Source: Aquabacterium olei (GTDB lineage Bacteria; Pseudomonadota; Gammaproteobacteria; Burkholderiales; Burkholderiaceae_C). From it: a stretch of 64,000 bases of DNA. The first letter of the stretch is position 1. Every line of letters begins with the position of its first letter. Location of the stretch: assembly GCF_003100395.1 (NCBI RefSeq), contig NZ_CP029210.1, positions 1,426,001-1,490,000 on the forward strand, written 5' to 3'. The position numbers were made by a program, and so were the translations under genes. Below are positions 1 through 64,000 of the stretch, piece by piece. The notes beneath the pieces were generated by a model, which made no database searches, was not told the DNA's origin, and saw nothing but the letters and a program-made list of their open reading frames with translations.

Positions 1-757
1 TGATGTCGGCCAGTTCGGCCTCGGCACTGGTCAGCATGGGGCCCAGGGTCTTCGCCACCGGCAGCCCACGCAGGGCCATGATGCGGTAGGTCTCCATCTC
101 GAGCAGGCGCTGCGAGATGCGGCCGGCGCGGGTTTCGCTGGTGCCTTCGGGCGCGACGACGAACATGCGCTCGAAGCCGCTGGGGCGCAGCGCGAAATCC
201 GTCAGTCCACAGGAGTGGCCGTTGCCCAGCATCGAGGCCAGCACGGGCCGGCCTTCGAACCACTGGCTTGCGCGGTCCTTGATGGCCTGGCCGTCGTCAA
301 TGCCGTCGTTGACCATGGCGAGCATCACCGCGGCCACCGTGCGGCCCGGGATGGTCCGCAGCCATTCGGTCTCGACCGCCAGGTGCGACAGCAGGGTCGC
401 TTCGTCCATGCCCTCGTCGGCGCCGTCGGGCAGTGTCTGCACCAGCGAATAGCGGGTGAACTCGGTGTGCCGCTCCCACTTGAAAGTGTGGTCGGCAAAA
501 CGCATGCGCACGAACGAGCCGTTCAGGGCTTCCAGCGGCAGATCCTGCTGCCCGGGCAGCAGGCGCAGATGCGCCCATTCCTGTTCGCGCGTCACGTCGG
601 CGTTGAGCACGGCCACATGCACCACCAGGGCCGGAAGGCGGATGCGGGGCGAGGGCCGCGTGTGCACCTCGTTGTGCAGCACCTCGCGCAGCGCGTCGTC
701 CGCAGGCAGGGCGTTGATGAGCGGCGGGGCGTTCACGGCGGTGGGGGCGGTCAGCAT
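1..757 (-). CDS. DUF3422 family protein, 3' end cut by window edge
   Basis: The N-terminal 252 codons are present, running from the ATG at 757 to the left edge without a stop. The start of the protein carries a NEVHTRP motif (about residues 29-35), followed by ERHTEFTRYS and, near the cut, ETYRIMALRGLPVA. I associate these conserved blocks with DUF3422, a proteobacterial family whose members usually end in two membrane helices; that part would lie outside the window. Function is unknown. No neighbour suggests a role. Only the family assignment is claimed. Confidence 0.75.
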   Translation of the reverse strand, partial: MLTAPTAVNAPPLINALPADDALREVLHNEVHTRPSPRIRLPALVVHVAVLNADVTREQEWAHLRLLPGQQDLPLEALNGSFVRMRFADHTFKWERHTEFTRYSLVQTLPDGADEGMDEATLLSHLAVETEWLRTIPGRTVAAVMLAMVNDGIDDGQAIKDRASQWFEGRPVLASMLGNGHSCGLTDFALRPSGFERMFVVAPEGTSETRAGRISQRLLEMETYRIMALRGLPVAKTLGPMLTSAEAELADI

Positions 758-933
758 GGCGATACGGCAGCGCACGAATGCAGGAGCCGGCTACTGTACT
801 AAAGCTGATCGCCCTCAGGTGTCTCGTTTTGGGCCAGCCGCCCCGCGGCACCGTGAACCCGGGGGCGGCTCATCCCATGAGCCCCGTGCGGCGGCCGTGG
901 CTGTGTCACCCAGGGGGTGGCTGGCAATGCTTG

Positions 934-1380
934 TCAGCGCAGCATCACGCCGTCCGCGTCCATCACCCGGGTGGTGATGGGAATGCCCTGGCCCACGCTC
1001 TGGGTCACGGTGCAGAAGGCCTCGAACTGGTCGAGCACACGCTCCAGATGTTGCAGCGCGCTGGCCGTCACGCCCAGGTGGAGCGTGGCCGTCATCTTCA
1101 GCACACGCAGGCGGCCCTCGGCATTGCGTCCAACCTCGGCCTCGACCTCACAGCGCAGTGGCTCGGGGGCCTGTTTGAACTTGCGCAGCGCGAACAGCAG
1201 TGAGTCGGCCAGGCAGTTGCCCACCGCAGCGCACAGCAGCTGCACGGGCGAAGGCCCTGCAGACTGCCCGAGCGGTGGCGGCTCGTCACCCAGCATGGCG
1301 GGGGCGCCGCCTTCGAAGCGGATCTCGAAGCGGTAGTCGGCCTGCTGCTGCAGGTGAACGTGGATGAGGCCCTGGGCCAT
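934..1380 (-). CDS. OsmC/Ohr-like family protein
   Basis: A 148-residue protein of the OsmC fold (organic hydroperoxide reductase-like). The two cysteines expected for the redox pair are visible: C56 in a GNCLADSL context and C123 in AFCTVTQSVG, the second followed by the family-typical GIPI stretch. Length matches the family. OsmC and Ohr proteins reduce organic or fatty-acid hydroperoxides in the cytoplasm; some remote members have other roles, so the substrate is not assigned. It is followed on the plus strand side by the metallo-hydrolase gene, 33 bp away and read in the same direction, so the two may be co-transcribed, consistent with a thiol/sulfur stress role (inference). Confidence 0.8.
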   Translation of the reverse strand: MAQGLIHVHLQQQADYRFEIRFEGGAPAMLGDEPPPLGQSAGPSPVQLLCAAVGNCLADSLLFALRKFKQAPEPLRCEVEAEVGRNAEGRLRVLKMTATLHLGVTASALQHLERVLDQFEAFCTVTQSVGQGIPITTRVMDADGVMLR

Positions 1381-1413
1381 GGTGTCGTCCTCGGGTGGGT
1401 GGGAGATGGGCGC

Positions 1414-2283
1414 TCAGAGTGCGTCAACCGGGATCTTCAGGTAGCGGCGGCCGTCGGCCTCGGGCGGCGGCATGTGGCCGGCGCGGATGTTGACTTGCAC
1501 CGAGGGCAGGATGAGCACCGGCATTTCCAGCGTGGCGTCGCGCGCCTGGCGGCGGGCCACGAAGTCGTCTTCGCCGATGCCGTCGCGCACGTGGATGTTG
1601 GCCTCGCGCTGGGCGCGCACCGTGGTCATGGCCTGGGGCTTGCGGCCGTCGGGCGGGTAGTCGTGGCACAGGTAGAGGCGCGTCTCGCCGGGCAGGCCCA
1701 GCAGCCGCTGCACCGAGCGGTACAGCTGGTGCGCGTCGCCACCGGGGAAGTCGCAGCGCGCGGTGCCCACGTCGGGCATGAACAGCGTGTCGCCCACGAA
1801 CACGGCGTCGCCCACCACGAAGGCCATGTCGGCCGGGGTGTGGCCGGGCACGTGCCAGGCCTGCGCGGTCAGCGTGCCGATCGAGAAGGTCTCGCCGTCG
1901 GCAAACAGGTGGTCGAACTGGCTGCCATCGGTGGCAAAGCCGGCCTCGAGATGGAACAGCTTCTTGAAGACGTGCTGCACGCGGTGAATGTGCTGGCCGA
2001 TGGCGATGCGGCCACCGAGCGCGGCTTTCAGGTAGGGCGCGTCCGACAGGTGGTCTGCATGGGCGTGGGTTTCGAGGATCCAGTCCACGGTCAGGCCATG
2101 CTGGCGCACGAAGGCGATCACGGCGTCGCTGTGCGCGTGGTGGGTCCTCCCGCTCTTGTGATCGTAGTCGAGCACGGCGTCGACGATGGCGGCATGGCCG
2201 TGCTCGCGGTCGTACACGATGTGGGTGTAGGTGCTGGTGGCAGGGTCGAACAGCGAATGGACCAGGGGGGTCGGTTGGGGCAT
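1414..2283 (-). CDS. blh: Metallo-beta-lactamase-fold hydrolase, Blh/persulfide-dioxygenase-like
   Basis: A 289-residue MBL-fold protein of the glyoxalase-II/persulfide dioxygenase branch. Metal ligands visible (numbered from the start used here) are THAHADH at about 72-78, H147 (HVPGHTP), D165 (FVGDTLF) and H207 (LCHDYPP). In Agrobacterium and Xylella the blh gene beside bigR encodes such an enzyme and takes part in hydrogen sulfide/persulfide detoxification; the divergent BigR-like gene here gives the same context. I use the ATG at 2283 rather than the one at 2313: it has a GGAG-like ribosome site, and the predicted minus-strand promoter would start transcription near 2309, inside the longer version. 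Gene symbol follows context and is tentative. Confidence 0.8.
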
Positions 2284-2315
2284 GGCAGCGCTCCGGGCAA
2301 GAAGAGATTGCATTC

Positions 2316-2350
2316 ACTTTATTGACGGACAGATTATCTGTCAATAGAAT
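2316..2350. promoter_or_regulatory. Overlapping divergent promoters with BigR-type operator
   Basis: On the plus strand TTGACG (2323-2328), 16 bp, TAGAAT (2345-2350). On the minus strand TTGACA (2344-2339), 17 bp, TAAAGT (2321-2316). A perfect inverted repeat GACAGA-TTA-TCTGTC (2328-2342) sits in the spacers of both promoters, so one bound dimer could block both genes. This is the expected layout for an ArsR-family repressor such as BigR. The operator call is inference from symmetry and position; this repeat is not matched to a published BigR site. Confidence 0.65.
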
Positions 2351-2357
2351 GTTTGAC

Positions 2358-2702
2358 ATGCAAGTGAAAGACGCCCCCTCCGTTTCACCCGGTGCGCTTC
2401 CGCCCCCCGATCTGGCCGCCCTCCAGGCCTCGGCGGCGAAGGCGTGCGCGTTGCTCAAGGTCATGGCCCATGCCGACCGCCTCGTGCTGCTGTGCCGCCT
2501 GGCGCAGGGCGAGTTCTGTGTGAGCGATCTCGAAGCCGACCTGGGTATCCGCCAGCCGACGTTGTCCCAGCAGCTGGGCGTGTTGCGCCAGGAAGGCCTG
2601 GTCGACACCCGCCGCGAAGGCAAGCACATTTACTACCGCCTGGCCAGCGACGACGCCGCCGCGGTGATGCAGGTGCTGCACAGCCGCATCTGCGGCAGCT
2701 GA
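2358..2702 (+). CDS. bigR: ArsR-family repressor, BigR/SqrR-like persulfide sensor
   Basis: A 114-residue winged-helix ArsR protein. The DNA-recognition segment QPTLSQQLGVLR (about 66-77) is nearly that of BigR. C46 (VLLCRL) and C112 (SRICGS) align with the two redox cysteines of BigR (C42 and C108), and the spacing of 66 residues is the same. BigR forms a disulfide or polysulfide between these in response to sulfide/persulfide and releases DNA. Start is uncertain: ATG at 2349 and 2358 are both in frame, and a longer TTG reading from 2322 would lie inside the operator. The predicted transcription start near 2357 favours a leaderless message from 2358 or a second promoter further upstream. It heads a probable operon with the SulP gene 8 bp downstream. 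Confidence 0.85.
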   Translation: MQVKDAPSVSPGALPPPDLAALQASAAKACALLKVMAHADRLVLLCRLAQGEFCVSDLEADLGIRQPTLSQQLGVLRQEGLVDTRREGKHIYYRLASDDAAAVMQVLHSRICGS

Positions 2703-2710
2703 AGGTGACC

Positions 2711-4492
2711 ATGCAGGCCCATGCCCCCGTGACCGATCCGGCGCCGTGGTCGTGGCCGCCCCCCTGGGTGCGGCAGTGGCAGCGCGCCGATCTGCATGGC
2801 GACGTGGTGGCCGGTCTGGTTGTGGCCGTGATGCTGGTGCCGCAAAGCCTGGCGTACGCGATGCTGGCGGGCCTGCCCGTGCAGGCGGGGCTGTTGGCCA
2901 GCGTGTTGCCGTTGGTGGCCTACGCCGCCTTTGGCAGCAGCCGGGCGATGTCGGTGGGGCCGGCGGCCATCACCTCGCTCATGGTGGCTCAGACCCTGAG
3001 CCCGATGGCAGCGCCAGGCAGTGCGCATTACCAGGCACTTGCCTGGTGCCTGGCACTGGGCTCGGCCCTGGTGCTGGGGCTGATGGGATGGCGCCGCCTC
3101 GGCTTCCTGTCGCAGTTGCTGAGCGGGCCGGTGGTGCAGGGATTCACGGTGGCGTCGGCGTTGCTGATTCTGGTCGGGCAGGCGGCGCCTCTGGTCGGGT
3201 GGGCCGGCCTGGGCCACACGCTGCCCGACATGGCCCGTGCGCTGGCGCAGCGGGTGCAGGCCTCCGGCTGGCCCGCCTGGGGCGATGCGGTGGTGGGCCT
3301 CGCCACCCTGGCCGTGCTGATGGCCGGTCGCCCCCTGGCGGCGTTCATTGGCCGCATGCTGCGCTGGCCTGCCGCGCGCACCGATGTGTTGAGCCGGCTG
3401 TGGCCGCTGGTGGGCTTGCTGGCCGCCGTGGGCGTGGCCGAGCTGTTGCAACGCGGCCTGGACGCTTTCGTTCACCGCGTTGGGGCGGTGTCCCTGTTCA
3501 GTGAAGGTGGCGCCACGCTGTGGCCTGATGCCGCTGCGCTCGCGCAGGTCGATGTGCCCAGTCTGTTGGTACCGGTGCTGCTCATCAGCCTGGTCGGATT
3601 CGTCAGCAGCATGTCGGTGGCCCAGACCTTTGCCCTGCGCCAGGGCGACCGGGTCGATGCAGACCGCGAATTGCTGGGCCTGGGTGCGGCCAACCTGGGC
3701 AGCACCCTGCTGGGCGGCATGCCGGTGTCCGGTGGGCTGTCACGCTCGGTGGTGAACGAGGCCGCAGGAGCACGCAGCCCGTTGTCCGGCTTGGTCAGCG
3801 CCGGCGTCCTCGTCGTGATGCTGGCGGCGCTGCTGCCCGCCCTGGCGCTGCTGCCCAAGGCAGCCCTGGCCGCGGTCATCATGACGGCAGTGTCCGGGCT
3901 CCTGACCCTGCGCCCGCTGCGCGAGGCGGCCCGCACCGACCGCTCCGAGGCCGGTGCCTTTGTGGGCACGGCCGTAGGCGTGCTGCTCGTCGGCTTTGAA
4001 GCCGGCATCCTGCTGGGCATGGCCTGGTCCATCGGCGCGATGATCTGGCGCCACAGCCAGCCGCACGTCGCCGAGGTCGGCCGGCTGCCGGGCACCGAGC
4101 ACTTCCGCAACGTGCAGCGCCATCAGGTGGAGCGACTGCCGGGCGCCATCTGGCTGCGGGTGGACGACAGCCTCGACTTCACCAACATCCAGCGTGTCGA
4201 GCAGGCCTTGTGCGCGTTGATCCAGGCGCGGCCCGAGGCACGCCACGTGGTGGTGCTGATGTCGGCCGTGAACCACGTCGATCACACGGCGGGGCAGGCC
4301 CTGCTCACGTTCGACGCTGCCCAACAGGCACAGGGGCGGACCCTGTGGCTTGCCGAAATCAAAGGGCCGGTGATGGACCGGCTGCACGCCGCAGGCATTG
4401 CCGAGCGCTTCGAGGGCCGCATCGTGCGCAGCGGACAGGACGCCTGGCTGCGACTGACCTCCCTCGTAGCCGAGCCCTGCTATGTCATCTGA
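2711..4492 (+). CDS. SulP-family inorganic anion permease with STAS domain
   Basis: A 593-residue membrane protein. The SulP core begins near residue 30 with DVVAGLVVAVMLVPQSLAYA, followed by about a dozen hydrophobic segments and the family block VSGGLSRSVVNEAAGARSPL around residue 345. The C-terminal 120 residues form a cytosolic STAS domain (HVVVLMSAVNHVDHTA). SulP proteins carry sulfate, bicarbonate or organic anions. Placement directly behind the bigR-like gene suggests sulfate or sulfite movement linked to sulfide oxidation, but the substrate cannot be read from sequence. The start at 2711 is chosen because the family N-terminus starts there; an upstream extension would run through bigR. 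Confidence 0.88.
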   Translation: MQAHAPVTDPAPWSWPPPWVRQWQRADLHGDVVAGLVVAVMLVPQSLAYAMLAGLPVQAGLLASVLPLVAYAAFGSSRAMSVGPAAITSLMVAQTLSPMAAPGSAHYQALAWCLALGSALVLGLMGWRRLGFLSQLLSGPVVQGFTVASALLILVGQAAPLVGWAGLGHTLPDMARALAQRVQASGWPAWGDAVVGLATLAVLMAGRPLAAFIGRMLRWPAARTDVLSRLWPLVGLLAAVGVAELLQRGLDAFVHRVGAVSLFSEGGATLWPDAAALAQVDVPSLLVPVLLISLVGFVSSMSVAQTFALRQGDRVDADRELLGLGAANLGSTLLGGMPVSGGLSRSVVNEAAGARSPLSGLVSAGVLVVMLAALLPALALLPKAALAAVIMTAVSGLLTLRPLREAARTDRSEAGAFVGTAVGVLLVGFEAGILLGMAWSIGAMIWRHSQPHVAEVGRLPGTEHFRNVQRHQVERLPGAIWLRVDDSLDFTNIQRVEQALCALIQARPEARHVVVLMSAVNHVDHTAGQALLTFDAAQQAQGRTLWLAEIKGPVMDRLHAAGIAERFEGRIVRSGQDAWLRLTSLVAEPCYVI

Positions 4493-4527
4493 CCTTCTGT
4501 TCTTGTCTCACTGAAAGGAGAAAAACC

Positions 4528-4722
4528 ATGAAAGCCAATGTCGGCGGTGTGGATCGAGTGGCGCGCATCGGCGCCGGTGTGGTGCTGATTGCCCTGGCGG
4601 CAACGGGCACGGTCGGGGCCTGGGGCTGGATCGGCGTAGTGCCGCTGGCCACCGGCTTCACGGGCTGGTGCCCGGCCTACATGCCGTTCGGTCTGTCAAC
4701 CTGCAAGCTCAAGCGCGACTGA
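4528..4722 (+). CDS. YgaP-like DUF2892 small membrane protein
   Basis: A 64-residue protein with two hydrophobic helices (about 11-30 and 35-50) and the DUF2892 pattern: MKANVGGVDRVARIGAG at the start and TGWCPAYMPFGLSTC near the end, with two cysteines (C48, C59). DUF2892 is the membrane part of YgaP, whose other half is a rhodanese; stand-alone versions often lie in sulfide-responsive operons. A strong ribosome site AAAGGAG precedes the ATG. It is the third gene after the repressor, 35 bp behind the SulP gene, and fits a reactive-sulfur operon. A membrane sulfur-handling role is inference. Confidence 0.85.
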   Translation: MKANVGGVDRVARIGAGVVLIALAATGTVGAWGWIGVVPLATGFTGWCPAYMPFGLSTCKLKRD

Positions 4723-4726
4723 CGCG

Positions 4727-5477
<751 letters not shown>

Positions 5478-5553
5478 GCCGGCAGCGTACACGGGATCGG
5501 GCCGCCAGGTTGCCGCGGAGTAAAGTCGAGGGCTGTTCTCCAGTGAGCCGACC

Positions 5554-6159
5554 ATGAGCAGCCCGCACGCCTCCCACAGCCCCTTCTACGCCCATCTGTC
5601 ACGCCTGCGCTTCATCAAGCGCTGGGGCCTGATGCGCAACGCGGTGGAGGAGGACGTGGCTCAGCACAGCTGGGAAGTGGCCGTGCTGGCCCATGCGCTG
5701 GCCGTGATTGCGCGGGATGTGTTCGGCCAGGCTGTGGACCCCAATGCGGTGGCCACGCGTGCGCTGTTCCACGATGCCACCGAGGCCATCACCGGCGACC
5801 TGCCGACCCCGGTGAAGTACTCGCCGGCCATGCGCCATGCCACTGCCAACCTCGAAGGCGAGGTGTGCGACGAGATGGTGGGCCTGCTGCCGGAGGGGCT
5901 CAAGCCGGCGCTGGCCCCGATGCTCGACCACCACGCCTGGCCCGAGGCCGAGGCGCGGCTCATCAAGCAGGCCGACCGCCTGAGCGCGTGGTTGAAGTGC
6001 CGCGCCGAGTTGCGCTACGGCAACCGCGAATTCGAGCAGGCGGCCGAGCAGGTGCGCGGCAAGATGGAAGAGCACATGACGCCCGAGATGCGCTACTTCC
6101 TCGACACTTTCGGGCCGGGCTACGAGTTGACGCTCGATTCGCTCATGAAGGGCGACTGA
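5554..6159 (+). CDS. yfbR: YfbR-type 5'-deoxynucleotidase, HD domain
   Basis: A 201-residue HD-domain phosphohydrolase very close to E. coli YfbR, which removes the 5' phosphate from deoxynucleoside monophosphates. Shared blocks are FYAHLSRLRFIKRW at the start, H38 (QHSWEVAV), the HD pair H73-D74 (FHDATEAITGDLPTPVKY) and the distal Asp in KQADRLSAWLKC. Length equals the family. The 3' end overlaps the convergent downstream gene by 40 bp (6120-6159), and no terminator hairpin is obvious there. Confidence 0.9.
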   Translation: MSSPHASHSPFYAHLSRLRFIKRWGLMRNAVEEDVAQHSWEVAVLAHALAVIARDVFGQAVDPNAVATRALFHDATEAITGDLPTPVKYSPAMRHATANLEGEVCDEMVGLLPEGLKPALAPMLDHHAWPEAEARLIKQADRLSAWLKCRAELRYGNREFEQAAEQVRGKMEEHMTPEMRYFLDTFGPGYELTLDSLMKGD

Positions 6160-6644
6160 GCAGACGACGCGGCGGGCGTTTGGGCCGCGAGCCCGCGCAT
6201 CTGCTCGGGCGGGGCAGGCCAGCCGCTGCGATCGCTGTAGTCGTAGCGCGTGGCGGCGCACTGCCGCCGTGTGTGGCGCGTGGCCGCCTGGGCGCTCAGC
6301 AGATCCACCAGCAAGACGCCGGCGAGGGCGCCCAGCGTCACGCCGGTGCGGGCCGGCACCCGGCGTCGCTGGAAGGTGTCGCGGGCGTCGTAGCCCACCG
6401 CCGCCACGTCGAGCACATCGCCGGCCACCCGGGCCCACAGCCACGGCGCCGGGTTGCGCGCGAGCAGCAGGCCCGCGCCGGTGACGATCTCGCGGGCACC
6501 GAAAGCCCGAATCAGCCGGGGTTGCGAGCGCATGCCCGTCAGGCGTGCGGCCGGCGCAGGGCGCAACAACTCGGCCGTGCCCAGCGCGATGCTGAACCAG
6601 CCCAGGCCGCGGGCCAGCTTGTGCAGCGTGGTGTGTGTCGTCAT
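6120..6644 (-). CDS. Hypothetical small integral membrane protein
   Basis: A 174-residue protein with hydrophobic stretches near residues 12-27, 48-65 and 105-122 and a hydrophilic, proline-rich C-terminus. The early motif GLGWFSIALGTAELLRP resembles membrane modules found beside or fused to cyclase/dehydrase (SRPBCC) proteins in stress loci; this is recollection of a pattern, not a firm family call. It starts 10 bp behind the zinc dehydrogenase gene and is probably co-transcribed with it. Function unknown. Confidence 0.65.
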   Translation of the reverse strand: MTTHTTLHKLARGLGWFSIALGTAELLRPAPAARLTGMRSQPRLIRAFGAREIVTGAGLLLARNPAPWLWARVAGDVLDVAAVGYDARDTFQRRRVPARTGVTLGALAGVLLVDLLSAQAATRHTRRQCAATRYDYSDRSGWPAPPEQMRGLAAQTPAASSAQSPFMSESSVNS

Positions 6645-6654
6645 GGTGTGCTCC

Positions 6655-7833
6655 TCATGCGTGGCCAGGCTTGAGCACGACCTTCACGCAGCCGTCGTGC
6701 TTGTCCCGGAAGGTCTTGTACATCTCCGGTCCGCTGGAGAGCGGCGCCGTGTGCGTGACCACGAACGAGGGGTCGATCTGCCCCTCTTCGATGCGCTGCA
6801 GCAGGTCGTCGGTCCACCGGTTGACGTGGGTCTGCCCCATGCGGATGGTGAGCCCCTTGTTCATGGCCGCGCCAAAAGGGATCTTGTCCAGCAGGCCGCC
6901 ATACACACCGGGGATCGAAAGGATGCCGGCGGGGCGGCACACATACATCATCTCGCGCAGCACGTGTGGCCGGTCGGTTTCCATCATGGTGGCCTGCTTC
7001 GCGCGGTCGTAGATCGCGTCCAGCGAACGTGTGGCGTGGCTCTCCAGGCCCACGGCATCGATGCACTTCTCCGGCCCCTTGCCGGCGGTCAGCTCATTGA
7101 GGCGCTCCACCACGCTCTCTTCCTCGAAGTTGATCGTGATGGCACCGGCCGCCGCCGCCATGCTGAGCCGCTCGGGCAGGCGGTCGATGGCAATCACCTG
7201 GCGGGCACCCATCAGGATGGCGCTGCGGATGGCGAACTGGCCCACCGGGCCCGCGCCCCAGATGGCCACCGTGTCGGTGGGCTCGATCTCGCACTGCGCC
7301 GCGGCCTGCCAGCCGGTCGGGAAGATGTCGCCGAGAAAGAGCACCTGCTCGTCGCTCAAGGTCGAGGGCACCTTGACCGGCGCCACATCGGCAAAGGGCA
7401 CGCGCACGTACTCGGCCTGCCCGCCGGCATAGCCGCCCGTCAGGTGCGTGTAGCCGAACAGCCCGGCCGTGCTGTGTCCGAAGGCCTTGTCTGCCAGATC
7501 CTTCTTGCGGTTGCTGCGCTCGCACACCGAGAAGTTGCCGCGCCGGCACTGGTCGCACTCGCCACAGATGATGGTGAAGGGCACGACCACGCGGTCGCCC
7601 ACTTTCAGCCGCTTGTTTTCCGCGCCGACTTCGACGACCTCGCCCATGAACTCGTGGCCCATGATGTCGCCGCGTTCCATGCCCGGCATGAAGCCGTCGT
7701 ACAGGTGCAGGTCCGAGCCGCAGATGGCGCAACTGCTCACCTTGATGATGGCGTCGCGCGGGTGCTCGATGGTGGGGTCCGGCACGGTGTCGAAACGGAT
7801 GTCTTTCTTGCCGTGCCAGCAAAGTGCTTTCAT
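6655..7833 (-). CDS. Zinc-dependent alcohol/formaldehyde dehydrogenase family protein
   Basis: A 392-residue medium-chain dehydrogenase. Catalytic-zinc ligands C38 (CAICGSD) and H60-E61 (GHEFMGEV) are present, as are the four structural-zinc cysteines C90, C93, C96 and C104 (CGECDQC...C). The nucleotide-binding loop is GAGPVGQF near residue 195. The FDH-like extended insert places it in the glutathione-independent formaldehyde dehydrogenase branch, though the true substrate may be another alcohol or aldehyde. I start at the ATG at 7833 (MKALCW), the family-typical N-terminus. First gene of a two-gene operon; divergent from the SDR gene across 226 bp. Confidence 0.85.
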
Positions 7834-8059
7834 GGGGCGCTCCTTCGTGCGGACCTGGGATGGGTCCTGCGCGGCAAGTCGCGCGCCTGCCGCCGTCGGC
7901 CCGCAGCGCGTGCACGGGGTTGCCGCGGCTGCAAGTTCGTCGGTAAACCGTGCCGCACGGGCGTGCACTGCGGCGCAGTCTGCATACGCCTGGGTGGCGA
8001 AGTGGGGGCATGGCCATTGCCCGAGAAGCGACATCCCTCAATCCAGCAGGAGCCTCACC

Positions 8060-9025
8060 ATGAAAATTGCACTCAAGCCACTCGACCAGCAGGTGATGGT
8101 GATCACCGGGGCCTCCAGCGGCATCGGGCTGGCCACGGCGCTGGCCGCTGCCAAGCAAGGTGCCACCCTCGTGTTGTCGTGTCGCAGCCGCTTCACGCTC
8201 GAGGCCCTGGTCGAGCAGATCCAGCAGGCCGGTGGCCATGCAATGGCCGTGCTGGCCGACGTGGGTGAGCGCGATCAGGTCGACCAGATCGCGGCGCAGG
8301 CCGTGGCCCGCTTCGGGCGCATCGACACCTGGGTGAACAACGCGGGCGTTTCGATCTTCGGTCGCGCCGACGAGGTGCGGGACGACGATGCCGAGCGCCT
8401 GTTTCGCACGAACTTCTGGGGTGTCGTCTATGGCTCGCGTGCGGCCTTGCCCTACCTGCGGCAACAGGGCGGCGCACTCATCAACATCGGCAGTGAGGCC
8501 TCGGAAGCCGCCATTCCGCTGCAGGCCCTCTACTCGGCCAGCAAGCACGCGGTGAAGGGCTACACCGATGCCTTGCGCATCGAGCTCGAGGCCGACAAGG
8601 CACCGGTCTCCGTCACGCTGATCCAGCCCACCGCCGTGGACACGCCGTTCCCCGAGCACGCTGGCAACTACCTCGACCAGGAGCCCAAGCTGCCCACGCC
8701 GATGATCGAGCCAGAGAAGGTTGCCAGCGCCATCCTCGAAGCCGCCACCGAGCCGACCCGCGATGTGCGTGTGGGGGCCATGGCGGTGGTCAACACGGCC
8801 ATGGCGAAGGTGATGCCGACGCTGGCCGACATGATGGCCCGCATGCAGATGGGGCGCCAGCAGCGCAACGAGCCTCCGCGGGCCCGCGAGGGCACGCTGT
8901 ACCAGGCGGGCGAAACCGGGCTGGTGTACGGGCGTGGCAATCAAAACGCCGCCGACAAGGACAAGGCGATGGCGCTCAATGTGCGGCCCCATCCGCAGAC
9001 GGGTGCGGGTATCCGGCCCCACTGA
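8060..9025 (+). CDS. SDR-family oxidoreductase with C-terminal extension
   Basis: A 321-residue short-chain dehydrogenase. It has the cofactor motif TGASSGIG (16-23), NNAG near residue 92, and the catalytic Ser and YSASK near 160. About 70 residues follow the usual SDR core and are unlike it; they are rich in charged residues. The preceding AGGAG ribosome site lies 7 bp from the ATG. Homologous long SDRs frequently sit in stress clusters with zinc dehydrogenases and catalases. Substrate unknown. Convergent with the DUF2269 gene, 20 bp apart. Confidence 0.85.
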   Translation: MKIALKPLDQQVMVITGASSGIGLATALAAAKQGATLVLSCRSRFTLEALVEQIQQAGGHAMAVLADVGERDQVDQIAAQAVARFGRIDTWVNNAGVSIFGRADEVRDDDAERLFRTNFWGVVYGSRAALPYLRQQGGALINIGSEASEAAIPLQALYSASKHAVKGYTDALRIELEADKAPVSVTLIQPTAVDTPFPEHAGNYLDQEPKLPTPMIEPEKVASAILEAATEPTRDVRVGAMAVVNTAMAKVMPTLADMMARMQMGRQQRNEPPRAREGTLYQAGETGLVYGRGNQNAADKDKAMALNVRPHPQTGAGIRPH

Positions 9026-9045
9026 CCGAAGCAGGCTTCGCAGCG

Positions 9046-9516
9046 TCACCAGGCGGGTTTGGCCACCATCAGATAGAACAACGCGAGAAAGGCAAGGAAG
9101 GCGGGCACGCCGAGCGCGGTCCAGACGCGCAGATCGCGCCAGTAGGCGGGGGGGAGTGGGGTGCCGGCCTGCACGGCTGCCCGGGCGGTGTTGCGCATGC
9201 GGATCTGCAACGCCACCACAGGCAGCCAGCACGCCATGGCGAGCGCATACAGCACGAGTGACCACTTCAGCCAGCCCTGGCTGAGCGGCCACCCGGCCTG
9301 GCCCGCCAGCCACAGGCCAGTGAGGGGCTGCAGGATGGCGGTGGTGGCCGTGAACACGGTGTCGGCCCACACCACCAGCGACGCCACCGTCGCCACCGTG
9401 CGGGGCTCGGCGCGCAGGCTGGCAAACAGCAGGTAGAAGGCCGAGCCCACCCCCGTGCCAAAGAGCACCGTTGACGACATCACATGGAGCCACTTGATGA
9501 AGAGGTAGCTCATCAT
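9046..9516 (-). CDS. DUF2269 family membrane protein
   Basis: A 156-residue protein with four hydrophobic segments. The N-terminus YLFIKWLHVMSSTVLFGTGVGSAFY is the DUF2269 hallmark with a conserved His, and DTVFTATTAILQPLTGLWL follows. Its ATG overlaps the stop codon of the upstream SDR-DoxX gene (ATGA at 9516-9513), indicating translational coupling. In several bacteria DUF2269 and DoxX-SDR genes are neighbours; the joint function is not known to me. Two adjacent ATG codons exist (9516, 9513); the first is used. Confidence 0.85.
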   Translation of the reverse strand: MMSYLFIKWLHVMSSTVLFGTGVGSAFYLLFASLRAEPRTVATVASLVVWADTVFTATTAILQPLTGLWLAGQAGWPLSQGWLKWSLVLYALAMACWLPVVALQIRMRNTARAAVQAGTPLPPAYWRDLRVWTALGVPAFLAFLALFYLMVAKPAW

Positions 9517-10808
9517 TGCCGCGTCTCCGTCGCGTAGAGCGTCAGCAGCATCGCGAGAATGGGGCCGTTCTTCACGATCGGGGCAAAGGGGTGCAACCAC
9601 TGCGCTGGCAGGAACAGCGTGATGACGGCGGTGTAGGCCAGGATCAGTCCGATCTGGGCGAGCCACACCCGCCGCCCCGAGCGCCACAGCGTCATCACTC
9701 CCAGTGCAATGTCCAGCCCGGCTGCGCCGTACAGCGCCACCGGACGCAGTGCCGCCGGGATGCCCACCTGCGCCAGCATCGCGAAGCTGTCGGCCACGGG
9801 GTACAGCCCCAGCGACACAAGCCCGCTGACGAACCACAGCAGCGCCAGGATGAGTCGCCACAGCGGCCGGGACCACGTCATCACGGCGTGATGCCGCAGC
9901 GCCTCGCGCTCGCTGAGGGGCAGGGCGCTCACAAAGGTCTCGGCCGAGCGGGGCGGGCGCCCCAGCAGCGCAGACAGGGAGGCGGCCGGGCCGGTGTTGC
10001 CCCGCTGCAGCATGCGCCAGCTGTCCTCGTCGAACAGTGCGTCACGGTGGCGACTGCCTGCATGCGCCAACCGCGCCATGATCGCGCGGGGCACTGGTAT
10101 CCACATGCCCGCATCCAGCCCGAGTCCTTTCCGGATGGCCTTGAGATACGCTTTCAGCGTGGTGGGCTCCGGTCCGACCACTGGCAGGCGGCCGTGCACC
10201 GGCTGGGCCGATTCCACCAGGGCCACCACGGCCCCCACCAGATCGTCCAGGTGCACCGGCTGGATGGGCTGCGTGCCCCCGGCAGGCAGCGGCACGACGG
10301 GCAGACTGGCCAGCGTGCAGAACAACATCGTGCTGGCGCCCCCGGGGCCGAAGACCAGCGAGGGCTGCAACACCACGCCTTGCAGCGGCAAGGCCAGCAG
10401 GCAGTCGTCCGCCACATGCTTGCTCCGCAAGAATGCGGTGTCGGCGTCGGCGTCGGCGCCCAGGGCCGAGAGCTGGATCACGCGCCGCACGCCGATCTGG
10501 CTGCATGCCTCGAACAAGGCGCACGGGCTGCGGGCCTGCACGTCTGCAAAGCGCTGCTGTGCCGTCTCGCGCAGCAGGCCCACGGCATTGATCACCACGT
10601 CCACCCCGCGCAACAGGCTCAACCAGTGAGCTGGCTCACGGGGCTCCGAGAAGTCCACCGGCACGGCCCGCGCACCGGGGTGGAGGCGCTCGAAGGCCGC
10701 CGGATCCCGCACCCCGTGCAGCACGTGGTGGCCTCTTGCGGTCAGCGCACGCGCCAGCCGCTGGCCGATGAAGCCGCTGGCACCGCACACCAGCACCGTG
10801 CGGGACAT
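9513..10808 (-). CDS. NAD(P)-binding atypical SDR fused to DoxX-like membrane domain
   Basis: A 431-residue two-part protein. Residues 1-300 are an atypical/extended SDR of the NmrA/NDUFA9-like type: VLVCGASGFIGQRLA at 5-19, INAVGLL near 75, QPSLVFGPGG near 150. Residues about 310-431 contain four hydrophobic helices (LILALLWFVSGLVSLG, VALYGAAGLDIALGVM and two more) of the DoxX-like type. The likely location is the inner membrane with the Rossmann part in the cytoplasm. It couples translationally to the DUF2269 gene. Reaction unknown. Confidence 0.85.
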   Translation of the reverse strand: MSRTVLVCGASGFIGQRLARALTARGHHVLHGVRDPAAFERLHPGARAVPVDFSEPREPAHWLSLLRGVDVVINAVGLLRETAQQRFADVQARSPCALFEACSQIGVRRVIQLSALGADADADTAFLRSKHVADDCLLALPLQGVVLQPSLVFGPGGASTMLFCTLASLPVVPLPAGGTQPIQPVHLDDLVGAVVALVESAQPVHGRLPVVGPEPTTLKAYLKAIRKGLGLDAGMWIPVPRAIMARLAHAGSRHRDALFDEDSWRMLQRGNTGPAASLSALLGRPPRSAETFVSALPLSEREALRHHAVMTWSRPLWRLILALLWFVSGLVSLGLYPVADSFAMLAQVGIPAALRPVALYGAAGLDIALGVMTLWRSGRRVWLAQIGLILAYTAVITLFLPAQWLHPFAPIVKNGPILAMLLTLYATETRQ

Positions 10809-10812
10809 GGCC

Positions 10813-11541
10813 TCAGGCCGCGGCCATCACGCAGTCCTGCAGCATCTGCCGGATGACGACCACGTGCTCGGCTTCCTGCTCCACCGCGAGGCCGAAGCTG
10901 TCTGCCATCTCGCCGTGCCCGGTGTGCCGCAGCAGCGTTTGCAGCAACTCCCAGCTGGCGTGGTCTGCGAGTTCGGCCGTCAGAATGGCGTTCAGGCTCT
11001 GCGCGAGGTCCGTCCGTGGGTCGGTCACGACCTGGAGGATGCCGGCCGACATCTGGGCCCCCACGTCGGCGCACGGCGTCTGCGCGGTCGGGTCGGCACC
11101 CAGCGACTGCAGCGCGCCGGCAAGCATCTGAAAGTGCTCGGCCTCCTGGTCATGGATGCGCTGCAGCGTGGTCAGCCGGGCATCGCCTTCCGGCATCAGC
11201 TGCACCGCCTTTGTCAGCAGCGCCTCGTACAGGCGCGTGCCGGTGCGCTCGAAGGCCAGGCGCTCGCCCAGCTTGTCGAGCAGCATGGCCGGGTTGTCGC
11301 CCTTCAACATCGCCACCCCGGTGGTCACCATGCCCTTCAGCGTGCCCGGCAGTGGCACCGAGCCGATGGTGTCGGCTTCGGCGATGGCCTCCAGCCGCAT
11401 CGCGGTCATCGTGTCTTCGCTCTCGAACTCGGACACCGGTGACGCGGCCGCGTACTCCTCCATCGCCGACACATCGATCGGCGACATCTTGGCCCCGGTG
11501 CGGTTCATGCCCATGTGGGCGCCAGTCTGTTGCGGGTGCAT
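10813..11541 (-). CDS. Ferritin-like di-iron domain protein
   Basis: A 242-residue helical protein whose ligand pattern fits a di-iron four-helix bundle: E98 in LAFERTG, E133-A-E-H136, E190/E198 in AELADHASWE, and E223-A-E-H226. The two EAEH motifs are 90 residues apart, as expected for helices 2 and 4. The first 80 residues are a non-ferritin leader. Such proteins may store or detoxify iron or act as stress proteins; activity is not assigned. It lies 11 bp downstream of the second ferritin-like gene and 4 bp upstream of the SDR-DoxX gene, so one operon covers 12725 to 9046. Confidence 0.75.
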   Translation of the reverse strand: MHPQQTGAHMGMNRTGAKMSPIDVSAMEEYAAASPVSEFESEDTMTAMRLEAIAEADTIGSVPLPGTLKGMVTTGVAMLKGDNPAMLLDKLGERLAFERTGTRLYEALLTKAVQLMPEGDARLTTLQRIHDQEAEHFQMLAGALQSLGADPTAQTPCADVGAQMSAGILQVVTDPRTDLAQSLNAILTAELADHASWELLQTLLRHTGHGEMADSFGLAVEQEAEHVVVIRQMLQDCVMAAA

Positions 11542-11552
11542 GGCGTGTCCTT

Positions 11553-12725
11553 TCAGTAATTGACGACCTTGCGGCTCAGTTCGGTGCCCGATGTCCAGCG
11601 GTAGCCAGCTGCCACCGCCTGCGACGGTGAGCCCATCGAGTTCAGGTATTGCCGGTAGCCCATCGAGGCCTCGCTCTCCTGACCGCGCGGCAGGTAGGCC
11701 GTGCCCACGGCGCGGTAGTCGACCTCGGTGGCCAGCACCTTGCGCACGTAATCGCGCTGGCTTTTGAAGGGCAGGGGGGCGGGCAGATCACCCACCAGGA
11801 TCTCGGCCGGATCGCGCCGTTCGATGTCCTTGAACAGGCGGATGGCCAGCTGCAGGTGGCCCAGCTCGTAGTCGAGGAAGCGCTCCCAGATGGCCTTCAG
11901 CCGCGGGTTGCCTTCCGACATCATCGCGCTGTGGTACAGGTACACCTCGGCCGCTTCCTGAATGAGCCACTTCTCCAGCAGGCTCTCGCCCGGGTCTTCC
12001 AGCGAGCCGTACTGCGTCACGTGCTGCTCCTCGATCGAAGCGATCTCGGCGTACAGCTCGCGCGCCAGCGGGTCGGCAAAGGTCGGCCCGATGTTCATGT
12101 AGTAGTCGTGCGTCTGGTACTCGGCTGCCGTGATGAAGGCCGCGTGCAGCTTGCTGATCAGTGCGGTGCTGTGGCGGTCATAGGGCCGCCGCACGTCGTC
12201 CGTCGGGTGACGGTGCTCCAGCACGGTCGGCCGCCCCGGCACGATGTCCGTATAGCCCTGCAGGATGTTGTTCGCGTCTTTGCCCTCCAGCCGGTCCATC
12301 AGCGCCGAATAGCGGTACAGGTGGTCGAAGTCTTCCAGCAGGCCGAAGCGGTAGGTCTGCGCCAGGTAGGGATCCGGCTCGTTCTGCGCCACCGCCGCCG
12401 TCACCTCGATGGCCACCTGCTCGTAGGCAATCGTGGTTTCCAGCGGCGAGTGGTCGGCAGCGATCAGCCAGTTCACCATGGTGGCCTGGTGCTGCTCCAC
12501 ACGCCGCACCTCGGCCAGCGGCACGCGCAGCGGGCCATTGCAGCGCGCGATCATGTGCTTGAGTCGCAGGCTGTCAAGCTCCATGCCGTTCAGCAGGATG
12601 ACGCGCACCCGGCTGAAGGCGTCGTCGTCCAGCTTGCTCAGCGGCTTGGGGTTGAGTTCCTTCCACGTGAAGCGCTGACGTTCGACCGGGCAGCCCGGGG
12701 TGTTCAACAGGTCGATCTGGGCCAT
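11553..12725 (-). CDS. Large ferritin-like protein of unknown family
   Basis: A 390-residue protein I cannot name. The C-terminal half carries ferritin-like ligand spacing: E202 (TAAEYQTHDYY), E232/E233-Q-H235, E257/E260 (IQEAAEVYLYHS), and E287-L-G-H290. The N-terminal half has a weaker echo (E77-Q-H79, E102/E107, D132-F-D-H135), suggesting an internal duplication with a degenerate first bundle. No signal peptide or membrane helix. Its position as first or second gene of the operon with another ferritin-like protein argues for iron or oxidative-stress handling (inference). Confidence 0.7.
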   Translation of the reverse strand: MAQIDLLNTPGCPVERQRFTWKELNPKPLSKLDDDAFSRVRVILLNGMELDSLRLKHMIARCNGPLRVPLAEVRRVEQHQATMVNWLIAADHSPLETTIAYEQVAIEVTAAVAQNEPDPYLAQTYRFGLLEDFDHLYRYSALMDRLEGKDANNILQGYTDIVPGRPTVLEHRHPTDDVRRPYDRHSTALISKLHAAFITAAEYQTHDYYMNIGPTFADPLARELYAEIASIEEQHVTQYGSLEDPGESLLEKWLIQEAAEVYLYHSAMMSEGNPRLKAIWERFLDYELGHLQLAIRLFKDIERRDPAEILVGDLPAPLPFKSQRDYVRKVLATEVDYRAVGTAYLPRGQESEASMGYRQYLNSMGSPSQAVAAGYRWTSGTELSRKVVNY

Positions 12726-12737
12726 GACGGCCTCCTT

Positions 12738-13166
12738 TCAGGTCGGTGGCGTCGGCCGCAATCGCGCGGCCAGCTCTTCGTGCGTCTCGTGCACGAGGTC
12801 CTTGTCGAGCTCCCTTTCAATGACCGCCGCCACGCCCGGGCTGACGGCCTTGCGCAGCAGACCCAGGAACCGCGGTGCGGCAATCAGGATCAGGCGCGTG
12901 TAGCGGCCCTGCTGCAACGCCTTGTCGAGCACGCCGGCCACGTCGGTGGCGAAGGCATCGGCCTCCTTGTGCTTCTCGCCATCGCCGGCAGACGCGGTGA
13001 CGGTCATGCCGCGACGGCCGAACGCATCGCGGCGCAGGTCGGACTCCCGGGCGTGGGCGTCCGGGTCGGTCAGTTCCTCGACGGCATCCAGGCCCTTGTC
13101 CTCAGGGCGCTGCTGCATGATGCGGGCGATGGCCTCGTCGGCCACCACAACCCAGGTCGTCGGCAT
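12738..13166 (-). CDS. Host-attachment family protein (Host_attach)
   Basis: A 142-residue protein with the family opening TTWVVVADEAIARIM, a charged middle with AFGRRGM, and the segment YTRLILIAAPRFLGLLRKAVSP. It closely resembles the Host_attach family, which was named from plant-associated bacteria and has an eRF1-domain-like fold; its real role is unresolved and members are common in non-pathogens. It lies 12 bp upstream of the large ferritin-like gene and probably leads that operon. Confidence 0.85.
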   Translation of the reverse strand: MPTTWVVVADEAIARIMQQRPEDKGLDAVEELTDPDAHARESDLRRDAFGRRGMTVTASAGDGEKHKEADAFATDVAGVLDKALQQGRYTRLILIAAPRFLGLLRKAVSPGVAAVIERELDKDLVHETHEELAARLRPTPPT

Positions 13167-13275
13167 ATCGGTCTCCCGGTGGTTCGGATGCTTCCGAAGC
13201 CGGCAAGCGGTGTGCCGAGCGAAGCAGCCCCGTCGGGCGGGTCAATGAGGCTCACGGGATGAGCCTGCCGACTGC

Positions 13276-13674
13276 TCAGCGGGCGTCGCGGTTGCCGCCC
13301 GATGGCTTGCGGGAGGCGTCGGCCGGCGATTTCAGCGTGAGGATCCAGGTGGCCAGTTGCTTGGCTTCGGCGTCGGTCACGCCCATGGCCTTGTTCGGCG
13401 GCATGGCGACCGGGCCCCAGGCGCCGACGCTGCCATTCAGGATCTTGCCCGTCAGCATGTTGGCCGCATCCTTCTGACCTCCGTGGCGGCCAGCGATCTC
13501 GCGAAAGGACGGGCCGACCTTGCGAGCATCGATGTCGTGGCAAGCCACACAGCCTTTGCTGGTCGCCAGGGTGGGCAGTTGTTGCCCGGCGCCACCGCTC
13601 CCGGTCTGGGCGCCTGCGGGCAGGGCGATCAACAACAGCGCGAGGGGTGAGAAGGCAGGAGCAAGCAAGGACAT
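13276..13674 (-). CDS. Periplasmic class I c-type cytochrome
   Basis: A 132-residue protein with an N-terminal signal peptide (hydrophobic residues 8-20, likely cleavage after AGAQ or GAQT), one heme-binding site C42-V-A-C45-H46 and the axial methionine M91 in VAMPPNKAMG. Size and motif match small electron-carrier cytochromes c551/c552. The tail (KSPADASRKPSGGNRDAR) is extra. Its partner is unknown; the cbb3 oxidase 16 kb away is one possible acceptor (inference). It stands alone, 109 bp from the host-attachment gene. Confidence 0.88.
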   Translation of the reverse strand: MSLLAPAFSPLALLLIALPAGAQTGSGGAGQQLPTLATSKGCVACHDIDARKVGPSFREIAGRHGGQKDAANMLTGKILNGSVGAWGPVAMPPNKAMGVTDAEAKQLATWILTLKSPADASRKPSGGNRDAR

Positions 13675-13930
13675 GGTGCAAGGCTTCGAAGGTGGGGGAT
13701 GCGCCCCAGGCAGCAGGTGCCGTGCCCACGAAAGGCAGCCCTTCTAACGTGTCCTGTTCCTTTGTGGCTCGAAAGTCCGGCAAGCCCTACCGCCCGCCGC
13801 GCCGGGTTTCAGCAAGGATTCCCGGGGTTCCAGTCAGGGTTGCGCGCAAGCGGCGGCCGGGCGAGGGGTGTTCGGGCACGTGCGTTGCCGCGGCGTGGCC
13901 ATCTGCCTCTTACCAAGAAAGGACACCCCC

Positions 13931-14278
13931 ATGGTCGACCCCGAAAACTACAGCTGTCTGGAGGCCTGCCAGGCCTGTCAGGTGGCTTGTCTGCAATGTG
14001 CGGCTGCCTGCCTGGAGGAAGAAGACCCGGGCACCATGAAGGACTGCATCAAGCTCGATCTGGACTGCGCTGCCGTCTGTGCGCTGGCCGCTGAAGCGAT
14101 GGCCCGTGACAGCGATTTCGTGCTGGCTGTGTGCGCCTTGTGCGCCGATATCTGCGACGCCTGCGCCGACGAGTGCGAGCAGTACGACATGGAGCACTGC
14201 GAAGCCTGCGCCGAGTCGTGCCGCCGCTGCGCCGACGCCTGCCGCGAGATGGTGGGTGACGTCGAAGAGGAAGACTGA
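13931..14278 (+). CDS. Cytosolic Cys-rich four-helix-bundle copper-storage protein (Csp3-like)
   Basis: A 115-residue protein with 19 cysteines, most in CxxxC or CxxC spacing along predicted helices (CLEACQACQVACLQC, CALCADICDACADEC, CEACAESCRRCADAC), separated by acidic linkers. This is the DUF326/Csp architecture, in which cysteines line the core of a four-helix bundle and bind many Cu(I) ions. No signal peptide follows the ATG at 13931, so it should be cytosolic (Csp3 type). GAAAGGAC precedes the start. The gene is monocistronic and ends in a strong terminator. Upstream 13675-13930 shows no further gene. Confidence 0.88.
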   Translation: MVDPENYSCLEACQACQVACLQCAAACLEEEDPGTMKDCIKLDLDCAAVCALAAEAMARDSDFVLAVCALCADICDACADECEQYDMEHCEACAESCRRCADACREMVGDVEEED

Positions 14279-14303
14279 CCCCCGTAAGCAGAAGCCAGAA
14301 ACA

Positions 14304-14338
14304 ACAAAGCCCCACGACATCACATCGTGGGGCTTTGT
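14304..14338. terminator. Strong, probably bidirectional intrinsic terminator
   Basis: A perfect 14-bp inverted repeat (arms 14304-14317 and 14325-14338) with a 7-nt loop, GC-rich centre, and flanking A/T runs on both sides. It lies between the plus-strand copper-storage gene and the minus-strand tRNA-Asn pair, and would end both transcripts. Confidence 0.85.
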
Positions 14339-14345
14339 CTTGCCT

Positions 14346-14421
14346 TGGCTCCTCGACCTGGGCTCGAACCAGGGACCTACGGATTAACAGTCCGGCGCTC
14401 TACCGACTGAGCTATCGAGGA
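14346..14421 (-). tRNA. tRNA-Asn(GUU), copy 2
   Basis: A 76-nt cloverleaf with encoded CCA end. Acceptor stem TCCTCGA/TCGAGGA, anticodon loop CTGTTAA giving GUU, T-loop TTCGAGC. Second in the pair, 16 bp downstream of the other copy, and followed by the terminator at 14338-14304. Confidence 0.96.
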
Positions 14422-14437
14422 ATAAAGTCGGAATTTC

Positions 14438-14513
14438 TGGCTCCCCGACCTGGGCTCGAACCAGGGACCTACGGATTAACAGTCCGGCGCTCTACCGACT
14501 GAGCTATCGGGGA
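14438..14513 (-). tRNA. tRNA-Asn(GUU), copy 1
   Basis: A 76-nt cloverleaf, identical to the neighbouring copy except in the acceptor stem, which is TCCCCGA/TCGGGGA: a T-A pair has become C-G at the fourth pair, a compensated change. First gene of the pair, transcribed from the promoter at about 14579. Confidence 0.96.
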
Positions 14514-14558
14514 ATATGTCGGCTTCAGTTTTTGCTCACCGCATTGCTGCCGTGCTCA

Positions 14559-14600
14559 TCAACCGAGACCGAGACTATAACATCGTTTTTGGGGCGCAAA
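14559..14600 (-). promoter_or_regulatory. Promoter of the tRNA-Asn operon
   Basis: On the minus strand a -10 element TATAGT (14579-14574) is followed by a GC-rich discriminator CTCGGTCTCGG, as usual for stable-RNA promoters. A -35 is weak (TGTTTG, 17 bp upstream). The position is about 60 bp before the first tRNA. Confidence 0.6.
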
Positions 14601-14678
14601 CAGGGTGCGGCATCGTCTGCCCTGCTGAAGGCGTGCCGTGTGAGCGCGATGCAACAGCAACACGGCACCGCGCGCGGG

Positions 14679-16937
14679 TCAGAAGTCGATCTGCGCTGAG
14701 ACGGTCACTGTGCGCCCCGTGATGGGGAACAGATAGGTGTGCCCGCCGAACATCGAGGGCGCCTCACGCCAGCCGCGCTTGTCGAACACGTTCGCCACGC
14801 CCAGCCGCCACGTGATGGTCCGCAGCGCATCGCGGCCCTGCACGGCGCGCACGCCCAGGTCCAGTCGGGTCCAGGCAGGCAGGCGCAGCGAGTTGCCCGA
14901 GTCAACCCACCGGCTGCCCTCGTGCACCACATCGGCCTGCAGTGTCAGCGGCACGGGAAGGCCCCACGTGTGGCTGCCCGACAGCTTCACGGTGCGCTCG
15001 GGCACGTTCACCGGCTGCTTGCCGTTCAAGGCCACCTCCGTGCTGCCACGGCGCTCGGCATCCAACAGCATCGCGCTGGCGGCCAGGCCCCATGGGCCTA
15101 TGCGGCCCTGCCAGAAGCCCTCGACGCCACGGTGGCGTGCATCGCCGTTGTAGCGGAAGGTGTTGTCCACCGTCTCGGCCAGCGGGCGAATCGTCTGGAA
15201 CAGGTTGACGCCCCATTGCGCGACCACCCGTCCGGCGTTGTATTGCCCCTTCACCCCCACCTCGGTCTGGCGGCTCTTCGCCGCCGGCAGGATCTGGCCT
15301 GCGTTCAGCAGGGCGGCATTGCGCGGGGCCGCCTTGGTTTCCACGCCTTCGCCCCAGCTCACATAAGCCTGGGTCTGCGGTGCAAAGGTCCACCCCAGCG
15401 CGGCCCATGGGGTGTTGATCGTCTGGCTGATGTAGGTGTCGTCGTCGCCGTCGGTTTCCTGGCTGTGGCGGCTGAGGCTGGTGTGGCGCAGGCCCAGCCA
15501 GGCTTGCCAACTTGGCGCGAGGCGGACATGGTCCTGCACCGACAACTCGGTCGAGTTCTCCCAGCGGTTCGGGCTGGCTGATTCCATGACCGGGCTCGGA
15601 TCGAAAGGCTGATTGGGATTGATCAGCACATTGAGCGTACCCACGTAGTTGTAGGCCTGCGGCTTGATGGCGGTGCGGTACAGCGAGCGCAACGCCCCGA
15701 AACGCAGGTTGTGCTCCTGATCGCCAAGGCGCACGCGCCCCTCGAGTTGAGCGAGCAGCGACCGAGTGATGCGGCGCTCGTTGTCGGAGCGGTAGTCATA
15801 CAGGTCTACGGATCCGTCGCTCTTGAAGTTGTAGTAGTAGGCGTAGTCCTCCGGCCCCGGACCGACATACTCGTTCCAGCCGAACGGAAACGCCGCCCGG
15901 TCATTCGTCCGCAGATGCTGCTCCCCATACGTCACGGTCGATTTCCAGCCCGCCTGCAGGTTCTGCGTCCAGCGTACCGTGCCCGTGCGACCTTCGAACT
16001 GCACCGGCTGGCTCCAGGGCTGGTTGTTCAGGTTCAGGTTGCGGCTGAACGTGCGCGAGGACGGCAGGCGATCGCCCAGCAGGCTCAGGCCCGCCACGCT
16101 CGGCTGGCTCTGCCAGCTGTCTTCCAGCTCCAGCTCGATCAGCGTGTCGCGCGACACGCGCCAGTCCGTCGCCATCGACAGCAGCCGGCTGTGCCCCTCG
16201 GTGTTGTCCACCTGCGTGTTCAGGCGGGCCACGGCGGCATTCACGCGCAGGCCCAGACTGCGTTCCGGGCCGAACCGGCCGCCGATGTCCACGGCGGCAC
16301 GCGCCTCACCCGCGTCGTTCACCGAGAAGAAGGCGCTGTGCACGCGTCCCTCGGGACGTTTGACCTGCAGGTTGACCAGCCCACCCGGTGCGCTGACGCC
16401 CGCCTGAATGCCACTCGTGCCCTTGAACAGTTCCACGGCCGACTTGTTTTCCAGCGGCAGCCGGGTCTCGGCGTTCACCGGCAGGCCTTCGCGCCGGTAG
16501 TTGTAGGCGTTGTCGAGCGTGAAGCCGCGCACCGTCAGGTAATCCCAGTAGCCCACGGTGTTGTACGAGTCGGTCGTGCTGGCGTCCAGCCGCGTCAGAT
16601 CGGCCAGCCGCGTCACGAAGGCGTCCCGCAGCGCATCGACCGAGAAGGTCTGCGCCTGCGCGGGTGTCTCCCATGCGGGCAGGTCGCCCAGCCCGACGAT
16701 GCTGGCCTTGGCGCTGCGCTTGATCGCCTGGGCACTCACACCCACGGCTTGCACGGTGGCATCGTCGCCCGCTTGCTGGGCCAGCGCCTGCGTCTGCAGC
16801 CCGCAGACGAGGAGGGTGGCGTACGCAATCGTGGTGGGGCGAGGCAGGCGGGAGGCCGCCCGGGCTGCGGGGCGGTCGGCGGAAGCGGAAGTCAGCATGG
16901 CGTGGCACGCGGTGCACCAGGGCACCGCTTCGGACAT
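14679..16937 (-). CDS. TonB-dependent outer-membrane receptor under TPP riboswitch control
   Basis: About 752 residues: signal peptide (hydrophobic core AYATLLVCGLQTQALA), plug domain (about 60-200, with YLTVRGFTLDNAYNYRREGLP and the GTSGIQAGVSAPGGLVNLQVKRP block), then a 22-strand-type barrel ending in the aromatic residue of SAQIDF. By sequence it belongs with siderophore receptors such as FhuE/FpvA. A TPP riboswitch at 17041-17125 lies in its leader, so thiamine or a precursor is the better-supported cargo (inference). A second in-frame ATG at 16898 would shorten the N-terminus by 13 residues; neither start has a good ribosome site. Downstream the tRNA-Asn genes read in the same direction from their own promoter. 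Confidence 0.88.
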   Translation of the reverse strand: MSEAVPWCTACHAMLTSASADRPAARAASRLPRPTTIAYATLLVCGLQTQALAQQAGDDATVQAVGVSAQAIKRSAKASIVGLGDLPAWETPAQAQTFSVDALRDAFVTRLADLTRLDASTTDSYNTVGYWDYLTVRGFTLDNAYNYRREGLPVNAETRLPLENKSAVELFKGTSGIQAGVSAPGGLVNLQVKRPEGRVHSAFFSVNDAGEARAAVDIGGRFGPERSLGLRVNAAVARLNTQVDNTEGHSRLLSMATDWRVSRDTLIELELEDSWQSQPSVAGLSLLGDRLPSSRTFSRNLNLNNQPWSQPVQFEGRTGTVRWTQNLQAGWKSTVTYGEQHLRTNDRAAFPFGWNEYVGPGPEDYAYYYNFKSDGSVDLYDYRSDNERRITRSLLAQLEGRVRLGDQEHNLRFGALRSLYRTAIKPQAYNYVGTLNVLINPNQPFDPSPVMESASPNRWENSTELSVQDHVRLAPSWQAWLGLRHTSLSRHSQETDGDDDTYISQTINTPWAALGWTFAPQTQAYVSWGEGVETKAAPRNAALLNAGQILPAAKSRQTEVGVKGQYNAGRVVAQWGVNLFQTIRPLAETVDNTFRYNGDARHRGVEGFWQGRIGPWGLAASAMLLDAERRGSTEVALNGKQPVNVPERTVKLSGSHTWGLPVPLTLQADVVHEGSRWVDSGNSLRLPAWTRLDLGVRAVQGRDALRTITWRLGVANVFDKRGWREAPSMFGGHTYLFPITGRTVTVSAQIDF

Positions 16938-17040
16938 CGGTCGTCAAACAGGGGGGAGACGAGAAGAGTCCACAGCCCATCACGGGCCTGCGCCAGCCCG
17001 CCACCAGGCTTGCACGGATGTGCACGCCCTGTGGCAGACC

Positions 17041-17125
17041 ACCAGCTTTCCTACGCGAGCATGACCTCGTTCAGGTTCGAAGGGACTCTCTCAGCCCGCG
17101 CCTTGTGTCGGCGGGCACCCCCAGC
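17041..17125 (-). ncRNA. TPP riboswitch (THI element)
   Basis: On the minus strand the conserved TPP-aptamer blocks appear in order with correct spacing: GGGGGTGCC, a stem CGCC...GGCG, GGGCTGAGA, then TCGAACCTGA, GAGGTCATGCTC and GCGTAGGAAAGC. These are the sequence-specific positions of the thiamine pyrophosphate aptamer. About 100 nt separate it from the receptor start, enough for an expression platform (a GCCC...GGGC hairpin lies there), but I could not tell transcriptional from translational control. Confidence 0.9.
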
Positions 17126-17137
17126 GGAAACACGATT

Positions 17138-18235
17138 TTACGCCACGCCCAGACGTTCGCGCAGCAAAGGGCTGGTCGTCGTGTAGAGCAGGTGCTGAGG
17201 AGAGCCCGGATTGAGCGCGGCGGAAGCGGCGTGGGCGGCCATCGTCGCCTCGTGGAAGCCGCACAGCAGCAGGCGCTTCTTGCCCGGGTAGGTGTTGATG
17301 TCCCCCACGGCGTAAACCTGGGGCAGCGAGGTCTCGAAGGTCGCGGTGTTCACCGCCACCTGCTTGCGCTCCAGCGCCATGCCCCACGAGGTCAGCGGGC
17401 CCAGCTTGGGACTCATGCCTTGGCGGATCAGCACGTGATCCAGCGCCAGTCGCACCGCGGCCTCCTCCGGGGTGAGGAGGGTCAGCGCCTGAACCACCGC
17501 GTCGGTGGCGTGCACCTCGGTTGGCATCCCGACGCACAACGCGACACGACCCTGCGCGATCAGCGCACGCACGGCCGCATCCAGGTCGGGCTCGGCCTGG
17601 AACACATCGCGGCGGTGCAGCAAGGTCAAGCGGGCAGGGCGGCGCGCCGGGTCGCTGTCCTCAGCCAGCGACAGCACCGCGCTCAGGGCCTCGTCGCCCC
17701 CACCAACCACGACCACATGCTGCCCGGACCAGGGTAAGGCGCCGGCTTCCGGCACATGGAAGTGCACGTTCACGGCATCCTGCAGCCCGGGCAGATTCAG
17801 GCTGCGCGGCACGAAGGCACCGGCGCCCGCGGCCACGAAGACGGCGCGGGCGCGCCATTGCTGCCCGCGGTCAGAGGTGACGAGCCAGTGGCCGTCTTCC
17901 GCGCGCGCCAGTTCGGACACCTGCTGGCCCAGATGCACATTGGCGTAGGGGCTGCTCGGCGCACCGCGGTCGGCCGCATCCGCCGAAGTCGAATCCGCGG
18001 GCTGCAGAAACGGCTGTGCCTGCGTGAGCAGCAGGCGCGTCAGTTCTCGGCCGGTGCAGCGCGGCACGCCGGGAACGTCGTAGATCGGTTTGTCGGGGTA
18101 CAGCGCAGCGCATTGCCCCCCGGATTCGGGCAGCACATCGATGACATGGGCGCGGAGCCCCAGCAGACCGAGCTGAAAGACCTGGAACAGGCCCACCGGG
18201 CCTGCGCCGATCACGACCGCATCGGTGTCGGTCAT
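17138..18235 (-). CDS. Ferredoxin--NADP(+) reductase, thioredoxin-reductase-like type
   Basis: A 365-residue flavoprotein: FAD motif VIGAGPVGLFQ (about 7-17), ESGGQCAALYPDKPIYDVPG, NADPH-binding VVVGGGDEALS, and the C-terminal FAD block YAVGDINTYPGKKRLLLCGFHEA. It lacks the CxxC of thioredoxin reductase and matches the ferredoxin-NADP reductase type 2 family. It starts 14 bp behind fdxA, so reductase and ferredoxin are probably co-expressed partners. Two insertions of low-complexity sequence (around 95-115) lengthen it slightly. Start at the ATG at 18235. Confidence 0.87.
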   Translation of the reverse strand: MTDTDAVVIGAGPVGLFQVFQLGLLGLRAHVIDVLPESGGQCAALYPDKPIYDVPGVPRCTGRELTRLLLTQAQPFLQPADSTSADAADRGAPSSPYANVHLGQQVSELARAEDGHWLVTSDRGQQWRARAVFVAAGAGAFVPRSLNLPGLQDAVNVHFHVPEAGALPWSGQHVVVVGGGDEALSAVLSLAEDSDPARRPARLTLLHRRDVFQAEPDLDAAVRALIAQGRVALCVGMPTEVHATDAVVQALTLLTPEEAAVRLALDHVLIRQGMSPKLGPLTSWGMALERKQVAVNTATFETSLPQVYAVGDINTYPGKKRLLLCGFHEATMAAHAASAALNPGSPQHLLYTTTSPLLRERLGVA

Positions 18236-18249
18236 CGCGTGCACACGCC

Positions 18250-18573
18250 TCAGCGGATGAGCTGGTCGAGCTTGCCGACCTTGTCCTTCCACTCGTCGGC
18301 GTCGGGCAGCGGATCCTTGCGCTTGGTGATGCTCGGCCACACCTTGGCCAGGTCGGCGTTCAGCTTGATGTAGCTCTGCTGGTTGCCCGGCACGTCCTCT
18401 TCCGGGACGATGGCGTTGGCGGGGCACTCGGGGATGCAGACGGCGCAGTCGATGCACTCGTCCGGATCGATCACCAGGAAGTTCGGGCCTTCGCGGAAGC
18501 AGTCCACCGGGCACACGTCCACACAGTCGGTGTATTTGCAGCGGATGCAGGCTTCGGTGACGACGTGGGTCAT
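18250..18573 (-). CDS. fdxA: 7Fe ferredoxin FdxA
   Basis: A 107-residue ferredoxin with [3Fe-4S] ligands C9, C17 and C50 and [4Fe-4S] ligands C21, C40, C43 and C46, matching the Azotobacter-type 7Fe ferredoxin exactly in spacing. The C-terminal extension ([25 protein letters not shown]) is typical of the beta/gammaproteobacterial form. It is a low-potential electron carrier in the cytoplasm. First gene before the ferredoxin reductase. Confidence 0.95.
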
Positions 18574-18630
18574 GTCAGGTCTCTTGTAGCGGTTGTAAGA
18601 CGGGCGAGATTTTACCGGCTGGGGCCGGCT

Positions 18631-19458
18631 TCAGCCCTGAGAACCCGATGCGCTTTCGCCGCAGATCGGGATGTGGGTCAAAGGTTCGTCAGGAATATCG
18701 GTGGCGCCAGCCCCCACGATGACGAGCGTTGGTCGCCCGGCATGGATGGCGCTGGCGTCGTCCAGTGTGGCCACGGTGTGCAGACTGTGGCGCATGTCGG
18801 GCCAGCCTGCACGCGAGACCACGCTCACCTCGGTGTCGCCGGGCCAGCCGGCCTCCAGCAACCCTTTCGACAGCGGGGCCAGTTGGCGACCCGCCATGTA
18901 GAACACCTCGGTGTCCGCGCGCTGGCCTGGGCCCATGCCGCACTGCAGGTCGCCCGTGCGTGTCATGGCGGTGGTGAAGCTCACGCTGCGGCCGGAGCCG
19001 CGCCGTGTCAGGGGACGTTGTGTGGCGGCCGCTGCAGCGAGCGCTGACGTCACACCGGGCACCACCTCGGAAGCAATGCCGGCGTCGCGCAGCGCGTGCA
19101 ACTCTTCTTCCAGCCGGCCGAACAGGCTGGGGTCGCCACCCTTGAGCCGCACGACCAGCCCCCGTTCGCCGTGCGTGGCACCCACGGCCAGCGACTGCTC
19201 GACCAGCAGGCGGTTGATCCGCGTCTGACCGTTGAAGTCGCTGCCTTCCTTGCCGGAAAAACCGCGCTTGCCCACGTCGATCCAGTCGGCCTGGGGAGCC
19301 AGATCCCGCAGCGTGGCGTCAGCCAGTGCGTCGAACAGCACCACGTGCGCCTGCGACAGCAGCCGGCTGCCACGCACCGTGATGAGGTCGGCCTCGCCCG
19401 GGCCGGCGCCGATGAAAACCACTTTGGCCGTCTTGAGCGAGCAGGGCTTGGATTCCAC
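18631..19458 (-). CDS. cobA: Uroporphyrinogen-III C-methyltransferase (SUMT)
   Basis: A 275-residue SAM-dependent tetrapyrrole methylase that makes precorrin-2 from uroporphyrinogen III. Motifs: VFIGAGPGEADLITVRG at the start, VVRLKGGDPSLFGR near 105, EVVPGVTSALAAAA near 132 and LTRRG after it. It lacks the CysG dehydrogenase/ferrochelatase domain, so siroheme completion needs a gene outside the window. It is the last gene of the cys operon, 33 bp behind cysN, where it supplies the siroheme precursor for CysI. Confidence 0.9.
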   Translation of the reverse strand: MESKPCSLKTAKVVFIGAGPGEADLITVRGSRLLSQAHVVLFDALADATLRDLAPQADWIDVGKRGFSGKEGSDFNGQTRINRLLVEQSLAVGATHGERGLVVRLKGGDPSLFGRLEEELHALRDAGIASEVVPGVTSALAAAAATQRPLTRRGSGRSVSFTTAMTRTGDLQCGMGPGQRADTEVFYMAGRQLAPLSKGLLEAGWPGDTEVSVVSRAGWPDMRHSLHTVATLDDASAIHAGRPTLVIVGAGATDIPDEPLTHIPICGESASGSQG

Positions 19459-19491
19459 GATGAGAAGGCGCAGCGCGCGTGAAGTGAAAGG

Positions 19492-20817
19492 TCAGGCAGC
19501 CTGGACGAGCAGGGCGCCGCTGGTGCGGTTGGTCGTGGGGTCTACCACGATCAGTGCGCCACCGACACGGTTGCTGGCATAGGGCTCGACGGGCAGCGGC
19601 TGCTGGGTCTGGATCTGCACACGACCGATCTCGTTGACGGCCAGCTCGTGCGCGTCGGTGTCTTCCAGCGTGTGGATGTCCAGCCGGTTGTCGATCGACG
19701 TGATGCGTGCCTGCACCCAGCGGTTGCCGTGACGCACCCAGTACTTGCGACCGACCACGGCGGGTTCGGTGTCCAGCCAGGCCAGCGTCGCGGTGAAGTT
19801 GGCCGTCGGTTTGATGGAGCCCGGCGTGTGGATCCAGTCGCCGCGCGAGATGTCGACCTGGCGGTCCAGCACGATGCCGGCCGACTGGCCCGCTTCGCAC
19901 TGGTCGACCACCAGCGCCGAGTGGCGCACTTCGGCCACGATGGCCGTCTCGCCGCTCGGGAAGATCTGGACTTCGTCGCCGGCCTTCACCGCGCCGTGTG
20001 CAATACGACCCCAGAACGCGCGGTACTGGTGGCCGGTGCCCGAGGCCGAGGCTTCGCCTTCGCCCACGCTGTCGCGCGTCACGTACTGCACCGGGTGCAG
20101 CAGGGCGCCGTCGTGGCGCTCGTCGCTCGGCGGCAGCTGCTCCAGCACCTGCAGCAGGGTGGGGCCGTTGTACCAGGGCCAGTTGGCGCTTGGGGTGGTC
20201 ACGTTGTCGCCGCGCAGGGCCGACACGGGGATCACGCCCTTGTTGACGATGCCTGCCTGCTCGGCAAAGGCTTCCAGCGAGGCCTTCACGTTGTTGAAGG
20301 CGGTCTCGGTGTCCTGCTCGATGGCGTCCAGCTTGTTGATGGCGAACACGATGTTCGGCACGCGCAGCAGGTGGGCCAGCAAGCTGTGACGGCGCGTCTG
20401 GGCCAGCAGCGGCACCGGCGAGGCCTTCCAGTCGATCTTGGTGATGTCGACCAGCACCACGGCGGCATCGCTGCCGGCGGCGGCCGTCACCATGTTGCGG
20501 GTGTACTGCTCGTGGCCCGGGGCGTCGGCAATGATGAACTTGCGCGTCTTGGTCGCGAAGTAGCGGTAGGCCACGTCGATGGTGATGCCCTGTTCGCGCT
20601 CGGCTTCCAGGCCATCGGTCAGCAGCGACAGGTCGATCGGGGCACCGGCGGCGCGCTTTTCCAGCGCATCCAGCTGGTCGGCCAGGATGGCGCGGCTGTC
20701 GAACAGCAGGCGGCCGATCAGCGTGCTCTTGCCGTCGTCCACGCTGCCGGCGGTCAGGAAGCGAAGGGCCTTGTGAGCCAGTTCAGTGCTGGCTTCGTTG
20801 TGGGTCACAGTGCTCAT
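19492..20817 (-). CDS. cysN: Sulfate adenylyltransferase subunit 1 (GTPase)
   Basis: A 441-residue EF-Tu-like GTPase that drives APS formation with CysD. G1 loop TAGSVDDGKSTLIGR (about 22-36), switch DGLEAEREQGITIDVAYRYF, G3 DAPGHEQY, G4 NKLD. No APS kinase (CysC) domain follows, agreeing with the APS-specific reductase next door. Its ATG overlaps the stop of cysD by one base, so translation is coupled. Confidence 0.95.
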   Translation of the reverse strand: MSTVTHNEASTELAHKALRFLTAGSVDDGKSTLIGRLLFDSRAILADQLDALEKRAAGAPIDLSLLTDGLEAEREQGITIDVAYRYFATKTRKFIIADAPGHEQYTRNMVTAAAGSDAAVVLVDITKIDWKASPVPLLAQTRRHSLLAHLLRVPNIVFAINKLDAIEQDTETAFNNVKASLEAFAEQAGIVNKGVIPVSALRGDNVTTPSANWPWYNGPTLLQVLEQLPPSDERHDGALLHPVQYVTRDSVGEGEASASGTGHQYRAFWGRIAHGAVKAGDEVQIFPSGETAIVAEVRHSALVVDQCEAGQSAGIVLDRQVDISRGDWIHTPGSIKPTANFTATLAWLDTEPAVVGRKYWVRHGNRWVQARITSIDNRLDIHTLEDTDAHELAVNEIGRVQIQTQQPLPVEPYASNRVGGALIVVDPTTNRTSGALLVQAA

Positions 20818-21770
20818 CAGAAATAACCTTCCTTCTTGCGGCGCTCCATCGAGGCCTCGGACGTGCGGTCGTCCATGCGGGTGGCGCCACGTTCGCTCAC
20901 GGTCACGTGCAGGGTCTCGGCGACGATGTCGGCGGCGTTGGCGGCCGTCGATTCGACCGGGCAGGTGCACGTCATGTCACCCACGGTGCGGAAGCGCACG
21001 TCCACCGTTTCGACGGTCTCACCTTCCAGCGCCGGCGTCACCTCGGTCAGCGGCACCAGCAGGCCCTTGCGACGGATCACCTGGCGGGCGTGCTTGAAAT
21101 AGATGTTGGGCAGCGGGATGCCTTCGCGGGCGATGTACAGCCACACGTCCAGCTCGGTCCAGTTGCTGATGGGGAAGGCGCGGAAGTGCTCGCCCGGCTT
21201 GATGCGGGTGTTGAACAGGTTCCACAGCTCGGGGCGCTGTTCCTTGGGCTGCCACTGGCCGAAGCTGTCGCGGTGCGAGAAGATGCGCTCCTTGGCGCGG
21301 GCCTTCTCTTCGTCACGACGGGCGCCGCCGATCAGGCAGTCGAAGCGGTTGTCTTCGATCGCTTCCAGCAGGGTCACCGTCTGGTGGCCGTTGCGCGATT
21401 CCAGCGGGTGGGCCAGGCGCACGGTGCCCTTCTTGATCGACTCTTCCATGTGCGCCACGATCAGGCGCTCGCCGATCTCGGCCACGCGCTTCTCGCGGAA
21501 GTCGATCACTTCCGGAAAGTTGTGGCCGGTGTCCACGTGCACCAGCGGGAAGGGCAGCTTGCCTTCCAGCTTGCCCGTGGCCGGGTTCTTCATCTTGAAG
21601 GCCTTCTCGGCCAGGTGCAGCACCACGCACGAATCCTTGCCGCTCGAAAACAGCAGGCCCGGGCGCTCGAAGCTGGCGGCCACTTCACGCAGGATGAAGA
21701 TCGCTTCCTCTTCCAGCGCGTCCAGGTGGCGGTGGTCGACTTCCGCCAGCAGTTGGTTCACATCACTCAT
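20817..21770 (-). CDS. cysD: Sulfate adenylyltransferase subunit 2
   Basis: A 317-residue ATP-pyrophosphatase-fold enzyme forming APS from sulfate and ATP. PP-loop LLFSSGKDSCVVLHLA (about 39-54), VDTGHNFPEVIDFR, and the C-terminal family signature TSEASMERRKKEGYF are visible. Length matches CysD. It follows cysH by 18 bp. Confidence 0.95.
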   Translation of the reverse strand: MSDVNQLLAEVDHRHLDALEEEAIFILREVAASFERPGLLFSSGKDSCVVLHLAEKAFKMKNPATGKLEGKLPFPLVHVDTGHNFPEVIDFREKRVAEIGERLIVAHMEESIKKGTVRLAHPLESRNGHQTVTLLEAIEDNRFDCLIGGARRDEEKARAKERIFSHRDSFGQWQPKEQRPELWNLFNTRIKPGEHFRAFPISNWTELDVWLYIAREGIPLPNIYFKHARQVIRRKGLLVPLTEVTPALEGETVETVDVRFRTVGDMTCTCPVESTAANAADIVAETLHVTVSERGATRMDDRTSEASMERRKKEGYF

Positions 21771-21788
21771 CTTGTTCTCGCTCTTGAA

Positions 21789-22571
21789 TCACTTGTGGAC
21801 GTGCAGGCCGCATTCCTTGGCCTTCTCGTCTTCCCACCACCAGCGGCCGGCACGGAAATCCTCGCCGACGGCAATGGCGCGCGTGCAGGGGGCGCAGCCG
21901 ATGGACGGCATGAACTGGTCGTGCAGCGGGTTGTAGGGCACGTGGTTCACCGCCACGTAGTGCCACACATCGCCCCAGGTCCACTCGATCATCGGGTTGA
22001 ACTTGGCGCGGCCGGCATCGTCCACCTCGCGGTCCAGCATGCCGCCGCGGTTGTTCGATTGCTCGCGGCGCAGGCCGGTGATCCACGCGGTGCGCTCGGC
22101 CAGCATGCGCGCCAGTGGCTCGAGCTTGCGGATGCCGCAGCAGGCCTTGCGCAGGTCGATGCTTTCATACATGGCCTTCTCGCCGTGCTGGCTCACGAAC
22201 TCGACCACGGCCTCGTTCTTCGGGCGATACACCTCGACATGGATGCCGGCGTCGGCGTAGTGCGTCTCGATCGTGCCGATCAGCGCTGCCGTTTCCGGGT
22301 TCAGCATGCCGGTCTCCAGCGTGCCAATGGCGATCGGCAGCTGGTGGCGGGCGATCAGGTCGGTGACGATCATGTCCTCGACGCCCAGGCTCGTGGCCTG
22401 CACCACCTTGCCCGGGTGCTCGAAGGCCGCGGCCTTCAGCAGGGCCACGGTGGCCTGAACCTTGGTCGCGTAGTCGGCGCTCGGGTTGTTGTAGAGGCCG
22501 ATCGCCGATCCGGCGGCAGCCGCAGGCCCGCCCAGCATCGATACGCCTCCAATGGCAGAAACCTCACTCAT
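21789..22571 (-). CDS. cysH: Assimilatory adenylyl-sulfate (APS) reductase
   Basis: A 260-residue thioredoxin-dependent reductase giving sulfite. It carries C144-C145 (KACCGIRK) and C226-x2-C229 (IGCAPCTR), the four ligands of a [4Fe-4S] cluster that marks the APS-using class rather than PAPS reductases of the E. coli type. The catalytic cysteine C254 is in the terminal ECGLH motif. A glycine/alanine-rich leader of about 25 residues precedes the family core. Confidence 0.93.
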   Translation of the reverse strand: MSEVSAIGGVSMLGGPAAAAGSAIGLYNNPSADYATKVQATVALLKAAAFEHPGKVVQATSLGVEDMIVTDLIARHQLPIAIGTLETGMLNPETAALIGTIETHYADAGIHVEVYRPKNEAVVEFVSQHGEKAMYESIDLRKACCGIRKLEPLARMLAERTAWITGLRREQSNNRGGMLDREVDDAGRAKFNPMIEWTWGDVWHYVAVNHVPYNPLHDQFMPSIGCAPCTRAIAVGEDFRAGRWWWEDEKAKECGLHVHK

Positions 22572-22589
22572 CGTGCTCTCCAGTCCGGT

Positions 22590-23096
22590 TCAGGCCGCAC
22601 GGCCGAAGACCGGCTTGGTCTGCTGCACGTCGCCCTGGTAGTGTCCGCGTGCGCCAAAGAAGCTCAGTTGACGCTCCGCAATGCCGCGGTCCTGATCGGC
22701 ACGCAAGACCACGGCATCGAAGCCCGTGCGGGCCATCAGCGGCATCATGTCGACCAGCACGTCGCCGGTGGCGCGCACTTCGCCGCCGAAGCGGTAACGG
22801 GCACGGAGGATGTGGGCCTGCGTGTAGGCGCGGCCGTCGGTCCACTTCGGGAACTGCAGCACGACCAGGTCCAGCTTGGCCAGGTCAGCTTCCAGCACCT
22901 CGATGTCGACGTCGTTGCCGACGATGACGCCAACCGGCTTGTGGTCGGCCGAGCCCTTGGCGGGCCACTGCTCGCGCACGGCGTGCCACTGCGCCAGCGT
23001 CAGCAGGCTGTAGGACTTGACGGGGGGATGCGACATCGGGCCGTCTTCGCCGCCCACGGTGTGCCACTGGTCGTGGTGGGGATCGATGAATTTCAT
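22590..23096 (-). CDS. DUF934 family protein of the sulfate-assimilation operon
   Basis: A 168-residue protein with the DUF934 core: PVGVIVGNDVDIEVLEADLAKLDLVVLQFPKWTDGRAYTQAHILR and RARYRFGGEVRATGDVL, ending near LSFFGARGHYQGDV. The family is nearly always found between sulfite reductase and APS reductase genes in proteobacteria; a small electron-transfer or assembly role for sulfite reductase has been suggested but I know of no proof. Start at the ATG at 23096; it lies 26 bp behind cysI. Confidence 0.88.
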   Translation of the reverse strand: MKFIDPHHDQWHTVGGEDGPMSHPPVKSYSLLTLAQWHAVREQWPAKGSADHKPVGVIVGNDVDIEVLEADLAKLDLVVLQFPKWTDGRAYTQAHILRARYRFGGEVRATGDVLVDMMPLMARTGFDAVVLRADQDRGIAERQLSFFGARGHYQGDVQQTKPVFGRAA

Positions 23097-23122
23097 GGTC
23101 TGTCTCTTTCGCGGCGAGGGGC

Positions 23123-24832
23123 TCAGGCGGCCTTGGCGGTCGTGCGGCGCACGGCGTTGGCGGCGGTCTTGAACGGGTCGATGCCGACGCGCTTGACGGT
23201 GTCGACGAAGCGCTCGTTGGCTGCCCGCTGGCTGCGGTAGGTCTCGATCACGGCCTCGATCACGTCGGTGACCTCGTCTGCCGAGAACGACGGGCCGATG
23301 ACCTTGCCGGCCACGGCGCCCGGCGCCAGATTGGAGCCGTCCGAGCCGCCCAGCGTCACCTGATACCACTCGGTGCCGTCCTTGTCGACGCCGAGGATGC
23401 CGATGTGGCCGCTGTGGTGGTGGCCGCACGAGTTGATGCAACCCGAGATGTGCAGGTCGATGTCGCCGATGTCGTAGAGCTCATCCAGATCCTGATAACG
23501 GGCGATCAGGTCGTTGGCGATGGGGATGGAGCGGGCATTGGCCAGGGCGCAGAAGTCGCCGCCCGGGCAGGCGATCATGTCGCTCAGCAGGCCGATGTTG
23601 GGCGAGGCAAAGCTGTTCGCCTTGGCAGCCTTCCACACGGCAAACAGGTCTTCCTCGCGCACGAAGGGCAGCAGCACGTTCTGGTCGTGCGTGATGCGCA
23701 GCTCGCCGCAGCTGAACTGGTCGGCGATGTCGGCGATCGCGTCCATCTGGGTGTCGGTGGCATCGCCCGGGGCCTGGCCCACGCGCTTGACCGACAGGTG
23801 CACGCTCTTGTAGCCCTGCACCTTGTGGCCCACTACGTTGCGCGCCAGCCACTTGGTGAACTGGGTGCGGTCTGCGTCGGTCGCGTCGGCAGGCAGGCCG
23901 TTGCCGGCGGGCAGGTGCGCCTGCACCGAGGCCGGGAAGGCGAAGCTGGCGTTCACGCGGTCGAATTCGGCCTGCGGGATGATGTGGGCGGCACCGTCCA
24001 CGTCACGCTCAAGGATGTTCTGGAACTCGGCATTGACCTGGTCGAAGAACTTCTGGCCTTCGGCCTTGACCAGAATCTTGATCCGCGCCTTGTACATGTT
24101 GTCGCGGCGACCATAGCGGTTGTACACGCGCACGATGGCCTCGATGTAGACGAGGATCTGCTGCCAGGGCACAAAGGCGTTGATCTCGGTGGCCGTGATC
24201 GGGGTGCGACCCATGCCGCCGCCCACCAGCACGCGGAAGCCCACTTCGCCGGCGTCGTTCTTCACCAGGTGCAGGCCGATGTCATGCCAGGCGGTGGCAG
24301 CGCGGTCTTCCTTGGCCCCGTTCACGGCGATCTTGAACTTGCGCGGCAGGAAGGCGAACTCGGGGTGCAGCGTGGACCACTGGCGCAGCACTTCGCAATA
24401 CGGGCGGGCGTCGATGACCTCGTCTTCGGCCACGCCCACGGTCGCGTCGGCCGTGATGTTGCGGATGCAGTTGCCCGAGGTCTGGATGCCGTGCATGTTG
24501 ACTTCGGCCAGCAGCTCCATCACGTCGGCGGCCTTGGCCAGCGGAATCCAGTTGTACTGAACGTTCTGGCGGGTCGTGAAGTGGGCATAGCCGCGGTCGA
24601 ACTCGCGCGCGATGCGCGCCAGCTGGCGGATCTGTTTCGACGACATCTCGCCATAGGGCACAGCCACGCGCAGCATTGGCGCATGGCGCTGGATGTACCA
24701 GCCGTTCTGCAGGCGCAGAGGGCGGAATTCTTCGTCGCCCAGCTTGCCCGCGAGGTTGCGCTCGAGCTGGTCGCGAAATTGCGCCGCGCGCTGGCGGACA
24801 AACTGTTTATCAAACTCGGTATATTGATACAT
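23123..24832 (-). CDS. cysI: Siroheme sulfite reductase hemoprotein
   Basis: A 569-residue nitrite/sulfite reductase. The [4Fe-4S]-siroheme ligands are C422, C428 (ACPGGDFC) and C465, C469 (SGCINSC). Substrate-side residues in HFTTRQNVQYNWI and TSGNCIRNITAD are also present. It reduces sulfite to sulfide by six electrons; no CysJ flavoprotein lies in the window, so the donor may be ferredoxin or another reductase. Cysteine assimilation rather than nitrite is inferred from the operon. Confidence 0.92.
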   Translation of the reverse strand: MYQYTEFDKQFVRQRAAQFRDQLERNLAGKLGDEEFRPLRLQNGWYIQRHAPMLRVAVPYGEMSSKQIRQLARIAREFDRGYAHFTTRQNVQYNWIPLAKAADVMELLAEVNMHGIQTSGNCIRNITADATVGVAEDEVIDARPYCEVLRQWSTLHPEFAFLPRKFKIAVNGAKEDRAATAWHDIGLHLVKNDAGEVGFRVLVGGGMGRTPITATEINAFVPWQQILVYIEAIVRVYNRYGRRDNMYKARIKILVKAEGQKFFDQVNAEFQNILERDVDGAAHIIPQAEFDRVNASFAFPASVQAHLPAGNGLPADATDADRTQFTKWLARNVVGHKVQGYKSVHLSVKRVGQAPGDATDTQMDAIADIADQFSCGELRITHDQNVLLPFVREEDLFAVWKAAKANSFASPNIGLLSDMIACPGGDFCALANARSIPIANDLIARYQDLDELYDIGDIDLHISGCINSCGHHHSGHIGILGVDKDGTEWYQVTLGGSDGSNLAPGAVAGKVIGPSFSADEVTDVIEAVIETYRSQRAANERFVDTVKRVGIDPFKTAANAVRRTTAKAA

Positions 24833-24898
24833 GGTGCGCAGCGAGGGAAAAGCGAATCAGACCGCGAGGGTTAAAGCCTGCAGTGAAGTTGAAAACAG

Positions 24899-25873
24899 TC
24901 AGCCGAGAGCCCGGTACAGATTGTAGAGGCTGATGCAGGAGATCACTCCGCCTACCAGCATCAGCAGCGTCCGGGTGTTGAGCCGCTGCGTGAGGAAGGC
25001 CGCAAACGGCGCGGCAAAAAGCCCCCCGACCACCAGCCCGGCGACCGTCGGCCACGGCCCTTCCTCGACCAGGCCGGCAAACACGGCGGCGCTGGCAAAA
25101 GTCAGGAAAAACTCTGCCAGGTTCACCGAACCGATGGTGGTGCGTGGATCCTGGCCCGTGCCCACCAGCGTCGTGGTCACGACCGGACCCCAGCCGCCAC
25201 CGCCCACCGCATCCAGAAACCCTCCGAACAGCCCCAGTTTGGCAACGTGCTTCGGGGTTTCACGGCGCGGCGTGATTTTCTTGAAAATCTTGCTGACGAT
25301 ATACAGGCCCATGACGAACAAATAGGCGGACACGATGGGTTTGATGACGGCCGAATCCACCGACGAAACCACCCAGGCGCCCAGGCTGGCACCCAGAATG
25401 CCGGGTACCAGCAAGCGAAGAAACAGCGAGCGGTTCACGTTCCCCAGCTTCACGTGCGAGATGCCCGAGACGCCGGTCGTGAACACCTCGGCGATGTGCA
25501 CACTGGCCGACGCCACAGCGGGCGTGCTGCCGGTGGCGAGCAGAAAGGACGTCGACGTGATGCCGTACGCCATGCCGAGCGCGCCATCCACCGTCTGCGC
25601 CAGAAGGCCGACCAGGACCGCCTTCCAGAACGCGTCACCTTGCAGGGTGCTCGCGATGAGCTGCATGCCCGTCTGTTCGTGTTGCCCGTTGAAGAGCTTC
25701 GATGCGAGGTAGGCGAGCACGCCAACCAGCAGGAACCCCACCGCCCACACGGCGATGCGCAGCACCGGATGGTTGGACGGGTGGGTGATGTCGTCTTCGA
25801 CCGGGGGCAGCCCGAGCGCCGTGTGCTCCGCATTGATCGGGTTGTCGGAGAGGTCGAGGTTGCGGATCTTCAT
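24899..25873 (-). CDS. TauE/SafE-family transporter heading the cys operon
   Basis: A 324-residue membrane protein with about 8 hydrophobic segments in two repeats. The repeat motifs GLLAQTVDGALGMAYGITSTS and GGFLDAVGGGGWGPVVTT are TauE/SafE signatures. The family moves sulfite, sulfonates or related anions. As first gene of the transcript that continues into cysI (66 bp), it may bring in a sulfur source or export excess sulfite; direction is not decidable from sequence. A hydrophilic N-terminus of 40 residues precedes the first helix. Confidence 0.85.
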   Translation of the reverse strand: MKIRNLDLSDNPINAEHTALGLPPVEDDITHPSNHPVLRIAVWAVGFLLVGVLAYLASKLFNGQHEQTGMQLIASTLQGDAFWKAVLVGLLAQTVDGALGMAYGITSTSFLLATGSTPAVASASVHIAEVFTTGVSGISHVKLGNVNRSLFLRLLVPGILGASLGAWVVSSVDSAVIKPIVSAYLFVMGLYIVSKIFKKITPRRETPKHVAKLGLFGGFLDAVGGGGWGPVVTTTLVGTGQDPRTTIGSVNLAEFFLTFASAAVFAGLVEEGPWPTVAGLVVGGLFAAPFAAFLTQRLNTRTLLMLVGGVISCISLYNLYRALG

Positions 25874-25963
25874 GGAACTGCGCGATGGGAAGCCCGGCGG
25901 CGCGTGACAATGTGGGAGAGCTGCGGATGCTATCGATCAACTATATAAAGACGAAGAACATTT
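25874..25963. promoter_or_regulatory. AT-rich divergent promoter region (cys operon / patatin lipoprotein)
   Basis: This 90-bp gap contains an unusually AT-rich stretch for the window (25929-25982, including TCGATCAACTATATAAAG). Such islands precede cys operons regulated by LysR-type proteins (CysB/Cbl). I see TATATA at 25941-25946 that could serve as -10 for either strand, but no confident -35. Regulation by CysB is inference. Confidence 0.4.
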
Positions 25964-26890
25964 ATGGAAGTTGCACATAACTTCTGGGTATTAAGGCGTT
26001 TGGCTGGATGCCTGGCTGTCGCTTCGGTCGCGTTGTTGGCGGGCTGCGGCGTGTTGCCGTCGGGGCCTGCCGCGCCTGTCACGCCCGCCGTGGTGCAACC
26101 GAAACCCGCACCCAAGCCGCCCCGGATCGGGGTGGCGCTGGGGGGCGGTGCCGCCCGCGGCTTTGCCCACATCGGCGTACTTCAGGTGCTTGAGGAACAA
26201 GGCATCCGGCCCGATGTCGTCGTGGGCACGTCGGCGGGGAGTGTGGTGGGGGCCCTCTATGCGGCGGGCAAGACCCCGACCGAGCTCGCCACCATGGCCA
26301 TGTCGCTCGACGAGTCTTCCATCACCGACTGGGTCTTCCCGGGGCGCTCCCTGTTGAAGGGCGAGGCGCTCGCCAGGTTCGTCCGGACCCACACCGGTGG
26401 CAAGAACATTGAAGCGATGCGCGTTCCCCTCGGCATCGTCGCCACCGACCTGCAGAGCGGTCAACCCATCCTCTTCCGCCGAGGCGATGTCGGCACGGCC
26501 GTGCGGGCTTCCAGTTCGGTCCCCGCGGTGTTCGAGCCGGTTCGCATCTCGGGTCGCGAGTACATCGACGGTGGGGCGGTGTCTCCCGTCCCCGTCCGCT
26601 TCGCCCGCCAGATGGGCGCCGACGTTGTCATCGCGGTCGACATCTCGGCCATCCCCGAAGGCATGCCGGTCAAGGGGCCGGTCGACATCCTGCTGCAGAC
26701 CTACAACATCATGGGGCACGCCATCAGCCAGTTCGAACTGCAGGATGCGGACGTGGTGATGCGCCCCAAGCTCGAAGGCATCGGCAGCACGGAATTCAGT
26801 GCCCGTCGCCTCTCCATCCTCGCTGGCCGTGAGGCCGCACTGATGGTTCTGCCGCAACTCAAGGAGCGGATTGCCGCCCGCACACGGTGA
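25964..26890 (+). CDS. Patatin-like phospholipase, lipoprotein
   Basis: A 308-residue protein. A lipobox LLAGC places the lipidated cysteine at residue 28, so the mature protein is membrane-anchored, and a proline-rich linker follows to residue 52. The patatin domain has the oxyanion loop GGGAARGFAHIGVL (about 60-73), nucleophile elbow GTSAGS (about 88-93) and catalytic Asp in DGGAVSPVPV. This resembles the RssA/NTE-like bacterial family of acyl hydrolases. Divergent from the cys operon. Confidence 0.9.
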   Translation: MEVAHNFWVLRRLAGCLAVASVALLAGCGVLPSGPAAPVTPAVVQPKPAPKPPRIGVALGGGAARGFAHIGVLQVLEEQGIRPDVVVGTSAGSVVGALYAAGKTPTELATMAMSLDESSITDWVFPGRSLLKGEALARFVRTHTGGKNIEAMRVPLGIVATDLQSGQPILFRRGDVGTAVRASSSVPAVFEPVRISGREYIDGGAVSPVPVRFARQMGADVVIAVDISAIPEGMPVKGPVDILLQTYNIMGHAISQFELQDADVVMRPKLEGIGSTEFSARRLSILAGREAALMVLPQLKERIAARTR

Positions 26891-26904
26891 GCGGTGGTCA
26901 GGCT

Positions 26905-27372
26905 TCAGCGGGGTGTGCCGAAAGGCGCCCCGCTCAGCTTGCTGCCCGGCTTGATCCCTTTGCGCGCAAACCAGCCAGCGTTCATTTCCAGCACGTGGCG
27001 CACGGGCCGCGTCGAGCAGTGGGACTCCAGCGTCTGCGGTGCCATCTCGTCCAGGTTGACCACGGTGCCGTCGTCTGCAATGAACGCGACCGACAGCGGA
27101 ATCAACGTGTTCTTCATCCAGAAGCACTGTTGCCCCGGCCGGTCGAAGATGAACAGCATGCCGTCGTTGGGCGCCATCTCCTTGCGGAACATCAGCCCGA
27201 TCTGGTGCTGCTCTGGCGTCGAAGCCACCTCGGCGCGGATGTTGTGCATGCCGGCGCCCAGGGTGATGGTGGGCAGCTTCTGAGGGGCCGACTGGGCCCG
27301 GGGTGTGGTTGTCCACAGCAGGGCTGTGGCTGCCATCGCGGCCACCCCCCATTTCAGCCGTTCTTGAAACAC
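26905..27372 (-). CDS. DUF192 family periplasmic protein
   Basis: A 155-residue protein. I choose the GTG at 27372: GAGGAA precedes it by 8 bp and the resulting N-terminus (QERLKWGVAAMAATALLW...RAQSA) is a proper signal peptide. The DUF192 core follows: VASTPEQHQIGLMFRKEMAPNDGMLFIF, CFWMKNTLIPLSVAFI, VVNLDEMAPQTLESH. The conserved WMKNT block is diagnostic. Function is unknown. The open frame continues upstream through ccoI antisense, which is a codon-bias artefact. Confidence 0.85.
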   Translation of the reverse strand: MFQERLKWGVAAMAATALLWTTTPRAQSAPQKLPTITLGAGMHNIRAEVASTPEQHQIGLMFRKEMAPNDGMLFIFDRPGQQCFWMKNTLIPLSVAFIADDGTVVNLDEMAPQTLESHCSTRPVRHVLEMNAGWFARKGIKPGSKLSGAPFGTPR

Positions 27373-27495
27373 AATCTCGGTTCCTCGTTGACCTTGCTCA
27401 GGGTCGGGTTCTGCCCAGCCCTTACAGTGCCGCCTCTGCCAGTCCTTCCTGGCTTTCCGCCCTCGCACCGAGCCAGACTGTAGCAGCGCCCTCCC

Positions 27496-29922
27496 ATGCC
27501 TCCCTCTGCCAGTACCGCCTTCCCGTCGGGTGAAGCCGCCGCGCCCCTGCCCGGCGTGGCGCTGCCGCCGTTGCCGCCCCTGACCCCTTCCCAGGCGGCG
27601 GGGCTCGACGATCCGGACCTGCTTGCGCAGTGCGTGCTCGAGGCGCCGCTTGGCAGCAGCCAGCGCCGCATCGGCCTGGGTCTGTCCGGCATGTACTGCG
27701 CTGCGTGTGCCATCACCATCGAGACGGCGTTGCTCAAGGTGCCCGGCGTCTCCGACGTCCAGGTGCAGTCTGCCTCTCAGCGCGCACGCATCCTGATCGA
27801 CCCGGCCCGTGTCCGGCTGTCCGAACTGGTCGAGGCGGTGCAGCGGGTGGGCTACAAGGCCTGGCCCGACTCGGCTGCGCGCGCGGGGCATGAGCGCCTG
27901 CGTGAGCGGCGCAAGCTGCTGTGGCAGCTTTCCGTGGCGGGCTTCTGCATGATGCAGGTGATGATGATCACCTGGGCGCAGTACGTGGCCTCGCCGGGCG
28001 AAATCCCGGCCGACATCTGGCAGTTGTTGAACTGGGCCTGCTGGGTGCTGAGCCTCCCGGTGATGCTGTTTTCCTGCGGGCCCTTCTTTGCTGGCGCCTG
28101 GCGCGCTGCGCGGCAGGGCAGGGTGGCGATGGACACGCCGGTCGCGATCGGCATGGCGGCCGCCTTCATTGTCAGCACCGGCGTCACTTTCGGGGCGCAG
28201 GACGTCTTCGGGCCCGATGCCTATTTCGACTCCCTGACCATGTTCGTCACCTTCCTGCTGGCCGGGCGCTGGCTGGAAATGCGCGCGCGTGAGCGGGTGA
28301 CGCAGTCCCTGGAGGCGCTGTGCCTGCGCCTGCCGGAAGCGGTCGACCGGGCCGTTGGCGTGTCGGCCGACCCGGCTGCGGCCCCGCCGGACTGGACTGC
28401 GTGCCAGACCGAATCCGTGGCCCTGTCTGCGCTGCAGCACGGCGACTGCCTGCGGATCGCCGTGGGGCAGTCCTTCCCGGCGGACGGGCAGATCCTCGAT
28501 GGTCGCACGGAGGTTGACGAGTCGCTGCTGACTGGCGAATCGCGCGCCGTGCCGCGGGTGGCGGGGCAGGTGGTGGTCGCGGGCAGCATGAACCTCGGCG
28601 CCCCGGTGTGGATGCGTGTCGAGCGCCTGGGCCCGGACACACGCTATCAGCAGATCGTCTCACTCGTTCAACAGGCGTTGACCGAAAAGCCGGGCTGGAT
28701 GCGCACCGCCGACCGCATGGCCGGTCCCTTTCTGTGGATGGTGCTTTTTCTGGCGGGCGCTGGCGCACTCGCCTGGCAGTGGATTGACCCCTCGCGCGCA
28801 GTGTGGGTGGCGGTTTCCGTGCTGGTCGTCACATGCCCCTGTGCCCTGTCCCTGGCCGCGCCGGCGGCGCTGCTTTCTGCGGCTGGCGCGCTGGCGCGCC
28901 GCGGCGTTCTTGTTCGCAGGCTGGACGCGATCGAAGCCTTGTCTGCCGTGTCTCGCGTCTACTTCGACAAGACCGGCACACTCACCGAGGGCGAGCTGAG
29001 TCTGGTCGCCCTTGAATGGCAGGGGCGGCGTCACGATGAATGGCGCACCGCCGTCTTCGCCGAGCCGCTTGCGCGCGCCGCTGCCCTGGCCGCCTGTTCG
29101 CAGCACCCGCTGTCGCGGTCCCTCGTGGCCGCGGTCCAGGCCTGGCAGCCCGTGCACACACGCAGTTGGCAGGACTTGCACGAAGAGGCGGGCAAGGGGG
29201 TTCAAGGGCGCGATCCCACAGGCCGCGTCTGGCGCCTGGGCTCTGGTGCCTGGGTGCTGGGTCCCGACCCTGTGTCGTCCGCGGCCCGTGTGTGGATCGC
29301 CCCGCTCGATGCCCAGGGCCAGGGCGTCCAGGACGAGGCACTGGGCTTCGTCTTCGACGAGGTCTTCCGCACCGAGGCGGCCCCCGCCTTGCAACAATTG
29401 CAGCAACTCGGGTGCGAATCGGCTTTGCTTTCCGGCGACCAGCACGAGCGTGTGGTCGCTGCAGCCCGCCATCTGTCGACCGGTGCCGAGCCCCTGGCGG
29501 CCCGCTCCCAGGCCACGCCCGAAGACAAACTCGAAGAGATCCGCCAGGCGCAGGCCGCGGGGCACCGCGTGGCCGTGGTCGGCGATGGCATCAACGACGC
29601 CCCCGTGCTCGCCAAGGCCGATGTGTCGGTGGCCCTGGACCAGGGGGCTGCGTTGGCCCAGTCTCAGGCCGACTTCATCGTGCTGGGGGGGCGGCTGCTG
29701 GGTGTGCCCGCTGCGGTGACCGTGGCGCGACGTGCCATGCGCATCGTCCGGCAGAACCTGTTGTGGGCCGCTGCCTACAATTTCACATGCATTCCGCTGG
29801 CCCTGATGGGCCTGCTGCCCCCGTGGCTGGCGGGCCTCGGCATGGCGCTGAGTTCGCTGTTCGTGGTGCTCAACGCGCTTAGACTCGGCGCCCATCCGGC
29901 GGGCTCCCGCCCTTCAGCCTGA
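27496..29922 (+). CDS. ccoI: cbb3-oxidase copper P-type ATPase
   Basis: An 808-residue P1B ATPase of the CcoI/FixI/CopA2 group that exports Cu(I) for assembly of the cbb3 oxidase copper site. One N-terminal metal-binding domain with C68-x2-C71 (GMYCAACA), eight predicted membrane helices, CPC motif in VVTCPCALSLAAPAA, phosphorylation site DKTGTLTEG, HP motif CSQHPLSR and hinge GDGINDAPVLAKADV. The 55-residue proline/alanine-rich leader is unusual in composition. Followed 7 bp later by ccoS. Confidence 0.94.
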   Translation: MPPSASTAFPSGEAAAPLPGVALPPLPPLTPSQAAGLDDPDLLAQCVLEAPLGSSQRRIGLGLSGMYCAACAITIETALLKVPGVSDVQVQSASQRARILIDPARVRLSELVEAVQRVGYKAWPDSAARAGHERLRERRKLLWQLSVAGFCMMQVMMITWAQYVASPGEIPADIWQLLNWACWVLSLPVMLFSCGPFFAGAWRAARQGRVAMDTPVAIGMAAAFIVSTGVTFGAQDVFGPDAYFDSLTMFVTFLLAGRWLEMRARERVTQSLEALCLRLPEAVDRAVGVSADPAAAPPDWTACQTESVALSALQHGDCLRIAVGQSFPADGQILDGRTEVDESLLTGESRAVPRVAGQVVVAGSMNLGAPVWMRVERLGPDTRYQQIVSLVQQALTEKPGWMRTADRMAGPFLWMVLFLAGAGALAWQWIDPSRAVWVAVSVLVVTCPCALSLAAPAALLSAAGALARRGVLVRRLDAIEALSAVSRVYFDKTGTLTEGELSLVALEWQGRRHDEWRTAVFAEPLARAAALAACSQHPLSRSLVAAVQAWQPVHTRSWQDLHEEAGKGVQGRDPTGRVWRLGSGAWVLGPDPVSSAARVWIAPLDAQGQGVQDEALGFVFDEVFRTEAAPALQQLQQLGCESALLSGDQHERVVAAARHLSTGAEPLAARSQATPEDKLEEIRQAQAAGHRVAVVGDGINDAPVLAKADVSVALDQGAALAQSQADFIVLGGRLLGVPAAVTVARRAMRIVRQNLLWAAAYNFTCIPLALMGLLPPWLAGLGMALSSLFVVLNALRLGAHPAGSRPSA

Positions 29923-29929
29923 TCACGCC

Positions 29930-30106
29930 ATGGAAATCCTCTACGTCCTGTTGCCCGTTTCGGTCCTGCTGGTGCTCGCCATCCTGGCCATCCTGGGATG
30001 GGCGGTCCACTCAGGACAGTTTGAAGACATCGAGCAGGAAGGCATTCGCATCCTGTCTGATGAGTCTCAAAAAGTCGAGGATAACGTTGAGCGTCATCAA
30101 ATTTAG
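29930..30106 (+). CDS. ccoS: cbb3-oxidase assembly protein CcoS
   Basis: A 58-residue single-pass membrane protein: MEILYVLLPVSVLLVLAILA, then GWAVHSGQFEDIEQEGIRIL, the CcoS signature. CcoS is needed for cofactor insertion into the oxidase. The FNR box for ccoN lies inside its last codons. It overlaps no other gene and sits between ccoI and ccoN. Confidence 0.92.
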   Translation: MEILYVLLPVSVLLVLAILAILGWAVHSGQFEDIEQEGIRILSDESQKVEDNVERHQI

Positions 30107-30127
30107 GCGGGGGTTTGCCCTCACAAT
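30087..30127 (+). promoter_or_regulatory. FNR-box promoter of ccoNOQP
   Basis: FNR/Anr box TTGAG-CGTC-ATCAA at 30087-30100, followed 28.5 bp from its centre by CACAAT (30122-30127) as -10. This puts the box about 41 bp before the expected start near 30134, the class II activator position. The box is in the 3' end of ccoS. Activation by the FNR encoded at 36512-35703 is inference. Confidence 0.75.
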
Positions 30128-30154
30128 TCGCGCTGTAACTTAGGAGAAGAAGAG

Positions 30155-31591
30155 ATGGCATCCACCCACTCTGCCACGTACAACGACACGGTTGTCCGGC
30201 AGTTCGCCATAGCGGCCGTCCTATGGGGCGTCGTCGGTATGGCCGTCGGCGTCCTCATTGCGTCCCAGCTGGCCTGGCCGGAACTCAATTTCGGGATCCC
30301 CTGGCTTTCCTACGGTCGACTGCGACCCCTGCACACCAATGCGGTGATTTTTGCGTTCGGTGGCTGTGCCCTGTTCGCAACGTCCTACCACGTTGTGCAA
30401 AGAACGTGCCAGACGCGCCTCTTCGCAGGCCCTCTGGCCGCTTTCACGTTCTGGGGTTGGCAACTGGTGATCCTGCTGGCGGCCATCTCGCTGCCCCTGG
30501 GCTACACCAGCGGCAAGGAATACGCCGAGCTGGAATGGCCGATCGACATCCTGATCACCCTGGTCTGGGTGGCTTACGCTGTCGTCTTCTTCGGCACCAT
30601 CGGGATGCGCAAGGTTCGCCACATCTACGTGGCCAACTGGTTCTACGGCGCCTTCATCATCGCCGTGGCCCTGCTGCACATTGTCAACAGCGCTGAAATC
30701 CCCGTCAGCCTGACCAAGTCCTACTCGGTGTACGCCGGTGTTCAGGACGCCATGGTGCAATGGTGGTACGGCCACAATGCCGTGGGCTTCTTCCTGACGG
30801 CAGGCTTCCTGGGCATGATGTACTACTACATCCCCAAGCAGGCCGGCATGCCCGTGTACTCGTATCGCCTGTCGATCGTGCACTTCTGGGCCCTGATCTT
30901 CACCTACATGTGGGCGGGTCCTCACCACCTGCACTACACCGCGCTGCCTGACTGGACCCAGTCCGTCGGCATGGTGTTCTCGCTGATCCTGCTGGCTCCC
31001 TCCTGGGGCGGCATGATCAACGGCATCATGACCCTGTCGGGTGCCTGGTACAAGCTGCGCGACGACGCGATCCTGAAGTTCCTGATCGTGGCCCTGTCGT
31101 TCTACGGCATGTCGACCTTCGAAGGTCCGATGATGTCCATCAAGACCGTGAACTCGCTGTCGCACTACACCGACTGGACGGTCGGCCACGTGCACTCGGG
31201 CGCCCTGGGCTGGGTGGGTCTGATCTCGATGGGCTCGCTGTACTACCTGATCCCGCGCATGTTCGGCCGCACCACGATGTACTCGGTGCAAGCCATCTCG
31301 CTGCACTTCTGGGCTGCCACCATCGGCATCGTGCTCTACATCGCTGCGATGTGGATTGCCGGTGTGATGCAGGGCCTGATGTGGCGCGCTGTGAACCCGG
31401 ACGGCACCCTGGTGTACTCCTTCGTCGAAAGCGTGAAGGCAACCTATCCGTTCTACGTGATCCGCGTCGCGGGCGGCCTGCTCTACCTGGGCGGCATGAT
31501 CCTGATGCTGTGGAACACCGTGATGACTGCCCTGGCTGGTCGCGCCGTGGATGCGCCGATCTCGGCCCAGGCTCAGCCGGCTCACGCCTGA
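30155..31591 (+). CDS. ccoN: cbb3-type cytochrome c oxidase subunit I
   Basis: A 478-residue catalytic subunit with about 12 helices. Heme and CuB histidines appear in [43 protein letters not shown] and [17 protein letters not shown]. It reduces oxygen at high affinity in the inner membrane. A ribosome site AGGAG lies 7 bp upstream. First gene of ccoNOQP. Confidence 0.97.
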
Positions 31592-31607
31592 TAACAAGGA
31601 GAACAAC

Positions 31608-32240
31608 ATGGCTGATCACAACCACAAGCCTGCGCTCTTCTCCCACGAGAGGATCGAGACCAGCAACTTCCTGATGATCGTGCTCACGCTGGTCGTCGTG
31701 GCCTTCGGCGCCCTGGTCGAAATCGTGCCGCTGTTCTTCCAGCACAGCACGACCCAACCCGTGGAAGGCCTGAAGCCCTACACCGCGCTCCAGCTGGCCG
31801 GTCGCGACGTCTACCTGCGTGAAGGCTGCTACGGCTGCCACTCGCAGATGGTTCGCCCCTTCCGCGCCGAGACCCTGCGTTATGGCCATTACTCGATGGC
31901 CGGCGAGTTCGTGTACGACCACCCCTTCCAGTGGGGTTCCAAGCGGACCGGTCCCGACCTGCACCGCGTGGGCGGCAAGTACTCGGACGAGTGGCATCGT
32001 GCCCACTTGATCAACCCGCGTGATGTGGTGCCCGAGTCCAACATGCCGGCTTACCCGTGGCTTGCCGAAAGCAAGCTGCAGGACGGTCCTGCCGTGGCGC
32101 CCCGCATGGAGGCCCTGCGCAAGGTCGGTGTCCCGTACACCGACGCAGAGATCAAGGCCGCCGACGAGGAGGTCAAGGGCAAGACCGAGCTGGAAGCCGT
32201 GATCGCGTACCTGCAGGTCCTCGGCACCGCCGTCAAGTAA
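31608..32240 (+). CDS. ccoO: cbb3-type oxidase monoheme subunit
   Basis: A 210-residue subunit with one N-terminal membrane anchor ([21 protein letters not shown]) and one c-heme site in [15 protein letters not shown], the CcoO signature. The distal Met axial ligand is likely in [10 protein letters not shown]. It passes electrons from CcoP to CcoN. Begins 16 bp after ccoN with AAGGAG. Confidence 0.96.
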
Positions 32241-32252
32241 GGAGCAGCGCAC

Positions 32253-32390
32253 ATGGACATCATCGATGTGAGAAGCCTCTTCACGGTGGCATGCCTGTGC
32301 GTTTTCGTGGGCATCGTTGTCTGGGCCTACGCGCGCAGCAACAAGGCTCAGTTTGAAGAGGCAGCCCAGCTGCCTCTCGCAGAAGATTGA
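32253..32390 (+). CDS. ccoQ: cbb3-type oxidase small subunit CcoQ
   Basis: A 45-residue single-pass protein (SLFTVACLCVFVGIVVWAYA, then a short acidic tail). CcoQ/FixQ stabilises the complex. Position between ccoO and ccoP and the size fix the call. A GGAG ribosome site is present. Confidence 0.9.
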   Translation: MDIIDVRSLFTVACLCVFVGIVVWAYARSNKAQFEEAAQLPLAED

Positions 32391-32404
32391 CTGGAGGCTC
32401 AGAC

Positions 32405-33340
32405 ATGAGCGACTTCATTTCGAATGGATGGGCGTGGTATGTCACGGCCATCGTGGTGTTCGGCCTGGTGTATTGCGCGTTCGTCCTGATCGGCGCGGCC
32501 AAGCACAAGGTTGTCTACGATGCACAGGGTAATGTCGACAAGACGACCGGCCACGTGTGGGACGGTGACCTGCGCGAACTGAACAACCCGCTGCCTCGCT
32601 GGTGGCTGTTCCTGTTCATCTTCACGCTGATCTTCGCCATCGGCTACCTCGTGCTGTACCCGGGTCTGGGTGCCAACCCCGGCAAGCTGAACTGGTCTTC
32701 CACGGGCCAGCTCGAAGCCGAGATGGTCAAGGCCAAGGTCGAGCAGGACAAGATCTTCGCCAAGTTCAAGAACGCCTCGGTCGAAGACCTGGCACGCGAC
32801 CCGCAGGCTCAGGCCATCGGCGAGCGTCTGTTCCTGAACAACTGCGCAGCCTGCCACGGCTCGGACGCCAAGGGTGCCAAAAGCTTCCCCAACTTGACCG
32901 ACGGTGACTGGCTGCACGGCGGCTCGCCCGAGAAGATCATCGAGACCATCACGCTGGGTCGTCGTGGCCAGATGCCTCCGATGGCTGCCGCTGTCGGCAC
33001 CCCGGACGAAGTCCGTCAGGTGGCGAACTACGTGCTGAGCCTGTCCGGTTCGGGCCACAACTCGATCCTGGCTGAACTCGGCAAGGCGAAGTTCAAGGCA
33101 GCCTGCGCAGCCTGCCACGGTGCGGACGGCAAGGGCAACCAGGCCATCGGCGCGCCGAACCTGACCGACAAGGTCTGGCTGCATGGCTGGGGCGAAGAGG
33201 CCATCCAGCACATCGTCAACAACGGCAAGGTCAACGTGATGCCGGCCCAGAGCCCGCGTCTGTCGGAAGACCAGATCAAGATCGTGGCGTCCTACGTGTG
33301 GGCCCAGTCTCATCCGGTCAAGACCGCGTCGGCCAAGTGA
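32405..33340 (+). CDS. ccoP: cbb3-type oxidase diheme subunit
   Basis: A 311-residue protein with an N-terminal two-helix anchor (residues 10-30 and 65-85) and two periplasmic cytochrome c domains: C-A-A-C-H in LFLNNCAACHGSDAKG and KAACAACHGADGKG, with axial methionines in GQMPPMAAAVG and NVMPAQSP. It accepts electrons from soluble cytochromes c. The start at 32405 gives the family N-terminus MSDFISNGWAW. Confidence 0.96.
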   Translation: MSDFISNGWAWYVTAIVVFGLVYCAFVLIGAAKHKVVYDAQGNVDKTTGHVWDGDLRELNNPLPRWWLFLFIFTLIFAIGYLVLYPGLGANPGKLNWSSTGQLEAEMVKAKVEQDKIFAKFKNASVEDLARDPQAQAIGERLFLNNCAACHGSDAKGAKSFPNLTDGDWLHGGSPEKIIETITLGRRGQMPPMAAAVGTPDEVRQVANYVLSLSGSGHNSILAELGKAKFKAACAACHGADGKGNQAIGAPNLTDKVWLHGWGEEAIQHIVNNGKVNVMPAQSPRLSEDQIKIVASYVWAQSHPVKTASAK

Positions 33341-33371
33341 CCTGTGACAGGCCGGGCCCTGCGCCCGGCAA

Positions 33372-33391
33372 AGCTTGACACGCGTCAAGCT
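33372..33391 (+). promoter_or_regulatory. Palindrome with FNR-like core upstream of ccoG
   Basis: A perfect palindrome AGCTTGAC-ACGC-GTCAAGCT whose core TTGAC-N4-GTCAA is a variant FNR/CRP-family site. A weak -10 (TGATAC, 33427-33432) lies about 45 bp from its centre, unlike the ccoN geometry. A small hairpin GATACCC/GGGTATC (33428-33445) then falls in the leader. Regulation is inference. Confidence 0.45.
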
Positions 33392-33478
33392 GGATCCGAA
33401 AGCAAAGAACGGCGGAGGATGGATCGTGATACCCTTTGGGGTATCCGGCCTCCCCGCCGTCAGTCATTTCTGCAAGCC

Positions 33479-34954
33479 ATGTCAGAGCCAGCCAGTCCCT
33501 CCGCAGACACCAAGCGCGTCATCCCCATCCAGCCCGCAGCGTCTCAGCAGCGGCGCGAAGAAACGGTGTCGCTGTACAAGAAGACCGAGAAGATCTACGC
33601 GCGCGAGGTGTCCGGTTGGTTCAGCCGCTGGCGCTGGGTGCTCGTGTGGGTGACGCAGATCGTCTTCTACGGCACGCCCTGGTTGATGTGGAATGATCGC
33701 CAGGCGGTCCTGTTCGACCTGGGCACGCGGCGCTTCTACCTCTTCAATCTGGTTCTCTACCCGCAGGACCTGATCTACCTGACAGCCCTGCTGATGATTT
33801 CGGCATACGGGCTGTTTCTGTTCACGGCGGTAGCCGGTCGGCTGTGGTGCGGTTACGCGTGCCCCCAATCGGTCTATACCGAGATCTTCATGTGGATCGA
33901 GCGCAAGATCGAAGGCGATCGCACGCGCCGCATGAAGCTCGACAAGGCACCCTGGTCCATCCAGAAGGTCTTGCGCAAGACCGGCAAGCAGGTTGCCTGG
34001 ATCACGGTGTCGCTCTGGACGGGCTACACCTTCGTCGGCTACTTCACGCCCATCCGTGAACTGGCCCAGGCCGTGATCAGCTTCGGTCTCGGCCCCTGGG
34101 AATCCTTCTGGATCCTGTTTTACGGCTTTGCCACCTATGGCAACGCCGGCTACATGCGCGAGCAGGTCTGCAAGTACATGTGCCCGTATGCGCGCTTCCA
34201 GAGCGCGATGTTCGACCGCGATACGCTGATCATCAGCTACGACGAGAAGCGTGGCGAGCCGCGTGGATCGCGCTCCCGCAAGACCGACGCGAAGGCGGCA
34301 GGGAAGGGTGATTGCATCGACTGCACCCTGTGCGTCCAGGTGTGCCCGACCGGCATCGACATCCGCAAGGGCCTGCAATACGAGTGCATCGGTTGTGCCG
34401 CCTGCATCGACGTGTGTGACTCGGTCATGGACAAGATGGGTACGCCGCGTGGCCTGATCCGCTACGCCACCGAAAACTCCATGGACAACGGTTGGGGTCG
34501 TGCGCAGATGTGGGCGCGTGTGGCGCGCCCCCGTGTGCTGATCTATACCGCCATCCTCTTCGCGGTGATTGCGGCGTTCATGTACAGCATCTATAGCCGA
34601 CCTCTCTTCAGGGTCGACATCGTCCGCGACCGCGGGGCTCTGGCCCGGGTGGTGGATGATGGCTATGTGGAGAACGTCTACCGCGTGCAGTTGATGAATG
34701 CCAGCGAGCAGGTGCAGCGTTACCGGATCGGTGTGGAGCAGCTGACCGCTGCACGGGTCGAAGGGGGCGAGAACATCGTCCTCGGCCCCGCAGAGGCCCG
34801 CTGGGTGCCCGTTGCCGTGCGCGTGCCGCCCGAAGTGGCCGCCCGGATGGGCACCGGTGCAAACAGCATGACCTTGCTGGTCGAGCAGTTGCGGCACGGT
34901 GACCGCCCGCAGGTCGACATCCGCGAGCGAACCACTTTCATGGTCCCGCGCTGA
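33479..34954 (+). CDS. ccoG: cbb3-oxidase assembly Fe-S protein CcoG
   Basis: A 491-residue membrane protein with about five helices and two [4Fe-4S] motifs (CIDCTLCVQVCPTGIDI, CIGCAACIDVCDSVMD). LWCGYACPQSVYTEIF and CKYMCPYARFQSAMFD are CcoG/RdxA hallmarks, and the C-terminal periplasmic domain is an IG-like fold. CcoG reduces copper during oxidase assembly. The start at 33479 gives the usual hydrophilic N-terminus; upstream in-frame codons run through the palindrome. Confidence 0.93.
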   Translation: MSEPASPSADTKRVIPIQPAASQQRREETVSLYKKTEKIYAREVSGWFSRWRWVLVWVTQIVFYGTPWLMWNDRQAVLFDLGTRRFYLFNLVLYPQDLIYLTALLMISAYGLFLFTAVAGRLWCGYACPQSVYTEIFMWIERKIEGDRTRRMKLDKAPWSIQKVLRKTGKQVAWITVSLWTGYTFVGYFTPIRELAQAVISFGLGPWESFWILFYGFATYGNAGYMREQVCKYMCPYARFQSAMFDRDTLIISYDEKRGEPRGSRSRKTDAKAAGKGDCIDCTLCVQVCPTGIDIRKGLQYECIGCAACIDVCDSVMDKMGTPRGLIRYATENSMDNGWGRAQMWARVARPRVLIYTAILFAVIAAFMYSIYSRPLFRVDIVRDRGALARVVDDGYVENVYRVQLMNASEQVQRYRIGVEQLTAARVEGGENIVLGPAEARWVPVAVRVPPEVAARMGTGANSMTLLVEQLRHGDRPQVDIRERTTFMVPR

Positions 34955-34977
34955 GCGGGCCTTCACGGAGAACCCTC

Positions 34978-35241
34978 ATGTCTGAACAAGCCCTTGCCTC
35001 CGAGCAGCCTTCGGCGCCGGTGTCCCAGCCCCCCTGGTGGAAGCTTCCGATCGTGTGGATGGTGATCGGCGGGCCGCTGGCCGTCGTCGTGGCCTCCTTG
35101 TTCACGGTCGGCATCGCCGTCAAGAACGTGGATCCGGTGCTGGACACATCCAAAGGCCAGGTGTCTTCCACGAACGAGTTGCCCGCGGTGAAGGCGCGCA
35201 ACCATGCGGCTGAAGGCAGCACCCAGCCCGCGGAGCGCTGA
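34978..35241 (+). CDS. Shortened FixH/CcoH-like membrane protein
   Basis: An 87-residue protein. Its middle (PPWWKLPIVWMVIGGPLAVVV...FTVGIAVKNVDPVL) follows the N-terminal segment of FixH/CcoH: aromatic run, membrane helix, then a valine-rich exit and a DP motif. The roughly 80-100-residue periplasmic domain of standard FixH is replaced by a short hydrophilic tail. The gene follows ccoG by 23 bp, the usual FixH position. CcoH is needed for oxidase assembly or stability; whether the short form does this is unknown. Confidence 0.75.
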   Translation: MSEQALASEQPSAPVSQPPWWKLPIVWMVIGGPLAVVVASLFTVGIAVKNVDPVLDTSKGQVSSTNELPAVKARNHAAEGSTQPAER

Positions 35242-35334
35242 GTGCGCCCCCGCCTGCGGGTAAATCCCGCAGGCAAGCCCGCCCGACTGGCGGAACATCA
35301 GGTCGTGTCCCTATTCCTGTGAGAGGAGTGCCGC

Positions 35335-35625
35335 ATGACACAGCGTAGCTTGCACGCTGCCCAGATCCTCTGGCCCGCGTTCTTGGTCGCCGGGCTGCTG
35401 GAGATGCTGGTGTTTGCCTGGGTGGATCCCGGCATGCTGCAGATCGGCAGCTGGTATCCGGATGCCGACACCGTCTACAGCCTGACGTTCCTCGCCTTCT
35501 GGGCCTTGATTGCCCTGGCTACGGCGGCGTCGCACTGGCTGATGCGCCATGACGAGGTCGGGGCCAGACGGATCGAGCGGCGCGTTCGGCGGTCTCGCCA
35601 TGGGCACGCTGCAGCGCGTCCCTGA
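35335..35625 (+). CDS. Hypothetical two-helix membrane protein in the cco locus
   Basis: A 96-residue protein with two hydrophobic segments (about 10-28 and 47-68), an intervening loop WVDPGMLQIGSWYPDADTVYS and a basic, arginine-rich C-terminus. I do not recognise a named family. It has a GAGAGGAG ribosome site, begins 94 bp behind the FixH-like gene and is followed by a terminator, so it is the last gene of the cco locus. A role in cbb3 oxidase biogenesis is only inferred from position. Confidence 0.75.
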   Translation: MTQRSLHAAQILWPAFLVAGLLEMLVFAWVDPGMLQIGSWYPDADTVYSLTFLAFWALIALATAASHWLMRHDEVGARRIERRVRRSRHGHAAARP

Positions 35626-35654
35626 CTTCTGCTGCTTCGCCCCGCCGAAAGTAA

Positions 35655-35675
35655 AAACCCGCCAGCGGCGGGTTT
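35655..35675. terminator. Bidirectional terminator between cco locus and fnr
   Basis: Inverted repeat AAACCCGCC (35655-35663), AGC loop, GGCGGGTTT (35667-35675). A-run on the left and T-run on the right allow termination of both convergent units. Confidence 0.85.
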
Positions 35676-35702
35676 ATTCAAAGGCACATCAGGGATGCGG
35701 AA

Positions 35703-36512
35703 TCAGCACCGCACGCTGTTGACCAGTGCGCGCAGGCCTGCTTCGTCGGTGATGCGGATGTCGCGCTGCTTGACCTCAAGCAGGCCTTCGTCCTGAAACT
35801 TCGAGAACGTGCGGCTCACGGTTTCGAGCTTGAGGCCCAAGTAGCTGCCAATCTCTTCCCGCGTCATGCGGAGCACCAGCGCCGAGGCTGAAAAACCACG
35901 CGCATGCAGGCGCTGCGTCAGGTTGAGCAGGAAGGCGGCCAGCCGCTCTTCGGCGCGCATGCTGCCCAGCAGCAGCATGACGCCGTGGTCACGCACGATT
36001 TCGCGGCTCATGATCTTGTGGAACTGGTGCTGCAGATCCGAGAACTCGCGCGACAGGTCTTCCAGCTGCGCATACGGGATCACGCAGACCTGAGAATCTT
36101 CCAGCGCAATGGCGTCACAGGCATGGCGGTCGGTGCTGATACCGTCCAGGCCCAGCAACTCGCCGGCCATCTGGAAGCCGGTGACCTGATCGCGCCCATC
36201 CTCGGAGGAGATGCGGGTCTTGAAAAAGCCGGTGCGCACCGCATAGACCGATCGGAAGGCATCGCCCGTGTGGAACAACGCGTCGCCCCGCTTGACGGTC
36301 TTGCGCGTGGCCACGAGCGAGTCCAGATGGCTCAGCTGCGGCTGGCTGAGCCCCACAGGGAGGCACAGCTCACGCAGATTGCAGCTGGAGCAGGCAACTT
36401 TGAATGCTTCGTATTTCATTGCACACGACGAACCGTTGGTGGAGCCCTTGCTCGAAGAGCGGCATGCGTCGGTGTTGCTCTGGTCCAGGACGGGGATGGT
36501 GTTATTCAACAT
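35703..36512 (-). CDS. fnr: FNR-type oxygen-sensing transcriptional regulator
   Basis: A 269-residue Crp/Fnr-family protein. [4Fe-4S] cysteine ligands C41, C44, C50 (VACSSCNLRELC) and C143 (SQVCVIP) match E. coli FNR C20, C23, C29 and C122, with the same 93-residue gap between the last two. The recognition helix GLKLETVSRTFSKFQ keeps the E-x2-S-R residues that read TTGA. It should activate microaerobic genes, and matching sites precede ccoN and lie in its own upstream region. The ATG at 36512 has GAGG before it. Confidence 0.95.
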   Translation of the reverse strand: MLNNTIPVLDQSNTDACRSSSKGSTNGSSCAMKYEAFKVACSSCNLRELCLPVGLSQPQLSHLDSLVATRKTVKRGDALFHTGDAFRSVYAVRTGFFKTRISSEDGRDQVTGFQMAGELLGLDGISTDRHACDAIALEDSQVCVIPYAQLEDLSREFSDLQHQFHKIMSREIVRDHGVMLLLGSMRAEERLAAFLLNLTQRLHARGFSASALVLRMTREEIGSYLGLKLETVSRTFSKFQDEGLLEVKQRDIRITDEAGLRALVNSVRC

Positions 36513-36534
36513 GAGGAACCTCAAGGTCTTCCTG

Positions 36535-36602
36535 ATTGTTGCCCGATCCCCGGACTCGAGGTTGAGGCAGATCAACCCGCAGCACTGCCAGTTTGGCACA
36601 GA
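36535..36602. promoter_or_regulatory. FNR box between fnr and hemN
   Basis: TTGAG-GCAG-ATCAA at 36562-36575. Towards fnr, AACAAT (36540-36535) starts 28.5 bp from the box centre, the same geometry as at ccoN, predicting autoregulation with a start near 36528. Towards hemN, CACAGA (36597-36602) is at the mirror-image distance and would start transcription near 36610, but it is a poor -10 match. Confidence 0.7.
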
Positions 36603-36625
36603 CTCCGTATATGAGCGACCAGGCC

Positions 36626-38035
36626 ATGATAACCATTCAACCCGCCCCCATCATCTCGAGCGAGGTGCTGACTCGACTTGACGTGTCCGGACCACGCTAC
36701 ACCTCGTACCCGACGGCCGATCGGTTTGTGGAGGCCTTCGGGCCGACCCAGCACCGCCAGGCGCTCGTCCAGCGCAGCGAAGGGGCGGGGGCCATGGCGG
36801 GCGGTGCCGTGCCGCTGTCGCTGTATGTCCACATCCCGTTCTGCGAGTCGGTCTGCTACTACTGCGCCTGCAACAAAGTGATCACGCGCCACCATGGTCG
36901 GGCCACCGAGTACCTGGAAGCGCTTCGCTCCGAGGTTCAATTGGTGATCAACCAGATTGGCCGCGGTCAGGCCGTGTCGCAGTTGCACCTGGGTGGCGGC
37001 AGCCCCACCTTCCTCAGCGATGACGAGCTGGAAGGCCTGCTCACCATGCTGCAGGACGCCTTCCGTTTCGTGCCGGGCGGCGAGTACGCCATCGAAGTCG
37101 ACCCTCGCACCGTGGATGCCGCGCGACTCAAGCGCCTGGCGGCCATGGGTTTCAACCGCTTGAGCCTTGGTGTTCAGGACTTCGATCCGCTGGTTCAGCA
37201 GGCCATCCACCGGGTCCAGCCCTATGAAATGGTGGCCGAGCTGATGAAAGCGGCCCGCGCCGAGGGATTCGATTCCATCAACATGGATCTGATCTACGGT
37301 CTGCCCAAGCAGACGCCCGAGCGCTTTGCACACACGCTGGACCAGGTGATCGGGCTCCGTCCGGACCGTGTGGCCGTGTATGCCTACGCACACCTGCCGC
37401 AACGCTTCAAGCCGCAACGTCGCATCGACGCAGCTGCGCTGCCGGCGGGCGCCGACAAGGTCGGGATGCTCGCCTCGGCCATCGACCGCTTTGGTGCGGC
37501 GGGCTACGACTACATCGGCATGGACCACTTTGCGCTGCACGATGACAGCCTGGCGGTGGCCCGTCGCCAGGGGCGCCTGCACCGCAACTTCCAGGGCTAC
37601 AGCACCCACCCCGACTGTGATGTGATCGGTCTGGGCGTCTCTGCCATTGGCCGCGTCGGACCGCACTACATGCAGAACGCCAAGTCGCTGCCCGAGTATT
37701 ACGACGCGCTGCGCCGCGGTGAATTGCCCACCGTGAGAGGCCTCACGCTCTCGCGCGATGACCTGGTGAGGCGTGCGGTCATCATGGCCATCATGTGCCA
37801 GGGCCGGGTGGACTTCGAATCCATTGAACTCGCCTACCTGGTCGATTTCCGGCAATACTTCGAGGCTGAGATGCGCCTGCTGGAACCGCTCGTGGAGTCG
37901 GGGTTGGTGCAAGTGGAGTTCGACGGTGTCCGTGTCACGGCGCTCGGCTGGTATTTCGTGCGAGCGATCGCGATGGTGTTTGACCGCCATCTGCAGATGG
38001 ACAAGGCGGTCGAGCGATTCTCCCGAATCATCTGA
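36626..38035 (+). CDS. hemN: Oxygen-independent coproporphyrinogen III oxidase
   Basis: A 469-residue radical-SAM enzyme making protoporphyrinogen IX without oxygen. SAM cluster C73-x3-C77-x2-C80 (PFCESVCYYC), PRYTSYPTADRF at the start, GGGSPTFL and the HemN C-terminal domain. I use the ATG at 36626 (MITIQPAP) because the FNR-dependent start is predicted near 36610; an in-frame ATG at 36611 would leave no leader. Heme made here feeds the cbb3 subunits. Confidence 0.93.
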   Translation: MITIQPAPIISSEVLTRLDVSGPRYTSYPTADRFVEAFGPTQHRQALVQRSEGAGAMAGGAVPLSLYVHIPFCESVCYYCACNKVITRHHGRATEYLEALRSEVQLVINQIGRGQAVSQLHLGGGSPTFLSDDELEGLLTMLQDAFRFVPGGEYAIEVDPRTVDAARLKRLAAMGFNRLSLGVQDFDPLVQQAIHRVQPYEMVAELMKAARAEGFDSINMDLIYGLPKQTPERFAHTLDQVIGLRPDRVAVYAYAHLPQRFKPQRRIDAAALPAGADKVGMLASAIDRFGAAGYDYIGMDHFALHDDSLAVARRQGRLHRNFQGYSTHPDCDVIGLGVSAIGRVGPHYMQNAKSLPEYYDALRRGELPTVRGLTLSRDDLVRRAVIMAIMCQGRVDFESIELAYLVDFRQYFEAEMRLLEPLVESGLVQVEFDGVRVTALGWYFVRAIAMVFDRHLQMDKAVERFSRII

Positions 38036-38059
38036 CCCGTCTTGCGTGAAGGGGCCGAC

Positions 38060-38887
38060 ATGCTGTCTGGCCTCTTGATCTCCGCCTTCCTGATGGGACT
38101 GGGCGGGCTGCCTCACTGTGCCGTGATGTGCGGCGCGCCCTGTGCTGCCGCGTTTCCGAAGGGGCTGCCCGGTTTGGCACTCGTCGGCCGGGCCCTGGGT
38201 TACGCGTTGCTGGGCGGCGTGGCTGCCGCCTCCGCGGGGCTTGTCGCATCCTGGGGGCGCGAAATTGCGATCCTTCAGCCGTTCTGGGTCATGGCCCAGT
38301 TCGGTGCGGTGCTGTTCGGCCTCTGGCTGCTCTGGAAGGGGCGTGTGCCGGCGTGGCTCGACCGGTTCGGCATCGACCTCTATCACCGTCTGCGCAGGCG
38401 GTTCGCATCGTCCGGGGCTCTTGGCGACGGCCGGCCGAGCGCACGGCGCGCAGCCGTGCTGCTGGCCGGGATGCTGTGGGCGCTGATGCCTTGCGGACTG
38501 TTGTATGGCGCGCTGATGGTGGCGGTCCTGGCGCCGTCCGCGTGGGGTGGTTCCCTGGTGATGCTGTCGTTCGCGGTGGCCAGTTCCGCAGGGGTCTGGT
38601 TTGCCCCGGCTTTGCTCGCATGGCTGCGCCGCCGCTTCACGGGGCGTGCGCAGAGCGCGCAATCACCGAGCGGCGTGGGCGGGCTCGCGCCGGCCGGCGC
38701 GGCGCCCGTGCTCTGGCTGCAGCGCGACGGCACGGCGGCGGCCGCAAGCAGTGCCAACGCGGGTGCTGATGGCGCACCAATCGATCCGCGCTGGGCGCTC
38801 CGGGCATCGGGCTTGCTGCTCGCGGCGATGGCGGCATGGGGACTGTCGCATCACCTGGTGGCGCAATGGCGTGCCTGGTGCGCCTGA
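38060..38887 (+). CDS. TauE/DsbD_2-type membrane protein near cco genes
   Basis: A 275-residue membrane protein with six or seven helices. The first helix carries GGLPHCAVMCGAPCAAAF (about residues 14-31), corresponding to the HC-x2-MCG motif of the sulfite exporter TauE/SafE, DsbD_2 and UreH-like groups found beside cbb3 or copper genes; WALMPCGLLYGALMVA is a second conserved block. A role in copper or heme traffic is likely but unproven. A hydrophilic Ala/Gly-rich insert (about 195-235) separates the last helix. Starts 24 bp after hemN. Confidence 0.8.
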   Translation: MLSGLLISAFLMGLGGLPHCAVMCGAPCAAAFPKGLPGLALVGRALGYALLGGVAAASAGLVASWGREIAILQPFWVMAQFGAVLFGLWLLWKGRVPAWLDRFGIDLYHRLRRRFASSGALGDGRPSARRAAVLLAGMLWALMPCGLLYGALMVAVLAPSAWGGSLVMLSFAVASSAGVWFAPALLAWLRRRFTGRAQSAQSPSGVGGLAPAGAAPVLWLQRDGTAAAASSANAGADGAPIDPRWALRASGLLLAAMAAWGLSHHLVAQWRAWCA

Positions 38888-39032
38888 CACGTCATTCCAA
38901 CACCTGGGCAGACCGCTGTCCATCTGGTCAGTCCTATATAAGATTTGACTGTCCGGTGGCGTAGAATCGTTCCGCCTTGCCGACATCCATGGCAATGTTT
39001 TTCTCGGACACGCCAAACGCGGAGACCACGAC

Positions 39033-40286
39033 ATGTACCAGCACATCAAGGTGCCCGAAGGTGGGCAGAAGATCACGGTCAACCCGGACTTCTCGCTCAA
39101 TGTTCCCAACAACCCGATCATTCCTTACATCGAGGGCGATGGCACCGGCTTCGACATCACGCCGGTGATGATCAAGGTGGTCGATGCCGCGGTCGCGAAA
39201 GCCTACGGCGGTCAGCGTCAGATCCACTGGATGGAGATCTACGCCGGCGAGAAGTCGACCCGCGTGTACGGTCCCGACGTGTGGCTGCCGGAAGAGACGC
39301 TGCAGGTCCTGAAGGACTATGTCGTGTCGATCAAGGGCCCGCTCACGACCCCGGTCGGTGGTGGCATCCGCTCGCTGAACGTGGCCCTGCGCCAGGAACT
39401 GGATCTGTACGTCTGCCTGCGCCCGGTGACCTACTTCAAGGGCGTGCCTTCGCCCGTGAAGGAGCCGGAAAAGATCGACATGGTGATCTTCCGTGAGAAC
39501 TCGGAAGACATCTACGCCGGCATCGAATTCGAAGCGCAGAGCGACAAGGCCAAGAAGCTGATCAACTTCCTGCAGACCGAGTTCGGCGTCAAGAAGATCC
39601 GCTTCCCGGAAACCTCGGGCATCGGCATCAAGCCCGTGTCGAAGGAAGGCACCGAGCGCCTGATGCGCAAGGCCATCCAGTACGCCATCGACAACGACAA
39701 GCCCAGCGTGACGATCGTGCACAAGGGCAACATCATGAAGTTCACCGAAGGTGGCTTCCGTGACTGGTCGTACGCGCTGGCACAAAGCGAGTTCGGCGCA
39801 GAACTGATTGACGGCGGCCCGTGGTGCAAGTTCAAGAACCCGCGGACGGGCAAGGACATCGTCATCAAGGACGCCATCGCCGACGCCTTCCTGCAGCAGA
39901 TCCTGCTGCGCCCGGCCGAGTACAGCGTGATCGCCACGCTGAACCTGAACGGCGACTACATCTCTGACGCCCTGGCTGCCCAGGTCGGCGGCATTGGCAT
40001 TGCCCCGGGGGCGAACCTCTCCGACAGCGTGGCGATGTTCGAAGCCACCCACGGGACGGCACCGAAGTACGCTGGCAAGGACTACGTGAACCCCGGTTCC
40101 GAGATCCTGTCGGCAGAAATGATGCTGCGCCACATGGGCTGGTTCGAAGCCGCTGACCTGATCATCAGCTCGATGAACAAGGCCATCCAGAGCAAGAAGG
40201 TCACGTACGACTTTGCTCGCCTGATGGACGGTGCCACGCAGGTTTCCTGCTCGGGCTTCGGTCAGGTGATGATCGAGTCGATGTAA
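39033..40286 (+). CDS. icd: NADP-dependent isocitrate dehydrogenase
   Basis: A 417-residue enzyme of the E. coli Icd type: [15 protein letters not shown], the substrate-binding serine in [10 protein letters not shown], and the NADP-specific block [17 protein letters not shown] (K and Y select NADP). It oxidises isocitrate to 2-oxoglutarate in the TCA cycle. Monocistronic with a 145-bp upstream gap that holds a TAGAAT -10 candidate near 38962. Three hairpins follow. Confidence 0.96.
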
Positions 40287-40344
40287 GTCTGGTTCGGCAC
40301 CATCGGGTGCCGTTCATCAAGGCGCCAGCTGGCGCGTTGAAACA

Positions 40345-40370
40345 AGAAAGCCCGCTTGTGCGGGCTTTCT
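40345..40370 (+). terminator. icd terminator
   Basis: Eleven-bp arms AGAAAGCCCGC (40345-40355) and GCGGGCTTTCT (40360-40370) with a TTGT loop and T-rich 3' side. Two more perfect hairpins precede it: 40295-40312 and the 14-bp palindrome at 40322-40335. Confidence 0.85.
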
Positions 40371-40402
40371 TCATGGCGGCATGGGCTGCCGTGGGAGCAG
40401 GG

Positions 40403-40696
40403 TCAGTGCGGCAGGCTCCTGCCCGCCGACGCGTGCTCGCGGAAATGCAGGTCACTCAGGGCGTCTGCCGTGAGGTCACCCGCGGTCGCGCCATCCATGG
40501 GCTGGATGTTCTGCGCCATCATTCCCTTCGGCCCGGCCACCAGGTCGTACCTGACCTTGGAGCCCTGCTTGAGGGTGCGAAAGCCGTCCATCTGGATGGA
40601 CGAGAAATGGGCGAACACGTCGCCGCCCCCTTGATCCGGTTCGATGAAGCCGAAACCTTTGGCGTCATTGAACCACTTGACAGTGCCTGTGGCCAT
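40403..40696 (-). CDS. CspA-family cold-shock protein with C-terminal tail
   Basis: A 97-residue protein: one cold-shock OB domain (residues 1-68) with RNP1 KGFGFIEP and RNP2 DVFAHFSSI, then a 29-residue tail not found in 67-70-residue CspA proteins. It binds single-stranded nucleic acid as an RNA chaperone. AGGAGG lies 6 bp before the ATG. The leader could extend into the 343-bp gap upstream. Confidence 0.9.
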
Positions 40697-41039
40697 ACTG
40701 CCCCTCCTGTTAATTTGTTCTCATTTTCTGGGGGTGTCAGCGCCCGTGTCAAGCGCCACAAAGGGGTGCTGTCCGAATTGCCGATCGGTATGTTTCGTGA
40801 TTCTTGTGTACGTAACTGCTTGAAACTTCTGCAGTTTGGATGGTCCTCCGGTGTTGCGCGCTTCGAGTCAGGTCACATGGCCGTAGTGGACGGCGGGGTA
40901 TTCCCGTGGACATTGCCGGGGCTCGTGCGGGAAAGAATAAAAAGCACGGTGAGGGTTGCGAATTTCCTGCCCTTGAACCCGGGTCGGACACCCCAAGATG
41001 ACATGGCATGAGGTGAGGGGCTCCCGTAGAATCTTTTTC
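40697..41039. other. 343-bp gap: csp leader and clpS promoter
   Basis: No supported gene. The left part, read on the minus strand, should be the 5' leader and promoter of the cold-shock gene; long structured leaders are usual for csp genes, but I could not fix a promoter or cold box. The right end holds the clpS promoter candidates. The middle (40780-40860) is lower in GC than its surroundings. Confidence 0.5.
40972..40999 (+). promoter_or_regulatory. Candidate heat-shock (sigma-32) promoter for clpS-clpA
   Basis: CTTGAA (40972-40977), 13 bp, CCCCAAGAT (40991-40999), close to the RpoH consensus CTTGAA-N11..16-CCCCATNT. A start near 41006 leaves a 34-nt leader. A sigma-70-like TAGAAT (41028-41033) lies nearer but would give a leaderless message. 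Confidence 0.55.
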
Positions 41040-41393
41040 ATGACCAATCCGTTACACCCGATCCTGATGGCCAAGCCGGAAGGGCCCGCAGAGGACGGGC
41101 AGGGTGCGGCTGTGGCCGAGAAGGAAGAACTCGCGCTCGAACCGCCCCGACTGTTTCAGGTCGTCATGCTGAATGACGATTTCACCCCCATGGAGTTTGT
41201 TGTCTTCGTGTTGCAGGAACACTTCCGTCACGACATCGAGACCGCAACCCAGATCATGCTCAAAATCCACCACGAGGGTCGTGGTGTGTGCGGCGTCTAC
41301 ACCAAGGACGTCGCGGCCACCAAGGTCGAACTCGTTCTTGCCGCCGCCCGTCAAGCCGGGCATCCCTTGCAGTGCATCCTGGAGACCGCATGA
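41040..41393 (+). CDS. clpS: ATP-dependent Clp protease adaptor ClpS
   Basis: A 117-residue adaptor that delivers N-degron substrates to ClpA. After an unstructured N-terminus the core reads [48 protein letters not shown]; the DDFTPM loop and the HHEG His are substrate-pocket residues. An in-frame ATG at 41067 is an alternative start. Its stop overlaps the clpA ATG. Confidence 0.94.
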
Positions 41394-43711
41394 TTGCGCA
41401 AGAGTTGGAAGTGAGTCTGCACATGGCCTTCGTCGAGGCTCGGCAGCAGCGCCACGAGTTCATCACCGTGGAGCATCTGCTGCTCGCCCTGATCGACAAC
41501 CCCTCTGCTTCCGAGGTGTTGAAAGCCTGCGCCGCCAATCTGGATGAGCTGCGCAAGAACCTGGACCAGTTCGTCCGGGACAACACGCCGACCGTGGGGG
41601 GCACCGACGAGGTCGACACCCAGCCCACGCTCGGATTCCAGCGTGTCATCCAGCGCGCGATCATGCACGTCCAGTCATCTGGCAGCGGCAAGAAGGAGGT
41701 CACCGGGGCGAACGTGCTGGTGGCGATCTTCGGGGAGAAGGACAGCCACGCCGTGTATTACCTGCATCAGCAGGGCGTCACGCGTCTCGACGTGGTGAAC
41801 TTCATTGCGCATGGCATCCGCAAGGCCGATCCGCCCGAGGCAGCGAAGTCGAGCGGTGCCGAGCCGTCCCAGGTCGACGCCGAGAAGGACGAGGGTGAGG
41901 GCAAGGCTTCTCCGCTGGAGCAGTACACCCAGAACCTCAACCAGCTGGCCCGCGAAGGCAAGATCGATCCGCTCATCGGGCGCGAGTCCGAGGTCGAGCG
42001 CGTGATCCAGGTTTTGTGCCGTCGCCGCAAGAACAATCCGCTGTTGGTGGGTGAGGCCGGTGTGGGCAAGACCGCGATCGCGGAGGGCCTCGCCTGGCGC
42101 ATCACCCAGAACGATGTGCCAGAAGTGCTGGCCGATGCCGAGGTGTTTGCCCTCGACATGGGCGCGTTGCTCGCTGGCACGAAGTACCGCGGTGATTTCG
42201 AGCAGCGACTCAAGGCCGTGATCAAGCAGCTCAAGGAGCAGGCGGGCGCCATTCTGTTCATCGACGAGATCCATACCCTCATCGGGGCTGGCGCGGCGTC
42301 GGGTGGCACGCTGGACGCGAGCAATCTGCTGAAGCCGGCATTGAGCTCGGGGCAGCTGAAGTGCATCGGCGCGACCACCTTCACCGAGTTCCGGGGTATC
42401 TTCGAGAAGGATGCGGCCTTGTCGCGCCGTTTCCAGAAGGTCGAGGTGGTGGAGCCGTCGGTCGAGCAGACCATTGAGATCCTCAAGGGCCTGAAGTCGC
42501 GCTTCGAAGAGCATCACAGCGTGAAGTACGCGCTGGGAGCCCTCCAGGCCGCTGCCGAGCTGTCTGCCAAGTTCATCAACGACCGGCATCTGCCTGACAA
42601 GGCGATCGACGTCATCGATGAGGCGGGGGCTGCGCAACGCGTGCTGCCCAAGAGCCGTCAGAAGAAGACCATCACGCGTGCCGAGGTGGAGGAGATCGTT
42701 GCGAAGATCGCCCGCATCCCGAGCACCAGCGTGTCGAACGACGATCGCTCGAAGCTCAAGACGCTCGACCGCGATCTGAAGAGCGTGGTGTTCGGTCAGG
42801 ACGCGGCCATCGATGCCCTTTCGGCGGCCATCAAGATGGCCCGCTCCGGGCTGGGCAAGCCTGACAAACCCATCGGTGCCTTCCTGTTCAGCGGCCCGAC
42901 CGGCGTCGGCAAGACGGAGGTCGCCAAGCAGCTGGCTTACATCCTGGGCATTGAGCTGATGCGCTTCGACATGTCGGAGTACATGGAGCGCCATGCGGTG
43001 AGCCGTCTGATCGGGGCGCCTCCGGGCTACGTCGGGTTCGACCAGGGTGGCCTGCTGACCGAGGCGGTGTCGAAGAAGCCGCATGCGGTGCTGCTGCTTG
43101 ACGAGATCGAGAAGGCCCACCCGGACGTTTTCAACATCCTGCTGCAGGTCATGGACCACGGCACGCTGACGGACAACAACGGTCGCAAGGCTGACTTCCG
43201 CAACGTGCTGATCATCATGACGACCAACGCGGGCGCGGAGACGCTGCAGAAGTCCACCATCGGCTTCACCACACAGCGTGAGATGGGTGACGAGATGGGC
43301 GACATCAAGCGCACCTTCACGCCGGAGTTCCGCAACCGCCTGGACGCCATCGTGGGCTTCAAGCCGCTGGATGAGGAGGTCATCCTGCGCGTGGTCGACA
43401 AGTTCCTGCTGCAGCTGGAAGGCCAGCTGGCCGAGAAGAAGGTCGAGGTCACGTTCACCGATGCGCTGCGTCGCCACCTGGCCAAGCGCGGTTTCGACCC
43501 GCTGATGGGCGCGCGTCCGATGCAGCGGCTGATCCAGGACACGATTCGTCGTGCACTGGCCGACGAACTGCTGTTCGGCAGCCTCGTCGACGGCGGGCGC
43601 CTGACGGTGGATGTGGTCGACAACGACAAGGGTGAGCCTGAGGTCAAGCTCGACATTCAGCCGAACAAAAAGAGCGACAAGACCAAGCCCGAGGCGGCCA
43701 CAGCCGAGTGA
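41390..43711 (+). CDS. clpA: ATP-dependent Clp protease ATPase subunit ClpA
   Basis: A 773-residue AAA+ unfoldase: N domain (1-145), D1 with Walker [10 protein letters not shown] and Walker [14 protein letters not shown]2 with Walker [10 protein letters not shown] and [13 protein letters not shown]. The order and length match ClpA rather than ClpB, with no middle coiled coil. It is coupled to clpS by ATGA (41390-41393). It works with ClpP, which is not in the window. Confidence 0.96.
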
Positions 43712-43732
43712 TCCCGGTTAGGCGCTGAAAGC

Positions 43733-43758
43733 ACAACGCGGCCTCCGGGCCGCGTTGT
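43733..43758 (+). terminator. clpA terminator
   Basis: Eleven-bp arms ACAACGCGGCC/GGCCGCGTTGT with a TCCG loop between clpA and the convergent lpxH. The T-run after it is short (TCGTTCT). Confidence 0.7.
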
Positions 43759-43788
43759 CGTTCTGGGCTTTGCTTCAGAGCGAGGGTG

Positions 43789-44583
43789 TCAGGCTGTCAC
43801 GGGGTGCCGGGAGAAGCCCTCGGCAGTGAGTCGAAGCACCTCGGCCCGGGGCGCTCCGTGGTCGAGGTCCCAGTCCATCGTGACGTGTCGCCAGCGGGCC
43901 ATGCCGTCTTGCAGTCCGCCGAAGGGGGTGCTGGCAGGCCGGTGTGTGTGGCCGTGAACCAGGGTGTGGGCGCCTGCCGCGTCCAGCCAGGCCTCTGCGG
44001 CGGCTTCATCGACATCGGCCCATTCTTCTCGCGCCTGCTGTTGCTGGTGCGCCTGACTGGCTTCCCGCATGCGACGTGCCTGATCCAGCCGTGCGCCGAG
44101 CGGCGCGGCCAGGAAGGCTTGCTGCCAGGCTGGCTGGCGAACTTGCGCCCGAAACTGCAGATACGCAGTGTCGGCCAGGCACAGGCTGTCACCATGGATG
44201 AGCAGGTGGCGCTGCCCAAAGGCTTTCAGCACGGTCGGGTCGCCGAGTGGGTGGGCCGCACAGGCCTGTAGCATGTCTTCGCCCAGCAGGAAGTCGCGGT
44301 TGCCAACCATGATGGCAAGGTGGCGTCGCTCACCGAAGGCTCGCAATGCCTGAACGCAGCCGGCTTCAAAAGGCTCGCAGCGCATGTCGTCGCCCACCCA
44401 GGCTTCGAATAGGTCGCCCAGAATGAGCACGGCATCGGCTGGCGTGTCCTGCAGGTAACGTGCAAACGCATCGCGCGTGCGAAGCAGGCCCTCATGCAGG
44501 TGCAGGTCGGACACAAAATCAATGCACCGCCACGAGGGCGGTGCAGTGAGGATGTCCGGGGCGGGGAAGGGGGGCTTCCCCAT
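43789..44583 (-). CDS. lpxH: UDP-2,3-diacylglucosamine diphosphatase
   Basis: A 264-residue calcineurin-fold enzyme making lipid X in lipid A synthesis. Metal ligands in SDLHL, LGDLFEAWVGDD, GNRDFLL, HGDSLCL and HGHTHRP follow the LpxH order. Peripheral membrane location is typical. Last gene of the operon, 4 bp behind ppiB; ppiB-lpxH adjacency is also seen in E. coli. Confidence 0.93.
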   Translation of the reverse strand: MGKPPFPAPDILTAPPSWRCIDFVSDLHLHEGLLRTRDAFARYLQDTPADAVLILGDLFEAWVGDDMRCEPFEAGCVQALRAFGERRHLAIMVGNRDFLLGEDMLQACAAHPLGDPTVLKAFGQRHLLIHGDSLCLADTAYLQFRAQVRQPAWQQAFLAAPLGARLDQARRMREASQAHQQQQAREEWADVDEAAAEAWLDAAGAHTLVHGHTHRPASTPFGGLQDGMARWRHVTMDWDLDHGAPRAEVLRLTAEGFSRHPVTA

Positions 44584-44587
44584 CGCG

Positions 44588-45088
44588 TCAGACTTCGGTG
44601 GCCTTCGTGATCACCACGTCGTCCAGCGGCACGTCGTCATGGAAGCCCTTGCGACCCGTGCGGACCTTCTCGATCGCGTCGACCACTTCGGTGCCGGCCA
44701 CGACCTTGCCGAACACCGCATAGCCCCAACCCTGGGCCGATTCCGACTTGAAGTTCAGGAAGTCGTTGTTGGCGGCGTTGATGAAGAACTGGGCGCTGGC
44801 CGAGTGCGGTGCGCTGGTGCGGGCCATGGCAATGGTGTACTTGTCGTTCTTCAGGCCGTTGTTGGCCTCGTTCTGGATTTCGCCGCGCGTGGCCTTCTGC
44901 TTCATGCCGGCCTCGAAGCCACCGCCCTGGACCATGAAGCCCTTGATGACGCGGTGAAACACGGTGCCGTCGTAGTGGCCGGCGTTCACGTATTCCAGGA
45001 AGTTGGCAACGGTGATGGGGGCCTTGGCCTCATCGAGTTCCAGGCGGATCACGCCAGCGGTGGTCTGAAGTTCAACGGTCTTGGTCAT
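44588..45088 (-). CDS. ppiB: Cytoplasmic cyclophilin-type peptidyl-prolyl isomerase
   Basis: A 166-residue cyclophilin without signal peptide. [19 protein letters not shown] holds the catalytic Arg, and [16 protein letters not shown] and [16 protein letters not shown] follow. It catalyses cis-trans isomerisation of prolyl bonds in the cytoplasm. Paralogue of the preceding gene, 3 bp apart. Confidence 0.94.
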
Positions 45089-45091
45089 GGC

Positions 45092-45667
45092 TTATTTCTC
45101 GATGACGGCTTGTTTGATGATCACGGGTTCGGCGGGCACGTCGGCGTACATGCCGAGCTGGGTCGTGCGGACCTTGCGGATACGGTCGACCACGTCCATG
45201 CCTTGCGTCACCTTGCCGAAGACGGCGTAGCCGTGGCCGTCCGGCGAACGTGCGGCGTCCAGGAAGGCATTGTCCTTCACATTGATGAAGAACTGCGCGG
45301 TGGCAGAGTGCGGGTCGCGGGTACGTGCCATGGCGACCGTGCCGCGCTGGTTGCTGAGGCCATTCTGGCTCTCGAGCTGAATGGGGGGGCGGGTCGGCTT
45401 CTCCTTGAGGTCGGGCGTCATGCCGCCGCCCTGAATCATGAAGCCGTCGATGACGCGGTGGAAGACCGTGCCGTTGTAGTGGCCCGCCTTGACGTACTGC
45501 ACGAAGTTGTCCACGGTGCGTGGGGCCTTGGCAGCGTCCAGTTGCAGCACGATGTCGCCTTGCGTGGTGACCAGCTTCACGGTCTGGGCCTGTGCCGCGA
45601 ATGCGGCGGTCACGCAGGTGACGGCCAGAGCGAGGCGCGCAAGACGCCGCAGGGTGTGGTGCATCAT
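45092..45667 (-). CDS. ppiA: Periplasmic cyclophilin-type peptidyl-prolyl isomerase
   Basis: A 191-residue cyclophilin with an N-terminal signal peptide ([19 protein letters not shown]) and the same core as ppiB ([31 protein letters not shown]). The pair probably arose by tandem duplication, one copy exported. Overlaps the upstream L,D-transpeptidase stop by 4 bp. Confidence 0.93.
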
Positions 45668-46992
45668 CCGATCACTCCTTCATAGAAGATTTTCCAGAGG
45701 CCGCCTTCCTTGCCCCAGTACTGGCGCTTGATGGCGCCGGTGCGCTGACCTTCGACGATCTCGCCAAAGGTCACGACGAGCACGTCGCCCTTGTCGCGCC
45801 AGCCGAGGATAGCAAGGTCTTTCAACTGCACGCCCCGCCCGCGTTGTTGCACGACATCGCGTTCGAGCAACTGACGCCACTGCGTGATGTCCCTGTTGCC
45901 GGCCGAGAACTGGCTCGAGTAGAAGGACATCAGACGGTTCAGGTCACCGTTGGTGCGCGCGACGCGCCAGCCCTCGATGAGGTTGTTGAGCGCGCGGCGT
46001 TCCGGCTCGCGCTGGTCCGGCTTGATCCACTGCAGCTGCTGGGCGATCACGACGGGCGTCGTGCGGGGCTGAACCCTCTGCAGAATCGTCTGAAGCTCGG
46101 GGTTCGCAAGCGCCACGCAGCCGTCGGTGCTGTTGGGGCTGCGGGCGTAGCTTTCGCTGGGCACCCCATGCAGCCAGATGCCACTGCCGGTGCGGCCGAG
46201 GCGGCGGTCATACTCGTTCGGGTAGTTCAGAGGCAGGGCGCCCACGCCGTAGAAATCCGTCAGCTGGCTCGACTCAAGTCGGCTGGTGATGTAGTACACC
46301 CCGAGCGGCGTGCGTTGGTCGCCCTCGGCGCGCTTGTCTGTGCCGAGTCGCCCCACCGATGCGTAATGGTCGGCCACCAGCGTCAGACCCTTGGGGCCGT
46401 TCTCGAACAGGTAGAGACGCGAGCGGCTCGCGTCCACCGCGATGGCGTGTCGGGTGGTGGAGGGAACCTCGATGAACTGAGCGGGCAGGGCGCCGGCCGG
46501 GGGGCGCTCGGTGAGTGCCGCCATGCGGCGGCTGGCCTCGGTGCGCAGTTGCTCCAGGCGCTGCGGCGCCCGCCCGACGAGGGGCGCGGGGGCGTGCCCC
46601 ATGGCCGGCAAGGCGTGGGTGCGGGCAAGCAGCAGGTCGCCGTACACCAGTTGAGCCAGCTGAAAATTCGGGACGTCCTGCACGAGCGCCTGGGCCTTGT
46701 CGAGCGCTTGCCTGGCCTGCCCCTGTCCGATCAGACGGTAGATCTCAAGCAGGCGTGCCTCGGCCGGCGCGGCCTGCCTGGGGAGCGGCGGGATGGCCGG
46801 GGTGGCGGGCCGCACATTGGCGCGCACGATCCTGGCCGGTTCGACCACCTTCTGCCGGGGCGATGAGGCGTGCGACGCCACAGGCAGCAGCATTGCAACC
46901 CAAGTCGCTGCAACCAGCCCTCTTCGGGTGAGACGCCCAGGCCACCCCGCTGCCCGACTGGCTGGCGGGTGGCGCCACTCACGCATCGTCAC
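45664..46992 (-). CDS. L,D-transpeptidase with C-terminal NTF2-like domain
   Basis: A 442-residue exported protein (signal [19 protein letters not shown]). A helical segment follows (70-130), then the YkuD catalytic domain with [25 protein letters not shown] and the active site [11 protein letters not shown]...STDGCVAL (His and Cys). The last 100 residues are an NTF2/SnoaL-like domain (INQL-type W-R...YSSQFSAG...GLWKIFYEG). Such enzymes link peptidoglycan or attach/detach lipoproteins; which reaction is unknown. Overlaps its neighbours at both ends by ATGA. Confidence 0.88.
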
Positions 46993-48059
46993 GAGCCCGT
47001 GCTTTCCTTCACGATGACCCAGCTGTTGCCGCGCTGTACCAGATCCAGTCGCTTGCCGCTGCTCACACTCAGGCTGTCGGCCTTGTAATCCTGACGGAAA
47101 CGGGCCACCGCCTTGTTGCCGTCGACCTCGATGCGCAGGTTGCTGATGCGCACCGAAATGCTGCGCTTGCCATTGATGCGATCACGACGCTCTTCCTCCC
47201 AGGCCTTGCGGCTCTTGCCGCCGTCGAAGTCGCGTGCGTAGGCAGCAAAGTAGTCCTTGAGGTCCTTGCGGCCCCAGGCGTCGGCCCAGGCGCGCACGGC
47301 GGCCTCGACGTCCTTGGCGCGGTGATCGGCCTTCGGTTCGGCCGGCGCAGGCTTGGGTTCGGGGGCTGGCGCCGGAGCCGGCTTGGCGGCCGGCGGTGCA
47401 GGCGGCGGCTTGACGGCGGGCGGTGGGGTCACCGGAGCCGGCGTGGCCGACGGCGGCGTAACGGGCGTCGGCGCCGGTGCGGGTGACGGAGCCTGGCCGG
47501 CTGCGGCCACCATGCTGTTGCGCTCCTTGGGGAACAGGTCGCGGATCATCGCGAGCTTGGGCGCCACAGCCGAGCGGGTGTCGATCTGCAGCGCTTTGGA
47601 GTAAGCCTGGCTGGCCAGCTTCGCGTAGACGTCGCCGAGGTTTTCGTAGGCGGTGGCGTAGCTGGGGTTGGTGCGGATCGCCATCTCGAGCGCCGTGCGA
47701 GCCTTGTCGTACTGGCCCTGCTGCGCATACAGCACAGCCAGGTTGTTGAACGGCTCGGGCAGCTCGGGGAAGTCTTCCGTGAGCTTGGTGAAGGCCGTGA
47801 TGGCTTCGGCACTGCGGCCCGCCTGCGACAGGCTGATGCCACGCAGGAATCGCATCATCGGGTCGCGCGGCTTGCTGGAGAGGAACTGGTCGGCCTTCTG
47901 CAGTGCCTCGGCATTCTTGCCTGCCGACAGCAGGCGCTGGACATCGGCCACATCGTCGGCGCGGGCGCCGAAGGCCGCAACGGACAGGGATGCGACGAGC
48001 AGAACCTTCGCTGCCAGGGAGGTCAGGCGAAGGCCGACATGGGGCACTGCAACTTGCAT
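46989..48059 (-). CDS. TPR-repeat exported protein with Pro/Ala linker and NTF2-like domain
   Basis: A 356-residue protein: signal peptide ([19 protein letters not shown]), three TPR repeats (about 35-165), a long proline/alanine-rich linker (190-245) and a C-terminal domain (255-356) of NTF2-like type ending [11 protein letters not shown]. That domain resembles the end of the adjacent L,D-transpeptidase. First gene of the operon that runs to lpxH. The start at 48059 (MQVAVPHVG) gives a proper signal peptide; a longer version from 48134 is less likely. A cell-envelope role is inferred. Confidence 0.82.
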
Positions 48060-48204
48060 GGGATCGTGTACCGGTTGAAGGGGACTGCGGGCGGCCTCGA
48101 ACGGGCGCCTTGCGCGCGGCTGGCGGTCGTTCAAGACCGGTTGAGGATAGCAGCGCCATGAAGCCGTCGGACTCGACGATCTCCCTGATCCGCGGGCCTC
48201 CCGC

Positions 48205-48210
48205 TATACT
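48205..48210 (+). promoter_or_regulatory. Candidate -10 of cysS
   Basis: TATACT in the divergent 290-bp gap between the TPR gene and cysS (48060-48349), with only a weak -35 (TCCCTG, 17 bp upstream). A leader of about 130 nt would result. The rest of the gap shows no gene. Confidence 0.4.
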
Positions 48211-48349
48211 TCGGCGATTGTATCTGAGCGGTGGCGAGCGCCTTCCCGGCGCGCACTGGGCTGAGGCGCGTCTGTCGTCCAGGATTCCGGTGCCTGTGTG
48301 TTCCGAGGTCCAAGCCCTGTACCTGTCTGCCGCCCGCCACGAATTCCTC

Positions 48350-49735
48350 ATGAGTCTGCGCTTATTCAACAGCCTGTCGCGTCAGGTCGAGCCCTTTGTA
48401 CCGATGACGCCGGGTCAGGTCCGCATGTATGTGTGCGGCATGACGATCTACGACCTGTGCCACGTGGGCCACGCCCGCATGATGATGGCGTTCGACGTGG
48501 TGCAGCGCTGGCTGCGCGCGAGCGGTCTGCAGGTCACCTACGTCCGCAACATCACCGACATCGATGACAAGATCATTCGACGTGCGGTGGAACGTGGCAT
48601 CACCATCCGCCAGCTCACCGAAGAGATGGCCGCGGCCATGCACGAGGACATTGCCGCGCTGGGCATCGAGCCGCCGACGCATGAGCCGCGTGCCACCGAG
48701 TACGTGCCGCAGATGCTGAGCCTCATCAGCCGACTGGAAGCGCGTGGCCTGGCCTATCGGGCGCCGAGTGGCGACGTGAACTACGCCGTGCGCAAGTTCG
48801 AGGGCTATGGCAAGCTGTCCGGCAAGTCGCTCGACCAGTTGCGCGCCGGCGAGCGCGTCGCGGTGGACGACGGCAAGCAGGATCCGATGGACTTCGTGCT
48901 CTGGAAGGCCGCCAAACCGGAAGAGCCGGCTGACGCCAAGTACGACTCGGAGTACGGTGCGGGCCGGCCTGGCTGGCACATCGAGTGCTCGGCCATGAGC
49001 TGCAGTCTGCTGGGCGAGCAGTTCGACATCCACGGCGGCGGCCTGGATCTCCAGTTCCCTCACCACGAAAACGAGATTGCGCAAAGCGAAGGGGCCACGG
49101 GCAAACGCTTCGTCAACTACTGGTTGCACAATGGCTTCGTCAACGTCGACAACGAGAAGATGTCGAAGAGCCTGGGCAACTTCTTCACCATCCGCGAGGT
49201 GCTGAAGCAGTACGACGGCGAGACCATCCGCTTCTTCATGCTGCGCACGCACTACCGCAGCCCCTTCAACTACAGCGACGCGGGGCTGGACGATGCCCGC
49301 AGCGGGTTGCGTCGCCTCTACACCGCGCTGGATGCGGCCGGCGAGGTGGCCGCTGTCGAGGTGGACTGGAGCGATCCTCAGGCGGCCCGTTTCAAGGCCG
49401 CGATGGACGAGGACTTCAACACGCCCATCGCCCTGTCGGTGCTGTTCGACCTGGCTGCGGAACTGAACCGTTCCAGCTCGCCTGCCGTGGCCCAGCAGTT
49501 GAAGGCGCTGGCAGGGGTGCTCGGCCTGCTGCAGCAGCAGCCGAAGGCCTACCTGCAGGGTGGGGCCATGGCCGCTGGCCTGGATGCCGCCACCATCGAA
49601 GGGCTGATTGCCCGCCGTGCCGAAGCCAAGAAGGTGCGCGATTTCGCGGGTGCCGATCGCATTCGCGACGAACTGGCCGCGCAGGGTGTGGTGTTGAAGG
49701 ACGGTCCCCAAGGCACGACCTGGGTGAAAGCCTGA
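48350..49735 (+). CDS. cysS: Cysteinyl-tRNA synthetase
   Basis: A 461-residue class I synthetase. Zinc/active-site [17 protein letters not shown] (HIGH-like HVGH), [13 protein letters not shown], and [10 protein letters not shown]-terminus [16 protein letters not shown] fixes the ATG at 48350. Divergent from the TPR operon; its stop overlaps the next ATG. Confidence 0.97.
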
Positions 49736-50430
49736 TGCCGAACGCCCCTCTGTCAACGATGGGTGCAGCCCAGACGAGCACCAGCCTGGTCACGCCCACT
49801 TACTGGGACGACGCCTGTCGCCATCTGGCCAAGCGCGATCGCGTGATGCGCAAGCTGGTGGCCGATCACGGCCATGCACGCCTCTACACGCGTGGCGATG
49901 CCTTCACCACCCTGGCGCGTTCGATCGTGGGCCAGCAGGTGTCGGTGGCGTCGGCGCAGGCGGTGTGGAACCGTCTGCTTGGCCTGTTCGAGGTCGAGTC
50001 CGAAGATGCGCGGGGCCCGCTGAAGGTGCAGGACCTGCTGCGCGTCGAGCCCGATGTGCTGCGCAAGGTGGGTTTGTCTGCGCGCAAGGTGGATTACCTG
50101 CGCGACCTGGCCGGCCACTTCGACAACGGCCAGGTGCATGTGAGCGACTGGCAGAAGATGGACGACGAGGCCATCATCGAGGAACTGACCGACATTCGCG
50201 GCATCGGTCGTTGGACGGCCGAGATGTTCCTGATCTTCCACCTGCTGCGTCCGAACGTGCTGCCCCTTGACGACGTGGGGCTCATCAAGGGCATCAGCCA
50301 GAACTATTTCAGCGGTGAACCCGTGTCGCGTGCCGAGGCACGCGACGTGGCCGAGGCCTGGGCACCGTACCGTACCGTGGGCACCTGGTATCTTTGGCGC
50401 AGCCTTGATCCGCTGCCCTCCGACGCCTGA
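49735..50430 (+). CDS. DNA-3-methyladenine glycosylase II-type (AlkA/HhH-GPD)
   Basis: A 231-residue base-excision enzyme. SIVGQQVSVASAQAVWNRL, the helix-hairpin-helix LTDIRGIGRWTAEMFLIF and the catalytic aspartate in NVLPLDDVGLIKG are visible. It removes alkylated purines. Starts in a TGATG overlap with cysS, so it is translationally coupled. Lacks the N-terminal domain of E. coli AlkA, as usual for the short type. Confidence 0.9.
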   Translation: MPNAPLSTMGAAQTSTSLVTPTYWDDACRHLAKRDRVMRKLVADHGHARLYTRGDAFTTLARSIVGQQVSVASAQAVWNRLLGLFEVESEDARGPLKVQDLLRVEPDVLRKVGLSARKVDYLRDLAGHFDNGQVHVSDWQKMDDEAIIEELTDIRGIGRWTAEMFLIFHLLRPNVLPLDDVGLIKGISQNYFSGEPVSRAEARDVAEAWAPYRTVGTWYLWRSLDPLPSDA

Positions 50431-50463
50431 TCGCGTGCCAGCCTGAGAGAAGAAGGATCCGCC

Positions 50464-51435
50464 ATGAGCAAAAGACACTTCCTGGAGTTCGAGCAACCGA
50501 TTGCCGAACTGGAATCCAAGATCGAAGAGCTGCGTTATGTGCAGAGCGAATCGGCTGTCGACATCTCTGAAGAAATCGACCGCCTGAGCAAGAAGAGCCA
50601 GCTGCTCACCAAGGACATCTATGCCAGCCTGACGCCGTGGCAGGTGACGCAGATCGCGCGTCATCCGCAGCGTCCGTACACGCTGGACTACGTCAACGAG
50701 CTGTTCACCGATTTCCAGGAAATGCACGGTGACCGCCACTACGCCGACGACCTGTCGATCGTGGGTGGGCTGGCGCGGTTCAATGGCCAGGCGTGCATGG
50801 TGCTGGGCCATCAAAAGGGCCGTGACACCAAGGAGCGCGCGGCGCGCAACTTCGGCATGTCGCGCCCCGAGGGCTATCGCAAGGCGTTGCGCCTGATGCA
50901 GACGGCCGAGAAGTTCGGCCTGCCGGTGTTCACTTTCGTGGACACGCCGGGTGCCTATCCGGGCATCGGCGCGGAAGAGCGCAACCAGTCCGAGGCCATC
51001 GGCCGCAACATCTTCGAAATGGCCAAGCTGGAAGTGCCCATCATCACCACCATCATCGGTGAAGGTGGTTCGGGCGGCGCGCTGGCCATCAGCGTGGCCG
51101 ACCAGGTGCTGATGATGCAGTACTCGGTGTACTCGGTGATTTCGCCCGAGGGCTGTGCGTCCATCCTGTGGAAGACGGCTGAAAAGGCGTCGGACGCGGC
51201 CGAAGCGCTGGGCATCACGGCACACCGCCTGAAGGCGCTGGGCCTGGTGGACAAGATTGTGAGCGAGCCGGTGGGCGGCGCACACCGCGACCACAAGCAG
51301 GCCGCAGCCAACCTGAAGCGCGGTCTGAACGACGCGCTGCGCCAGGTCAGCGACCTGAAGGTGAAGGACCTGCTGCAGACGCGCTACGACCGTCTGCAGA
51401 GCTACGGCCGGTTCACCGACACCAAGGAGCGTTGA
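50464..51435 (+). CDS. accA: Acetyl-CoA carboxylase carboxyltransferase subunit alpha
   Basis: A 323-residue crotonase-fold subunit: [19 protein letters not shown] at the start, [42 protein letters not shown] and [11 protein letters not shown]. It transfers carboxyl from biotin to acetyl-CoA for fatty-acid synthesis. AGAAGGAT precedes it. Its stop is shared with the TTG start proposed for tilS. Confidence 0.97.
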
Positions 51436-52811
51436 GCGCGACCGTGCTTGAAGGCCCGGCCGTGGTGGCCGTGGCCTGCAGCGGGGGGCGGGACTCCCTG
51501 GCGCTGCTCCATGCGACCGCCAGTGCCGCACGCGATGTGCCGGGGTTGGCGGTCGTTGCATTTCACGTGCACCACGGCCTGAGCGCCCATGCCGATGCAT
51601 GGCAGGCGCACGTCGAGCGCTGCTGTGCGGCCTGGGTCAAGCAGGGCCTGCCGGTGCGCTGCATGGTGCGCCGCGTTCAGTGCGCGGACGATGGGCGAGG
51701 CGTGGAGGCTGCAGCCCGTGCCGCGCGGTATGAGGCCCTGCGCGACATGGCGCGGGAAGCCGGTGCAGACCGCGTGCTGCTGGCGCACCACCGCCGGGAT
51801 CAGGCCGAAACCGTGTTGCTGCAAGCCTTGCGCGGTGGCAGCGCAGCCGGCCTGGCGGCCATGCCGCGTGAGGCATGGCGAGGTGGCATTTGCTGGATCC
51901 GTCCGTGGCTTGGCCACACGCGGCAGGCGATCGACGCGTACATCGCAGCGCACGGGTTGGCGCCTGTGGAGGATGACAGCAACGACAGCCCCGCCTTTGC
52001 GCGCAACCGCCTGCGCCTGGCGGTGTGGCCGGCGCTGACGCAGGCGTTTCCGGAGGCCGAGGCCGCGCTTGCCGCATCAGCCCGACGGCTGGCCGATGCG
52101 CAGGCCGTGGTTGACCAGGCGGTGACGGGCGCGCTGAACGGGTTGACGGATGGCGCCGGTGCGCTGGATGCGGCGGGTTGGGCGGACCTGGACGCCCCGA
52201 TGCGCCGGTTGATGCTGGTCAAGTGGTCGCAGTGCGGGGGCGGAGCAGGGTGGTCGTCGAGCTGGGTGGAACGCCTGGCCAATGAGGTGCCGGCCTTGTT
52301 GGCGCGTCAGCAGCCTGCTCGCTGGGCCGCGCTTGGCGTGTCGCTTTATCGCGGGCGCTTGCGGTTCGATTCGCCCGGGGGCGGGCAACCTGCTCCGGCG
52401 GCTTGTCCCGCCGAGGTGGTGACGCTCAGCATGCCGCCCGATGGGATGCTGCGCCTGCCCGCCTGGCGCGGGGCCCTGCATGCCGAGCTGGTGTCGGCGC
52501 GGGGTGTGCCTTGGTCGGCCTTGCAAGGGATGCAAGTGGGTGCGCGTGCGGGCGGCGAGCAGTTTCAGGCGGGGCCCGGCAGGCCGGCGCGCTCACTGAA
52601 GAAGCAATACCAGCAGGCCGGTGTGCCGACATGGGCACGCGCAGGCCCGTTGTGCTGGCAGGCCGGCACCTTGCTGTTTGCCCCAGGGCTGGGTATGGAC
52701 GCCCGGCACTGGGCCGCCGAAGGGGGGCCTCAATGGGGGCTGCAGTGGGTGCCCGACGGGCCTGATGGCAGCACGGACACCGGATTGCCGCCTGTTTTGG
52801 TGTCGCGTTAA
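51432..52811 (+). CDS. tilS: tRNA(Ile)-lysidine synthase
   Basis: A 459-residue enzyme with PP-loop [13 protein letters not shown], followed by [17 protein letters not shown] and [20 protein letters not shown], then TilS substrate-binding and C-terminal domains ([15 protein letters not shown]). It converts C34 of tRNA-Ile(CAU) to lysidine. The start is uncertain: TTG at 51432 (overlapping accA stop) or GTG at 51444, which is better spaced from AAGGAG. The longer is listed. Confidence 0.92.
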
Positions 52812-52924
52812 GCGTTTCCGCCGAAGAAGCGCGGTTGCGCCGGGCTAAAATCGAAGGTTGATCGCGCATGGTCATCTTCGTGGCCGATTCAATCTGCGGC
52901 GCGGTCTTTTCAACCACATCTGAC

Positions 52925-54181
52925 ATGGCACTGATCGTTCACAAATACGGCGGCACGTCGATGGGCTCCACCGAGCGCATCCGCAACGTGGCCAAGCGCG
53001 TGGCCAAGTGGGTGCGGGCGGGACATCAACTCGTGGTCGTTCCCTCGGCCATGAGCGGTGAGACCAACCGCCTGCTGGGCCTGGCCAAAGAACTCTCCGA
53101 GCGTCCCAGCCCGCGCGAGCTCGACATGATCGCCTCCACGGGCGAGCAGGTGTCCGTGGGGCTGCTGGCCATTGCGCTGCAGGCTGAAGGCGTCGAAGCC
53201 GTCAGCTACGCAGGCTGGCAGGTGCCGGTCAAGACCGACTCGTCGTTCACCAAGGCCCGTATCGAAAGCATCGACGATGCTCGCGTGCGCGCCGACCTGG
53301 CCGCCGGCAAGGTGGTGGTGATCACCGGTTTCCAGGGCGTCGACCCGAACGGCCACATCACGACCCTGGGTCGCGGTGGCTCGGACACCTCGGCCGTGGC
53401 GATCGCCGCGGCCATGAAGGCCGACGAATGCCTGATCTACACCGACGTGGATGGCGTGTACACGACCGACCCCCGCGTGGTGCCGGAAGCCCGTCGCATG
53501 AAGGCCATCAGCTTTGAAGAGATGCTGGAAATGGCCTCGCTGGGCTCGAAGGTCCTGCAGATCCGCTCGGTGGAGTTTGCCGGCAAGTACCGTGTACCGA
53601 CCCGCGTGCTCTCCAGCTTCACCCCCTGGGACATCGACGTGGAAGAAGAAGCCAAGTCGGGCACGCTCATCAGTTTTGAGGAAGACGAGAACATGGAACA
53701 AGCCGTTGTTTCCGGCATCGCGTTCAGCCGCGACGAAGCCAAGATCACCGTGGTCGGCGTGCCCGACACCCCCGGCATCGCCTACCAGATCCTGGGCAAG
53801 GTGGCCGAGGCCAACATCGACGTGGACGTGATCATCCAGAACGTCTCGCACGACGGCAAGACGGATTTCTCGTTCACCGTGCCGCGCGGTGACTACGCCA
53901 AGACCATCGAGTTGCTGCAGACCAAGGTCCAGCCCGCCCTGGGCGCGCGTGAGATCGTGGGCGACCCGAAGATCTGCAAGGTGTCGATCGTCGGCATCGG
54001 CATGCGCAGCCACGTGGGCATCGCCTCGACGATGTTCAAGACGCTGTCGGACGAAGGCATCAACATCCAGATGATCACCACCTCGGAAATCAAGACCTCG
54101 GTCGTGATCGACGAGAAGTACATGGAGCTGGCCGTGCGCGCCCTCCACAAGGCTTTCGGCCTGGATGCATCCAAGGCCTGA
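52925..54181 (+). CDS. lysC: Aspartate kinase
   Basis: A 418-residue enzyme: catalytic [30 protein letters not shown] and [13 protein letters not shown] in residues 1-250, then two ACT regulatory domains. First step of lysine, threonine and methionine synthesis, with feedback control expected. An internal ATG at 53693 (codon 257) with GAGGAA 9 bp before it coincides with the beta-subunit start known in Corynebacterium. The start [10 protein letters not shown] at 52925 is standard. Confidence 0.95.
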
Positions 54182-54232
54182 GCGCCGAGCGTTGTTTTGA
54201 GCGCAACAGGCAGACGGCCTGAAATTCTGGGC

Positions 54233-54238
54233 TAGAAT
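54233..54238 (+). promoter_or_regulatory. -10 of tRNA-Ser
   Basis: TAGAAT, 13 bp before the tRNA 5' end, with a weak -35. The GCCTGCTGTTGC discriminator region follows. Confidence 0.5.
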
Positions 54239-54251
54239 GCCTGCTGTTGCT

Positions 54252-54344
54252 GGAGACGTGACCGAGAGGCCGAAGGTGCTCCCCTGCTAAGGGAGTATGT
54301 GGGCAAAACCTGCATCAAGGGTTCGAATCCCTTCGTCTCCGCCA
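54252..54344 (+). tRNA. tRNA-Ser(GCU)
   Basis: A 93-nt cloverleaf with the long variable arm of serine tRNAs. Acceptor GGAGACG/CGTCTCC, anticodon stem CTCCC/GGGAG, loop CTGCTAA (anticodon GCU), T-arm AAGGG-TTCGAAT-CCCTT, encoded GCCA end. Sits between lysC and rdgC. Confidence 0.96.
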
Positions 54345-54351
54345 AAACATG

Positions 54352-54379
54352 AACCCCGAGTGATCCGTCACTCGGGGTT
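54352..54379 (+). terminator. tRNA-Ser terminator
   Basis: Twelve-bp arms AACCCCGAGTGA/TCACTCGGGGTT, TCCG loop, followed by TCTTGTTTC. Starts 7 bp after the tRNA. Confidence 0.85.
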
Positions 54380-54425
54380 TCTTGTTTCTGGGCTTTGATT
54401 TGCTGCGAAGGAAGGACGTACTGCC

Positions 54426-55436
54426 ATGTTCAAGAACCTGACGGTCTATCGCATCGGCTCGGAGTGGGGCACCACGGCGGCCGAGATCGAAACCGAGCTG
54501 GAAAAGTCGCGCTTTGCGCCGTGCGGCGCGTCGCAGGAAAAGTCGGTGGGCTGGCTGGAGCCGCGTGGTGTCGACCACGGCCCGCTGGTCGAGGTGGTCG
54601 ATGGCCAGATCCTGCTCAAGCTCATGGTTGAGCAGAAGGTGGTGCCGGGCTCGGTCGTGAAGCGCCGCTGCGACGAGATCGCTGCGCAGATCGAGAGGCA
54701 GACTGGCCGCAAGCCGGGCAAGAAGCAGATCAAGGAGCTCAAGGAGCAGGCCTTGCACGAGCTGTTGCCCATGGCGTTCACCAAGCAGTCGGTGACGCGG
54801 GTGTGGATTGCGCCCAAGGAGCGCCTGCTGGTGCTGGACACCGGCAGCCAGGCCCGGGCCGAGGAGGTGGTGACCCTGCTGGTGCAGGCCATGCCCGGTT
54901 TTGCCGTGAGCCTGATCCAGACCGAGATGTCGCCTCAGGTTGCGATGGCGCACTGGCTGGGCACGGGGGAGGCCCCTTACGCCTTCACGATCGACCGCGA
55001 GTGCGAGCTCAAGTCGACGGACGAAATGAAGTCGGTCGTGCGCTACGCGCGTCACCCGCTGGACACCGACGAGGTGCGTCAGCACATCGTGAGCGGCAAG
55101 GTGCCGACAAAGGTGGCCATGACCTGGCGCGACCGCGTCTCCTTCCTGCTGACCGAGTCGCTGCAGGTGCGCAAGCTGGCGTTTCTCGATGTGGTGTTCG
55201 AGGGCACGTCGGCTGCAGCGGCCAAGCAGGACAAGGCCGAGTCCTTCGATGCGGATGCGGCCATTGCCACGGGCGAGTTGATCGAGCTGATTCCGGAGTT
55301 GCTGGACGCGCTGGGTGGCGAATTGGAGCCGGGCAGCATGCCGAAGGAGACGCCGGTGGTGCCTGCAGCCCGTCCGTCCGCGGTGCAGGACACGACGGCG
55401 CCGGCAGAATCGGTCGACGCCCCACCCTGGGCGTGA
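54426..55436 (+). CDS. rdgC: Recombination-associated protein RdgC
   Basis: A 336-residue protein with RdgC blocks MFKNLTVYRI, AFTKQSVTRVWIAPKERLLVLDTGS, ELKSTDEMKSVVRYARHPLDTDEV and RKLAFLDVVFEG. RdgC forms a ring on duplex DNA and limits RecA. A variable, Pro/Ala-rich C-terminus of 40 residues follows. Monocistronic; its stop abuts the convergent hydrolase stop. Confidence 0.93.
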   Translation: MFKNLTVYRIGSEWGTTAAEIETELEKSRFAPCGASQEKSVGWLEPRGVDHGPLVEVVDGQILLKLMVEQKVVPGSVVKRRCDEIAAQIERQTGRKPGKKQIKELKEQALHELLPMAFTKQSVTRVWIAPKERLLVLDTGSQARAEEVVTLLVQAMPGFAVSLIQTEMSPQVAMAHWLGTGEAPYAFTIDRECELKSTDEMKSVVRYARHPLDTDEVRQHIVSGKVPTKVAMTWRDRVSFLLTESLQVRKLAFLDVVFEGTSAAAAKQDKAESFDADAAIATGELIELIPELLDALGGELEPGSMPKETPVVPAARPSAVQDTTAPAESVDAPPWA

Positions 55437-56267
55437 TCAGAAGGGGGCGCTGACAGCGACGTCCACCGCCACCGTGTTCAACGGAGGCGGCTGCGGGCAG
55501 GCGGTGTCGTCGGCCAGCCATTCGGCCACTTGTCTGGCCACCCAGGCCCCATCGTCGACCGGGATGTCATGTCCGGCTGTCGGGTGGGTGTGCAGACGCA
55601 GCCCCCAAGCGGTGGCGAGACGCGCAGAGCAGCTCGGGTGAACCAGCTCGTCGCCCGCGCTGTTGAGCAACAGCAGCGGCACGTCGGGCGCGCTGTCGGC
55701 GCGGTAACGCGCGGCCGCCCACAGCTGTCGCAGCCCGTTCAGTCGACTCACGGGGTGACTGGATCGCAGGCTGAGCCAGGCGGCCAGCAGGGCCTGACGC
55801 GGGCCAGGGTGACGGGTCGTCATCCGCATGATGCCGTCCTCCCATTCCAGCGAGGTGCCGCTGAGAATCAGCCGCGCGATGCGGCGGTACTGCTGTGGCT
55901 GCAGTCGGTGCCAGAAGGGGCTGTAAGGGCGCAGGCTCGTGTTGACGAGCACGCAGCGATGCAACTCGTCCGGGTGCGTCCGGGCCCATTCCGTGGCAAC
56001 CATCGCACCCAGCGACATGGCAAGAACGTGGCAGGGGCGGTCCACTCCACGCGCACGAAGGTCGCTTCGTACGGCTTCCACCATGTCGACCACACGCGTG
56101 GGGCTCGGCTCACGCCAGCGCGCCCCGTTGCCAGGCAGGTCGGGTGTGATGATGAGGCTGCCGAGTGGCAGCGCCGCTTGCAGGGTCTGCACGAACCCGC
56201 CCCAGTGACCACTTTCGCGCAGCAGGCCGCGCAGCAGGATCCAGATGGGCGGCGAAGTGTCTGGCAT
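55437..56267 (-). CDS. Alpha/beta-fold hydrolase
   Basis: A 276-residue protein without signal peptide: strand WILLRGLLRESGHW, nucleophile elbow VLAMSLGAMVA, catalytic Asp in NSAGDELVHPSCS and His in AGHDIPVDD. Substrate unknown. Start chosen at the ATG at 56267 (MPDTSPP), 10 bp behind the M14 peptidase gene, so likely co-transcribed with it. Confidence 0.82.
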   Translation of the reverse strand: MPDTSPPIWILLRGLLRESGHWGGFVQTLQAALPLGSLIITPDLPGNGARWREPSPTRVVDMVEAVRSDLRARGVDRPCHVLAMSLGAMVATEWARTHPDELHRCVLVNTSLRPYSPFWHRLQPQQYRRIARLILSGTSLEWEDGIMRMTTRHPGPRQALLAAWLSLRSSHPVSRLNGLRQLWAAARYRADSAPDVPLLLLNSAGDELVHPSCSARLATAWGLRLHTHPTAGHDIPVDDGAWVARQVAEWLADDTACPQPPPLNTVAVDVAVSAPF

Positions 56268-56277
56268 GGCGCGGCTC

Positions 56278-57375
56278 CTATCGCAGTTCCGGTCTGTGGG
56301 CGTACCAGCGGCGCAGGGCATCCAGCCGCAAGGTTTCTCGGGCTTCGGCTGCAGGAAGCCAGCGCCGGTGTCCGATGGCAGCACGCGCCAGAAAATCCAT
56401 CAGGCCCAGATGCCGGCGCAGCACGCGCTGCTGCCGATGGTCGATGAGCGGGTTGAAAATCCCGTGGCGGTTGAAGAGCTGTCGGGGGTTCTTCTTGACC
56501 CACAGCCAGGAGCCCATCTCCAGCGTCAGCGGCAGGAAGAGGTGGCCGGGATGGCCGGTCAGCGCGCGCAGGTACAGGTGGTCCCACAGGTCGCCATGGG
56601 TGAGGTATTGCTGGCTCTGCGGCTCGAACACGTAGGGGTGATGGGCATAGCCCTGGTCGAGGATGCAGCGCAGCGCGTGGAGTTCGGCCAGGTGCGGCAG
56701 TGGCCGCGTCGTGTGGGCGTACGGAAACCACAGCCGGTCCTGCACGCCGAAGCCGGAATGGCAGTCGAGCGCGATGCTGAACGGACGAGACAGCAGTTCG
56801 CGCTCGATGGTGTCGCACAGCGCCTGGCTTTCGGGCTGCATGGGCTGCCCGGCCGGGCCGCGGTACCACGGCAGGAGGGCGCTCAGCCGCTGACCGCCGA
56901 TCAGGAAGGGGACGGGTTCCTCTGCTTCCAGGGGCGCGTTGCGCATGAGGTCGACCCCCTGCGCGTTGGCCCGGGTGCCGCGCCAGAGCCCGCCCGGGTT
57001 CACCAGCGGCATGAACACCATGCGAAGGCTTTCCAGCTGCCGGTGCAGCAGCGTGTCCCATTTGAGGCGTTCGATCACGGTGCGCAGAAAGGTCATCACC
57101 ACCTGCGAGCCGATTCGCTCCAGCCCGTGAACCCCGCCGACAAAGGCCACAGCCGGGTGGGTGACATCGTGGCTGCCCAGGCTGATCACGGGCACATCGA
57201 ACTGCACCGGGCCGCAGTCCACCTTGCAGGCCATCCGCGCCTGGACGTGCCGGCCCCCGGCATCGATCAGCCGAAGAAGGTCATCGAGTTCGGGGAGGTG
57301 CGGGAGCAAGCTGGGGGCTGGGCCCCTTGGATTGGCGCCCCGTGGTCGGATGGGCCGATGGTGCCCGGTCACCAT
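56278..57375 (-). CDS. M14-family zinc carboxypeptidase-like protein
   Basis: A 365-residue cytosolic protein. Zinc ligands appear in GGVHGLERIGS (H and E) and DCHSGFG (His), with the catalytic Glu in LTLEMGSWLW. The arginine-bearing NPGGLWRGTRANAQGVDLMRN block is shared with M14/succinylglutamate-desuccinylase-like proteins. Likely cleaves a C-terminal residue or a small amide; substrate unknown. First gene of the pair with the hydrolase. Confidence 0.83.
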   Translation of the reverse strand: MVTGHHRPIRPRGANPRGPAPSLLPHLPELDDLLRLIDAGGRHVQARMACKVDCGPVQFDVPVISLGSHDVTHPAVAFVGGVHGLERIGSQVVMTFLRTVIERLKWDTLLHRQLESLRMVFMPLVNPGGLWRGTRANAQGVDLMRNAPLEAEEPVPFLIGGQRLSALLPWYRGPAGQPMQPESQALCDTIERELLSRPFSIALDCHSGFGVQDRLWFPYAHTTRPLPHLAELHALRCILDQGYAHHPYVFEPQSQQYLTHGDLWDHLYLRALTGHPGHLFLPLTLEMGSWLWVKKNPRQLFNRHGIFNPLIDHRQQRVLRRHLGLMDFLARAAIGHRRWLPAAEARETLRLDALRRWYAHRPELR

Positions 57376-57450
57376 GTCAGTTTGAAGACAGGGTTGACTG
57401 TCATGGATCCGTCACACGCCCCGGGTACCGTGCGCGGCGGAGGATCACCC

Positions 57451-57582
57451 ATGCTTCACACCGTCATCCGTTCGCGCCGCCTGTATCGCTCGATGGCCCT
57501 GGGGCTTGCCTTGCTCGCGGGCTTGTGGGAATGCGGGGCGCTGATGCGGTCGCGTCTCAGTGGGTGGGCCGCCCACCGCTGA
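57451..57582 (+). CDS. Small basic one-helix protein
   Basis: A 43-residue reading frame with a near-perfect ribosome site (GGAGG, 7 bp before ATG). It encodes a basic start (MLHTVIRSRRLYRS), one hydrophobic helix (MALGLALLAGLWECGAL) and an arginine-containing end. It fills the gap between two minus-strand genes and overlaps the 3' end of the esterase by 26 bp. I recognise no named family. Confidence 0.5.
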   Translation: MLHTVIRSRRLYRSMALGLALLAGLWECGALMRSRLSGWAAHR

Positions 57583-58573
57583 GCGGTGTTCGCCACCCGG
57601 GAAGCCCGCCCAGAAAGCGATCGACGGCATCGGTGTAGGTGCCGGGCTCTCCCAGCGTGGCGTTGATCTCGCCGTGGGAAAGGTCCACCGGAAGTACCTG
57701 GACCTGAGGTGCGCCGGCCGGCACCCGCGCAGAAAAGTCGCGCGCCTGCTGACATGATTCGGCGCGGCGTGCGCTGCACACCGCCAGAATGGGCGCGACG
57801 GGACGCGTCAGTTGGTGCGCGGGTGAGGCTGCCAGCCAGTCAGCGCGATCCGGTCCGAACGCCCGGTCATACAGGCCGGGGTGCCGCGCCTCCATGATGC
57901 GCACGACATCGAAGGCGGCGCTGTCCAGGCACACTGTGCCCAGCCACGGCCGGGCCCCTTCCACCTGTGCGCGCTCCGGGCGTGCGGAGAGTAGCGCGAC
58001 CAGGTGGGCGCCGGCCGAGTGGCCCATGAGCACCACGCGTGCCGGGTCGGCACCCCAGGATGCGGCGCGACCCTGCACCGCGGTCAGGGCGCGGGCCACT
58101 TCACGGGCCTGTTGATCGGGCGCGGTGTCGGGCCGCATCGGGTAGTTCACGGAGACCAGCGCGACGCCGTGCGACACCCAGTGGCGGACCTTGTTTTCCA
58201 CCACGGGCGCGTGGGCCTTGTCGCCTCGGGCCCACCCGCCGCCGTGCACCATGAAGAGGATGGGCATTGGTTGCGCGTCGGCAGGCCGTTGCGGCAGGTA
58301 GACGTCGTACCGATGCGCGGCGGTCGGGCCGTAAGACTGGTCCGCCAGACGCTTCACGCCCGCGGGCAACCCGCGGAAGGCGCGGCCTGTGCCAGGCGCT
58401 TCTTCCATGTCCTGCTCGGCCGCATCCAGACGGGCTGCCTGCCGCGCATGCAGCAGATCACGCAACGGGCCGGCCACTGCCGGGGCGGTCAGTGCCTGCA
58501 GGCCGATCCACCAGGAGATCGCCAAGGCAAGCCATCGGTGACGCGGTGGCACGGCAAGGCGGCGTGAATGCAT
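57557..58573 (-). CDS. Exported alpha/beta hydrolase (esterase/lipase-like)
   Basis: A 338-residue protein with a signal peptide (RWLALAISWWIGLQALTAPAVAG). Oxyanion motif MVHGGGWARGD, nucleophile elbow LMGHSAGAHLVAL, and the catalytic His in DLSHGEINATLG place it in the HSL-like/acetyl-esterase group. The frame stays open far upstream only by antisense codon bias; the ATG at 58573 is the real start because the signal peptide begins there. Divergent from ldcA. Confidence 0.87.
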   Translation of the reverse strand: MHSRRLAVPPRHRWLALAISWWIGLQALTAPAVAGPLRDLLHARQAARLDAAEQDMEEAPGTGRAFRGLPAGVKRLADQSYGPTAAHRYDVYLPQRPADAQPMPILFMVHGGGWARGDKAHAPVVENKVRHWVSHGVALVSVNYPMRPDTAPDQQAREVARALTAVQGRAASWGADPARVVLMGHSAGAHLVALLSARPERAQVEGARPWLGTVCLDSAAFDVVRIMEARHPGLYDRAFGPDRADWLAASPAHQLTRPVAPILAVCSARRAESCQQARDFSARVPAGAPQVQVLPVDLSHGEINATLGEPGTYTDAVDRFLGGLPGWRTPLSGGRPTH

Positions 58574-58657
58574 GGACGGTCCTGGGTGTGGTGTTTCTGG
58601 TTGACTCAATGGTTCGCAGCCCCGCGGCGTTGACACACCATACGCGACAATGCGCGC

Positions 58658-59602
58658 ATGAGTACCGCCCGCAATGACCTCGTCCTGTTCAGTCCCTCCG
58701 GCATCGTGGCCAGGGCCGCACCCGTGCGCAAGGCCGCCCGTCGGCTCAAGGCCATGGGCTTCGATGTGCGCGTCGACGAGGCCGCGTTGCTCAAGCAGCA
58801 GCGTTTTGCCGGCGACGACGATACCCGGCTGGCGGCCCTGCATCGCATAGCCGGCGAGGCCCCAGCGGTGGCGCTGGCCACCCGCGGAGGGTATGGCCTG
58901 AGCCGCCTGCTCGATCGGCTGGACTGGAAGGCCATGCAGCGCAGCGTGGAGCAGGGTACGGCCTGGGTCGGTTACAGCGACATGACGGCCTTGCACCTCG
59001 CTGCGCTGGCTCACGGTGCGGCAGGCGCGGCGCAGCCCGGCGAGGGGGTGCGTGCGGGCCTGTGGGCAGGGCCCATGGCGTGCGACGATTTCGGCCGCGA
59101 CGACAGCGATCTGGGTGGCGACGACGTCACGCAGGACACGTTCTCCGAGGCGATGTCGGGTGAACTGGAGGCCGTGGGCTTCCGCACCGAAGCGGGCTTC
59201 GATGGCCTCGAGACCAGCGGGCGGCTGTGGGGGGGCAACCTGGCCATCGTGCAGGCCCTGCTGGGCACGCCGCACTTCCCGAGGGTACGCGGCGGCGTTC
59301 TGTTCCTGGAAGACGTCAACGAGCACCCCTACCGCATCGAGCGCGCCTTGCTGCAGCTGCACCAGGCCGGTGTGCTGGCCCAGCAGAAGGCCATCGTGCT
59401 GGGCGCGTTCACCGAGTACCGCAAGTCGCCGCTGGACCGCGGCTACAACCTCAAGACCGTCATCGCCCATCTGCGCAGCGTCTGCCCCGCGCCCATCCTC
59501 ACGGGTCTGCCGTTCGGGCATGTGCCGGTGAAGGTGTGCCTGCCGGTGGGGCGCAAGGTGAACCTCATGGTGCAAGGACGCGACGCGTTCATCCTCTGGT
59601 GA
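58658..59602 (+). CDS. ldcA: LD-carboxypeptidase (muramoyltetrapeptide carboxypeptidase)
   Basis: A 314-residue S66-family serine peptidase acting on the L,D bond of recycled murein tetrapeptides. LVLFSPSGIVA at the start, LATRGGYGLSRLLDRLDW, the nucleophile Ser in WVGYSDMTALHLA, RLWGGNLAIVQALLGTPHFP with the Glu in LFLEDVNEHPYRIER, and the His in GLPFGHVPVKVCLPVG. No signal peptide: cytosolic. Confidence 0.92.
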   Translation: MSTARNDLVLFSPSGIVARAAPVRKAARRLKAMGFDVRVDEAALLKQQRFAGDDDTRLAALHRIAGEAPAVALATRGGYGLSRLLDRLDWKAMQRSVEQGTAWVGYSDMTALHLAALAHGAAGAAQPGEGVRAGLWAGPMACDDFGRDDSDLGGDDVTQDTFSEAMSGELEAVGFRTEAGFDGLETSGRLWGGNLAIVQALLGTPHFPRVRGGVLFLEDVNEHPYRIERALLQLHQAGVLAQQKAIVLGAFTEYRKSPLDRGYNLKTVIAHLRSVCPAPILTGLPFGHVPVKVCLPVGRKVNLMVQGRDAFILW

Positions 59603-59647
59603 CAAGCCCTGGGTGAAGCCGGTGCCGGGCGGGCCCACAATAGCCCC

Positions 59648-61909
59648 ATGCGCAAACTGAGGGACTTGTTTCGCCGCGGTGTGACCATCTCGCGGATCGC
59701 CATGACGGGCGGTCTGCTGCTGGCGCTGGCTGCCTGCCACAACAACCCGTATCCGGCGGGCGCGGAGCGCGAGAACACGCTCTACACCGCCTTCAACGAG
59801 CGCTCGCCCCGTTACCTGGATCCGACCTCGTCCTACAGCAGCAACGAAACGCCGTTCACCTACCAGGTCTACGAGCCGCTGTACGGCTATCACTACCTCA
59901 AGCGGCCTTACGAGCTGGTGCCCAAGGCTGCAGCGGCGGTGGTCCAGCCACGGTATGTGGACAAGGCCGGCAAGCCGCTGCCGGACGATGCCCCGGCCGA
60001 CCAGATTGCCGAAAGCATCTACGAAATTCCGCTCAAGCGCGGCATCCTGTACGCACCGCATCCGGCCTTCGCCAGGGATGAGCAGGGGCACTACCGCTAT
60101 CACCGTCTGCAGCCCGGTGAGGTGGGTGACAAGCGCAGCCCCTGGGCCTTCGGGCACACGGGCACGCGCGAACTGGTGGCAGACGATTACGTCTACGCCA
60201 TCAAGCGCCACGCCACCACGCGCACGGCCGCGCCGGTGTTCGGCATCTTCTCCGAGTACGTGGTCGGGCTGGCCGAGTACGGCAAGCTCATCCGCGAGGA
60301 AGACAAGAAGCTGCGCGCCGGGCTGCCGCCCACCTCGCGCGACAAGCCCTTTCTCGATTTCCGCCGCTGGCCGCTGGCCGGCGCCCAGGCCATCGACAGC
60401 CACACGCTGCGCATCCGCATCATCGGCAAGTACCCGCAGTGGAAGTACTGGATGGCCATGACCTTTCTGGCGCCGGTGCCCTGGGAAGCCGATGCCTTCT
60501 ATGCGCAGCCCGGCATGGCAGCCAACGGCCTGTCGCTGAACACCTGGCCGGTGGGCACGGGGCCCTACATGATGGCCGAGTTCATCCAGGACCGCCGCCA
60601 CGTGCTCAAGCGCAACCCCAACTACCGCGGTGAGCCCTATCCGTGCGAAGGGCAGCCTCAGGACAAGGCACTGGGCTTCCTGGTCGATTGCGGCAAGCCC
60701 ACGCCGTTCGTGGACACGGTGGTGTTCAGCCTGGAGAAGGAGTCCGTGCCGCAGGATGCCAAGTTCCGGCAAGGCTATCTGGACGTGCCCGAGTTCGACC
60801 AGATGAGCTATGGCAACGCCTACAAGATCCAGATGGAAGACTCCGACCGGTTCAACAAGGAGTTCACCGACAAGGGCATCGTGATCAGGCGAACGGTGGA
60901 CCTTTCGTCTCGCTACATGGGCTTCAACTGGCTGGACCCGGTGGTGGGGCAGGGCGACACGCCCGAGCAGCGCGTGCGCAACCGCAAGCTGCGGCAGGCC
61001 CTGTCGATCGCCATCGACTGGGATGAGTACAACCGCATCTTCCCGAAGGCGGCCGGTGAGGTGGCCCAGGGCCCCCTGCCAGGCGGGGTGTTCGGCTCAC
61101 GGCACGGCACACGCGAGGGCCTCAACCCGGTCACCCATCGCTGGGTGGACGGTCTGGCCGTGCGCCGCCCGATCGAAGACGCCCGCAAGCTGCTCGCTGA
61201 AGCCGGCTACCCCGATGGCCGCGATGCCCGCACCGGCAGGCCGCTGGTACTGAACTACGACTTCGGCGCACCGGCCACACCGGAAGCCAAGGCCACGCTG
61301 GACTGGACGAGCAAGCAGTTCGCCAGGCTGGGCATCCAGCTGGAGGTGCGTGCCACCGACTACAACCAGTTTCAGGACAAGGTGCGTCGTGGCAAGCACC
61401 AGATCTTCACCTGGGGCTGGCTGGCCGACTACCCGGATGCCGAGAACTTCCTCTTCCTGCTGTACGGCCCGGGTGCCAAGTCGGTGCACGACGGCGAGAA
61501 CGCGGCCAACTACCAGAACCCCGAGTACGACCGCCTGTACAGCCGCCTGCGCCTGATGGACGACGGCCCGGCCAAGCAGGCGGTGATCGACCAGATGGTG
61601 CGCATCCTCCAGGAAGATGCGCCCTGGTCGTGGGGGTACTTTCCGTATGCGTCCGGGGCCTATCACCGCTGGCTGCACAACGGCAAGCCCAGCATCGTGG
61701 TGCGTGACCAGGCGCAGTACTACCGCCTTGACACGGCAGAGCGCACCCGCAGCCTGGCCGAATGGAATCGCCCTGTGTACTGGCCGATTGCCGTGCTGGT
61801 GCTGGCCGTCATCGCCATGGCCTGGTGGGCCGTGCGCACCTTCCGCACCCGCGAGGCGCAGACGGCCCTGCCGCTGCCGGCCGGGCTCCTGAGCAAGCGG
61901 GGTCGCTGA
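59648..61909 (+). CDS. ABC transporter family-5 substrate-binding lipoprotein
   Basis: A 753-residue extracytoplasmic solute-binding protein of the oligopeptide type. Lipobox LAAC puts the lipidated Cys at residue 29 (AACHNNPYP). The family-5 core is visible (FTYQVYEPLYGYHYLKRPYELVP, YMGFNWLDP...RNRKLRQALSIAIDWDEYN). Unusually the C-terminus has a membrane helix (WPIAVLVLAVIAMAWWAVRTF). First of at least three importer genes; its stop overlaps the permease ATG. Confidence 0.9.
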   Translation: MRKLRDLFRRGVTISRIAMTGGLLLALAACHNNPYPAGAERENTLYTAFNERSPRYLDPTSSYSSNETPFTYQVYEPLYGYHYLKRPYELVPKAAAAVVQPRYVDKAGKPLPDDAPADQIAESIYEIPLKRGILYAPHPAFARDEQGHYRYHRLQPGEVGDKRSPWAFGHTGTRELVADDYVYAIKRHATTRTAAPVFGIFSEYVVGLAEYGKLIREEDKKLRAGLPPTSRDKPFLDFRRWPLAGAQAIDSHTLRIRIIGKYPQWKYWMAMTFLAPVPWEADAFYAQPGMAANGLSLNTWPVGTGPYMMAEFIQDRRHVLKRNPNYRGEPYPCEGQPQDKALGFLVDCGKPTPFVDTVVFSLEKESVPQDAKFRQGYLDVPEFDQMSYGNAYKIQMEDSDRFNKEFTDKGIVIRRTVDLSSRYMGFNWLDPVVGQGDTPEQRVRNRKLRQALSIAIDWDEYNRIFPKAAGEVAQGPLPGGVFGSRHGTREGLNPVTHRWVDGLAVRRPIEDARKLLAEAGYPDGRDARTGRPLVLNYDFGAPATPEAKATLDWTSKQFARLGIQLEVRATDYNQFQDKVRRGKHQIFTWGWLADYPDAENFLFLLYGPGAKSVHDGENAANYQNPEYDRLYSRLRLMDDGPAKQAVIDQMVRILQEDAPWSWGYFPYASGAYHRWLHNGKPSIVVRDQAQYYRLDTAERTRSLAEWNRPVYWPIAVLVLAVIAMAWWAVRTFRTREAQTALPLPAGLLSKRGR

Positions 61910-62892
61910 TGCTGAACTACATCCTTCGCCGCCTGGGCTACGGCCTGGTCATTCTGATCGGGGTGAACCTGATCACCTTCGTGCTCTTCTTCACCGTCAA
62001 CACGCCGGACGACATGGCGCGCCTCAACATCGGCGGCAAGCGCGTCACACCCGAGCAGATCGAGAAGTGGAAGGCCGAGCGGGGGTACGACAAGCCCATG
62101 CTCTACAACGACGCGGCCCAGGGCAGAGAGAAGTTCACCGAGACGGTGTTCTGGGATCGCTCCGTGTCCCTGTTCCTGTTCGACTTCGGCCGGGCCGATA
62201 ACGACAGCGCCGGCGACATCGGCTACCAGATCCGCAAGCGCATGGGCGTGAGCCTGCAGCTCACCGTGCCGTTGTTCATCCTCGGCCTGATGGCCAGCGT
62301 CATCTTCGCTTTGTGGCTGGTCATGTTCCGCGGCACACCGGTCGACTTCTGGGGCGTGGTGGTGTGCGTGGTGATGATGTCCATCTCCAGCCTGTTCTAC
62401 ATCATCGTCGGGCAGTACCTGTTCTCGCGCCTGGCGCGGCTGGCGCCCATCTCGGGCTACGCCAACGGGCTCGAGGCCATCCGCTTCCTCGTGCTGCCCA
62501 TCGGCCTGATGCTTGTCGCCAGCCTGGCGGGGCAGGCGCGCTTCTACCGCACCCTGTTCCTTGAAGAGGCGGGCAAGGACTACGTGCGCACCGCTCGCGC
62601 CAAGGGTCTGAAGGAAGCCACCGTGCTGACCCGGCACGTGCTGCGCAACGCCATGCTGCCCATCATCACGAGTGCGGGGGCGTCGTTGCCTTACCTGTTC
62701 ATGGGCGGCCTGGTTACCGAGAGCTTCTTCGGCATCCCGGGGCTGGGCGCCTACACCATCGACGCGATCGCGAGCCAGGACTTCGCCATCGTGCGCACGA
62801 TGGTCTTCCTCGGCTCGGTGCTCTACATCCTGTCGAACATCCTGATCGACGTGGCCTACACCTGGGCCGACCCGCGCGTGCGGATGCAGTGA
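61909..62892 (+). CDS. ABC transporter permease (DppB/YejB-like)
   Basis: A 327-residue inner-membrane permease: MLNYILRRLGYGLVILIGVNLITFVLFF at the start, six helices, and the cytoplasmic coupling (EAA) loop EEAGKDYVRTARAKGLKEATVLTRHVLRNAMLP. It pairs with the next permease. Coupled to the binding-protein gene by TGATG. Confidence 0.93.
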   Translation: MLNYILRRLGYGLVILIGVNLITFVLFFTVNTPDDMARLNIGGKRVTPEQIEKWKAERGYDKPMLYNDAAQGREKFTETVFWDRSVSLFLFDFGRADNDSAGDIGYQIRKRMGVSLQLTVPLFILGLMASVIFALWLVMFRGTPVDFWGVVVCVVMMSISSLFYIIVGQYLFSRLARLAPISGYANGLEAIRFLVLPIGLMLVASLAGQARFYRTLFLEEAGKDYVRTARAKGLKEATVLTRHVLRNAMLPIITSAGASLPYLFMGGLVTESFFGIPGLGAYTIDAIASQDFAIVRTMVFLGSVLYILSNILIDVAYTWADPRVRMQ

Positions 62893-62902
62893 GGCAGCAG
62901 GC

Positions 62903-64000
62903 ATGGGATTCAAACTGGTCATTCTCTGGACAGACGTCGTGCTCTGGCTGATGCTCGGCGGGTTGGCGGCCTACATCGTCCATGTGCGCCGCGACCCCTC
63001 GCTGCGCGCCACCTGGGGCAAGGTCTTCACCAGTGCGCCGGCCATGGCCTCGTGCGTGGTGCTGGTGGCCATGCTGGCCCTGACGCTGACGGACAGCGTG
63101 CACTTCCGACGAGCCCTCACCAGCCAGCCGGGGGCGACCGAGGCATATGACACGCGCACAGAGTCGCTGCTGGATGTCGCGCTGAGCAAGCTGGTTCAGA
63201 GCCGGGAGAAGAGCTACTCGGCACCGCTGGCCACCCACGGTTTCGTGAAGGAAAGCGTGCCGCCGAAGGCCGGTGAGCCGCCGCGCGTGGACGAGCACGG
63301 CGTGCCGCTGCCCCCGCCGCGCGCCTATCCCCGGCTCAAGCACGGTGGCGCCGGTCTGGCTGATCCGGAGGCCGACCATGCCCGTGACCTGATCCAGCGT
63401 CTGCTGGTGGGCATCGCGGCGGGTGCGGTGGTGGCGCTGGCGCTGCGTTGGGCGATGCGCCGTCGCTTCGAACCCGAGGTGCCCCAGGCCTGGCATGCCG
63501 CCTGGCTCGCGGCCGCCGTGCTGTCTGTGATGGTCGCGTGCATCGTGGCGCTCAGCTGGGGGCAGGGCTACCACGTGCTGGGCACCGACCGCACCGGCAA
63601 CGACGTGCTCTACCAGGCGCTCAAGAGCGTGCGAACCGCCTTCGTGATCGGCTCGCTGGCCACCATCGCAACCTTGCCGCTGGCGCTGGCCTTCGGCATT
63701 GCCGCGGGCTACTTCAAGGGCTGGGTCGACGACATCATCCAGTACCTCTACACCGTGCTGTCTTCGGTGCCGAACATCCTGCTGATCGCCGCCTGCGTGC
63801 TGATGGTGCAGGTCTTCCTCGACAAGCACCCCGAGCTTTTCGAGACCGGGCTGGAGCGGGCCGACCTCAAGATCTTCCTGCTGTGCGTGATCCTGGGCGT
63901 GACGGGCTGGGCCGGCCTGTGCCGCCTGTTGCGTGCCGAGACCCTGAAGCTGCGCGAACTCGAGTACGTGCAGGCCGCCGTGGCCTTCGGTGCCGGGCCG
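62903..64000 (+). CDS. ABC transporter permease (DppC/YejE-like), 3' end outside window
   Basis: 366 codons are present, open to the right edge. The N-terminal part has two helices separated by a roughly 120-residue periplasmic loop; then HVLGTDRTGNDVLYQALKSVRTAFVIGSLATI, the DppC-type signature, and further helices. The EAA loop is just beginning (LKLRELEYVQAAVAFGAG) at the cut. No ATPase gene of the importer is in the window. Confidence 0.92.
   Translation, partial: MGFKLVILWTDVVLWLMLGGLAAYIVHVRRDPSLRATWGKVFTSAPAMASCVVLVAMLALTLTDSVHFRRALTSQPGATEAYDTRTESLLDVALSKLVQSREKSYSAPLATHGFVKESVPPKAGEPPRVDEHGVPLPPPRAYPRLKHGGAGLADPEADHARDLIQRLLVGIAAGAVVALALRWAMRRRFEPEVPQAWHAAWLAAAVLSVMVACIVALSWGQGYHVLGTDRTGNDVLYQALKSVRTAFVIGSLATIATLPLALAFGIAAGYFKGWVDDIIQYLYTVLSSVPNILLIAACVLMVQVFLDKHPELFETGLERADLKIFLLCVILGVTGWAGLCRLLRAETLKLRELEYVQAAVAFGAGP

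What the first reader, a model, noticed from the sequence alone, without database searches (positions are those of the whole stretch)
17041..17125. TPP riboswitch in front of a siderophore-type TonB receptor
The minus strand shows all conserved TPP-aptamer blocks (GGGGTGCC, CTGAGA, GAACCTGA, GCGTAGGAAAG) directly upstream of the TonB-dependent receptor at 16937-14679. By homology the receptor would be annotated as a siderophore transporter. The riboswitch predicts thiamine or a thiamine precursor as cargo. A TonB thiamine receptor is known in Bacteroides; a proteobacterial FhuE/FpvA-like one would be a separate origin.
Basis: partly seen in the sequence, partly recalled or inferred. Interest (0 to 1): 0.75.

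Follow-up and report, generated by a model that had tools for sequence, protein, structure and literature searches.

The report
Riboswitch-controlled outer-membrane vitamin B1 importer
A vitamin-B1-sensing RNA switch sits in front of a gene that would normally be labelled an iron-siderophore receptor, and comparison across related bacteria indicates that the gene is probably an outer-membrane importer for vitamin B1, which many of these bacteria seem unable to make themselves.

Summary
Rfam TPP (RF00059) matches window 17132-17031(-) at 64.0 bits (cut-off 54.3, E 3e-10), 93 nt before the TonB-dependent receptor 16937-14679(-). The link is general: of 150 sampled genomes of the same GTDB family 75 hold an orthologue, and in 73 of 75 a same-strand TPP match (53 above the cut-off) lies within 400 nt upstream. 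The other two are an aptamer cut by a contig end and a receptor that closes a TPP-led thi operon. Of the 75 receptor genomes 42 lack thiC, thiG and thiE, against 7 of 75 without the receptor. Without ThiE precursors are useless, so the cargo is best read as intact thiamine or its phosphates, shut off when TPP is plentiful. The kind is known: TPP-led TonB receptors are in print for Shewanella SO2715 (PMC2659441), a Variovorax operon (PMC10409787) and Bacteroides (PMC5613172). Added here: family-wide constancy and genotype evidence on cargo. Transport itself, and the inner-membrane partner in most genomes, remain unshown.

The parts
17031..17132 (-). TPP riboswitch aptamer (RF00059), full-length match
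   Evidence: 64.0 bits, gathering 54.3, E 3e-10; core blocks invariant in 8 aligned loci
17135..17140 (-). -10-like box TAAAAT, overlapping the stop codon of the upstream gene; inferred own promoter of the riboswitch transcript
   Evidence: read; TAnAAT occurs within 60 nt upstream of the aptamer in 41 of 72 orthologous loci, mononucleotide-shuffle mean 1.3, largest 4; the consensus scan found no full sigma-70 promoter
16938..17030 (-). leader between aptamer and start codon; expression platform not resolved
   Evidence: no terminator-like site; fold of 16880-17134 not clearly more stable than shuffles, z -1.25
14679..16937 (-). TonB-dependent outer-membrane receptor, 752 aa, proposed thiamine importer
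   Evidence: PF07715 plug at residues 90-186; TIGR01783 221.8 bits, cut-off 223.5; barrel-type strands from residue 199 to 751, plug poorly modelled; orthologue in 75 of 150 family genomes
17138..18241 (-). FAD/NAD(P) oxidoreductase (thioredoxin-reductase-like), upstream neighbour, not thought to be part of the TPP unit
   Evidence: PF07992; a homologue lies in the fetched stretch before the receptor in 50 of 74 orthologous loci
18250..18573 (-). ferredoxin-like protein, 107 aa; conserved neighbour
   Evidence: ORF; homologue in 35 of 74 loci; named by eye from its cysteine pattern, the Pfam call failed
14441..14513 (-). tRNA (anticodon GTT by eye) downstream of the receptor
   Evidence: 68.6 bits; a tRNA follows the receptor in 7 of 7 related loci

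Best explanation
The locus is a one-gene TPP riboswitch unit. When cytoplasmic thiamine diphosphate (TPP) is high it binds the aptamer at the start of the leader and lowers expression of the receptor. When TPP is low, the plug-gated, TonB-driven barrel is made and imports intact thiamine (or thiamine phosphates) across the outer membrane. The protein belongs to a clade of siderophore-type TonB receptors, seen mainly in the window's GTDB family, whose examined members are essentially all under TPP control. In this genome, which also has thiC, thiO-like, thiG and a thiD-thiE fusion behind its second TPP riboswitch, uptake would spare synthesis; in many relatives without synthesis genes it would be a main way in. 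SHOWN by computation: aptamer, linkage, constancy, association with missing biosynthesis genes. INFERRED: ligand response, off-switch direction, cargo, TonB dependence. Whether control is over translation or Rho-dependent termination is undecided.
For: RF00059 64.0 bits. In 73 of 75 receptor genomes a same-strand TPP match (E<=1e-3 per genome; 53 of the 73 at or above 54.3 bits) lies -11 to 400 nt before the receptor match. In G019 the 3' half of the aptamer stands at the contig end; in G122 the receptor follows thiG and thiE behind a TPP match. 7 of 7 named relatives have it above the cut-off. The single further hit in a 274-genome class sample (at most 3 candidates scored per genome; G313, 32% identity, another family) has a TPP match of 67.7 bits about 120 nt upstream. 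None of the 11 other plug-bearing receptors of this genome lies near either of its two TPP matches. Cargo: thiC, thiG, thiE all missing in 42 of 75 receptor genomes against 7 of 75 without (Fisher p 9e-10, odds 12); the label needs 17 changes on the receptor tree, at least 13 by starred branches. ThiL is strong (263 bits or more) in 39 of the 42. In auxotroph G031 the second TPP match leads a ThiB (317 bits, over its cut-off), a ThiP-like permease and an ABC ATPase. Tree: 75 orthologues plus G313 form one clade against 11 own paralogues, FhuA, FhuE and BtuB, FastTree support 0.997.
Against: No transport, binding or expression data. Only 2 of 75 receptor genomes have a ThiB-type binding protein (TIGR01254, E<=1e-30), so the inner-membrane step is unidentified in most, this genome included. 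Fisher's test ignores shared ancestry, and the receptor tree need not be the species tree. The protein scores close to the siderophore-receptor cut-off. 20 of the 73 linked TPP matches are below the gathering score, down to 31.3 bits. Three of 42 auxotrophs lack a strong ThiL match (G083, G100, G123). In G056, an auxotroph, the receptor is split, and in G075 it has an in-frame stop. No expression platform could be shown. 7 genomes lack both synthesis genes and this receptor, so other routes exist.
Confidence: 0.84

Rival explanations
1. The receptor imports a thiamine precursor or breakdown product (HMP, thiazole, FAMP) rather than thiamine.
For: 32 of 75 receptor genomes, this one included, have thiC, thiG and thiE and could use precursors. 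A CytX-like (putative HMP) permease follows the TPP match in G071 (TIGR02358, 220 bits, under its cut-off) and, by eye, in G122.
Against: 42 of 75 have no thiE, thiC or thiG match, so precursors would be useless to them. TPP-led ThiB-type importer genes in auxotroph G031.
Confidence: 0.06
2. It is a true ferric-siderophore receptor; the riboswitch is a relic or acts on something else.
For: TIGR01783 221.8 bits; nearest solved structures are ferric-siderophore receptors such as FemA, BauA, FoxA, FhuA.
Against: The TPP link is kept in 73 of 75 genomes and in a 32% identical relative outside the family, too constant for a relic. No Fur-box-like site (recalled 19-bp consensus, up to 3 mismatches) in the window (a weak test).
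Confidence: 0.04
3. The natural cargo is a phosphorylated form (TMP or TPP) rather than free thiamine (a sub-case of the best explanation).
For: PMC7193533 notes that TonB receptors have been implicated in TPP import through comparative genomics (passage seen). ThiL, strong in 39 of 42 auxotrophs, would complete TMP to TPP.
Against: Nothing here distinguishes the forms; no thiamine kinase survey was made.
Confidence: 0.15

Closest known systems
Shewanella SO2715, TonB-dependent receptor with RF00059 TPP riboswitch (PMC2659441, table passage seen; in a siderophore-type cluster with thiamin among its substrates in PMC3400609, passage seen)
   Same: Siderophore-type TonB receptor of a proteobacterium behind a TPP riboswitch
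   Different: Other bacterial family; sequence not compared here; no auxotrophy survey in the passages seen
Variovorax TPP-led thiamine operon with a TonB receptor-like protein and a thiamine permease (PMC10409787, one section read)
   Same: Same GTDB family by recall, same regulation; the G122 and G071 arrangements look like it
   Different: There the receptor lies in the biosynthesis operon; in the window it is a single gene with its own riboswitch. Sequence not compared
Bacteroides thetaiotaomicron OMthi BT2390 (PMC5613172, passages seen)
   Same: TPP-riboswitch-controlled TonB thiamine transporter with genetic evidence (in a biosynthesis-deleted strain its loss raises the thiamine EC50 from 2.8 to 15.8 nM)
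   Different: Bacteroidota; in one operon with pnuT and tnr3 in most gut genomes surveyed there; PMC3400609 puts Bacteroidota receptors annotated fibronectin/thiamin in a separate cluster; homology not tested here
'omr1' of plankton surveys (PMC10881298, PMC12442306, passages seen)
   Same: Putative TonB-dependent B1 receptor, with a nearby TPP riboswitch in SAR86 and Flavobacteriales clusters (PMC10881298)
   Different: Specificity called potential or unclear there; other taxa; not compared in sequence
Ferric-siderophore receptors FemA, BauA, FoxA, FhuA
   Same: Fold and sequence family
   Different: Iron-chelate cargo (entry titles and general knowledge); none of the 11 own paralogues is near a TPP match

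Membership tests
TPP riboswitch (RF00059) | Score above Rfam gathering threshold with conserved core | tested here: met
   64.0 against 54.3 bits, model 1-105
TPP riboswitch (RF00059) | TPP binding and TPP-dependent expression | not testable with these tools
   needs in-line probing or a reporter
TonB-dependent outer-membrane transporter | Plug domain plus large C-terminal beta-barrel | tested here: met
   PF07715 30.6 bits, cut-off 23.9; beta-strands from residue 199 to the C terminus in the model and Foldseek hits to solved receptors; strands were not counted against the canonical 22, and the plug is under pLDDT 50
TonB-dependent siderophore receptor (TIGR01783) | Score above NCBIfam cut-off | tested here: not met
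   221.8 against 223.5 bits, a near miss
TonB-dependent siderophore receptor (TIGR01783) | Iron regulation and ferric-siderophore uptake | not testable with these tools
   no Fur-box-like match in the window is only weak evidence
TPP-regulated TonB thiamine receptors (OMthi / omr1 type) | Receptor gene directly behind a TPP riboswitch | tested here: met
TPP-regulated TonB thiamine receptors (OMthi / omr1 type) | Required for thiamine uptake at low concentration | not testable with these tools
   indirect support from genotype only
TPP-regulated TonB thiamine receptors (OMthi / omr1 type) | Sequence homology to BT2390 or SO2715 | not tested

The most novel reading that the evidence does not exclude
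A clade of siderophore-type TonB receptors centred on one GTDB family is dedicated to intact thiamine, practically always under TPP control, and stands in for a biosynthesis pathway that is patchily missing (at least 13 label changes on the receptor tree, losses or transfers), so that 'siderophore receptor' annotations in these genomes hide the gene on which B1 auxotrophs depend.
Probability: 0.6. Interest if true: 0.55.

Novelty: new member of a known kind. Interest (0 to 1): 0.42.

Why it matters
Vitamin B1 exchange shapes microbial communities, and a reliable marker for B1 uptake in these bacteria would be useful because the genes are annotated as iron receptors. The auxotrophy pattern turns a vague 'thiamine or precursor' prediction into a test with a definite expected result.

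Tried and rejected
Chance match: rejected (score, conservation, 73 of 75 linkage). Terminator-type expression platform: none found, fold z -1.25, left open. Full sigma-70 promoter: none by scan; only a -10-like box recurs. Fur box: none with up to 3 mismatches in the window (consensus from memory). The long 5' hairpin of many orthologous leaders is not seen in the window (longest stem 6 by that measure) or the 7 named loci (4-5). ThiBPQ as the general inner-membrane partner: rejected, ThiB in 2 of 75 genomes. Structure model: plug (residues 1-192) under pLDDT 50, so no binding-site claim is made. Weaker receptor copies (175-207 bits): those of G013 and G077 have no TPP match upstream; G044 and G145 were not in the two sensitive scans and are not counted. 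Caps: one search scored at most 7 candidates a genome and at most 3; the match lists were cut, best first. The thiC and thiG sets include a few contig-edge fragments (for example thiC of G008, thiG of G041). Papers: Rodionov 2002 (JBC) is not held and is known here only as cited by others. Eight paper searches were answered; in their listings and in the passages opened I saw no account of the family-wide pattern, which is not proof of absence.

Full report
Observation. The whole window was scanned against Rfam: besides three tRNAs there is one riboswitch, TPP (RF00059), 17132-17031 on the minus strand, 64.0 bits against a gathering score of 54.3, E 3e-10, the full model aligned. The next gene on that strand is the 752-aa receptor 16937-14679, 93 nt further on.

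The receptor. Pfam finds a TonB plug (PF07715, 30.6 bits); NCBIfam's siderophore-receptor model scores 221.8 bits, just under its cut-off of 223.5. By sequence the nearest solved chains are FemA and BauA, then FhuA, with FoxA lower down; BauA, FemA, FoxA and FhuA lead the fold comparison. The AlphaFold model is usable for the barrel but not for the plug (pLDDT under 50 for residues 1-192). Where public relatives bear a name it is TonB-dependent (siderophore) receptor or iron complex receptor.

Is the link more than local? Seven named relatives, six of them Aquabacterium, were found in the genome collection, and 7 of 7 have RF00059 above the gathering score directly upstream. In an alignment of eight leaders the core blocks are invariant while the stretch behind varies. 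Then 150 genomes of the same GTDB family were searched with the receptor: 77 have a match at E 1e-50 or better, 75 of them above 250 bits; further separate copies score 207 bits or less. Sensitive RF00059 scans of those 75 genomes and a coordinate comparison show a same-strand TPP match within 400 nt upstream of the receptor in 73 of 75; 53 of the 73 are at or above the gathering score, the weakest is 31.3 bits. The two exceptions explain themselves: in G019 the contig begins inside the aptamer (its 3' half is readable), and in G122 the receptor is the last of a same-strand run behind a TPP match that holds a CytX-like permease and thiO (both by eye), thiG and thiE. A class-wide sample of 274 genomes (at most three candidates scored in each) gave one more hit at E 1e-60 besides the window's genome, in another family (G313, 32% identity, 285 bits); it too has a TPP match, 67.7 bits, about 120 nt upstream. 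The window's genome has 12 plug-bearing receptors and two TPP matches: one at this receptor and one before thiC (over its cut-off), a thiO-like gene and a thiD-thiE fusion (both under their cut-offs), with thiG between. None of the other 11 receptors is near a TPP match. On a FastTree tree with those 11, FhuA, FhuE and BtuB, the 75 orthologues and G313 are one clade (support 0.997).

What does it carry? The same 150 genomes were searched for ThiC (TIGR00190), ThiG (PF05690) and ThiE (PF02581). Taking strong matches and contig-edge fragments as present, 42 of the 75 receptor genomes lack all three, 32 have all three, and one (G132) has thiE only; among the 75 genomes without the receptor 7 lack all three (Fisher p 9e-10, odds ratio 12). 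By the completeness column 38 of the 42 are at least 90% complete. In 36 of the 42 the receptor's switch is the only TPP match; five have two and G019 none. On a quick receptor tree the auxotroph label needs 17 changes, at least 13 by well-supported branches, fewer than the 24.7 of shuffled labels, so it is partly clustered but changed repeatedly; the receptor tree need not equal the species tree. A cell without ThiE cannot join HMP and thiazole (established pathway knowledge), so in these 42 genomes a precursor importer would be of no use, and intact thiamine or its phosphates is the natural reading. ThiL, which makes TPP from TMP, is strong in 39 of the 42. In auxotroph G031 the second TPP match leads a ThiB (317 bits, cut-off 93.4), a ThiP-like permease and an ABC ATPase (ThiP and ThiQ models under their cut-offs); in prototroph G117 a TPP match leads a ThiB and a ThiP-like permease. 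In auxotrophs G134 and G021 the second TPP match (55.2 and 32.6 bits) leads a small protein with a Thiamine_BP domain. Against a simple picture: ThiB-type proteins occur in only 2 of the 75, so the inner-membrane carrier is mostly unknown, also in the window's genome; and in G056 and G075 the receptor is broken.

How it works. A -10-like box TAAAAT ends 2 nt before the Rfam match and overlaps the stop codon of the preceding oxidoreductase gene; TAnAAT occurs within 60 nt upstream of the aptamer in 41 of 72 orthologous loci, against a shuffled mean of 1.3. The transcript therefore probably starts at the aptamer and is independent of the sulfur-assimilation genes upstream (sulfite/nitrite-reductase-like, cysH, cysD, cysN, SUMT, ferredoxin-like, oxidoreductase). 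No terminator-like site, no full consensus promoter and no unusually stable leader fold were found, so translational or Rho-dependent control are both open. The direction, off at high TPP, is inferred from the general behaviour of bacterial TPP riboswitches.

Comparison. TPP-controlled TonB receptors are a known kind. PMC5613172 gives genetics for Bacteroides OMthi (passages). PMC2659441 tabulates a TPP riboswitch before Shewanella SO2715 (passage); PMC3400609 lists SO_2715 in its siderophore-type cluster, with thiamin among the substrates (passage). PMC10409787 describes a Variovorax TPP operon with a TonB receptor-like protein predicted as thiamine transporter (section read). PMC2771747 found predicted thiamin receptors in three separate sequence regions and called the assignment unproven (passages). 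Plankton surveys use 'omr1' as a putative B1 receptor (PMC10881298, PMC12442306; passages). So the finding is a new member of a known kind.

Verdict.

Noticed in passing
orthologous leaders, e.g. L043, L049, L060, L082, L113 (fetched): A strong stem-loop stands between the -10-like box and the TPP aptamer in many receptor leaders: stems of 7 or more pairs in 39 of 72 loci against 6.1 in mononucleotide shuffles; 20 thiC-side leaders picked from the 44 other TPP matches: 4 of 20 against 1.9. The window's leader shows only a 6-pair stem by this measure. It may be a 5' mRNA-stabilising hairpin or part of the switch.
   Followed up: partly
L132:7352-7756(-) (G134) and L130:7670-8098(-) (G021): Small proteins with what looks by eye like a signal peptide and a Thiamine_BP domain (PF01910, 64.6 and 67.5 bits) follow a TPP match (55.2 bits in G134, a weak 32.6 in G021) in thiamine-auxotroph genomes: a candidate TPP-controlled periplasmic thiamine-binding protein.
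   Followed up: partly
L129:1762-5067(+) (G031) and L137:5009-7821(-) (G117): TPP match directly before ThiB (over cut-off) and ThiP-like genes, in G031 also an ABC ATPase; these are the only 2 of 75 receptor genomes with ThiB at E<=1e-30.
   Followed up: partly
window 17138-24832(-): The receptor sits at the end of a sulfur-assimilation cluster (sulfite/nitrite-reductase-like, cysH, cysD, cysN, SUMT, ferredoxin-like, oxidoreductase). Ferredoxin and oxidoreductase homologues precede the receptor in 35 and 50 of 74 fetched loci.
   Followed up: partly
L112 (G080), L113 (G056), L066 (G075): G080 has two receptor copies in tandem behind one TPP match; in G056 the receptor is split into two pieces and in G075 it holds one in-frame TAG.
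   Followed up: no
L138:3900-4733(-) (G116): TPP match before thiM (hydroxyethylthiazole kinase), with thiD-like sequence behind it by eye.
   Followed up: no
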